A DNA stretch of 39,745 nucleotides from assembly GCA_028687375.1 (NCBI GenBank), contig JAQUAG010000021.1, positions 1 through 39,745 on the forward strand, read 5' to 3'. This DNA is from Arcobacteraceae bacterium (GTDB taxonomy: Bacteria > Campylobacterota > Campylobacteria > Campylobacterales > Arcobacteraceae). Shown in pieces: positions 1-39,745 of the stretch. Every line of letters begins with the position of its first letter. The first letter of the stretch is position 1. The notes beneath the pieces are model-generated. The model had not been told where the DNA came from. It was given only the letters and a program-made list of their open reading frames with translations, and made no database searches. The position numbers and the translations under genes were made by a program.

Positions 1-3000
1 CCAAGTATAATTTGTAGAACCTGTTGTTACATTTGATGCTGTACCTGTACTACAAAGATTTGCTGATGGAGCTATTAAACTTGCGATACCATTTGAAGTT
101 CCACAAGTTCCATTAATTGGGGTTGGTGTTGAACCACCTCCACTATTTCCACCTATTGATGTATTTGTATCTGTTCCACTACTACTTTCATTTACATCAG
201 TAACTGTAATAGTGATATTTTTATCAAATGTTGCATTTCCACTATCTGTTGTTTTTACACAAACACTATAACTTGATTTAGTTTCATAATCAAACACGCC
301 AGAAGATTTTAATGTTGTTCCATTGATAGTAAAGTTATTATCATTTACTCCTCCACAGAAACTATAAGTATGAGTATCCTCTACATCAACATCTACTGTA
401 CTTAACGTTCCTATAGTTGTGCCAATTACACTGTTTTCAGCTATTGTACTTTTACTTAAAGTGATATTTGTTGGTGCATGATTCACGCTATTTACTGTTA
501 TTTGAAAGTTATGCTCAACTTCATTTGTCCCATCGCTTAGGGTTAGATTTACATCGTAGACTCCTGGGCTTGGTGGGGTTCCTGTGAGTTTAGCTGGTAT
601 AGCTTGTGTTATTCTTCTGATTCTTTGATTACCAAAATCGGCTACAAAAACATTGCCGGTACTATCTACTGCTACTCCAGCTGGATTAGTAAACTTGGCG
701 ATTGTACTACTTCCATCTGCAAAACCAAGAGTAGTTCCTGCTACTGTTGTAACATCACCATTAGTACCTATTTTTCTTATTTTTTGATTGGTAATATCAG
801 CTACAAAAACATTGCCGGTACTATCTACTGCTACTCCAGCTGGATTAGTAAACTTAGCGATTGTACTACTTCCATCTGCAAAACCAGAAATTCCATTTCC
901 TGCAAGTGTTGTTACATTGCCATTTTGATCTATTTTTCTTATTTTTTGATTATTCATATCAGCTACAAAAACATTTCCACTACTATCAACTGCCACTCCT
1001 CTTGGATGATTAAACTGTGCAGTTGTACTACTTCCATCTGCAAAACCAGAAATTCCACTTCCTGCAAGTGTTGTTACATCTCCATTAGGGGTAATTTTTC
1101 TTATTTTATGATCTAATTCATCAGCTACAAAAACATTTCCACTATTATCAACTGCTATCCCATTTGGATGTTTAAACTGTGCAGTTGTACTACTTCCATC
1201 TGCAAAACCAGAAATTCCATTTCCTGCAAGTGTTGTTACATTTCCATTAGTATCTATTTTTCTTATTCTATGATTATTGCTATCAATTGCAAAAACATTT
1301 CCACTACTATCTACTGCTACTCCAAGTGGATTTTGAAATTGTGCAGTTATACTACTTCCATCTGCAAAACCAGAAATTCCACTTCCTGCAAGTGTTGTTA
1401 CATTTCCATTAGTATCTATTTTTCTTATTCTATGATTAGCTTGATCAGCTACATACATATTTCCACTACTATCTACTGCAACTCCTGTTAAATTTTGAAA
1501 TTGTGCAGTTGTACTACTTCCATCTGCAAAACCAGAAATTCCACTTCCTGCAAGTGTTGTAACATTTACATCAATTTTTGAGTTTAATTTAAGCCAACTA
1601 GGGAATGTCGTTCCTGCTTTTCCACTCCAAATAAGAGTATCTCCATCAATATCACTTGCTCCTAAAGTATAACTATAACCACTCTTTTCATTTATACTTG
1701 TAATCGCATTACTTATGATAATTGGTGTTTCATTTACATTTGTTACATTTAGAGTGATATTTTTATCAAAAGTTGCATTTCCACTATCTGTGGTTCTTAC
1801 ACATATACTATATGAAGATTTCATTTCATAGTCAAACACTGCATTTGCTTTAAGTTCACTTCCACTTATACTAAAGTTTGCATCATCAGTTCCACCACAA
1901 AAACTGTACGTATGAGTATCCCCTACATCTATATCTGTAGAACTTAGTGTTCCTATTGTTATATCACCTGCACTGTTTTCAGCTATTGTATTTGAAGATA
2001 AATTTATATCTGTTACAGCATCGTTTACATTATTTACTGTAATTTTAAAGTTATGTGCAACTGTAGTTGTCCCATCACTTACAGTTAGGTTTATATCATA
2101 AACTCCTACATCTGAGTTTGTTGGTGTTCCTGTGAGTTTTGTACTATTGTCTATCTTTCGTATTCTATTATTAGTATCCGCTATAAAAACATTACCATTG
2201 CTATCAACTGCAACTCCAGAAGGATAGTTAAACTTGGCAGCTGTTCCAGTTCCATCTGCAAAACCAGAGGTGCTTCCTGCAAGAGTTGATACATTTCCAT
2301 CAGGTGTGATTTTTCGTATTTTATTATTATCAACATCAGCTACATAAACATTGCCATTGCTATCAACTGCAACTCCAGAAGGAAAATTAAACTTGGCAGC
2401 TGTTCCAGTTCCATCTGCAAAACCAGAGGTGCTTCCTGCAAGAGTTGATACATTTCCATCAGGTGTGATTTTTCGTATTTTATTATTATAAACATCAGCT
2501 ACATAAACATTGCCATTGCTATCAACTGCAACTCCTCTTGGATGATTAAACTGTGCAGTTGTACTACTTCCATCTGCAAAACCATCTGTTCCACTTCCCG
2601 CAAAAGTTGATACATTTCCATCAGGTGTGATTTTTCGTATTTTATTATTATAAACATCAGCTACATAAACATTGCCATTGCTATCAACTGCAACTCCATA
2701 AGGATAGTTAAACTGTGCAGCTGTTCCAGTTCCATCTGCAAAACCATCTGTTCCACTTCCCGCAAAAGTTGATACATTTCCATCAGGTGTGATTTTTCGT
2801 ATTTTATGATTGATATAATCAGCTACAAAAACATTGCCACTGCTATCAACTGCCACTCCAGAAGGAGAATTAAACTGTGCAGTTGCTCCTATACCATCTG
2901 TAGAGCCAGCCGTTCCATCCCCTGCAAAAGTTGTAACACTTATATCGCTACTTAAACTAAGCCAACTAGGTAAGGTCGTTCCAGCTTTTACACTCCAAGT

Positions 3001-5091
3001 TAGAGTATCTCCATCAATATCACTTGCACCTAAAGTATAACTATATCCACTCTTTTCATTTATACTTGTAACTGAATTACTTGTGATAGTTGGTGTTTCA
3101 TTTAGATTTATAATTGAGATTGTTACATTTTTATCATAAATTGCATTTGCACTATCTGTTGTTCTTATACAAACAGAATAAGAAGATTTAGTTTCATAAT
3201 CAAATACACTATTTGATTTAAGTGTTGTTCCAGTGATTATAAAGCTATTATCATTTACACCTCCACAAAAGCTATAAGTATGTGTATCACTACTATCTGC
3301 ATCTGTGCTACTTAAAGTTCCTATGGTTGTTCCTGCTGTACTATTTTCAGAGATTATTGAAGGGCTTAGAATAATGTTTGTTGGAATAGAGTTTGGAATC
3401 TGCCCACCATCGCTTATTGTCCAATTATTTGGTTCTCCTGTCAAAATCGCTCTTGATGTTACTGCACTTGCAGAATACTTACTATTACCAGCATTAAATA
3501 ATACAGATGGTTTGACAGTTTGTGTAGACCATTTTTGAAGCATAGCATCATAATAAGAAGGTGATAATGTAACCCCAGTAAACATCATATCCATTGTTGT
3601 AATAGATGAGATATTCCAATCTGATATATCTTGATTAAATGTTGAAGTACCTGTAAACATATTCATCATAGTAGTTACTTTACTTGTATCCCAATCACCT
3701 ATATCTTGATTAAACTTTGAAGCATTTGCAAACATAGATCTAGTTGTAGTTACTTTATTTGTATTCCATCTTCCTATATCTTGATTAAATAGTGAAGCAG
3801 CATTGAACATAAAACTCATATCTGTTACTTTATTTGTATTCCAATCGCCTATATCTTGATTAAATTTTGAAGCCATATTAAACATTTGTGACATAGTTGT
3901 TGCTTTAGAAGTATCCCAACGACTGATATTTTGATCAAATTTGGTTGCTGAATAAAACATAGCTCCAAAATTTGTAACAGAACTAGTATTCCAATCGCCT
4001 ATATCTTGATTAAATGGTGTAGAGTTAAACATTCCATTTAGAGTAGTGACTTTACTTGTATTCCATCTGCTAATGTTTTGATCAAACTTTGTATTAGAAG
4101 CAAACATGGAACTCATATCAGTTACATTTGCTGTATTCCAATGTGCTATGCTACTATTAAAATCAGAGAGATAAAACATCTTGGACATATTCCAAACTTT
4201 ACCTACATCCCATTTATCAAGACTATAATTAAATTTTGTTTTAGAATTTAAAAAACCGCCAAACATACTTGACATATTCACAACATTACTAACATTCCAA
4301 TCACCTATATCTTGATTAAACTCATACGCCCAATTAAACATCTCTTGCATATTTGTTACTTTAGAGGTATCCCAACGACCAATATTTTGGTTAAAAACAC
4401 TTGCACCACTAAACATAGAACTCATATTAGTGACATTACTAACATTCCAATCACCTATATCTTGATTAAATACCTGATTATTTCTAAACATTTGATACAT
4501 ATTGGTAACATTGCTAACATTCCAATCACCTATATCTTGATTAAATATCAATGTGGCATTGAACATATTAGCCATTGTAGTTACATGACTCACATCCCAT
4601 GAAGTGATATTTGCATCATTGAAACTACTGTTTGCCACAAAACAAGAAGATAAATCTGTAACCGTACTAGGTAAAATTGCCGGTACTTGTGTAAGATTTG
4701 ATGCATTATAAAATGCTCCTTGCAGTGATCTAAGACCTATGTCTCCAAAACTTTCTACTTTTATTAACTTTTTTATATCTGAAGGTGTAACAGGTGTGTA
4801 AGTTCCAAATTGTGTTAAAGTACCAGTAAGTTGTACGGTATAAATACCATGACTTGAATAACCGTGGGATTTCATTCCCTGAGATGTGTAACTACTGCTA
4901 CTTCCATCACCCCAATCAACTGTAACATCCATCTCGTTTACAGAACCTATATATAGTGGTAATGTTACAGTAAGTCCCGAAGCTCCAGTAGCTTGTGTGT
5001 TATACACTAGCACCATGGGTTCTCCTGCTGCCATTAAACTCGTAGTTAACAGTATCCAAAAAGATACAATTAAACTTTTAAATCTTTTCAT
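1..5091 (-). CDS. Giant modular secreted/surface protein (PKD, BspA/DUF285, cadherin-like, NHL), C-terminus outside window
   Basis: The minus frame from ATG at 5091 is open without a stop through position 1 (1697 codons), so the gene is 3'-truncated by the window edge. A strong GGAGG lies 5' of the ATG. Residues 1-22 are a Sec signal peptide (MKRFKSLIVSFWILLTTSLM). Next come a PKD-like segment (VDWGDGS...GIYTVQLTG), about 14 repeats of the BspA/DUF285 type (pattern FNQDIGDWNVSNVTNMxxMF), a cadherin-like module with a Cys pair (YSFCGG...YSVCIRT), and then two copies of a larger module: a CADG/He_PIG-like domain with an NHL block inside it, followed by another cadherin-like module. A Gly/Ser/Thr-rich linker (near 150) precedes a Cys-containing C-terminal stretch that runs off the window. 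No anchor or secretion signal is visible in the part present. The family suggests adhesion or matrix binding; the ligand is unknown. The plus-strand open frames here are shadows. Confidence 0.9.
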   Translation of the reverse strand, partial: MKRFKSLIVSFWILLTTSLMAAGEPMVLVYNTQATGASGLTVTLPLYIGSVNEMDVTVDWGDGSSSSYTSQGMKSHGYSSHGIYTVQLTGTLTQFGTYTPVTPSDIKKLIKVESFGDIGLRSLQGAFYNASNLTQVPAILPSTVTDLSSCFVANSSFNDANITSWDVSHVTTMANMFNATLIFNQDIGDWNVSNVTNMYQMFRNNQVFNQDIGDWNVSNVTNMSSMFSGASVFNQNIGRWDTSKVTNMQEMFNWAYEFNQDIGDWNVSNVVNMSSMFGGFLNSKTKFNYSLDKWDVGKVWNMSKMFYLSDFNSSIAHWNTANVTDMSSMFASNTKFDQNISRWNTSKVTTLNGMFNSTPFNQDIGDWNTSSVTNFGAMFYSATKFDQNISRWDTSKATTMSQMFNMASKFNQDIGDWNTNKVTDMSFMFNAASLFNQDIGRWNTNKVTTTRSMFANASKFNQDIGDWDTSKVTTMMNMFTGTSTFNQDISDWNISSITTMDMMFTGVTLSPSYYDAMLQKWSTQTVKPSVLFNAGNSKYSASAVTSRAILTGEPNNWTISDGGQIPNSIPTNIILSPSIISENSTAGTTIGTLSSTDADSSDTHTYSFCGGVNDNSFIITGTTLKSNSVFDYETKSSYSVCIRTTDSANAIYDKNVTISIINLNETPTITSNSVTSINEKSGYSYTLGASDIDGDTLTWSVKAGTTLPSWLSLSSDISVTTFAGDGTAGSTDGIGATAQFNSPSGVAVDSSGNVFVADYINHKIRKITPDGNVSTFAGSGTDGFADGTGTAAQFNYPYGVAVDSNGNVYVADVYNNKIRKITPDGNVSTFAGSGTDGFADGSSTTAQFNHPRGVAVDSNGNVYVADVYNNKIRKITPDGNVSTLAGSTSGFADGTGTAAKFNFPSGVAVDSNGNVYVADVDNNKIRKITPDGNVSTLAGSTSGFADGTGTAAKFNYPSGVAVDSNGNVFIADTNNRIRKIDNSTKLTGTPTNSDVGVYDINLTVSDGTTTVAHNFKITVNNVNDAVTDINLSSNTIAENSAGDITIGTLSSTDIDVGDTHTYSFCGGTDDANFSISGSELKANAVFDYEMKSSYSICVRTTDSGNATFDKNITLNVTNVNETPIIISNAITSINEKSGYSYTLGASDIDGDTLIWSGKAGTTFPSWLKLNSKIDVNVTTLAGSGISGFADGSSTTAQFQNLTGVAVDSSGNMYVADQANHRIRKIDTNGNVTTLAGSGISGFADGSSITAQFQNPLGVAVDSSGNVFAIDSNNHRIRKIDTNGNVTTLAGNGISGFADGSSTTAQFKHPNGIAVDNSGNVFVADELDHKIRKITPNGDVTTLAGSGISGFADGSSTTAQFNHPRGVAVDSSGNVFVADMNNQKIRKIDQNGNVTTLAGNGISGFADGSSTIAKFTNPAGVAVDSTGNVFVADITNQKIRKIGTNGDVTTVAGTTLGFADGSSTIAKFTNPAGVAVDSTGNVFVADFGNQRIRRITQAIPAKLTGTPPSPGVYDVNLTLSDGTNEVEHNFQITVNSVNHAPTNITLSKSTIAENSVIGTTIGTLSTVDVDVEDTHTYSFCGGVNDNNFTINGTTLKSSGVFDYETKSSYSVCVKTTDSGNATFDKNITITVTDVNESSSGTDTNTSIGGNSGGGSTPTPINGTCGTSNGIASLIAPSANLCSTGTASNVTTGSTNYTW
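600..1575 (-). repeat. NHL repeat block 2 (6 blades) inside a second CADG domain
   Basis: Six units with the core GVAVDSSGNVFVAD and (H/Q)(K/R)IRKI. The block begins directly after FPSWLKLNSKID and ends directly before KLTGTPPSPGVYDVNLT, the same insertion point as block 1. Adjacent units are very similar in DNA, for example the stretches around 880-910 and 1050-1080, so the blades probably multiplied by recent in-frame duplication. Confidence 0.85.
2140..2940 (-). repeat. NHL repeat block 1 (5 blades) inside a CADG domain
   Basis: Five units of about 53 residues, each with AGSGTxGFADG, AQFNxPxGVAVDS, GNVYVADxxNNKIRKI. They lie between the half-domain ending LPSWLSLSSD and the half-domain starting LTGTPTNSDVGVYDINLTV, which together look like one dystroglycan-type cadherin (CADG/He_PIG) domain. 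Confidence 0.85.
3570..4640 (-). repeat. 14 tandem BspA/DUF285-type protein repeats
   Basis: About 14 units of roughly 25 residues with the pattern (F)(N/D)QDI(G/S)xW(N/D)(V/T)SxVTxMxxMF, coding for residues about 150-507 of the giant protein. The unit FNQDIGDW recurs many times with near-identical codons. Such repeats (PF03382-like) are found in bacterial surface proteins and fold as leucine-rich-like solenoids; this is family knowledge, not seen directly. Confidence 0.85.
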
Positions 5092-5108
5092 ATTTTCCCC
5101 TCCTTTTT

Positions 5109-5216
5109 TTATTTCACATACATAAGTTTTTCAAATCCTACTAATAGAACAACAAAAACACCAAATAACAATCCAATACCAAAAAGAAACAATTCTCGTT
5201 TGGATAATACACTCAT
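5109..5216 (-). CDS. 35-residue single-pass membrane microprotein
   Basis: A short frame, ATG at 5216 and TAA at 5109-5111, begins MSVLSKRELF and continues as one hydrophobic helix of about 20 residues (LFLFGIGLLFGVFVVLLVGF) before a short basic tail (EKLMYVK). A GAGGTG ribosome site stands 4-5 bases upstream of the ATG. The stop lies 17 bases before the ATG of the giant secreted protein, so the two are probably one transcript. I do not recognise a family. It could be a helper of the large protein's export or anchoring, or a leader peptide; the spacing and ribosome site make it more likely than a chance frame. Confidence 0.6.
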   Translation of the reverse strand: MSVLSKRELFLFGIGLLFGVFVVLLVGFEKLMYVK

Positions 5217-5322
5217 AAAACACCTCAAATTTATTTATATTTTCTAAAATTCTATCAAGCTCGCGTTTGATTTGGTGTTTGATTTTAGATAAAAGTTTGC
5301 TTAAAATATTATTGAATTAAAA

Positions 5323-5338
5323 TCTAACTTTTTTGAGA
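5323..5338 (+). promoter_or_regulatory. 16-bp motif shared with the 9579 site
   Basis: TCTAACTTTTTTGAGA lies 45 bases upstream of the ATG of the sensor kinase at 5383. The identical 16 bases occur 23 bases upstream of the regulator gene at 9617. A shared operator or promoter element is an inference from position and identity. Confidence 0.45.
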
Positions 5339-5382
5339 GAAAAGTTTTGTAAGATATCTCAAATTTATTCAAAGAGTTTATA

Positions 5383-7011
5383 ATGAGATACTGGTCGTTG
5401 TTTATCCCATTTTTATTATTTTCACAAGATTTAGAAAAAGTTTCATTGCAACTAAACTGGAAATATCAATTTGAATTTGCTGGATTTATTATGGCAAAAG
5501 AGATGGGATACTATAAAGAAGCTAATCTTGACGTGGAGATTAAAGAATATCAAAATGGAGTCAATATCACAAAAGATGTTCTTGATAACAAAGTAAATTT
5601 TGGTCTTAAAAATAATGCGTTAACTATTGAAAACAAAAAAATCATCCCAAATATTTTACTTGCAACTTATTTTCAAACTTCACCTTTTATAATCGTTGCT
5701 CAAAAAGAAATAAAGAATCCAGCACAACTTAGAGGTAAAAAAGTTATGATAGAGCAAGAGGAGATTGTAAGTGGTCCTATTGACTTGCTTTTAGAAAATT
5801 ATAATATCAATACTAACAATACAATATTTTTACCCCATAGTTTTGATGTCGAAGCTTTTATCAATAAAGATATAGATGCGATGAGTGCCTTCACATCAAA
5901 TGAGCTTTATTTTTTGGATAAACTTGGTATCACATATACTGTTTTAAATCCAGCTAATTATGGATTTTATACCAATGCAGTGAATCTTTTTACCTCCCCA
6001 AAAGAATACAATAATCATAAAGTAAGATGTGATAATTTTGTGAAAGCTACCAATCGTGGTTGGGAATATGCACTTTCTCATACTAAAGAAACTATTCAAA
6101 TTTTACAAACAAAATATAGTGTTTCTAAATCAAAAGAAGCTCTTTTTTATGAAGCAAATGTAACAAAAAAACTTATGATGACAAATATTTACAAGATAGG
6201 AGAGCTTACTCCTGAACTTACAATTAGACTTTATAAACAACTAAAAGCTTCAAACTCTATACAAACAGATGAGAATATGGAAGATATGACCAAAAAAATC
6301 TATGCAATGTTTACAAAAAGTGAAAAAGTTATAGATTACCTATTTTTAGCACAACTTTTTATATTTTTTACCTTTATATCTTTAGGATTATTTTACAAAC
6401 AGAGTATCTTGAAAAAACTCAATCAAGAACTAACTTTTCTTAAAGAAAATCTACAAAAAGAAGTTGATTACAAAAATATTCTCCTAAAAGAATTACACCA
6501 TAGAGTCAAAAATAATCTTCAAATAATACTAAGTATACTTTCAATAAATTCCAATAAAGAGGTGATAAAAAATCAAATCAATGCTATCAAACTAGCTCAT
6601 GAAAAACTCACTTATAATGGTGTAGATAATTCTGTGGATTTGCCAAATTATTTAGCTGATTTGGGTTATGAAGTGACATTAGCTCTTAAAATTGAGATTG
6701 AGATTTTAGGTAATGCCAAAAAAGTTGATATTGATACAGCAATTAACATTGGAATCATCATAAATGAACTTATTAGTAATAGTATCAAATATGCTTTAGA
6801 CCATAATCCAACTCCATCTATAACTATTACTATTGAAACTATTAATGAAAAAACTCAAATTATCTATTGTGATAACGGGAAAAACTATTTGAATAAAAAT
6901 TTAAAAAAAGGTCTTGGACTAAATATCATTGAGTCTATTGTAAAAAATAAACTAAAAGGTAACATATTATTTAAATTAAAAAATGGGTTTTATTGTCATA
7001 TCATATTTTAA
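5383..7011 (+). CDS. Sensor histidine kinase: NMT1/THI5-like periplasmic domain + HisKA_2 kinase
   Basis: 542 residues. A signal peptide or N-terminal anchor (MRYWSLFIPFLLFSQ) is followed by a periplasmic binding domain of the NMT1/THI5 type, residues about 18-310 (LQLNWKYQFEFAGF, then AKEMGYYKEANLDVEI), usual for ABC transporters of pyrimidine-like or sulfonate-like ligands. One membrane helix lies at about 322-340 (YLFLAQLFIFFTFISLGLFY). A HisKA_2 dimerisation/phosphoacceptor motif (LKELHHRVKNNLQ, His about 372) and an HATPase follow (NELISNSIKYAL as N-box, YCDNGK, GLGLNIIESIV). The protein senses a small ligand outside the cell and phosphorylates a response regulator. No transporter genes are adjacent. 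The best partner is the receiver-wHTH regulator at 9617, since HisKA_2 kinases commonly pair with such receivers and the two genes share an upstream motif. Its last 11 bases overlap the convergent kinase gene. Confidence 0.85.
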   Translation: MRYWSLFIPFLLFSQDLEKVSLQLNWKYQFEFAGFIMAKEMGYYKEANLDVEIKEYQNGVNITKDVLDNKVNFGLKNNALTIENKKIIPNILLATYFQTSPFIIVAQKEIKNPAQLRGKKVMIEQEEIVSGPIDLLLENYNINTNNTIFLPHSFDVEAFINKDIDAMSAFTSNELYFLDKLGITYTVLNPANYGFYTNAVNLFTSPKEYNNHKVRCDNFVKATNRGWEYALSHTKETIQILQTKYSVSKSKEALFYEANVTKKLMMTNIYKIGELTPELTIRLYKQLKASNSIQTDENMEDMTKKIYAMFTKSEKVIDYLFLAQLFIFFTFISLGLFYKQSILKKLNQELTFLKENLQKEVDYKNILLKELHHRVKNNLQIILSILSINSNKEVIKNQINAIKLAHEKLTYNGVDNSVDLPNYLADLGYEVTLALKIEIEILGNAKKVDIDTAINIGIIINELISNSIKYALDHNPTPSITITIETINEKTQIIYCDNGKNYLNKNLKKGLGLNIIESIVKNKLKGNILFKLKNGFYCHIIF

Positions 7012-8869
7012 ATACAATATCAAAAGCTGCGCCCTCTTTATCGTTTTTAATATTTATTGTTCCCTCAAATTTCTTCTGAATAATTTGTATAGCAATATAC
7101 AATCCTATTCCAAATCCCTCTTTGGTTGTACTAACAAGTGGTGTAAAAATATCTTTAAATACTTTTTTTTCAACCCCTCCTCCATTATCTTTTATAGTTA
7201 AAATAAATCCTAACTGATGTGGTTTATAAATAAATGTGATGATTGGGGTTTTTATATCTCTTAATTTAAAAATATTTATAGCATTACTTATAAAGATAAT
7301 CAAAAGCTGATTCAATGATGCTGGATAGGTATTTACAATCAAATCTAAATTTGGGAATATATACTTTACTTCTAAATTTTCATTTCTAAAATAATTCAAA
7401 GCCTTTTGTATAGCATCATAAAGATTGACTATCTCTTTATCTTCATTGCTTGAAAGTTGCTCATGTATCTCCTTAGTAATAATATTAAAATCATTTGTTA
7501 TCTTTTGTAAATCCTCTAAATTTTCAAGAAGCTCATTTTTATTGATAGTGTCATGTTGAAGTGTAAACTTCATATTTGAAACAACTGCACCTAACGATGA
7601 AACTGGCCTTCTCCACTGATGGACAATAAATGTGATATATTCACCAAGATGGGTATATCTATTTTGAAGTGTTGCTATTTTTTCAAGATTTTCTTTTTGA
7701 TTTTTTATTGTTTTTACTTTGGTGCTTAATGCTAAAGTGATAAAAAATATCTCCCCTAAAATGAAAAAAGAAGTGATACTAGAAGCTATAAATATACTTT
7801 CTTTAAAACCACCATACACTACATAACTTGTAAAAAAGACACTCCCTATTAAAAAGATTTTTGCAAACATATAATAAAAAGAACCAACCTCTTTTTGTAA
7901 TACAAGATACAAAACAATAATAAAATTACCAACAAGTCCAATAGCAAAAAAGACACTCCCTATATCAAAACCTATAGGAAATAAATGAAAAATTCTCCCT
8001 ATATAAGCAATTAACAAAAGTGAAAAAATAGCTATCATAAATTTTAAAAAATAGTATATTTTTTTATAATTTGTTTTTGAAATATTGAAAAAATATAGAG
8101 GAAGCACCATTTGTAAAATCATAGAAAAATAAACTCCAAGGTAACTCAATTCATTTAAGAATAAAAAGTTATCTGTAAAATCAAGATAATAAAAAATCTC
8201 ATACAATGCAAGATATGTAATAAAAGATGTTACAGCGTAGATAGTATGAATCAAAAATGCCTTATCTTTAATAATTGTAAAATAGATAAAGTTATAAAAA
8301 ATTAAAGCTATTAAAATTCCACTGTATAACCCCCACCAAAGAAGGTCATTTTGTGTATTTTTATCAAATTCATTTTTTTCTAACATGAGCCAATTTGATT
8401 CTAATACACCATTAGTTGTAGAATATATTTTTGAAAATACTTTAACTGATTCGTTTGGTAAAAGTGAAATTTCACAAACACTATATCTAGATATTCTTTC
8501 TCTATTTTTTAATGGTCGCATATCCCCTATAAGAAATTGTTTATCTAGAATATTATTTTTAAAAACCCATATATCTAAAAAATCAATACCAACTCTTGGA
8601 TTGACAAGCACAAAAGTATGGCTTATATTTGTATCATTCAATATTATTAATTTTGAATAAACAGTCTTTTTTGTTCTCCCAAATACATTTTTTTCTCTTT
8701 TTTGAAATAAATCTTCATTCATCTCATATGGTTTAAGAGAATTGTCATCAGAAAGAAAAGTTTTTTGATATTTATCTAAAATTTGATTGCTTTGTGAAAA
8801 TACAAATACATCTTCAGATGCAAATACAAATAAACTAAAAGTTAAAAAAAAGAAAATTACTTTATACAT
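7001..8869 (-). CDS. 7TMR-DISM sensor histidine kinase
   Basis: 622 residues. Signal peptide (MYKVIFFFLTFSLFVFA), then an extracellular 7TMR-DISMED2-type domain (about 20-175, including VYSKLIILNDTNISHTFVLV), seven membrane helices (about 180-385), a short coiled coil, a HisKA-like box with HQWRRPV (His about 417), and an HATPase (SNAINIF, DNGGGV, GFGIGLYIAI). The extracellular domain is thought to bind carbohydrates or similar ligands in other bacteria; the ligand here is unknown. The start codon overlaps the end of the regulator gene at 8857 by 13 bases, so the two are translationally coupled and form a two-component pair. Confidence 0.85.
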   Translation of the reverse strand: MYKVIFFFLTFSLFVFASEDVFVFSQSNQILDKYQKTFLSDDNSLKPYEMNEDLFQKREKNVFGRTKKTVYSKLIILNDTNISHTFVLVNPRVGIDFLDIWVFKNNILDKQFLIGDMRPLKNRERISRYSVCEISLLPNESVKVFSKIYSTTNGVLESNWLMLEKNEFDKNTQNDLLWWGLYSGILIALIFYNFIYFTIIKDKAFLIHTIYAVTSFITYLALYEIFYYLDFTDNFLFLNELSYLGVYFSMILQMVLPLYFFNISKTNYKKIYYFLKFMIAIFSLLLIAYIGRIFHLFPIGFDIGSVFFAIGLVGNFIIVLYLVLQKEVGSFYYMFAKIFLIGSVFFTSYVVYGGFKESIFIASSITSFFILGEIFFITLALSTKVKTIKNQKENLEKIATLQNRYTHLGEYITFIVHQWRRPVSSLGAVVSNMKFTLQHDTINKNELLENLEDLQKITNDFNIITKEIHEQLSSNEDKEIVNLYDAIQKALNYFRNENLEVKYIFPNLDLIVNTYPASLNQLLIIFISNAINIFKLRDIKTPIITFIYKPHQLGFILTIKDNGGGVEKKVFKDIFTPLVSTTKEGFGIGLYIAIQIIQKKFEGTINIKNDKEGAAFDIVFKI

Positions 8870-9540
8870 AACAATAACCCAGTAGAAGAAACACTTCTAA
8901 CAATCCCTTTTATAGGAAGTTTTTGTCGTAATCTAAATAATATATTTTTTAAAGCATTTTCATTTACTTCTAAACTTTCTTCCCAAAGATAATCAAAAAC
9001 AATATCTTTTGAAACTAATTGATTTTTGTTTTTATATAAAATTTCTAATAAACGATATTCTTTTTTTGTTAATGATATTACCCTGTCATTAGCAATAATA
9101 TTTTGCATTTTTATATCTAAAAAAAGTTTATCCCCAAGTTTTGGCATAAGAAGATTGTGTTTTTCCAAAATTAACTCACATTTTTGTAAAACTTCTATCA
9201 CCACCTCTAATGAAACTGGTTTTTCAAGATATTCTACTAAACCTATTTTTGTAGCAGCTTTTAAATATGAGATATCAAGATGAGATGTTGTAACGATAAT
9301 TGGAACAAAATGATTCATATCTCTTATCTTTTGAGCAACTTCTAATCCACTTAAAGTCGGCAGTTCAATATCTAAAATTACTACATCTATCTTATCATTT
9401 TTATAGATATCAAGACCCTTTATCCCATCATTACAAACAACAATTGAATTACAAAAATGAGATAAAAGTTTTGACATATTCTTTGCAATGATTTCATCAT
9501 CTTCAACATATAAAAAATTAGATTGTTTTATTAAATTCAT
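8857..9540 (-). CDS. OmpR/PhoB-type response regulator
   Basis: 227 residues. Receiver domain residues 1-120 with acidic pair E13-D14-D15, phosphoacceptor D57 (VVILDIELP), and the Lys of LEKPVS; winged-helix DNA-binding domain residues about 135-227 (LTKKEYRLLEILYKN, then LFRLRQKL). It lies directly upstream of, and overlaps by 13 bases, the 7TMR-DISM kinase, its obvious partner. It is divergent from the regulator at 9617 with 76 bases between the two starts, so the two may share control. Confidence 0.88.
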   Translation of the reverse strand: MNLIKQSNFLYVEDDEIIAKNMSKLLSHFCNSIVVCNDGIKGLDIYKNDKIDVVILDIELPTLSGLEVAQKIRDMNHFVPIIVTTSHLDISYLKAATKIGLVEYLEKPVSLEVVIEVLQKCELILEKHNLLMPKLGDKLFLDIKMQNIIANDRVISLTKKEYRLLEILYKNKNQLVSKDIVFDYLWEESLEVNENALKNILFRLRQKLPIKGIVRSVSSTGLLLCIK

Positions 9541-9578
9541 CTCAAAATCATAAGATATTCTTTCTAATAAATAGATTT

Positions 9579-9594
9579 CTAACTTTTTTGAGAA
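9579..9594 (+). promoter_or_regulatory. 16-bp motif shared with the 5323 site
   Basis: TCTAACTTTTTTGAGA in the divergent gap between the regulators starting at 9540 and 9617. It is identical to 5323-5338. Both plus-strand copies precede genes that I infer to be partners (HisKA_2 kinase and receiver-wHTH regulator). Confidence 0.45.
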
Positions 9595-9616
9595 CTTTAT
9601 CTTCTATAATTAATTT

Positions 9617-10300
9617 ATGAAAGTATTAATTATAGAAGATGAACCATTTATAGCATTAGATATACAGCAACATATCGAATCATTTGGGCATGAAGTAGTT
9701 GGATATGGCTGTAGATATAATGATATTTTAAGCATATTTAAATATTCTCAACCCAATCTTATTATAAGTGATATTCATCTAGGGGAAGAGCTTGATGGAA
9801 TAAATATAATTGAAAAATTACAAGCTATCTCTTCAAATTTTCAAGTTATTTATCTTACAAGTTATGATTTTGAAGATACAATTGATAGATCTCTTTGTAC
9901 AAAACCAAGTGGTTATGTTCTAAAACCATTTCATCCAAAAGAGTTGCATATAGCTATTAAAATAGCATTACATGAAACGACATCTTTACCAATCAATAAT
10001 ACTTTAGATAGCCTCAGTAATGAATATGCGTATGACTTTGATACAAAAGAACTTTTTTACAATAAAATCAATTTAGAATTATCTTATTTAGAAAGAGAGA
10101 TTTTTCATTTATTGTATTTACATAGAAATAGCCTTGTATTGAACGAAACTATTGACAGCTATGTCTGGGAGAATAGATTAATAAGTGACTCTACAAGAAG
10201 AGGTTTAATTCATCGTTTAAGATTAAAATTAAATCATAATTTTATTGAAACTATTGCAGGAATTGGTTGTAAATTAAATATTGATTATACGATACTATAA
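9617..10300 (+). CDS. Response regulator, receiver + winged-helix (HisKA_2-partner type)
   Basis: 227 residues. Receiver domain with E7-D8, phosphoacceptor D52 (LIISDIHLGEE), T81 and K103 (GYVLKPFHPKEL); the opening (IIEDEPFIALDIQQHI) resembles receivers that work with HisKA_2/HWE kinases. The C-terminal domain, about 135-227, is a winged helix (LSYLEREIFHLLYLHRN, then GLIHRLRLKLN, ending GIGCKLN). It resembles the regulator at 26896 in both domains. There is no kinase beside it on this strand; the kinase at 5383 is the likely partner. It probably controls local genes or itself. Confidence 0.85.
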   Translation: MKVLIIEDEPFIALDIQQHIESFGHEVVGYGCRYNDILSIFKYSQPNLIISDIHLGEELDGINIIEKLQAISSNFQVIYLTSYDFEDTIDRSLCTKPSGYVLKPFHPKELHIAIKIALHETTSLPINNTLDSLSNEYAYDFDTKELFYNKINLELSYLEREIFHLLYLHRNSLVLNETIDSYVWENRLISDSTRRGLIHRLRLKLNHNFIETIAGIGCKLNIDYTIL

Positions 10301-10557
10301 TTGTCTTAATAAAAATGCAATCCTACACTCTATAAAAATTGTAGCTATTACTCTGCCTTTGCAAGTTCTGTAAATTTTCTTCAAAATTTTTATTTGTTAC
10401 TAAATAGTTATTCTCTTTCATTTGTTTTAGTATCTAACTATTGATTTTTGATGATAATGAGATACATCTTTGTAATTATTTAAATTTGTTGTTATCTTAT
10501 TTGCTATTTGAAAGTCATATATTTTTACATTTTAAGAAATGAGTATAGATTTATTTT

Positions 10558-10977
10558 TTGAACTGTACAATAAAATATAAGTATTTAATTCTGCATAATA
10601 TATTTTACATAAAGGTGGGTGTCAAACGAACTTTAAAATTATCAAGTATAAATAACTCCATTCAAGAAGAAAAAGCGATTGAAAATCTTGTAAAAATAAG
10701 TACTTTTATTTGTTATGATATAGAGAAACAAACCGTTTTTGAAAATAATATACCAATTAAATTTACAAAAAAAGAGTTAGAGCTTTTAGATTATTTTTGT
10801 AAAAGTCCAAATCAAAACATCTCTTATGATACATTGATTAAAATAATATGGAATGACAAAGATATATCTCATTCAACTATAAGAGATATTATCTCACGAA
10901 TAAAGAAAAAAATTAAAAATATAGATTTGGAAAATATAAATAATTTTGGATATATCTTACATCTACAATCCGAGTAA
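10558..10977 (+). CDS. Orphan winged-helix protein, probably a response regulator that lost its receiver
   Basis: 139 codons from a TTG at 10558, or about 120 from a GTG at 10615; neither start has a convincing ribosome site. The C-terminal 85 residues are a Trans_reg_C-like winged helix (FTKKELELLDYF, SHSTIRDIISRIKKKI, ending INNFGYILHL). There is no receiver domain in frame upstream, and the 257 bases before the frame show no clear gene. It is related to the DNA-binding part of the regulators at 9617 and 26896. It is either a true stand-alone DNA-binding protein or the surviving 3' part of a broken regulator gene. Confidence 0.55.
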   Translation: MNCTIKYKYLILHNIFYIKVGVKRTLKLSSINNSIQEEKAIENLVKISTFICYDIEKQTVFENNIPIKFTKKELELLDYFCKSPNQNISYDTLIKIIWNDKDISHSTIRDIISRIKKKIKNIDLENINNFGYILHLQSE

Positions 10978-10999
10978 GCTATTGCATATAAAAAAAACT

Positions 11000-11062
11000 C
11001 TATTTCATTGAAGTATCTAAACCTCCTATAAGTTTAGAGTTACCATTCCAAGCAAATAACAA
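11000..11062 (-). pseudogene. Relic of a napB 3' end
   Basis: Read on the minus strand, this stretch gives AWNGNSKLIGGLDTSMK and a stop, against SWSGSKLTEGLDTLNDK at the end of the intact NapB (18047-18655). In DNA, 26 of 28 bases at 11011-11038 equal 18061-18088. A stop codon (TGA) lies in frame just upstream at 11063-11065, so only the tail remains. It sits just downstream of nnrS, in the same orientation as the nap operon. Confidence 0.65.
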
Positions 11063-11104
11063 TCAAAAGCGAGTCTATGCTTTTGATGGGGCTGGAATAC
11101 TCTC

Positions 11105-12277
11105 TTAGAATCTAAGAAGAGTTTTCCCGTATCTAAAAGTCCATACTAAAAACAAAATTATCCATAACCAAGCACTAAAATGTAAAAACCCCATAAATAT
11201 AGGTGAATTATTTAAAAATAATAAAGAGGCTGTTATCCTCGTAATTACTATAATTTGAATAAGTATAAACAAATACTGCGTTAGCTTATCTGCTACAATT
11301 TTTTGTGCTGGTACTGCATGACCCATAATCACTCGACTTCCAAAACCAATAAGTAAATTCCCTACAAACCCAATTGCAAAAATATGCAATGCTAATTTTA
11401 AAGTGGGTGTTTCTAAAATAGATTCTAGAAATAAAATTATGAATCCAAGCTCAAGCCAAATAAATGCTATCATCAAAATTGATAATATTGCAGGTGCTTT
11501 TTTATAAATATTTAGATTAAAGATTATATATCCAAAAAATACCATACTCAAAAGTGATACAATTTTAAATAACATAGCAAATTCAAATTGAATCACAATA
11601 CCTAAAGCTAAAAATAAAATCATTGAAATTTCTACTAAAAATCTAGGTTTTTCCCAAGGTAAAATTTGTAAATTTGAACTATAAAATGCTGGTATCATCC
11701 TTTGAGCAACTGTAAATACAAGAGTAAGTAAGTATCCAAAAAATATTAAAAGAGATAAATTTATATGAAATATAACTTCACAAAAAAGAAAAATCACTCC
11801 AAAAGAAAGTACGATATTTAAAAAAATACTATCTTTTTTATCAATCGCCCTCCCTTTTTTAATTGTTTGATAAAAAATAGTATTAAAGTAAACTAGCACA
11901 CCAATAACTACTAGTTTTCCAATTTCCTCAAACCCAAATAAAGTTATAATAATTCCTAATTGTAAAACAACCCAAGGGATAAAATATCTTTTTTTATCAA
12001 TCACTGTGCTACTTGTATATTTAGGAATTACCGTTATTAAAAAACCCAAAAAAGCATTTGTAAAAACACCAAAAGTAAGCCCAAAGCTATGTATCAAATA
12101 AAAATCAAAAGAGACTTCTTTAATAAATGATATAAAAGTTGCTAACATAATAGCAATAGCAAAAAAGACGGCTGATACAAAAAAAAGTTGATGGGGTTGA
12201 GAGGTAAACTTTGTCGACCAACTTGGAGGTTTTTGCGGTGTTAAGGGGATAAAATCATAAGAAGTTGAAAAAGTCAT
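11105..12277 (-). CDS. nnrS: NnrS family membrane protein
   Basis: 390 residues from ATG at 12277, which has AAAGG six bases upstream; the frame extends 15 codons further but without a ribosome site. About twelve hydrophobic helices. Family features are QPHQLFFVSAVFF near the start, HSFGLTFGVFTNAFLGFL, AQRMIPAFYS, and LHIFAIGFVGNLLIGFGSR followed by VIMGHAVPA. NnrS proteins are haem- and copper-containing membrane proteins that ease nitric oxide stress and are regulated with denitrification genes. Here it lies at the end of the nap cluster with its own Crp/Fnr-type promoter (box at 12334). It probably protects the cell from NO made downstream of nitrite. Confidence 0.85.
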   Translation of the reverse strand: MTFSTSYDFIPLTPQKPPSWSTKFTSQPHQLFFVSAVFFAIAIMLATFISFIKEVSFDFYLIHSFGLTFGVFTNAFLGFLITVIPKYTSSTVIDKKRYFIPWVVLQLGIIITLFGFEEIGKLVVIGVLVYFNTIFYQTIKKGRAIDKKDSIFLNIVLSFGVIFLFCEVIFHINLSLLIFFGYLLTLVFTVAQRMIPAFYSSNLQILPWEKPRFLVEISMILFLALGIVIQFEFAMLFKIVSLLSMVFFGYIIFNLNIYKKAPAILSILMIAFIWLELGFIILFLESILETPTLKLALHIFAIGFVGNLLIGFGSRVIMGHAVPAQKIVADKLTQYLFILIQIIVITRITASLLFLNNSPIFMGFLHFSAWLWIILFLVWTFRYGKTLLRF

Positions 12278-12333
12278 AGTGAAACCTTTGTTAAAATATT
12301 TTATGATTGTATAGAAAAACATGCTAAAAAACT

Positions 12334-12347
12334 ATGATGTAAATCAA
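12334..12347 (-). promoter_or_regulatory. Crp/Fnr-type box and class II promoter of nnrS
   Basis: On the minus strand the site reads TTGATTTACATCAT (9 of 10 bases of TTGATNNNNATCAA). Its centre is 63 bases upstream of the nnrS ATG. A -10 hexamer TACAAT (12306-12311) lies where expected if the box is centred at -41.5. Confidence 0.7.
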
Positions 12348-12362
12348 TCTTTTTATATTATT

Positions 12363-13067
12363 TTATAGTGGATGGGTTACTATTGTTTTAGTTAAGTACC
12401 CATCTTCGATTTTTAAAACACTATCAAAGAATGGTAATAATCTTTCATCATGAGTAACAACTATTATCGCTACTTCCTGCTCTTTTGCAATCTTTCTCAA
12501 TAACTCCATAACAGATATAGCTCTTTCTTTATCAAGTGCAGCTGTTGGTTCATCTGCTAAAATAATTCGAGGATTATTTGCCAATGATCTTGCAATCGCA
12601 ACTCTTTGACTTTGACCCCCTGATAAACTCCCTATCATATATTTATTTTTATCTTCGATTCCTAAATATTTTAAAAGTTCATTTGCTTTTTGTATATATT
12701 GAGTTTTAGTTATCCCATTTAACTGAGGAAGTAAAGTGATATTTTCTTCAACATTTAAAAATGGTATGAGGTTGTGTGATTGAAAAATAAATCCTAGTTT
12801 TTCTCGTCTTAATTTTCTTGTATCTTTTAAAATCCATTTATCATCATAAATCACCTCACCATTAAGTGACATTTTGCCACTTGTAGGTTCTAAAATACAT
12901 CCAAGCATTGTAAGAAGTGTCGTTTTTCCACTTCCACTAGGACCAACAAACATTGAAATTTCACCTTTTTGAAGTTCAAAACTTATCCCTTTTATCACTT
13001 GTAAACTATTTTCTTTTGTTTTAAACTCTTTAAAAAGATTTTCAACTTTAATAGCCGGTATATCCAT
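12363..13067 (-). CDS. ABC transporter ATPase, LolD/MacB/DevA type
   Basis: 234 residues. Walker A GPSGSGKTT (about 42-50), Q-loop FIFQSHNLIPFL, signature LSGGQSQRVAIARSL, Walker B IILADEPTAALD, switch His in VVTHDE. It powers the FtsX-type permease encoded directly upstream (one base gap). ATPase, permease and membrane-fusion protein together form a three-part export or lipid/protein-handling machine of the MacAB or DevBCA type. No outer membrane TolC partner is encoded here. The substrate is unknown. The set lies inside the nap transcription unit. Confidence 0.9.
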   Translation of the reverse strand: MDIPAIKVENLFKEFKTKENSLQVIKGISFELQKGEISMFVGPSGSGKTTLLTMLGCILEPTSGKMSLNGEVIYDDKWILKDTRKLRREKLGFIFQSHNLIPFLNVEENITLLPQLNGITKTQYIQKANELLKYLGIEDKNKYMIGSLSGGQSQRVAIARSLANNPRIILADEPTAALDKERAISVMELLRKIAKEQEVAIIVVTHDERLLPFFDSVLKIEDGYLTKTIVTHPL

Positions 13068-13068
13068 C

Positions 13069-14205
13069 TTATTCCCCTATTGCTTGTGCTGGATTTGCAT
13101 TTATTGCTTTATAAATTCCAAAAAGAGAACCAATAACACTAACAATAATAATCACGATAAATAATCCTGCTGAATCAGTCCATAAGAGTACTACATTTTT
13201 GGGAAACTTATCACTAATAAGATTCGCAAAAATATTTCCTGCAATAAATGCTAAGAAGCCTAAAATAAGAGATTGTTGCAGTATCATTTTAATGATTTCA
13301 AAGTTTGGCATCCCAATCAATTTTAAGATTGCTATCTCTTTAATTTTTCCAATTGTCATCGTGTAAATTATCAAAGAGATGATAACAGAAGAGACAATAA
13401 TCAAAATTATCGTAAACATCCCAATTTGTTTTGACGATTTTTCAAGAACATTTTTTGTTAGTATAATCGCTTGTTCATCATTTGTAAAACAATTTTTATG
13501 TTTCCATCTTTTAATATTTTGAGAGATCTCATTAAGATCTACATTTGGGGTTACTGTAGCAATAATTGCATTGACTGTTGGATTATTTGAGGTACCAATT
13601 CCTCTTATTCTATCGTTTCGTATCGTGTTATTTGAAGAGGAAAATTGTAGCTCTTGAGCATCTTGTAAGCTAAGATATACCAAAGGTTCACCACTATTGG
13701 AAACAGCTCCTTTTGTGATTCCAACCACTTTATAGATATTACGACCTAATGGTATCATTGTATCAAGTACTATACCTAATTTTTCATCTACAACTATTTC
13801 ATAGTGGGATTTTATTATCTCTCTTCCGTATAAAATATTGTTTGGTCGACCAAGTTTACCAATCTCATAACCAACAGCGGTCACTCTTTCTAATCTATTA
13901 TTTGTTTGAATTTGCAAAGTTTGAAAAGTGATTCCTGCTACATTTTTAACACCATAAATTCCTTTTATTTGATACTTTACATCCTCAAATAATTTAGAAC
14001 TTTCGGCAAATGGACCAATAGTATCCTCCTGTACTATCCACAAATCAGCATTGACATTATTAATAAGAGATTTTGCATCAACTATCATCCCTCTATAAAC
14101 TCCAAGCATAACAAGTACGATTCCTAAAAGCATACCAACCCCAATGGAAGTCACTATAAATTTACCTAAAGAATGAGAAATATCTTTTATGGCTAAATTT
14201 ATCAT
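13069..14205 (-). CDS. FtsX/MacB-type ABC transporter permease (DevC-like)
   Basis: 378 residues. One N-terminal membrane helix (about 15-40, GVGMLLGIVLVMLGVY), a large periplasmic domain (about 45-255), and three C-terminal helices (about 258-372, including IIVSSVIISLIIYTM and FLAFIAGNIFANLI), the usual FtsX layout; length is near that of DevC-like permeases. The stop is one base before the ATPase start, and the start overlaps the stop of the membrane-fusion gene by four bases. It probably moves or presents a substrate from the inner membrane outer leaflet or periplasm. Confidence 0.88.
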   Translation of the reverse strand: MINLAIKDISHSLGKFIVTSIGVGMLLGIVLVMLGVYRGMIVDAKSLINNVNADLWIVQEDTIGPFAESSKLFEDVKYQIKGIYGVKNVAGITFQTLQIQTNNRLERVTAVGYEIGKLGRPNNILYGREIIKSHYEIVVDEKLGIVLDTMIPLGRNIYKVVGITKGAVSNSGEPLVYLSLQDAQELQFSSSNNTIRNDRIRGIGTSNNPTVNAIIATVTPNVDLNEISQNIKRWKHKNCFTNDEQAIILTKNVLEKSSKQIGMFTIILIIVSSVIISLIIYTMTIGKIKEIAILKLIGMPNFEIIKMILQQSLILGFLAFIAGNIFANLISDKFPKNVVLLWTDSAGLFIVIIIVSVIGSLFGIYKAINANPAQAIGE

Positions 14206-15344
14206 ATATTTACATTGGCTCCATTGAAAAGTTCTTTTTTATTTTCTTCTGGAATAATTATTACATCATCTATTTTGAGATTCCCTTCTACCGCTACTGT
14301 ACTTGTGTTTGCCATATAAGTCAATATTTTAATAGGGGTAAATAGAGCTTTATTCTCTTTTAAAAGCCATAGACCAACTTTATTCTCATAAGTCACGATA
14401 TTTTTTCTATCACTCAGAAATGTATTTTTAAAAGTTTTGGTAACAACCATCACTTCTGCTTGTTCATTGAGAAAAAATTGTTTTGGAATATTTTTAAATT
14501 TCACCCCTATCTCTCGTTCATTTGTGATTGGGTCACTTACTAAATCTATTTTTTTTACAAATCCATCAACAGTTTCATCTCCTTTTGAACGAAGAAAAAT
14601 AGTAGCATCTTGTCCAACTTTTAAAGAGTCACTTATTGCTTCATCAATATATCCTTTTATCCATATATCTTTTGGATTGACAATTTTAAATAAAACTTTT
14701 CCTATAACTGCTGTATCACCAATCTCTATCTCTTTTTGAACTAAAATTCCATCACTTGGAGCTAATAAAATTAAATTCTTTAGTTTTTCTTTTGTCCCTT
14801 TTGAAACAGCATCTAATCTATTAAGTTCATTATCAAGAGTTATTTTGTCATTTTCTAAAGCTTTTAATGAAGCATCAGCAATAACCAAAGATAGCTTGAT
14901 ATTATCGTATTCAATATCTGATACAAAAGCATCTTTATGTAGTTTTTCATATCTTTTAAGTTGTGTATTTGCTAAAGTATATTTTGCTTTTGCTTCCTCT
15001 ATTTTATTGAGTATGGAAGCTTTGGTTGAGTGTACTTTAGCTATGTTGTATTTATCTTCTTCTATTTTTTCTTTTAAATCAACACCATCGATGATTGCTA
15101 AAACTTGACCACTTTTAACTCTATCACCCTCTTTTACAAATATATTTGTTATTTTTCCCGTTGAATTTGAACTTATTTGATAAATAATCTCGCTATCTAC
15201 TATTCCTGTAGCAAATATCTCTTGTTTTACATCTTTTTGTTCCAAATGTACAGTTTGGTAAGTGGTTTTTGGAAGATATATAAATTTATACCAAACCACC
15301 ATCAACAATAGAATTATCAAAACACCATATAGTACTTTTTTCAT
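14202..15344 (-). CDS. HlyD/MacA-type periplasmic adaptor (membrane-fusion protein)
   Basis: 380 residues. N-terminal anchor (VLYGVLIILLLMVVWYKFIYL), biotinyl-lipoyl-like segment (SNSTGKITNIFVKEGDRVKSG), a coiled-coil hairpin (about 90-190), the second lipoyl half (APSDGILVQKEIEIGDTAV), then beta-barrel segments. It would bridge the permease to an outer membrane channel. It shares a four-base overlap with the permease, so the three are one operon. The gap to the PAS gene upstream is 54 bases, so it is probably read from the nap promoter, though a weak internal promoter cannot be ruled out. Confidence 0.87.
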   Translation of the reverse strand: MKKVLYGVLIILLLMVVWYKFIYLPKTTYQTVHLEQKDVKQEIFATGIVDSEIIYQISSNSTGKITNIFVKEGDRVKSGQVLAIIDGVDLKEKIEEDKYNIAKVHSTKASILNKIEEAKAKYTLANTQLKRYEKLHKDAFVSDIEYDNIKLSLVIADASLKALENDKITLDNELNRLDAVSKGTKEKLKNLILLAPSDGILVQKEIEIGDTAVIGKVLFKIVNPKDIWIKGYIDEAISDSLKVGQDATIFLRSKGDETVDGFVKKIDLVSDPITNEREIGVKFKNIPKQFFLNEQAEVMVVTKTFKNTFLSDRKNIVTYENKVGLWLLKENKALFTPIKILTYMANTSTVAVEGNLKIDDVIIIPEENKKELFNGANVNI

Positions 15345-15398
15345 ATGACTCTTTCTTACTTTTATTTTTTATAGATTCTACATAAAATAATAAACAAT

Positions 15399-15845
15399 CT
15401 AATTTTGATAAATTATTTGTCGAATATTCTCTTTATTTAGATTTCTCATCTCATCATAAAATCTTTGAAATTTTAACTTCTCTTCAAATGAAATAGGTGT
15501 TCTAATAGATTTATACTCAACTAAAACATCATCTTTATAAACTCCACTTACAATCGCATGCACCCAATAATATCCAGTATCTTTACGAAGATTTTTAACA
15601 ATCCCTTCCCATTTCTTTTGAGTTTTTAGTTTTTTCCACATCTCTTCAAAGACTTTTTTGGGCATATCTGGATGCCTTACTATACTATGAGGTTTCCCTA
15701 AAAGTTCTGCAACCTCATAACCACTTATTTGTGCAAAAGTATCATTTGCATAAGTGATAACCCCTTTTAGGTCTGTTCGTGAGATGATAAGTTCACCACT
15801 TGGCACTATCGTTTCAATTAAAAACTCACTTTCATTATATTCCAT
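15399..15845 (-). CDS. Single-PAS protein (Aer/CetB-like)
   Basis: 148 residues from ATG at 15845, chosen because GGAG stands five bases upstream; an in-frame ATG at 15866, next to the napD stop, has no such site. The protein is almost only one PAS domain with Aer-type features (ISRTDLKGVITYANDTF, ISGYEVAELLGKPHSIVRHP, DMPKKVFEEMW, GYYWVHAIVSGV). Such domains usually bind FAD and report redox state; Campylobacter CetB is a comparable short PAS protein that works with a separate CetA transducer. No transducer is encoded nearby. Its place right behind napD suggests redox or energy sensing linked to nitrate respiration, but the partner is unknown. Confidence 0.8.
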   Translation of the reverse strand: MEYNESEFLIETIVPSGELIISRTDLKGVITYANDTFAQISGYEVAELLGKPHSIVRHPDMPKKVFEEMWKKLKTQKKWEGIVKNLRKDTGYYWVHAIVSGVYKDDVLVEYKSIRTPISFEEKLKFQRFYDEMRNLNKENIRQIIYQN

Positions 15846-15866
15846 ATTAACTCCTTGAATTCTCAT

Positions 15867-16250
15867 TTAATTTTTTTTATCAAACTCAGCTGCAAATCCC
15901 TCAAGATCTTTTTTCTTTAAATCTCCTCGATAGATAATTTTATCAATAGCAATCGTATCATCGTTTAACATTTTTGGAACTAAATCGGCATTATTTAGCA
16001 CTTCCATATGAGCATCTAGTTCATCTTCACTATAAGCCATTTGCATATCAGCACTAATAACATGAGGGATAGCTTCAATCACTCTTAACTTTTCAAGCTC
16101 CTCTTTTACCCCTTCCCCTTCAATGGTTATAATCACTCGTCCTTGTTCATCGTGCATATGATAATCACATACTGGGCAATTTTGTAAAGCCTCAACCACT
16201 TCATCTAAATACTTTGGAACTGTTTTTACTACTATACTTGAAATATTCAT
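15867..16250 (-). CDS. napD: NapD, chaperone for NapA maturation
   Basis: 127 residues. The start MNISSIVVKTVPKYLDEVVEAL and the core YHMHDEQGRVIITIEGEG match the NapD family, small ferredoxin-fold proteins that bind the Tat signal of NapA and hold it until the cofactor is in place. The C-terminal third (about 85-127) extends beyond the roughly 90-residue enterobacterial form, as in Campylobacterota NapD. Its start overlaps the napL stop by four bases. Confidence 0.88.
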   Translation of the reverse strand: MNISSIVVKTVPKYLDEVVEALQNCPVCDYHMHDEQGRVIITIEGEGVKEELEKLRVIEAIPHVISADMQMAYSEDELDAHMEVLNNADLVPKMLNDDTIAIDKIIYRGDLKKKDLEGFAAEFDKKN

Positions 16251-17212
16251 TTTTTTTCTCCTAATTTAAAATAATTTATCTTTTCACTATCACTCGTTAC
16301 AATCAACTCTTTATCATTTATAAACAAAATTTGAGTCATTGTTGCATCTTGTCCTATTAAGTTGTAAAGATATTTTTTAGTTAAAATATCAAATACTAAT
16401 ACTTCATTTTGTTCATTGTAAGCTATTGCACCACGAGTTCCTTTTGGATTTAAAGCACAACTATAAAGTAAAAAATTAAAATCTAATCTATAACTGCTTC
16501 CACTATTTGTATACACTACCGCTTTTCTATCTTGTCCTGCTGTAAGAACTACACCACTTTTATAATCAACTTGATACACTTTATCCAAATTAAGAGCTGG
16601 AAGTTGTTTTATCACTTTTCCAGTTTTTATATCAACTATTCTAACAATACCACTTTCATCTGTTGATACAATTTTTGTTTTATCTTCACTTATCATAAAG
16701 TGTGAAAATGACGACATACTCAACTGTTTAGTATAAAGATATTTTTTACTTTTTAAATCATATAGAGCAATTTGATTACTTAAAAAAGCTAAGATAATTT
16801 GCTCCTTTGATACAAAATTTGCTTTTTGCGTTATCAACTTACTTTTAGCATCTATAATTCGTTCTAATTTTTTATCTTTATAGATATAAATATCTCGATA
16901 TCCACCCTCCCCTTCAGATGTTATAAGAAGTGTATTCTCAAAGAGATCCAGTGAATAAATCTTTGTATTAATATTCTCACCTGTGAAGTCTTTTATCTTT
17001 GGTAACTTAATCGTATTTATTTTTTTCTTATTGGAAAGATTAAATATATCTATCGTCCCATTGTCTGTCCCTGCATATAATAATTTATCTTTAGAAACAA
17101 TACTTTGAACCCCACCAGTAGCTTTTAAGGAGTACAATGGCTTTAAAGTTTCTAAGCCAAAACAAGCCATACTTAAAAATAAAATTAAATATAATTTACC
17201 CATTATTTTCAT
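16247..17212 (-). CDS. napL: NapL, periplasmic beta-propeller protein of the nap operon
   Basis: 321 residues. Signal peptide (LYLILFLSMACFG), then WD40-like or PQQ-like blades across the rest (LLYAGTDNGTIDIFNL, KIVSTDESGIVRIVDIKTG, GVVLTAGQDRKAVVY). NapL is found only in Campylobacterota nap operons, between napF and napD, with a role in full activity of the enzyme that is not well defined. The start overlaps the end of the 87-residue gene by 17 bases; the ATG three codons later is an alternative. Confidence 0.85.
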   Translation of the reverse strand: MKIMGKLYLILFLSMACFGLETLKPLYSLKATGGVQSIVSKDKLLYAGTDNGTIDIFNLSNKKKINTIKLPKIKDFTGENINTKIYSLDLFENTLLITSEGEGGYRDIYIYKDKKLERIIDAKSKLITQKANFVSKEQIILAFLSNQIALYDLKSKKYLYTKQLSMSSFSHFMISEDKTKIVSTDESGIVRIVDIKTGKVIKQLPALNLDKVYQVDYKSGVVLTAGQDRKAVVYTNSGSSYRLDFNFLLYSCALNPKGTRGAIAYNEQNEVLVFDILTKKYLYNLIGQDATMTQILFINDKELIVTSDSEKINYFKLGEKK

Positions 17213-17459
17213 CCATTTGAGCTTTTATTATCTCCATAGCTTGATACACTTCATTAAAATGCTCTGGTGTTACATCACTGTTTTTACTCCAATTGACTTG
17301 TATATCACCAGAATATTTAGCCCCAAGTTCCTCTATTTTATCGCCAAATGCACTTAAATCTTGACACATAACAGATTCATCACTTAATGTATCAGTAAGT
17401 CGAATAAACCAACCACCAGCATAATCTTCTTCTATATTTGCTTTAAATTCTACTGCCAT
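17196..17459 (-). CDS. Conserved-looking 87-residue nap operon protein, unknown
   Basis: 87 residues, acidic, with one Cys, no signal peptide and no membrane helix (starts MAVEFKANIEEDYAGGWFIR). I do not recognise a family. It lies between napF (9-base gap) and napL (17-base overlap), with GGAAAAAA upstream of the ATG. This tight coupling on both sides, and its composition unlike the frame shadows, support a real cytoplasmic protein. A role in NapA or NapF assembly, or in NapL export, is conceivable but is only inferred from place. Confidence 0.75.
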   Translation of the reverse strand: MAVEFKANIEEDYAGGWFIRLTDTLSDESVMCQDLSAFGDKIEELGAKYSGDIQVNWSKNSDVTPEHFNEVYQAMEIIKAQMDENNG

Positions 17460-17468
17460 TTTTTTCCT

Positions 17469-17966
17469 TTATTTGGTTTTTGTATCATTTATATTTTTAA
17501 AATCTATTGCACTACTTGGACAAACAGCTACGCAAAAGCCACAGTTTGTACATTTTTCAATATCAATTATAGGTTGAAATACACCATTAAATTTTATAGC
17601 ATCGTCTAAACAAGGATCTTTACAAGAAAAACACATTGTATTATGCCAACTCATACATTTTTCTTTATTTATCTCTATCTCTACTTCTATTGTTTGTTTA
17701 TTTTCTATATTTAAAACATCAGTTGGACAATGAATAGCACAGTCATCACAATAGGTACAACCCCCAAGATTAAAATCTAACTTAGGAGTTTTATCATTCA
17801 TAATGACTATAATCTTCTCTTGACAAAAATTGGCACAAATCCCTTCGCAATTTTGACATTCTTTATTAAAAGAAAACTGATTTAGAAAATAAGGTGGTCG
17901 TACAATAGTCTCTTTTTCTTTCTCTTTTGGTTTAAATAAAAAAGTAAAAATATCTCTTCTTTCCAT
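17469..17966 (-). CDS. napF: NapF-type ferredoxin
   Basis: 165 residues. Four cysteine clusters: CQNCEGICANFC, CTYCDDCAIHCP, CMSWHNTMCFSCKDPC (an atypical spacing), and CTNCGFCVAVCP, which suggest up to four [4Fe-4S] centres. NapF is cytoplasmic and helps in maturation or iron-sulphur loading of NapA. It is separated from napB by 80 bases that hold a strong inverted repeat (17988-18025), so its expression level may differ from the genes before it. Confidence 0.87.
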   Translation of the reverse strand: MERRDIFTFLFKPKEKEKETIVRPPYFLNQFSFNKECQNCEGICANFCQEKIIVIMNDKTPKLDFNLGGCTYCDDCAIHCPTDVLNIENKQTIEVEIEINKEKCMSWHNTMCFSCKDPCLDDAIKFNGVFQPIIDIEKCTNCGFCVAVCPSSAIDFKNINDTKTK

Positions 17967-17987
17967 TGTATCATACTCCCTATTTTT

Positions 17988-18025
17988 ATCGATTACTTTA
18001 ATATTTTACAAAAAAAGTAATCGAT
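17988..18025 (-). promoter_or_regulatory. Strong inverted repeat between napB and napF
   Basis: ATCGATTACTTT (17988-17999) and AAAGTAATCGAT (18014-18025) are perfect 12-base arms around a 14-base loop. It lies between the napB stop and the napF start. No T tract follows in the direction of transcription, so it looks more like a processing or stability hairpin, or a protein site, than a normal terminator. Confidence 0.65.
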
Positions 18026-18046
18026 CTTATTTATTCAAATAGTTAT

Positions 18047-18655
18047 CTATTTGTCATTTAAAGTATCTAAACCTTCTGTAAGTTTAGATCCACTCCAGCT
18101 TGATTTATTTGCACCATCTTTTTTTGTATAAACAGCCTTAAAATTATTTTTTACAAGTTCCCCTTCACTTTGTGGTGCATGACATTGAGAACAATTAAAT
18201 CTTGCATTTACAAGTGTTTCTTGCTCTTTTATAGCTGTTTCATTTTTCATATCATCAACAGTCTTATCAAAAGTTTGACCATCATATTTAGGTAATGGTC
18301 TAAAATTTGTAAAATGTGATTTAGGCACTGGCGTTGCCCCCATACTTGCTGCAACTTCTGGCATATGACAACTAATACATTGATTGTCATTTACAGTAAT
18401 TGGTAACATCCCTTCAACGTCATGTGGAACCATAGGTGGTGCATCTTGAAAAGCTCTCTTTATTTTGTGGCTTGTTCCAGGTGCTGCCTTACCATATTTT
18501 GTTACAGATGGTTTTACGATATCTTCGGCATCTACACTTGTTTTTCTAAGTCCAATAGACTCATCACTTACAGACTGTTTTGAATTAGCAAATCCAGTAA
18601 CAGTTATGAAAGCCATAGCTACCAAACTAAGACCTATTTTAGATATTTGTTTCAT
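18047..18655 (-). CDS. napB: NapB, dihaem cytochrome c subunit
   Basis: 202 residues. Signal peptide (LSLVAMAFITVTGFANS), two CXXCH haem motifs: CISCH (93-97) and CSQCH (155-159), with MVPHDV before the first, typical of NapB. It passes electrons from the quinol side (NapGH) to NapA in the periplasm. It begins 11 bases after the napH stop. A relic of its 3' end is found at 11000-11062. Confidence 0.93.
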   Translation of the reverse strand: MKQISKIGLSLVAMAFITVTGFANSKQSVSDESIGLRKTSVDAEDIVKPSVTKYGKAAPGTSHKIKRAFQDAPPMVPHDVEGMLPITVNDNQCISCHMPEVAASMGATPVPKSHFTNFRPLPKYDGQTFDKTVDDMKNETAIKEQETLVNARFNCSQCHAPQSEGELVKNNFKAVYTKKDGANKSSWSGSKLTEGLDTLNDK

Positions 18656-18666
18656 AATCTTTCTCC

Positions 18667-19473
18667 TTATTTTTTATTTGCTATTAAATTTCTTAAAGAA
18701 AAATTTAATGCATCATCATCACAAACTTCAATGCATCTTGCACAATTTGTACACTCTCCACCAAGAACTTGTTCACTCGATTTTCCAACCATAAACAACA
18801 CTTGATTTTCTGGGCAAACTTCTTTACATTTCATACATAAAGTACATTTCTCCTCTTGGTGATTTACCCGTATAAGGCTAAATCTTCCAACTAAAGAATA
18901 AAATCCACCTAATGGACAAATATGTCCACACCAACCATTTTTTAAAACAAAAAGATCAAAAAGAAAAATAATAATTATCGCTCCAAAACCAAAGCCAAAA
19001 CCAAAGATTATCCCTCTATGCACCATAGATATTGGTGAAATGAACTCAAATGCTGTAACACCCATCAAAACTGACAATACTAAACTAAGTACTAAAATCC
19101 AATATCTCATAGCTCTAGAAGCTGGTTGTTTTTTTTCAATTTGATTGAGATGCAATTTTCTTCTTAGATAATTTGCACTATCTGTAATGACATTTACAGG
19201 GCAAACCCAAGAACAAAAAGCTCTTCCTCCAACTATTCCGTAAAAGAAAAAAACAATTAAAGCACCAACAAAGATATCTGTAGTGATAATTGCACCTGCT
19301 GCAAACATCTGTATCACAGCATATGGATCACTCATAGGGATAGTTCCTAAAATTAGTGAGGAACTTAAATCTCCAACTAAAATATTCCATCCCCAAGCAT
19401 TTGCACCAAAATAAAGTAACATCAAAGATATTTGAGTAACTCTTCTTAATATTAAATATTTGTGTTTAATCAT
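18667..19473 (-). CDS. napH: NapH, membrane quinol dehydrogenase subunit
   Basis: 268 residues. Four membrane helices, two CXXXCP motifs on the cytoplasmic side (CSWVCPVN and CGHICPLG) and two C-terminal [4Fe-4S] ferredoxin clusters (CTLCMKCKEVCPEN and CTNCARCIEVCDDD). With NapG it takes electrons from menaquinol in place of NapC, which is absent here. It overlaps napG by eight bases. Confidence 0.93.
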   Translation of the reverse strand: MIKHKYLILRRVTQISLMLLYFGANAWGWNILVGDLSSSLILGTIPMSDPYAVIQMFAAGAIITTDIFVGALIVFFFYGIVGGRAFCSWVCPVNVITDSANYLRRKLHLNQIEKKQPASRAMRYWILVLSLVLSVLMGVTAFEFISPISMVHRGIIFGFGFGFGAIIIIFLFDLFVLKNGWCGHICPLGGFYSLVGRFSLIRVNHQEEKCTLCMKCKEVCPENQVLFMVGKSSEQVLGGECTNCARCIEVCDDDALNFSLRNLIANKK

Positions 19474-20257
19474 CTAAAAGTCCCCCCATATCGTTAAGTG
19501 AATCAACTGCTTTTTGATTACTTATTTTTGTTGTCGTTGTTTCACTAACAGCTGTTTCAAGTCTTTTTTCATCCGCTTTATCCCAACCTTTTACATAGTG
19601 ATCTCCAGCTTTTCCTAAAACTATCTCTCTTGGAAGAACAATAATAGAAGCTTTTTGAGTTACACAAGCTCTTTCACATAATCCACATCCAGTACAAATA
19701 TCACTATCAACAACTGGTGTTAAAAATGCGTGTTTTCCTGTTCTTTCATTTCTTGCATAATCAAGTTTAATAGCTTTATCCAAAAGGGGACAAGCTCTAT
19801 AACAAGCATCACATTGGATTCCCCAATAAGCAATACAATTTTTACTATCTACTATTGCTACACCCATCTGTGCTTTATTGATATCAAGCTTCCCATCTGT
19901 GCTTATTTTTGTAATATCCAATGCTCCACTTGGACAAACAGGAACACATGGAATATCAGGACACATATAACAAGGGATCTCTCTTGGTGTAAAATATGGT
20001 GTACCAATTGGTTTATTATCCCCTGGTTTTGCTAGGAGAAGTGTATTGTAAGGACACGCTTCTACACACATTCCACATTTGATACAAGTTGCAAGGAAAT
20101 CTTCCTCTTTGAGTGCACCTGGTGGTCTAAGGAGTAATTTTGAAGCTGTTGCTTCATCAATATAAGCACTCCATATAAGTCCACCTAAAGCAGCAAGACC
20201 TGTTGCTCTAGCGACTGTTAAAAAGAATTTTCGTCTTTCACTTATTGTTTCACTCAT
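19466..20257 (-). CDS. napG: NapG, ferredoxin-type periplasmic subunit
   Basis: 263 residues. The N-terminus has a Tat-like signal (ERRKFFLTVARATGLAALGG), followed by four [4Fe-4S] cluster motifs (CIKCGMCVEACP, CYMCPDIPCVPVCP, CDACYRACP and CTGCGLCERACV). It forms an electron path between NapH and NapB on the periplasmic side. The 32-base gap after napA and the overlap with napH place it firmly in the operon. Confidence 0.93.
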   Translation of the reverse strand: MSETISERRKFFLTVARATGLAALGGLIWSAYIDEATASKLLLRPPGALKEEDFLATCIKCGMCVEACPYNTLLLAKPGDNKPIGTPYFTPREIPCYMCPDIPCVPVCPSGALDITKISTDGKLDINKAQMGVAIVDSKNCIAYWGIQCDACYRACPLLDKAIKLDYARNERTGKHAFLTPVVDSDICTGCGLCERACVTQKASIIVLPREIVLGKAGDHYVKGWDKADEKRLETAVSETTTTKISNQKAVDSLNDMGGLLDD

Positions 20258-20289
20258 CTTTTTCTCTTTTTATTTTTTATTTTTTATTT

Positions 20290-23106
20290 TTATGCTTTAT
20301 AGATTTTAACCGCACATTTTTTATAATCTGTTTGACCAGATTGTGGACAAGTAGCATCTAAACAAACTTTGTTGATAAATACTTTTTCATCAAACCAAGG
20401 TACAAATACAAGCCCACGTGATGGTCTATTTCTCCCTCTTGTTTCAACTCTAGCTTTTACTTTTCCTCTTCTACTTTCTACCCAACAAAGTTCACCTTGT
20501 TTTACACCATAAGTTTTAGCATCACTAGGGTGCATATAACAAAGTGCTTCAGGAACAGCTCGATACAATTCAGGAACCCTCATAGTCATAGTACCACTAT
20601 GCCAGTGTTCAAGAACTCTTCCTGTACAAAGCCATACTGGATATTTAGTATCTGGCATTTCAGGTGGATCCATATAAGGTCGTGCGAAAATTTTTGCTTT
20701 ATTTTTTAAGGCAGTTTTTGTTTTATTTGTAACACCTTTTAAATCTCCAAATGGTAACTCTTTTGCAATAGTTCCATAAAATGCGAAATCTGTATCTCCT
20801 GTTTCTGCTCCATATTTTTTAGCATAAGGGTCATACTTAACATTAAATCTCCATTGTGTTTCTTTTCCATTTACTACTGGCCATTTAAGCCCTCTTACTC
20901 TATGATATGTGTCAAAATCAGCTAAATCGTGTGCATGACCTCTACCAAAATCAGCATACTCTTCAAAAAGATATTTTTGGATAAAGAACCCGTATCCTGT
21001 AAATACTTTCCCATCACTTCCAACAACTTTTCTTTTATCTCCATAACCTTCACTATTATCATACCCTTTTTGAATTGGATCATTTTGATTGAGTTTATAA
21101 CTTTTTGCTCTATTATTTGCAAATAAAATATCAAACATTGTTGTATTTTCATTATATCCCATTGCTTTTGCTTGCTCTATCATACTTGGAAGAGGCTCTT
21201 TTCTAGGTCCACTTGGAGCATAACCACCCCAAACATCTTTTACTGTAAATCTTTTTGATAATTCAACCCATTGCCAAGTATCACTCATAGCATCACCTAC
21301 AGGTAAAACTTGTTGTCTCCAGTGTTGTGTTCTTCTTTCAGCATTTCCATAAGCTCCCCATTTTTCATAAATCATAGCAGATGGTAAAATTAAGTCAGAT
21401 ACTTTTGCAGAAATTCCAGGATATCCATCTGAAGTAACGATGAAATTATCCATCTCTCTTGCTGCTTTGATCCAGTGAGTTGCACTTGCTGTATCTTGAT
21501 ATGGATTACATACATTTACCCAAGCAAATTTAATAAGTCCATCTTCAATATCTCTATGAATTCTCATAATATCTTGCGTTCCAACAGGATTGATTGTACC
21601 TTCTGGTACTTTCCATACATTTTCAGTTATTTTTCTATGTTTTGGATTTGCAACCATCATATCTGCAGGTAATCTGTGTGTAAATGTTCCTACTTCTCTT
21701 GCCGTTCCACAAGCACTTGGTTGTCCTGTTAGTGAAAATGCACCCGAACCTGGTTTTGCTTGTTTATTAAGTAAAAAGTGAACATTATATGAAAGTGTAT
21801 TTACCCAAGTTCCTCTTGTATGTTGATTCATACCCATTGTCCAGAAACTTACAACCTTTCTATCTTTTTCAATATACAATGATGCTAAAGTTTCTAATTT
21901 TTTCTTAAATTCTTCAATATCCTCATCAGGATTTCCTTTTGAGATTTTTGCTACATAATCTAATGTATAAGGCTCAAGAAATTTTTTATAATCTTCAAAT
22001 GAGATCTCCCAGTGTGCAAGTCCAGCATTTTTATTTACCATAGTATCACCCTCTTTGTACCCATAAGGTGCAAGTGCTGGTGCTTCTTTTGCTGACACTA
22101 CTTTTTTCATCTCTTTAGAGATTGTTTCCATCTCAAGTGCTGAATATTTTCCATCTTTGATAGATTTCTCATCAGATCTTCTCATACCATAACCCATATT
22201 TACTGGTGATGCACAAAAAATCATATGTTTTTTTACAAAATCCCAATCAATAGCTTCTGGATGATTATAAACTATTTCGTGAGCGATATAGTTCCATAAT
22301 GCAAGGTCAGTACTTGGAGAGAAAATGATTTCAATATCTGCTAAATCTGAAGTTCTATGTCTATATGTTGACATATTAATAACTTTTACTTTATCAGGAT
22401 TTGATAGTTTTCTATCTGTTACCCTTGACCAAAGAATTGGATGCATCTCTGCCATATTTGAACCCCAAGAAACAATAGTATCAGTTAGCTCAATATCATC
22501 ATAACATCCACTTGGCTCATCGATACCAAATGTTTGGTAAAACCCAACAACAGCACTTGCCATACAATGTCTTGCATTTGGATCAAAGGCATTTGATCTA
22601 AATCCACCTTTCATCATTTTTTGTGCAGCATACCCTTCCATAACAGTATATTGTCCAGATGCAAAAATTCCTACAGCTTCAGGTCCACCAGATTTTAATG
22701 CTTTTTTGATATGAACTTCCATCTCATCAAAAGCTCTTTTCCATGAAACTGGAGCAAATTTACCATTTTTATCAAAATTTCCTTTTGCATCCATTCTTAA
22801 AAGAGGAGTTTGTAGTCTGTCAGCTCCATACATAATTTTTGCGTTAAAGTACCCTTTGATACAATTAAGCCCTCTATTTACTGGGGCTGCTGGATCCCCT
22901 TTTACTGCTACAATTTTTCCATCTTTTGTAGCCATCATAATTCCACAACCTGTACCACAAAATCTACAAGCCGCCTTATCCCATCTCCAACCACTTTGAG
23001 CAGTTTTTGATGCTGCTTGCATAGCTGATGGCACAGCCATACCAACCGCCGCTGCTGCACTTGCAGCTGCAGAACTTTTTAAGAAATCTCTTCTTGAAAG
23101 TGACAT
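20290..23106 (-). CDS. napA: NapA, periplasmic nitrate reductase catalytic subunit
   Basis: 938 residues from ATG at 23106, chosen for its AAGGAG six bases upstream; the frame opens 11 codons earlier without a site. Tat signal ([11 protein letters not shown], then an alanine-rich stretch), an N-terminal [4Fe-4S] motif ([18 protein letters not shown], fourth Cys in GLNCIKGY), and the bis-MGD domain with the molybdenum-binding Cys in [11 protein letters not shown]. The length and the insert about residues 340-410 fit the long Campylobacterota NapA. It reduces nitrate to nitrite in the periplasm. It heads the operon, under a Crp/Fnr-type promoter (23172-23185), and needs the cofactor made with MoeA and MobB encoded on the other side. 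Confidence 0.95.
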
Positions 23107-23171
23107 ACTATTCTCCTTTTTTAAAATATTTTTAAACATTAGAAGTGTAACAAGAAGAAAAACTTTAAGGC

Positions 23172-23185
23172 TTGACCTATGTCAA
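23172..23185 (-). promoter_or_regulatory. Crp/Fnr-type box and class II promoter of napA
   Basis: Perfect palindrome TTGACCTATGTCAA centred 72 bases upstream of the napA ATG. On the minus strand TACACT (23144-23149) lies where the -10 would be if the box is centred at -41.5. Confidence 0.75.
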
Positions 23186-23215
23186 ATTTTGATAGTTTAT
23201 TTTTTTTGATATAAG

Positions 23216-23229
23216 TCAAGAAAAAGTTT
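23216..23229 (+). promoter_or_regulatory. Crp/Fnr-type box and class II promoter of the Crp/Fnr gene
   Basis: TTGATATAAGTCAA, centred 59 bases upstream of the ATG at 23282. TATACT (23252-23257) is in -10 position for a box at -41.5. This would give self-control of the regulator. The centre of the napA box is 44 bases away. Confidence 0.7.
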
Positions 23230-23236
23230 ACTTAAA

Positions 23237-23265
23237 AAATATATACTTAAGTAAATAAAATAAAA
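23237..23265. promoter_or_regulatory. Inverted repeat over the -10 and start region of the Crp/Fnr gene
   Basis: TTTACTTAA (23237-23245) and TTAAGTAAA (23257-23265) are perfect arms separated by 11 bases and cover the likely -10 (23252-23257) and start site. It may be a second operator. Confidence 0.4.
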
Positions 23266-23281
23266 GATATGGATGCTATAA

Positions 23282-23944
23282 ATGTTGGAGAAGATTATTC
23301 AAACTATCAATCTTTTTAAAAATACTACGCACGATGAATTAGAGCTATTAGCCTCAATTTCAAGTGCATCAAAATATGAAAAAGATGCCCTTTTATACTA
23401 TGAAGCAGAATCAACTGATAAACTACTATTTCTAGTTAGTGGGCTTTTAAAAGTTTATAAAATAGATAAATATGATAATGAAATCTTTTTATACTATATC
23501 TATCCAAATAATATGATCTCTGAATTATCAAATTTAGAAGAAAATAGAATTCGTTGTTTTTCAAATACAGTTTTTATTGAAGATAGTATTATGTTATCAA
23601 TTGATTTCAAAAAATTTAAAGAGTTATTTTTATACAAAAATGAGTTAACACAAAATTTTATTCAAGAATTGATTTATAAAAATCAACAACTCCAATGTAT
23701 TATAAATAGGGAACTTGTATTTGATGCAACATCAAAAGTAGCCTATATGCTTATTAATGATCTAGATATTTTTAACAAACTAAAAAGAAATGAGGTTTCA
23801 TTGTTACTTCATATTCAGCCTGAAACTCTCTCTAGAGTATTAAAAAAGCTCCAAAGAAATGAGGTTATTTCAATAGATAAAGGTATAATCGAAATCGAAA
23901 AATACGATGAATTAAAATTTTTATATACAGGATTAAAAGAATGA
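23282..23944 (+). CDS. Crp/Fnr-family transcription regulator of the nap locus
   Basis: 220 residues. Cyclic-nucleotide-like beta-roll (about 15-125, LLYYEAESTDKLLFLVSGLLKVYK), dimer helix (about 125-145), and a C-terminal helix-turn-helix (about 160-215, HIQPETLSRVLKKLQRNEVI). There is no N-terminal Fnr cysteine cluster, so it does not bind an iron-sulphur centre like Fnr and is more like NssR or Dnr-type regulators. It is divergent from napA. Boxes at napA, its own gene, moeA and nnrS suggest one regulon. Its stop overlaps the start of the PilJ/NarX-like gene by four bases. Confidence 0.87.
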   Translation: MLEKIIQTINLFKNTTHDELELLASISSASKYEKDALLYYEAESTDKLLFLVSGLLKVYKIDKYDNEIFLYYIYPNNMISELSNLEENRIRCFSNTVFIEDSIMLSIDFKKFKELFLYKNELTQNFIQELIYKNQQLQCIINRELVFDATSKVAYMLINDLDIFNKLKRNEVSLLLHIQPETLSRVLKKLQRNEVISIDKGIIEIEKYDELKFLYTGLKE

Positions 23945-24927
23945 GCCATATTAGTGTAAGTCAAAAAATCAAAATCATAGGGTCATTTCTACTCTTAACT
24001 GTTTTTATCGTTATTAGTGTCACAATTTATCTCAATCAAAAAAATAAAAAAGATGCATTAACAGTAAATATGGCAGGGAAACAAAGGATGCTCACTCAAA
24101 AAATAACAAAAAATATCTTTCAGCTGTACCAAACAAAATCTCATAATTTTACAGAAATTGACGAAGCTGTTAGAGAGTTTGAATCAAGTCTGAAGATTTT
24201 ACAGTACGGAGATGAAAACCTAAATATATCTCCCGTCCCAAATGATGAAATTCAAAAGAATATAGAAAAAGTTACAATACTTTGGGTTGAGTTTTCTAAA
24301 AATATTGCCATATTCAAAAATGCGTTAGTTCAAACTGATACAGCTAAACTTGATGAAGCTTTAGTTTATTTTGAAAAATCTAATAATATTTTACTTAATG
24401 AAGTTGATAAAATTGTTACACTTTACACTAACCATATTGAAACTAAAAATGCATTTATAAAAAACTTCCAGTATGTATCTTTTGCTTTTTTACTTATTTT
24501 TGCTATTTATTCAATCGTCCAATTAAAACAAATTGAAGAGCATGCAAAAGATTTTATAAAAAAATCAAAACAGATGAGTCAAGCTAATTTTGAAAATATA
24601 TCCCCTTTGGATGTTGATTCGGAGAAAGAATTTGTTGAGATTGCTGATAATCTCAATTGTTTTATAAACAAAGTTTCATCTGCTATGAACTATTCTCAAA
24701 ATGCACTAGAACAATCAAAACTTGCATCTGAAAAACTTGAAAATTTAACAGATGAATTTAGTGTGATTATAAAAGAGCTAGAAAATAGGTCAGATGTTGT
24801 GAAACAAATTGATAAAAGTGAAGATATAGTAATTGAATCAACCGAGGAACTTTTAAAAACAACGAAGAAGTTGCAACTATTAAAAAAAGAACTCGATATG
24901 TTACTTTTAAATTGTAAACAAAAGTAA
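23941..24927 (+). CDS. PilJ/NarX-type membrane sensor without an output domain
   Basis: 328 residues. First helix about 12-31, a periplasmic domain of about 140 residues with the P-box-like motif NMAGKQRMLTQKI (43-55), as in the PilJ_N/NarX-type nitrate/nitrite sensing family, second helix about 174-193, then a cytoplasmic coiled coil to the end (about 200-328). No histidine kinase, HATPase, MCP or cyclase motifs are present. It overlaps the Crp/Fnr gene by four bases (ATGA), so the two are translationally coupled. The simplest guess is that it senses nitrate or nitrite and acts on the Crp/Fnr protein or a partner by direct contact. Confidence 0.78.
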   Translation: MSHISVSQKIKIIGSFLLLTVFIVISVTIYLNQKNKKDALTVNMAGKQRMLTQKITKNIFQLYQTKSHNFTEIDEAVREFESSLKILQYGDENLNISPVPNDEIQKNIEKVTILWVEFSKNIAIFKNALVQTDTAKLDEALVYFEKSNNILLNEVDKIVTLYTNHIETKNAFIKNFQYVSFAFLLIFAIYSIVQLKQIEEHAKDFIKKSKQMSQANFENISPLDVDSEKEFVEIADNLNCFINKVSSAMNYSQNALEQSKLASEKLENLTDEFSVIIKELENRSDVVKQIDKSEDIVIESTEELLKTTKKLQLLKKELDMLLLNCKQK

Positions 24928-24943
24928 CAACACTCTATGCATA

Positions 24944-25444
24944 CTATGGATTAGAAATATTTTTTCCATTTGCATCAATCCACATTATAATCTTTTCAAC
25001 ATCATTCAAATCTAGATGTTCACAACTTTGTGGGATTTGGCTAGATTGAATTGTTTCATCTGTAGCAATAGCATCAGAGATATCAAAGTAGTTTTCATTT
25101 AATTCATTTCTAAAAATAGCAATTCTTGGAAGTGGTATAGTTTTTAATCCCTCAACAAGCAAATAATCAAATTCTCCAAAAACTTGTGCAATCTCTTCAA
25201 TTTGAGTTGTCTCTTTTTTAAAGATAGTTGTTCTTGTAGGAGATACTACAGCTACACTAGCACCAGTATGACTAAATTTATAGCTATCTTTCCCCTCTTT
25301 GTCGAAGATTGCCTTATCATGTGGGTCGTGTTTGATGATACAAACTTTATATCCTAAAGATTGTAACTGTGTTGATAGTTTTACTATAAGGGTAGTTTTC
25401 CCACTATTTGAAGGTCCTGTAAATGCTACTGCTAATTGTTTCAT
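24944..25444 (-). CDS. mobB: MobB, molybdopterin-guanine dinucleotide adaptor GTPase
   Basis: 166 residues. Walker A GPSNSGKTTLIVKL (10-23), IIKHDPHD and YKFSHTGASVAVVSP, then LLVEGLKTIPLPRIAIFR, all typical of MobB. MobB assists MobA in attaching GMP to molybdopterin, a step needed for the bis-MGD cofactor of NapA. The gene follows moeA with a 16-base gap and converges on the PilJ-like gene with 16 bases between the stops. MobA is not in the window. Confidence 0.88.
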   Translation of the reverse strand: MKQLAVAFTGPSNSGKTTLIVKLSTQLQSLGYKVCIIKHDPHDKAIFDKEGKDSYKFSHTGASVAVVSPTRTTIFKKETTQIEEIAQVFGEFDYLLVEGLKTIPLPRIAIFRNELNENYFDISDAIATDETIQSSQIPQSCEHLDLNDVEKIIMWIDANGKNISNP

Positions 25445-25460
25445 ATTTTATCCATTCTAT

Positions 25461-26678
25461 TTAATTAAAAAAATCTTTTTTTGTATCTGTAAAAAACTTC
25501 CAGTTTATTGGAAGTATTTTTACTTTCTCATCTTCATTTATATGTTCTATATTTTTCCCAAGTACCATCATACTATTACAATTATGAAGTACCCCAACCA
25601 TACCTGGAAGTCTTTTACTTGATGGTATAAAACAGCTTCCATCAAAGAAACCAGGTATTATTGTAGTTCTCCCTTGTTTATTGTTAAGCACTTCTCCTAA
25701 CTTTGTTTCAATATAGTTATGGTAGATATTTTTATTTCCAGCTAATTTTTGAAGGATTATTTTCCCAAAAGCTTCAAAAATAAGAGCAGCTGCAAGTGGA
25801 TTTCCAGGGAGATTTAAAACATAGGTTTTCCCTATTTTCCCAAAAAGAGTTGGTTTCCCTGGTTTGATTGTAATCCCATCAAAAAGTATCTCCATATTAA
25901 AAGATTCAAAAGCCTCTTTAGTAAAATCAGCCTCCCCTACACTAATCCCACCACTAGTGATAATAAAATCAGAATACAAAGAGTTTTCAATCATCTCTTT
26001 TAATGATTCTACGGTATCTTTTGCCATCCCTACAAATGTCACATCAGCACCTAACTCTTTTGCACGAGCTAAAAGTGTTGGTGTATTTGAGTTATAAACT
26101 TGATACTCTTCTATCTTTTCATAATGAAGTTTTAGCTCCTCACCACTTGTAAAAACGCAAACTTTAGGTTGTCTATAAACTTTGATATGAGTTATCCCTT
26201 GACTAGCTAATATTGTAGAAGTTGCATAGTTTATCTCATCACCATCACTTAAAAGTTTTTCACCATTTTTAATATCTTCACCTATAAATCTCATATGTTG
26301 ATATTTTTTAATATTATTTGGTAAAGAGATACACTCATCATCTAAAATCTCAACATTTTCTTGCGGAACAACCGCTTCCACCGATGATGGAACTCTAGCA
26401 CCTGTCATAATTTTAATAACTTCACCATCATTTATGATTGGCTCTTTATTACTTCCTGCAAGAACTGTTTCAATAACTTTTACTTTTTTCCCAATATCTG
26501 CCAATCTTACCCCATAACCATCCATTGCAGAATTGTTATATGTTGGAAGATTGTATATTGCAAAAATATCTTGAGCTAATATTCTATCTTTTGCATTCTC
26601 TATTGGAACTATTTCAAAAGATACTTTTTGGACATTTGATATTATTATCTCTAATGCTTTTTTAATACAGATTGCCAT
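25461..26678 (-). CDS. moeA: MoeA, molybdopterin molybdenumtransferase
   Basis: 405 residues from ATG at 26678, chosen for the AAGGA just upstream; the frame opens 12 codons earlier without a site. MoeA features: NSAMDGYGV near residue 52, IMTGARVPSSVEAVVPQE, VFTSGEELK, VYNSNTPTLLA, IITSGGISVGEADF, LNLPGNPLAAALIFEAF. It inserts molybdenum into molybdopterin. Its promoter has a Crp/Fnr-type box like that of napA, which links cofactor supply to enzyme production. Confidence 0.92.
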   Translation of the reverse strand: MAICIKKALEIIISNVQKVSFEIVPIENAKDRILAQDIFAIYNLPTYNNSAMDGYGVRLADIGKKVKVIETVLAGSNKEPIINDGEVIKIMTGARVPSSVEAVVPQENVEILDDECISLPNNIKKYQHMRFIGEDIKNGEKLLSDGDEINYATSTILASQGITHIKVYRQPKVCVFTSGEELKLHYEKIEEYQVYNSNTPTLLARAKELGADVTFVGMAKDTVESLKEMIENSLYSDFIITSGGISVGEADFTKEAFESFNMEILFDGITIKPGKPTLFGKIGKTYVLNLPGNPLAAALIFEAFGKIILQKLAGNKNIYHNYIETKLGEVLNNKQGRTTIIPGFFDGSCFIPSSKRLPGMVGVLHNCNSMMVLGKNIEHINEDEKVKILPINWKFFTDTKKDFFN

Positions 26679-26731
26679 ATGATTTTCCTTGATATATTTA
26701 CATATGTTACCCATTTTGTTATTTTAAACTC

Positions 26732-26766
26732 TTGATTTTAATCAAATGTTTTGATTCTATTATCAA
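26732..26766 (-). promoter_or_regulatory. Crp/Fnr-type box and second palindrome upstream of moeA
   Basis: TTGATTTTAATCAA (26732-26745) is a full match to TTGATNNNNATCAA, centred 60 bases upstream of the moeA ATG; TAACAT (26704-26709, minus) is placed as a -10. A second pair of the same half-sites with a 6-base spacer, TTGATTCTATTATCAA, is at 26751-26766 and may be a weaker site. Confidence 0.75.
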
Positions 26767-26895
26767 TCTTAAGTACCATCTCTCTTTTTCATCAAAACTT
26801 TACAATATCATATATATCTATTTCAGCAGTTTTTTTATAACTTGCAACAATAGTTCCCGTATAATGCCTATAAAACACGAAAACTGTTACGGAAA

Positions 26896-27585
26896 TTAAG
26901 GATTGAATTTATTTAGTTTACAACCTATTGAATGGACATTTTCTATTATTTTAGGGTCAATCTTTGTTCTTAGTCTATAGATTAATGATCTTAAAACATT
27001 ATTTGCAGATACACCCTCAGGCCATATCTCGTACTCAATTTGGGGATATGTTACAATCTTTCCTTTTGCGTTTATTAGAATTTTTAGCAAGGTAAACTCT
27101 TTTTCTCCAAGTTTAATTACCTTATCACCAAACTGGATGTGATTATGTTTTTTATAATAACTATACCCATATCCAAGATTTATAACATCTTGACTATCTA
27201 TTGTCAAAGGATTGTTTTTTGATTTATACAATCCTAATTCGATAGTGGTATATATATCTACAATATTAAATGGTTTATTGATATATCCTACTGGATCTGT
27301 ATTAATTGCTTTTGAAAGAGTATCTGCATCACTATATGCAGTTAAATATATCACAGAAATATCATGTGTAAGTTTGATATCTGTTGCTAGTTCTATACCA
27401 CTTTTACTATTTTTTAAATTGATATCCATAAGTATAATATCAGGAAGAAGCAGATTAATCTCCTTAAAGGCTTGATCATAGTTTGTAGCTATACCACACA
27501 CTTCATATCCAATATTTTCTAGTATTTTTTTTAAATCTATTGCAACAATTACTTCATCTTCTACTATATAAATTTTTATATTCAT
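26896..27585 (-). CDS. Response regulator, receiver + winged-helix (HisKA_2-partner type)
   Basis: 229 residues. Receiver with E9-D10, D54 (IILMDINLKNSKSG), and Lys in GYINKPFNI; C-terminal winged helix about 145-229 (LGEKEFTLLKILINAKG, YEIWPEG, LRSLIYRLRTKID, HSIGCKLNKF). It is close in design to the regulator at 9617. No intact kinase is adjacent; a relic of one lies immediately upstream in the same direction. Its 3' end and the DNA behind it are echoed in a decayed copy at 39195-39378. Confidence 0.85.
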   Translation of the reverse strand: MNIKIYIVEDEVIVAIDLKKILENIGYEVCGIATNYDQAFKEINLLLPDIILMDINLKNSKSGIELATDIKLTHDISVIYLTAYSDADTLSKAINTDPVGYINKPFNIVDIYTTIELGLYKSKNNPLTIDSQDVINLGYGYSYYKKHNHIQFGDKVIKLGEKEFTLLKILINAKGKIVTYPQIEYEIWPEGVSANNVLRSLIYRLRTKIDPKIIENVHSIGCKLNKFNP

Positions 27586-27599
27586 TTGTATTCTCTTAT

Positions 27600-27719
27600 C
27601 TATCTCTTCGATCTAATTTTTGTACAAACACTTACTTCCAAATCACCTTGTAGTTCATTGATTACCAATGTCTTTATCAATAGTGTACCCACTGATGTTT
27701 TTAATTTAGCTGTAACATT
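27600..27719 (-). pseudogene. Relic of a histidine kinase C-terminus
   Basis: The 39-codon frame ending in TAG at 27600-27602 reads TSVGTLLIKTLVINELQGD, then LEV, which matches the G2 box and end of HATPase domains (usual form G-L-x-L-x-x-x-L-V-x-x-L-x-G-x-L-E-V), then diverges. It is 14 bases before the ATG of the regulator at 27585, the usual place of a partner kinase. The rest of the kinase is missing, replaced by the pentapeptide gene region. Confidence 0.5.
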
Positions 27720-27731
27720 TAATAAAAGATT

Positions 27732-28331
27732 TTAATCTACCAAAATAATCCCCATAGTCTCAAGGAGATAAAGAGCTTCAAATCTATTGAATATCGCCCC
27801 TTTAAGATGATTTGATTTTATCTCTATAAAAGTGTTGGTAGCATCTGTAAAGTTTCCACCTTCAAGATTAGTATTACTAAACAATGCACCTTTAAAATCA
27901 CTCCCTCTAAAATCCCCTTTTTTAAATGAGCCATTTGAAAAGTCAACCTCTTTGGCTTGGCAATCTTTTATAATAATATCATCAAGTTGCAATCCAAAAA
28001 AAGTACTATCGTTTAAAATAGACTCTTTAAAACGAAGGGGATTGGCATTTAGTGTTTTCCAATTTGCCATAGTCCAATCAATCCCTATCATTTTACAAGA
28101 GGTAAAATCTAAATCACTAAGTTTTGAATCAGTTAGTTTCGTAAGGGATAAATTGCAATTAATAAACCTACACTCTATAAATTTACACGAAAAGAAAAAT
28201 GTTTCGCTAAAGTTACAATCATTAAATGTGCACTCATCAAATTCACTATGGGATATCTTCTTACCACTTAAATCAACTCCACTAAAACTTTCTCCAAAAA
28301 CATCGATATTGTTAGCGATGAGTGTTGCCAT
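27732..28331 (-). CDS. Pentapeptide-repeat protein (Qnr/MfpA-like)
   Basis: 199 residues. Repeats of the A(D/N)LXX class across about 20-180 (CTFNDCNFSETFFFSCKF, CRFINCNLS, VDFSNGSFKKGDFRGSDF, NLEGGNFTDA) that fold as a right-handed beta-helix. The end, FEALYLLETMGIILVD, resembles the dimer-forming tail of Qnr proteins (YQASLLMERLGIAV). Some family members mimic DNA and protect DNA gyrase, others have no known role. I would not claim quinolone resistance from sequence alone. It is a single gene, on the minus strand, with the kinase relic right behind it. Confidence 0.75.
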   Translation of the reverse strand: MATLIANNIDVFGESFSGVDLSGKKISHSEFDECTFNDCNFSETFFFSCKFIECRFINCNLSLTKLTDSKLSDLDFTSCKMIGIDWTMANWKTLNANPLRFKESILNDSTFFGLQLDDIIIKDCQAKEVDFSNGSFKKGDFRGSDFKGALFSNTNLEGGNFTDATNTFIEIKSNHLKGAIFNRFEALYLLETMGIILVD

Positions 28332-28464
28332 TATAAAAACCTTTTTATTTAATTATTTCATTACTTATAAATCTTTTTGGCATAATCTTTACTTAATTGA
28401 GTCTTTTTTATTTTAAAGATGGCAATTTTTATTATTGGTAAACATATCTTGCTATAATAATCGA

Positions 28465-28782
28465 ATGGAAAAATCAAATATATTTAAACATATCCCAAAA
28501 GATTTACAAGATGAACTATTTGAGGATATTATCTCCACAGATACTTTAAAGATAGAGAGAATCGTCTCATATGGACACACTTCGCCCCAAGTTGGATGGT
28601 ATGAATCACAACTTAATGAATGGGTAATTGTTTTGGAAGGTGAAGCTATCCTAACATTTGAAGATGGTGGAGATGTAACTTTAAAAGTTGGCGATTATCT
28701 CAATATCAAAGCTTTACAAAAACATAAAGTCTCTTGGACAGCTTTAGATAATAAAACTGTTTGGCTTACTATTTACTATTAG
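28465..28782 (+). CDS. Cupin-domain protein
   Basis: 105 residues from ATG at 28465 (a TTG start ten codons earlier has no ribosome site). Single beta-barrel cupin core: IERIVSYGHTSP, YESQLNEWVIVLEGEA, LTFEDGGDVTLKVGDYLNI, KHKVSW. The metal-binding pattern is weak (H23-like HTSP, E-W-V, then HKV), so function is unclear. TATAAT ends only about seven bases before the ATG, so the mRNA may be leaderless. The gene is divergent from the pentapeptide-repeat gene. Confidence 0.75.
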   Translation: MEKSNIFKHIPKDLQDELFEDIISTDTLKIERIVSYGHTSPQVGWYESQLNEWVIVLEGEAILTFEDGGDVTLKVGDYLNIKALQKHKVSWTALDNKTVWLTIYY

Positions 28783-28883
28783 TTTTCATATCCTAGATTG
28801 GGTAGTAGCTATTTGGAGAAAATTATATAAAAGCAAGGTATCAATAGATATTATGAGATAAAAAGTAGCATAGGAATTTAATA

Positions 28884-30152
28884 ATGAAAAAAGTTAGCGA
28901 TATGTTTCAAAACCTTATCAATATGTTTGCATCAAAAATTATGAAGATGGCTACCAAACACTATTTACATCTGCAACCAATCAAAAATCCACTTCCTAAA
29001 GCAACCGACAACAACAAAAGATTGCTTTATATTCATATCCCTTTTTGCCTCACATTATGCCCTTATTGTTCGTTTCATAAATTTCGTTTTGATGAGCCAA
29101 GTGCCAAACGGTATTTTGAACTTTTACATCAAGAGATGAGGATGATTCATACACTTGGATATCAGTTTGATTCGATTTATTTTGGTGGAGGAACGACGAC
29201 AATATTGCCTGTGGAGTTGGGTGAAACAATTAGTTTGGCGAAATCTCTTTTTACTATTCGTGAAGTATCGTGCGAAAGCGACCCAGCTCATCTTATTGAC
29301 TTGGAAGATGAACATTTAAAAGGGAAGATTGACCGCCTCTCCATTGGGATTCAAAGTTTTAATGATACCCATTTACATGAAATTGGTCGATATAAAAAGT
29401 TTGGTTCAAGTGAAGAGCAGTTTGCAAAGGTAAAGCGGGCAATTCCCCATTTTCCAATAGTAAATATTGATATGATTTTTAACTATCCAAGTCAAAATGA
29501 AGAGGATATACACAAAGAGATTGACACTATTTTGAAACTTCGACCACCACAAGTGACTTTTTATCCACTGATGTATGCACCAGGGATTAAAGAGCGTTTA
29601 ACTAAAAAATGGGGAATATTGAGCGATAGTAAAGAAGCTATATTTTATAAGATTATTTGCGAACGTATGGGGAAAGTATATAAACAGCGTTCTGCGTGGG
29701 CTTGGTCTTTGGAGGAAGCTGGTATTATCGACGAATATGTGATTGAAAGAAGTGAATATATTGGGATTGGAAGTGGTGCATTTAGCTTTATAAACGATAC
29801 ACTCTATGCAAATACTTTTTCTCTACCAAAGTATGCGGAAGCGTTGACGAACAACCATCTACCAACAACACACTCTATCACATTTCCCCCTCGTGCTATA
29901 AAACAATATCGTATGATGGTAGCGTTATTTGGACTGAAACCTCCAACAAATGAGTTATTTTTTGAAAGTAATCTTTTAAAAATTTCAAATGTTTATAGTA
30001 ATGAGAAAGTAAATCCAAAAGGGGCATATCTAGCTTCAGTGATGATGCGAGAATTTTACAATGGGATGGACTATATTCGTGAAACTATGCGTAATCAATT
30101 AAATAGTAAAGATGGATATATTAAGGCTAGTGGCAAAATATTAGAAAAGTAA
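28884..30152 (+). CDS. HemN/HemW-like radical SAM protein
   Basis: 422 residues. Radical SAM cluster CLTLCPYC (Cys spacing CX3CX2C, about residues 55-62), GGG motif YFGGGTTT, then SIGIQSFNDTHLHEIGR, typical of the HemN/HemW/HutW group, and a C-terminal HemN-like domain. Members are oxygen-independent coproporphyrinogen III dehydrogenases, haem chaperones (HemW), or haem-degrading methyltransferases (ChuW/HutW); I cannot tell which. No haem uptake genes are next to it. An N-terminal extension (about 45 residues) precedes the core. Base use resembles the chromosomal genes more than the replication genes after it. Confidence 0.8.
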   Translation: MKKVSDMFQNLINMFASKIMKMATKHYLHLQPIKNPLPKATDNNKRLLYIHIPFCLTLCPYCSFHKFRFDEPSAKRYFELLHQEMRMIHTLGYQFDSIYFGGGTTTILPVELGETISLAKSLFTIREVSCESDPAHLIDLEDEHLKGKIDRLSIGIQSFNDTHLHEIGRYKKFGSSEEQFAKVKRAIPHFPIVNIDMIFNYPSQNEEDIHKEIDTILKLRPPQVTFYPLMYAPGIKERLTKKWGILSDSKEAIFYKIICERMGKVYKQRSAWAWSLEEAGIIDEYVIERSEYIGIGSGAFSFINDTLYANTFSLPKYAEALTNNHLPTTHSITFPPRAIKQYRMMVALFGLKPPTNELFFESNLLKISNVYSNEKVNPKGAYLASVMMREFYNGMDYIRETMRNQLNSKDGYIKASGKILEK

Positions 30153-31523
30153 ATGTTTGTTCGTATTTTTTCAACTATTACAAATTCACTAATAAATGCA
30201 AATCTACAGTAACTATTACCTAAAAAGAGAAACTATTCATTTTCATAACAATTTTCTCTTTTTTGTATATAGTTGGAGTTCACCCTACTTTGTAAATTGA
30301 ACCTTATCCTTTTAATCAACAGCTTCCCTATTAAATAAATCGTTTAGAGAAGGGGAGTTAAAGAAGGATAGAGTATCAAGCTTTTAAACGAACTATAGTA
30401 ATGTAAAATTACATTTTAACTATATACAAAAAAGAGAAATACTCTTATTTGAACAATATTTTCTCTTTTTGGTATATAGTTTGTAACTTATTTTTGCTTC
30501 TTTACTTACATATAGGGCTGTCTCTATCTTTTCTTTCTCTATACACACGAGTAAAATAATTATTATTTTTCTCTTTTTGGTATATATTTATTTAAAATAT
30601 TATCAAGAATGAGAAAGTATCATACAATAGTAATATTTTCTCATTCTTGTATACAGATTCTTATTTTGCTATCTAAATATACTTCATACTCCCTTATTTT
30701 AGGACTTCTTGTCCTCTTATTATTTTAAAATATTGTTCATATATATTATTAGATTTCTCATTTTTGTATATAAATTCTTCAAATATTACCTCAAATGAGA
30801 AATACTCTTATTTGAGGTAATATTTTCTCTTTTTGGTATATAGTTTGTAACTTATTTTTGCTTCTTTACTTACATATAGGGCTGTCTCTATCTTTTCTTT
30901 CTCTATACACACGAGTAAAATAATTATTATTTTTCTCTTTTTGGTATATATTTATTTAAAATATTATCAAGAATGAGAAAGTATCATACAATAGTAATAT
31001 TTTCTCATTCTTGTATACAGATTCTTATTTTGCTATCTAAATATACTTCATACTCCCTTATTTTAGGACTTCTTGTCCTCTTATTATTTTAAAATATTGT
31101 TCATATATATTATTAGATTTCTCATTTTTGTATATAAATTCTTCAATTATTACCTCAAATGAGAAATACTCTTATTTGAACAATATTTTCTCTTTTTGGT
31201 ATATAGTTGATAGATTATTCAGAGAAATCTCATCTTATTTCTCATATTAGAATACATTTTTACACTTTTCTCATTATTGTATATTAACAATCTCAAAAAT
31301 GTAAATAGTATTTCTCATATTAGTTATCTAAAAATAGCCTACAAAGCCTACAAATTAGTAGCTAAGAAATCCCTATAAATATATATTATAAATAGATTAA
31401 TAAGTTTTTTCTTTTTCTCTTCTTTGTATATAGTTAATATATAATAGTTTACACTTAAGAGATTATTAAGATTTAAGTTACTACAATCCCTAGAGATAAA
31501 ATATACTTTTAAGAGAAACTACT
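30153..31523. other. Plasmid-type replication origin region with iterons
   Basis: No gene is visible in this 1.37-kb AT-rich stretch. It holds 12 direct copies of a 20-base iteron, consensus TTTTCTC(T/A)TTTTTGTATATA, at 30252, 30459, 30567, 30636, 30753, 30823, 30931, 31000, 31117, 31186, 31266 and 31413, and one inverted copy (30421-30440). The last copy overlaps the probable rep promoter (-10 TATAAT at 31440-31445). AATGTAAAATTACATT (30400-30415) is another perfect palindrome. Iterons before a Rep_3 gene are the classic origin and copy-control layout; no clear DnaA box was found by eye. Confidence 0.75.
30434..31209. repeat. 363/364-bp tandem duplication in the iteron region
   Basis: Copy 1 at 30434-30796, copy 2 at 30797-31160, and the beginning of a third copy at 31161-31209. 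I see only a few differences (near 30452/30815 and in the segment before each repeat end), so the event is recent. Each unit carries four iterons. Confidence 0.85.
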
Positions 31524-32474
31524 ATGGAAAAATTTGATATTACAAAAAAAGATTCATTACATAAGAAATATGTTGTTCAAAGAAATGAACTATTATATGG
31601 AAAAACAACAGTTTTTAATGTAACAGATTTAAAAATTTTTAAATTAATCATATCAAAAGTAAATTCCAAAAATATTTTATTTGATGATTTTTATGAAATA
31701 GCAAGTGATGAATTAAAAGCTTTAAATATCAATGAAAAACATCTCTATAGCATTACCTTAGACTCTTTAAAAAAATTAGCAAATGTTTATATGAAAATTG
31801 ATACGAATGATCTTGAAGGAAATGGTGTCATCAAAGAGGTTGGATTGATTCAAAATAACTTTACATTTAAAAAATATAGTAATAAATTTTATATAGCATT
31901 TCACCAAGATATGAAAGATTATCTTTTGGATATTCAAGAAAAATATACAAGATACCCTTTGGCTGATATTAGCTCTCTTAAATTAAAACATTCCCTTAAA
32001 TTGTATGAATATCTTAAATCTATTAGTTTTGAAGAGATTATAATTTCTATAGAAAAACTAAAAAAAAGGTTGGATATAAACCTTAATAGTTATGAAAAAT
32101 ATGCGATGTTTAAAATCAAAGTATTAGACCCCGTAATGCAAGAAATCAATGATAGGACCTCTTTAAATGTTCAATATGAACCAATAAGAGATGGAAAAAA
32201 AATAGTTAAAATAAAATTTAAAATACTAAAAGTTCCTACAAAAAAAGAGAATTTAATCGAATTAGAAGTCCCAACATATGAAGATAAGTTTCAAAAATAT
32301 CTCAATCAAAAATTTAAACATAATGATGATGTATATGAGATTATAGAGATTGATAAAAATCTTAATGTGGCAAGAGTAAAAAATATTGATACGGGTGAAA
32401 TAGGTAAGATTTCAGCTAAAAATGAGATAGAATTAATCGATAAAATAGAATATATGATGAACAGCGATGAATAA
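31524..32474 (+). CDS. Rep_3-family replication initiator
   Basis: 316 residues. Two winged-helix-like parts typical of RepB/RepE/Pi initiators: NELLYGKTTVFNVTDLKIFK...(about 20-110) and YPLADISSLKLKHSLKLYEYL (about 140-165), then a second half ending near residue 235. An additional C-terminal part of about 80 residues (KFKHNDDVYEIIEID...) is longer than in minimal Rep_3 proteins. It should bind the upstream iterons and open the origin. ATG is preceded by AAGAGA. Its stop overlaps the helicase start by eight bases. Confidence 0.85.
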   Translation: MEKFDITKKDSLHKKYVVQRNELLYGKTTVFNVTDLKIFKLIISKVNSKNILFDDFYEIASDELKALNINEKHLYSITLDSLKKLANVYMKIDTNDLEGNGVIKEVGLIQNNFTFKKYSNKFYIAFHQDMKDYLLDIQEKYTRYPLADISSLKLKHSLKLYEYLKSISFEEIIISIEKLKKRLDINLNSYEKYAMFKIKVLDPVMQEINDRTSLNVQYEPIRDGKKIVKIKFKILKVPTKKENLIELEVPTYEDKFQKYLNQKFKHNDDVYEIIEIDKNLNVARVKNIDTGEIGKISAKNEIELIDKIEYMMNSDE

Positions 32475-33780
32475 AATTATTGCAATTGAAAGAGCAATAT
32501 TAGCTTCTTTTTTTTATGACTTTACTGTATTTGAAGATAATGTTTCATTACTCTTTGATAGTGATTTTTTTGAAAGTTCCCACCAAGAATTTTACAGAAC
32601 ATTACAAAAATTAAATGAGCTTGATTTACCATTTGATGAAGTATTTGTGGTAAAAAATGCAAATAAAGAGTTACTAAAAGAAGAAGATATTGTTAATATT
32701 TTATCAGCAAATGCGATAATTCATGTAGAACATTATATAAAAGTTTTAAAAGAATCTTCAAAAAAAAGAAAGTTGGAAAACCTTTCACTTGAAATCAAAA
32801 AGTTTGTAGCAGATGAAAACTTGGAGAGTGATTTTATTATCACTAATATCAATCAATACCTTGAAAATATTGAAAATACCCACAAAAGTCTTTATGAGCA
32901 TGATGCAAGTGAATTAATTGAAAAAATACGATTTGAGATGACCAATAAAGAGATTGAAAAAAAAGTCAAGTTTCATACAGGATTGGATGCATTAGATAAG
33001 CTTTTAGGTGGAATAGATGATGGAGAACTTATTATAATAGCTGCAAGACCATCTATGGGTAAAACAAGTCTTATTTCAAATATATCTATTGAGACTTTAG
33101 AAAAAGGTTATGGAGTATTAATTGAGTCTTTAGAGATGGATGCAACAAAAGTGATGAAGAGATTAATAGCCACAAAAAGTGAAGAAGAGTTGCAAGATTT
33201 GAGAAATGGTATTTTACAAAATGTAGAAAATTTTAATAACTCTTTAGAGTTCTTATCAAGTAAAAATCTTATCATTGAAGATGAATCTTATATAACTTTG
33301 TATCAGTTACAAACTAAAATTAAAAGGGTATTGAGAAAAAATAAAACGATTAAAAATATTTTTATAGATCATACTGGAAAGATAAAATTATCTGGAAAAA
33401 CGAGAGAAGATATAGAGATAGGATATATAACTAATACTTTAAAGAAGATAGCAAGAGAGCATAATATTAGAATTTTCTTACTCCAACAGCTAAATAGAAC
33501 AGTTGAGAGTAGAGATAACAAACGCCCTATTCTGAGTGATTTAAAAAATTCTGGAAATATTGAAGAGGATGCAGATATTGTATTGGGATTGTATAGAGAG
33601 TCTTATTACAAATCTAAAGAGGGAAATAATTTAGAAAGTGATTTGGAAGAAGCAGAGATAATTATTTTAAAAAATAGAAATGGAAGATTAGGAACTGCTA
33701 AAGTTTGGTTCGAGAAAAAAACATCAAGTTTTAGAAATAAGACTTTGATAGATAAAAATAATATAATTGAGTTTGATTAA
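32467..33780 (+). CDS. DnaB-type replicative helicase, plasmid-encoded
   Basis: 437 residues. N-terminal DnaB domain (ERAILASFFYDF, about 8-100) and RecA-like motor (about 170-430): Walker A ARPSMGKTS, SLEMD motif as ESLEMD, Walker B IFIDHTG, DLKNSGNIEEDADIV, and an arginine-finger-like stretch (LLQQLNRTVESRD). It overlaps the rep gene by eight bases. A plasmid with its own helicase does not depend wholly on the host DnaB. Confidence 0.85.
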   Translation: MNKIIAIERAILASFFYDFTVFEDNVSLLFDSDFFESSHQEFYRTLQKLNELDLPFDEVFVVKNANKELLKEEDIVNILSANAIIHVEHYIKVLKESSKKRKLENLSLEIKKFVADENLESDFIITNINQYLENIENTHKSLYEHDASELIEKIRFEMTNKEIEKKVKFHTGLDALDKLLGGIDDGELIIIAARPSMGKTSLISNISIETLEKGYGVLIESLEMDATKVMKRLIATKSEEELQDLRNGILQNVENFNNSLEFLSSKNLIIEDESYITLYQLQTKIKRVLRKNKTIKNIFIDHTGKIKLSGKTREDIEIGYITNTLKKIAREHNIRIFLLQQLNRTVESRDNKRPILSDLKNSGNIEEDADIVLGLYRESYYKSKEGNNLESDLEEAEIIILKNRNGRLGTAKVWFEKKTSSFRNKTLIDKNNIIEFD

Positions 33781-33857
33781 TATTTTGAATATCCTACTCC
33801 CCTACTTTTGTGAAAATCATTTTTAACTTTTTTAGATTTATTCTAACTTAGACTTCA

Positions 33858-33873
33858 TCCGTTCCAGAACGGA
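33858..33873. promoter_or_regulatory. Palindrome upstream of parA, copy 1 (candidate partition or operator site)
   Basis: TCCGTTCCAGAACGGA: 7-base inverted arms with a CA centre. Identical to the copy at 34010. It is unlike the chromosomal parS consensus. Confidence 0.65.
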
Positions 33874-34009
33874 AAAATAAAAAGAGATATTAGACTTCAC
33901 AAAGAATACAAAATAACAATAAAAAAATAACATTCTATTAATAAGATAGTAAAATATAATTATAAATCTGATACAATCACAATTATTAAAAATCTTAAGA
34001 AAGAAAATT

Positions 34010-34025
34010 TCCGTTCCAGAACGGA
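34010..34025. promoter_or_regulatory. Palindrome upstream of parA, copy 2
   Basis: TCCGTTCCAGAACGGA, ending just before the GGAG ribosome site of parA (34031-34034). Together with copy 1 it flanks the probable promoter (-10-like TACAAT at about 33971-33976). ParB or ParA binding would both repress and mark the plasmid for partition. Confidence 0.65.
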
Positions 34026-34040
34026 AAGAAGGAGTTGAAA

Positions 34041-34895
34041 TTGAGTAAATGCAAAATCATTGTGGTAGCAAATCAAAAAGGTGGTGCTGCAAAATCTACA
34101 AGTGCTAATTTATTAAGTTATGGTCTAGCAAGAATTAAAAAAGAGAATAAAGTTCTTTTAATTGATTTTGATCCACAAGCAAGTCAAACAAATTCTTTTA
34201 TAGATGGATTAGAAGATAATATGTTTATCTCTCCTACTCATCCATCAAACATTGGATTGATTTTTCAAAATAAAATACCTAAGCCATTAAAAATTGAAGA
34301 TAATATGGAAGAATTCTCTATAGATTTTTTACCTGCTAATGATACGTTGGTTGATTATGCAGAAACAACGGAGATGAAATATGATGAAAAAATATTTGCT
34401 TTGCGAAACTATATAAATAAAATAAAAAATGAATATGATTATATAGTTATCGATACCCAACCACTATTTGGAGTTCTTACAAAATCAGCACTAGTAATTG
34501 CAGATTTATTATTTGTTCCTATTGCGACAAGAGCTGTAGATGAGAACGGTATGAAAAGATTTTTTGAAAAAACTAATGAACTCCTTGGAAAATACAATAC
34601 AGAAATTAATCAAATATTGATTATGCCAACAATGTATTCAAAAGTAAGAAAAGAATCAACTAGAGTATTAAATGCATTTAAATTATATAAAAACTTTATT
34701 TGTGCAATGGAAAATTTTACAAATACTAAAGTGATTATTTTAAAAGAATTTCCAGAAAGAACAAGTATACAAGAAGCAGCAGCTTATAAATGTTTTTTAA
34801 TAGATTATATAAAAAATGTTGAAAATTCACTAGTTTCAAAACAAAAAAAAGAATTAATTGATATTGAAGAATATATTATAAATAATGTAAAGTAG
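34041..34895 (+). CDS. parA: ParA-type partition ATPase
   Basis: 284 residues from TTG at 34041, which is six bases after GGAG; a TTG two codons earlier (34035) is too near the site. Deviant Walker A KGGAAKSTSANLL (10-22 region), Walker A' LIDFDPQAS, Walker B-like VIDTQPLFG. It drives DNA segregation of the replicon together with ParB, 13 bases downstream. It lacks a long N-terminal DNA-binding domain, so it is of the small type I b or chromosomal-like form. Confidence 0.88.
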   Translation: MSKCKIIVVANQKGGAAKSTSANLLSYGLARIKKENKVLLIDFDPQASQTNSFIDGLEDNMFISPTHPSNIGLIFQNKIPKPLKIEDNMEEFSIDFLPANDTLVDYAETTEMKYDEKIFALRNYINKIKNEYDYIVIDTQPLFGVLTKSALVIADLLFVPIATRAVDENGMKRFFEKTNELLGKYNTEINQILIMPTMYSKVRKESTRVLNAFKLYKNFICAMENFTNTKVIILKEFPERTSIQEAAAYKCFLIDYIKNVENSLVSKQKKELIDIEEYIINNVK

Positions 34896-34908
34896 GGGAG
34901 AGTATAAA

Positions 34909-35967
34909 ATGGCAAAAATAAAAAAAAGTTTATCAACATCAGTAGAAATAGCTATCACAGAGCAAGAAAAAAGAGCAAAAGAGCAAATAGCTAGTATAGA
35001 CACAATCAAAAATCAAATAGAAGTAGAATCATCAAAACCATCAAATATTGTTTTGATTGATATTTCACTTATTGATGAGATACAATATTCAAATGGTGAG
35101 CAGATGCACAATAGAACTGGACTGATTGGTGCAGATTTGGTAAAATTAGAAGAATTAGCAAATAATATTAAATTAAATAAGCCAAATGGATTACTTAACA
35201 CAGGATTGATACAACCAATCATTGTACGAGAAGTAGGGGAGAGATATGAAAGAATTGTTGGATTTAGAAGAATAGAAGCTTTTAAACTCAATAATGACAG
35301 AGAAATTCCAGCTGTTATCATAAATTGTGATGATAAAACAGCAAGACTGCTCAGAAATTCTGAAAATCAAGATAGGGTAGATTTGAATATCTACGATAAA
35401 TTGTATGCAGATTTAGAAACAGTTAGATTGTATGGAGATTTTGATTCTATTGATGGTGTAAAATTATTTTTAGCAAAATTGGTTAAACATAACAAAGGGG
35501 AATTTGAATTTACTATTGAAGATGAAAATTTGAGTTATATAGTAAATGAGATACTTCAATCAAAATTAAATAGTGTTAGTCCAAGAACATTACTTGATAA
35601 GATTGCTATTTTTAACTATAAAGATACGATTAAAACTCCTTTAATTCAAAATAAAATCACTCAAACTATGGCAAAAATAATCTCATCAGTCAAACTAGAA
35701 GATATTAAAATAAAAGAGATTGTCGATTTTGCTATTGAAACGCAACCAACAAAAGATGAACTTAAAATTTTTATTGATAATTTATCACCAAAAGATGATG
35801 AACCAACCAAAAAGATATCAAATTTAAAAACAATTCAAAATTTAACAACGGCATTAAAACAAAAAAATATAAATATGTTGAGTGAAGATGATAAAATAGT
35901 AGTTAATAATCAATTATTACAAGTAAAAGAGTTATTAAAAAGTGTTAGTTTAAAACTTTCGAAATAG
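34909..35967 (+). CDS. parB: ParB-type partition protein
   Basis: 352 residues. ParB/RepB N-terminal CTPase fold (about 45-150) with TGLIQPIIVRE, GFRRIEAF (in place of GERRxRA), and ENQDRVDLN (ENxxR), then a helix-turn-helix region (about 185-215, LNSVSPRTLLDKI) and a C-terminal dimer part. RBS is AGGGGAG. It should bind the palindromes at 33858 and 34010. Confidence 0.87.
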   Translation: MAKIKKSLSTSVEIAITEQEKRAKEQIASIDTIKNQIEVESSKPSNIVLIDISLIDEIQYSNGEQMHNRTGLIGADLVKLEELANNIKLNKPNGLLNTGLIQPIIVREVGERYERIVGFRRIEAFKLNNDREIPAVIINCDDKTARLLRNSENQDRVDLNIYDKLYADLETVRLYGDFDSIDGVKLFLAKLVKHNKGEFEFTIEDENLSYIVNEILQSKLNSVSPRTLLDKIAIFNYKDTIKTPLIQNKITQTMAKIISSVKLEDIKIKEIVDFAIETQPTKDELKIFIDNLSPKDDEPTKKISNLKTIQNLTTALKQKNINMLSEDDKIVVNNQLLQVKELLKSVSLKLSK

Positions 35968-35999
35968 GGTGGTAAGATTTTCACTAAAGGGGAAAAATA

Positions 36000-36779
36000 A
36001 TGTTTTATAAAATGCTTTTATTTATTGTATTTGGAGTAATGGCTTTTGCCCAAAATTCAAAACTTGATGAAATTATTCAGAGGAATAAACTCAAAGTATG
36101 TGTATGGCCTGAGTATTATGGTATTTCGTATTTAGAACAAAGGACACAAACGCTTCAAGGAATTGATAGTGATTTAGCAAAAGAGTTGGCAAAAGATTTG
36201 CAAGTTTCTCTAGAATATGTTCCAAGTTCTTTTGCCACTTTGTTAGATGATGTGAATACTAATAAGTGTGATATAGCTATGTTTGCTATTGGAAATACCC
36301 AAGCAAGAGCTCAAAAAGTGCGTTTTACAACTCCGCACTTATCAAGTGATATTTATGCTGTTACTACAAAATCCAATCAAAAAATTAATAGTTGGGAAGA
36401 TATTGATAAAAAAGGGGTAGTTGTAGCTGTAGCTAAGGGTACTTATCATGAACCTGTAATGAAAAGTAAGCTCAAAAATGCGGAACTTTTAGTTGTGAGT
36501 AATTTTCATGCTAGAGAACAAGAGGTTAAAGCTGGGAGAGCTGATGTTTTTATGACAGATTATCCATTTGGAAAAAGGATGTTAGCTCAAACAAATTGGG
36601 CAAAACTTATTACACCATCTTCTACTTATTATTTAAGTGATTATAGTTGGGTAGTCAATTATGGGGATGAAAAGTGGTATCAAAGGGTAGAAAAATTTAT
36701 CAAAGATATAAAACAAGATGGTAGACTCTTAAAATATGCACAACAAAATGGGCTTGAACCAATTGTAAAATTACATTAA
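36000..36779 (+). CDS. Family 3 periplasmic solute-binding protein
   Basis: 259 residues. Signal peptide (FYKMLLFIVFGVMAFAQ), then an SBP_bac_3 fold: LKVCVWPEYYGISYL, GIDSDLAKELAKDL, VNTNKCDIAMFAIGNT, RAQKVRFTTPHLSSDIYAV. Such proteins bind amino acids or similar ligands. There is no permease or ATPase nearby; instead a membrane histidine kinase gene follows 14 bases later, so it may be the ligand-binding part of a signalling pair. It begins 32 bases after parB, with AGGGG upstream. Confidence 0.87.
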   Translation: MFYKMLLFIVFGVMAFAQNSKLDEIIQRNKLKVCVWPEYYGISYLEQRTQTLQGIDSDLAKELAKDLQVSLEYVPSSFATLLDDVNTNKCDIAMFAIGNTQARAQKVRFTTPHLSSDIYAVTTKSNQKINSWEDIDKKGVVVAVAKGTYHEPVMKSKLKNAELLVVSNFHAREQEVKAGRADVFMTDYPFGKRMLAQTNWAKLITPSSTYYLSDYSWVVNYGDEKWYQRVEKFIKDIKQDGRLLKYAQQNGLEPIVKLH

Positions 36780-36793
36780 CATAAAGATATCAC

Positions 36794-39193
36794 TTGAATA
36801 ATATTTATAAAATTCTTTTTTCATCACTTATTATTGTAGGGGTTATTGTAGGAAGTGTACTTTTCTCTACAAATAGTCTTAAAGAGGAGGTTATTAAAAC
36901 TCATCTTACTTTATCCAAACTACATGTAAATATCTTTGCAGAACAACTTGCACAAACACTGCATACCTTAGAACAAACTGTTGATAATTTAAGTTTTGCA
37001 ATCAATCAAAAAGATATTAATACAATAGAAGAAAATTTTGAACCAATACTTGCAAAAGATTCTTATATTCGTTCTATTAATATTATCGAAAATGGGGTTA
37101 TTTTATATAGTTCAAATGTAAACAATAAAGGGATGAAAGTAAATCTTTCTGAATATTATCCTATTCCTATGTTTGATAATACTATTTTGAGGTTTGGAAC
37201 ATTACACCATGGGAGAGATATTTCACAAAAAGATCCATTATTACATTACTTACCTATTATAAAAGAGATAGAAACTAGTACACAAAAAACTTACCAAATT
37301 TTAATAACACTCAATCTTGATGAACTTCACAATCAATCTTTTAGTGATATTTCAAGTGATTTGGAGATACTACGAATTGATGGAGAGCTTTTATATGCAA
37401 CTAATAATCAACAGTATAAAAATAAACATGAGATACAAACATCTTTATATCAAGAAGCGATAAAGAAAACTCTTTCATGGGGAGTTGAAACAATTGAAAA
37501 TAAAGAGTATTTAAGTGCGTATCAACTTACACAAGTCTATCCTTTGATGGTATCTATTAAATCAGATTATGAAAAAACTTTACAAGAGTGGGAGAAAAAA
37601 AGGTTATATATTCTTCTCATTTTAGCAGTGATTGTTTTGGTTTTTATTGTGTTAGCGATTACTTTGGTTGTCAAACATGATCATTCAAGAAAAGAGGAGA
37701 TACGATACCAAAAAGAGACATTAGAAAATAAGAAAAAGTTTGAGATTATCTTTGAACAGCAAAACTTTTTGGCTTCCATTTTAGATAGAGATGGGACAAT
37801 TAATCAAATAAATCATATCTTTGTAGAATTTCTAAAAGAGGAAGATGTGACAATTGTTGGAAAAAAACTTTATGAACTTTCTTGTTGGGATGAGGAGGAT
37901 AAAAATTGGATTATTTTCAATATTAAAAATTATCTAGAAGCTTCAAGTGTCACAAGAGAGCTAAAAGCAAAAGACAAAAATAATAATATTCATTTTATTG
38001 AGTTAATAATCACTTCTGTTGAATATGAAGATAATTTTAATTTAGTAGTTATTGGAACAGATATTACTCAAGATAAGCTCAAAGAGGAGAAGCTCCAAAA
38101 TGCCTACACTGTATTTAATAATACCAATGATGGGATTTTAATAACAGATAAAGATATTAAAATAGTAGATGTGAATAATGCATTTACAGTAAATACTGGG
38201 TATACCCTTGAAGATGTTATTGGGAAAAGTCCTAATATTTTAAAATCACATAGACATGATAGTATTTTTTATAAAGAGATGTGGGAAGCACTAGAAAAAG
38301 AGAATTTTTGGAATGGTGAGATTGTTAATAAAAGAAGTGATGGAGTATTTTATATAGAACTTTTAACTATCAATAAAATAGTGGGTCAAGATGGGGAACT
38401 TAAAAACTATATTGCAGTTTTTACAAATATTACAAAAGAAAAAGATCAAGAGGAACTTTTAAAAAAGAAAGAACAAATGCTTTTTCAACAATCAAAAATG
38501 GCTTCAATGGGGGAGATGTTAGAAAATATTGCTCACCAATGGAGACAACCTTTAACGGTTGTCTCAGCAGCTGCAAGTGCTATTCAGGTAAAAAAAGAAT
38601 TGGATATACTAAAAGAAGAGTTTTTAGATGAATCTTTGCAACTCATTGTATCAAGTACACAACATCTCTCAAAAACAATTGATGATTTTAGAAACTTTTT
38701 TAGACAAGATAAAGAAAAAGTAAAATTTTTACTTTCTGATTGTATTGAAAAATCTTTGAGTATTGTTAGTTCAAAGTTTGTAAGTCGTGGTATTAAACTA
38801 GAGAAAAACTTTACTGATATTACTATTTTAGGATTTCAAAATGAACTTGTACAAGTGATTATGAATATTTTAAATAATGCACGAGATGCTTTGGAGTCTA
38901 TAGAAGAAAATGACAGAATGATTTTTATCTCTACTAATACAGAGGGGAATAATGCCGTTTTAGTGATTACCGATACAGCAGGGGGTATTAAAGATGATAT
39001 TCTTGATAAGATTTTTGAACCATATTTTACTACTAAACATCAATCACAAGGTACAGGAATAGGGCTGTATATGTCAAGAGAGATTATTACTAAACATATA
39101 AAGGGAACATTGATAGCTGAAAATAAAACATTTACACACAATGAAAAATCTTATACGGGTGCTTCTTTTGTTATATCAATTCCAATGACTTGA
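36794..39193 (+). CDS. Membrane sensor histidine kinase with two PAS domains
   Basis: 799 residues from a TTG start at 36794. First helix about 7-27, a periplasmic domain about 28-270 (dCache-like by place), second helix about 271-295, PAS 1 about 315-435, PAS 2 about 440-555 (GILITDKDIKIVDVNNAF, NTGYTLEDVIGKSPNIL), HisKA with HQWRQPLTV (His about 579), HATPase (NILNNARDAL, TDTAGGI, FEPYFTTKHQSQGTGIGLY). It forms a likely unit with the solute-binding protein upstream. Its response regulator, which should follow, is only a relic (39195-39378). Confidence 0.87.
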   Translation: MNNIYKILFSSLIIVGVIVGSVLFSTNSLKEEVIKTHLTLSKLHVNIFAEQLAQTLHTLEQTVDNLSFAINQKDINTIEENFEPILAKDSYIRSINIIENGVILYSSNVNNKGMKVNLSEYYPIPMFDNTILRFGTLHHGRDISQKDPLLHYLPIIKEIETSTQKTYQILITLNLDELHNQSFSDISSDLEILRIDGELLYATNNQQYKNKHEIQTSLYQEAIKKTLSWGVETIENKEYLSAYQLTQVYPLMVSIKSDYEKTLQEWEKKRLYILLILAVIVLVFIVLAITLVVKHDHSRKEEIRYQKETLENKKKFEIIFEQQNFLASILDRDGTINQINHIFVEFLKEEDVTIVGKKLYELSCWDEEDKNWIIFNIKNYLEASSVTRELKAKDKNNNIHFIELIITSVEYEDNFNLVVIGTDITQDKLKEEKLQNAYTVFNNTNDGILITDKDIKIVDVNNAFTVNTGYTLEDVIGKSPNILKSHRHDSIFYKEMWEALEKENFWNGEIVNKRSDGVFYIELLTINKIVGQDGELKNYIAVFTNITKEKDQEELLKKKEQMLFQQSKMASMGEMLENIAHQWRQPLTVVSAAASAIQVKKELDILKEEFLDESLQLIVSSTQHLSKTIDDFRNFFRQDKEKVKFLLSDCIEKSLSIVSSKFVSRGIKLEKNFTDITILGFQNELVQVIMNILNNARDALESIEENDRMIFISTNTEGNNAVLVITDTAGGIKDDILDKIFEPYFTTKHQSQGTGIGLYMSREIITKHIKGTLIAENKTFTHNEKSYTGASFVISIPMT

Positions 39194-39194
39194 T

Positions 39195-39378
39195 TTAATG
39201 ATACTAAATGATTAAGTTTGGAAAAGTATTTTAGAATTTTATTGTAAAGCAAGCCCCAGAATATTCTAACAGAAGAAATGATAATTTAGGAACTTATTTT
39301 TTCATTAAGCCAAAATAGAGTATGAAATATGGCTAGAAATTGAATCCTTAAATTTCGTAATGTAACAGTTTTCGTGAC
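39195..39378 (+). pseudogene. Relic of a response regulator DNA-binding domain
   Basis: The stretch aligns on the plus strand with the coding strand of the regulator at 26896-27585: 39311-39333 gives IEYEIW and matches 19 of 23 bases of its IEYEIW codons; 39337-39350 matches the last codons and stop (only one base differs); the DNA behind it (TAACAGTTTTCGTG, 39362-39375) matches the DNA behind the intact gene (26877-26890 on the plus strand). The middle of the wHTH is deleted and the earlier part is shifted. Confidence 0.6.
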
Positions 39379-39442
39379 ATTTTTTTGATAAGATGTTTAT
39401 TTTAATGATATTTATAAAAAAGCTTATTCAAAGAATTTGATT

Positions 39443-39461
39443 TTCCGTCACCATTCCGTCA
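39443..39461. promoter_or_regulatory. Direct repeat TTCCGTCA, 11 bases apart
   Basis: TTCCGTCA at 39443-39450 and 39454-39461. The spacing of one helical turn suggests binding of two protein units on one face of the DNA, upstream of the small secreted gene. Confidence 0.35.
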
Positions 39462-39541
39462 TAGATTTGATAGAATAAAATTATTTTTAGAAGTTGATTG
39501 ATTTTAAGAATATTATTTTAGTTTATGCCAATGGAAAGATT

Positions 39542-39703
39542 GTGTATAAAAAATTAATGTTATTAGGGGTGTTATTTTTAACTGAACAAGTTTTAGCAGA
39601 GGAAGTTATTAATCCATATGCAGTAAACTCTACAGGTAATACAAATGATAAGAGTATGTTTTTAAAATACAAAACATACAGAGATTTTAAAAAGCATTAC
39701 TAA
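39542..39703 (+). CDS. Small secreted or membrane protein, unknown
   Basis: 53 residues from GTG at 39542, chosen for GGAAAG just upstream; a TTG start 16 codons earlier is an alternative. The first 19 residues are a signal peptide (MYKKLMLLGVLFLTEQVLA), followed by a polar tail (EEVINPYAVNSTGNTND...). I do not recognise it. The next start (39731) follows closely, so it may be the first gene of an operon that leaves the window. Confidence 0.5.
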   Translation: MYKKLMLLGVLFLTEQVLAEEVINPYAVNSTGNTNDKSMFLKYKTYRDFKKHY

Positions 39704-39730
39704 AATAATGGATAAAAGGTAAATAAATAA

Positions 39731-39745
39731 ATGAATAATGAACAT
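39731..39745 (+). CDS. Start of a further gene, cut by the window edge
   Basis: ATG at 39731 followed by four codons (MNNEH). AAAGG lies about 11 bases upstream. Too short to identify. Confidence 0.3.

Follow-up and report, generated by a model that had tools for sequence, protein, structure and literature searches.

The window, the whole stretch of 39,745 nucleotides analysed here, begins with a large gene in which NHL beta-propellers, CADG/He_PIG domains and cadherin-like repeats occur together. This raises the question whether each propeller is inserted into a single Ig-like CADG/He_PIG domain or only lies between two separate ones, and which function such a protein could have.

Organization of the window gene

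The open frame (window 1-5091, minus strand) encodes 1697+ amino acids; it starts with a Sec-like signal peptide and is cut off where the contig ends. The Pfam search on the protein listed DUF285/PARCEL repeats, three cadherin stretches, 11 NHL repeats (E 2e-82 over the 11 repeats, beyond chance) and He_PIG as partial matches only, in the domain order Cadherin-CADG[NHL]-Cadherin-CADG[NHL]-Cadherin. Both CADG/He_PIG domains are interrupted by an NHL propeller of five or six blades: module 1 (aa 661-1027, window 2011-3111) carries an insert of 271 aa with five blades and module 2 (aa 1117-1541, window 469-1743) one of 331 aa with six, the blade spacing being 53-54 aa in both. An earlier note on this DNA had located the arrangement at 490-3105, which is correct and corresponds to aa 661-1541 of the frame on the minus strand; on reading of the sequence, its motifs, blade counts and domain order were also all as described. 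The following features were assigned:

5029..5091, minus strand: Sec-type signal peptide MKRFKSLIVSFWILLTTSLMA, read from the sequence by eye
3412..4755, minus strand: DUF285/PARCEL (Liste_lipo_26) repeat region, about aa 113-560 (Pfam DUF285 E 4e-126; NCBIfam TIGR02167)
3127..3378, minus strand: cadherin-like repeat 1, about aa 572-655, approximate boundaries (Pfam Cadherin)
2950..3111, minus strand: CADG/He_PIG domain 1, N-terminal half, aa 661-714, ends PSWLSLS (He_PIG 2-55; A3 match 2950-3096)
2137..2949, minus strand: NHL beta-propeller 1 insert, five blades, aa 715-985 (Pfam, blade reading, AlphaFold2 model)
2011..2136, minus strand: CADG/He_PIG domain 1, C-terminal half, aa 986-1027, starts LTGTPTN (He_PIG 61-96; A3 match 2029-2142)
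1762..2004, minus strand: cadherin-like repeat 2, about aa 1030-1110, approximate boundaries (Pfam Cadherin)
1582..1743, minus strand: CADG/He_PIG domain 2, N-terminal half, aa 1117-1170, ends PSWLKLN (He_PIG and A3 profile matches)
589..1581, minus strand: NHL beta-propeller 2 insert, six blades, aa 1171-1501 (Pfam, blade reading; ring closed in the model)
469..588, minus strand: CADG/He_PIG domain 2, C-terminal half, aa 1502-1541, starts LTGTPPS (He_PIG and A3 profile matches)
202..447, minus strand: cadherin-like repeat 3, aa 1549-1630 (Pfam Cadherin, best stretch)
1..201, minus strand: start of the C-terminal region; gene truncated at the contig end (contig C19 begins at window base 1)
5383-7011: NMT1-type sensor kinase, divergent neighbour of the window gene
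7001-9540: 7TMR-DISM kinase and regulator, after the NMT1-type sensor kinase

The PARCEL (Liste_lipo_26) family of repeats has been described as a coding element that spreads horizontally. Searches of PHROGs and NCBIfam gave matches at the repeat level only, and those of the TEN_NHL profile were confined to the blades. A teneurin-type FN-plug/NHL/YD-shell assignment could not be made, with no RHS/YD family found among the Pfam matches of the window protein. Two long plus-strand frames (604-1116 and 1168-1491) lie antisense to the NHL blades and look like a by-product of the codon pattern rather than genes.

Each propeller lies within one CADG/He_PIG domain

The N-terminal half of the interrupted domain of module 1 alone matched He_PIG positions 2-55 and the C-terminal half alone positions 61-96, while the joined flanks matched positions 2-96 (E 4.8e-13, 49.8 bits). 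Joining of the module 2 flanks likewise gave a match over 2-96 (E 6.1e-11, 43.1 bits). With membership of He_PIG/CADG (PF05345) defined as a full-length profile match above the curated cut-off of 24 bits, the joined halves of both modules belong to this family, and the uncut protein gives half matches only. The window gene and its first two paralogues together contain six modules, all with the same complementary pattern; their joined halves scored 2e-13 to 6e-11 for NHL and 2e-11 for kelch-like inserts. Since the halves cover positions 2-55 and 61-96, the insert stands in place of about five profile positions (56-60), at a point identical in both window modules, in line with the claim that the propeller occupies the same place both times. 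In whole CADG homologues the insertion point is a hairpin loop of 5-10 residues, e.g. PAWAAFDPATGALTGTP, and the solved fucoidanase 6dlh has an 8-residue insert relative to the He_PIG profile exactly at the socket position.

It is highly improbable that the flanks are two separate truncated CADG-like domains with the NHL block as a mere linker. Such a reading could draw on the partial He_PIG matches listed by Pfam for the uncut protein and on PMC4443539, according to which many partial domains in databases are annotation artefacts. However, the partial matches are exactly complementary and join end to end, and across all modules the halves share one insertion point. Every protein shows strict N-C alternation of the halves, and orphans were seen only at truncated loci or interrupted frames. 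The flanks were on these grounds rejected as independent domains, and a full CADG domain beside an NHL block was not found either. The earlier proposal that the two flanks are halves of a single domain is supported: in the window protein, profile matches show the nesting and the structural models agree.

Propeller models and blade number

The AlphaFold2 model of module 2, run with an 8-row alignment, reached a pLDDT of 88.8 and a pTM of 0.77. In the fold search, residues 57-378 of this model aligned with Pizza6 (6rli), a designed propeller with a closed ring, at Z 36.8 (rmsd 1.2 for 245 of 250 residues) and with SOQ1 NHL at Z 43, so module 2 is predicted to form a closed six-bladed ring. The model of module 1 was weaker (pLDDT 80.7, pTM 0.66; blade 5 at pLDDT 41-64; best fold-search hit Z 29, rmsd 2.7). 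For both modules the PDB matches were NHL propellers throughout, the fold searches covering the propeller part. The two inserts can be assigned to the NHL beta-propellers (PF01436) with 11 repeats, the ring being closed in module 2 and less sure in module 1.

The earlier note had also pointed to the different blade number. Counts of five and six were confirmed in the sequence, but the difference could have arisen by artefact or by recent loss. Within module 1, blades share up to 93% DNA identity, and the source genome is a draft of 51 contigs, one of which ends inside the window gene. Moreover, six blades were counted in each of the three remaining NHL modules of the first two paralogues and in most regular NHL modules of the relatives examined. 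For these reasons a recent deletion or an assembly collapse may account for the count of five.

Distribution of split CADG domains

The genome of the window encodes about 11 split CADGs in 6 genes and few whole ones. Besides the window gene, split domains are located on contigs C14 (two), C30 (two), C2 (one), C31 (two, one of them diverged) and C40 (two). Relatives were found in Sulfuricurvum PC08-66 (L011), Sulfurovum NORP62 (L012), two further MAGs (L013, L014) and genomes G036 and G371, with five split domains in one protein of G036. A Flavobacteriaceae MAG (L015) encodes a nested NHL module as well, its joined halves matching He_PIG at 8e-7 and 2e-8. The search for other CADG-NHL-CADG proteins that the earlier note had suggested thus yielded further examples in the same genome, in Campylobacterota and in one Flavobacteriaceae MAG.

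A distribution limited to Campylobacterota was suggested by searches with the A3 profile, which is biased to its own phylum, and was rejected on the basis of L015. In CADG-rich genomes of other phyla all He_PIG matches listed were whole, half-domain matches occurring in G036 and G371 only; such surveys are prone to miss divergent halves. Of the other NHL proteins, which came from Verrucomicrobia, Planctomycetes, Firmicutes and further groups, most showed no nesting; in the Verrucomicrobia locus L054, in contrast to the nesting, a propeller is followed by a full He_PIG-like domain. At L013 (contig DZAY01000016.1) a frame change interrupts the nested module and splits the protein into frames of 1000 and 601 aa. 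Although filed under Helicobacter cetorum, this record carries the isolate name SulCav_PC08_66, which points to an assembly from a sulfidic cave and casts doubt on the species label.

Different passengers occupy the same socket

The nesting is not peculiar to the window protein, nor is its socket restricted to NHL propellers. Based on Pfam, the passengers could be classified as regular NHL, irregular NHL, kelch-like (a seven-repeat propeller, Rax2 E 1.8e-9) and FG-GAP propellers (FG-GAP_3, E 1.8e-28) and a C-type lectin (Lectin_C, E 1.5e-8, contig C40 of the same genome). For every class the joined flanks made up a complete He_PIG domain (E 6e-11 for the kelch-like passenger of C31, 3e-11 for the C-type lectin, 6e-9 for FG-GAP and 2e-8 for divergent NHL).

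When the DNA of the kelch-like module C14_m1 and of the irregular NHL module C2_m1 was compared without gaps, identity was 27-43% within the passenger and rose to 87-93% across precisely the 120 nt of the C-terminal half. Between the NHL module C14_m2 and C2_m1 identity was 77-93% over the C-terminal half and then 100% up to the contig ends. In a tree of joined halves the frames of these three modules, with three passenger classes, form a supported clade (97/99). On the frame tree the passenger labels require 8 changes against a minimum of 4, a fit barely above that of shuffled labels; the histories of frame and passenger are separate. The jump in DNA identity at the half-domain border indicates that passengers were exchanged between paralogues, and recombination within the half-domains would be the route. 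A broader reading, which counts at least four fold or repeat classes, is tentative, and somewhat more doubtful than probable: the CADG hairpin may be a standardised exchange socket, at which recombination of the conserved half-domains would let cells swap recognition domains between paralogous surface rods, often beside a dedicated 7TMR-DISM two-component system.

Several other features of these loci were observed. The C14 paralogue has a ubiquitin domain right after the signal peptide (L009:1019-1246, phmmer E 5e-19 to ubiquitin), so that a secreted ubiquitin-like domain precedes its CADG[propeller] modules. A conserved, extended signal-peptide motif, SRFRILKGGKISLVVSALL, is common to the N-termini of otherwise different surface proteins at L010 and L120, including the neighbour at L120:1-2256. 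Contigs C2 and C14 (L119 and L009 ends) have the same terminal sequence, at least 115 nt long and located within split-CADG genes; the window contig C19 also breaks inside such a gene, and the paralogues appear to fragment the assembly.

Neighbouring regulators

OmpR-type response regulators and 7TMR-DISM histidine kinases adjoin many split-CADG genes, as seen at window 5383-9540 and at L009, L011, L012, L120, L121 and L155. In the genome of the window, five of the six split-CADG genes are located within 5 kb of an OmpR-type regulator against a genome background of 10.4% (nominal p 7e-5, to be taken as indicative only, since the 5-kb limit was picked after the neighbours had been seen). This can indicate that split-CADG genes are regulated by the neighbouring kinase and regulator.

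Comparison with known systems

Graham et al. in 2024 reportedly described RTX adhesins whose Ig-like domains are split and project ligand-binding domains. In these adhesins, which include AhLap of Aeromonas hydrophila, FrhA of Vibrio cholerae and MpIBP, ligand-binding domains bud from split Ig-like domains (PMC12077191, PMC10865825). As in the window protein, a complete domain with adjacent termini buds inside an Ig-like domain, the chain returns to finish the latter, and the rod consists of Ig-like extenders. A folded domain within an Ig-like domain of a rod protein, the mark of a split domain, is what the window sequence encodes. The split domain here is, however, CADG/He_PIG and recognisable by sequence, the passengers are beta-propellers and a C-type lectin with up to five per protein, the signal is of Sec type (by eye), and the hosts are Campylobacterota and Bacteroidota. 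RTX or T1SS features were not found: no RTX family was among the Pfam matches of five complete-frame relatives, nor among those of the window protein, whose C-terminus is missing. On account of the five complete relatives these proteins are not filed as RTX adhesins, though they would work like split-domain adhesins.

The nesting had been called unusual. No CADG/NHL case was found in the literature searched, although the main split-domain study may show propeller passengers; the split Ig-like principle itself has already been published for RTX adhesins, in two papers that mention neither propellers nor cadherin domains (PMC12077191, PMC10865825). The biofilm adhesin BapP of Pseudoalteromonas tunicata combines a predicted five-bladed propeller with a cadherin-like/Ig-like rod (PMC12153261). 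It resembles the window protein in this combination, but its propeller is N-terminal and sequential, not nested. Ig-like and NHL domains also occur in one secreted protein, but again not nested, in L054 and in the Bacteroides TIG-NHL proteins (PDB 3hrp), where the two domain types lie side by side. In integrin beta the ligand-binding beta-I domain is inserted in a loop of the Ig-like hybrid domain. It thus shares with the window protein a ligand-binding domain in an Ig-like loop, and differs in being a eukaryotic, allosteric receptor with an unrelated passenger.

Proposed function

The window gene probably encodes a secreted or surface recognition protein of adhesin type, in which the two CADG/He_PIG domains act as split domains. 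Most likely, judging from sequence, the split-CADG proteins are Sec-secreted and follow the split-domain principle of RTX adhesins with a new frame family and new passengers. In the proposed mechanism the chain would fold the first half of the Ig-like sandwich and exit via one beta-hairpin into a complete NHL propeller; the first and last strands of the propeller would be side by side in the ring, and the chain would return and complete the sandwich. The two-strand joint would hold the propeller rigidly at the side of the cadherin/Ig rod with its ligand face outward. Such a socket would permit exchange of the recognition domain (NHL, kelch-like and FG-GAP propellers, C-type lectin) by half-domain recombination. 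Surface exposure, outward projection and ligand recognition are accordingly predicted properties of these proteins; display of the blades far from the cell, as envisaged in the earlier note, is plausible, and in relatives the socket apparently holds exchangeable recognition domains out from the cell surface.

The near-identical NHL blades, which lack an obvious specialised binding site, count against a recognition head. Blades are 73-93% identical in DNA within a ring and those of C30_m1 and C30_m2 are 91% alike at their ends, as would fit repeats homogenised by conversion and not tuned to a ligand, and the nested propeller could then serve as a structural spacer or in protein-protein assembly, for example as a matrix scaffold or for S-layer-like partner binding. 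This appears unlikely, however, as the same socket also accommodates a C-type lectin and FG-GAP repeats, whereas a spacer needs no interchangeable recognition folds and the cadherin repeats already provide a rod. The proximity of five of the six genes (<=5 kb) to an OmpR-type regulator, against 10.4% of the genome, and the 7TMR-DISM kinases and regulators adjoining relatives in several genera would also suit a sensory or signalling surface protein, whose propellers bind a substrate in a circuit with the adjacent histidine kinase and OmpR-type regulator. Yet the linkage is better suited to gene regulation than to physical coupling, and several relatives (L014, L015) are without such a neighbour, which makes a signalling role quite unlikely.

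The nesting is real and belongs to a wider socket system; the split-domain principle is known, while the frame family and the passengers appear to be new. For the recognition proteins proposed here, the split-domain rule for finding adhesin binding heads is extended to the common, sequence-recognisable He_PIG/CADG family, and partial He_PIG matches around an insert can guide the search for recognition domains in environmental bacteria with uncharacterised attachment. The abrupt change in DNA identity at the border of the half-domain offers a testable route for passenger exchange, and the CADG socket could be a natural scaffold to display propellers or lectins. If the hairpin is indeed an exchange socket, it would give Campylobacterota and Bacteroidota a modular, possibly variable surface-recognition repertoire.
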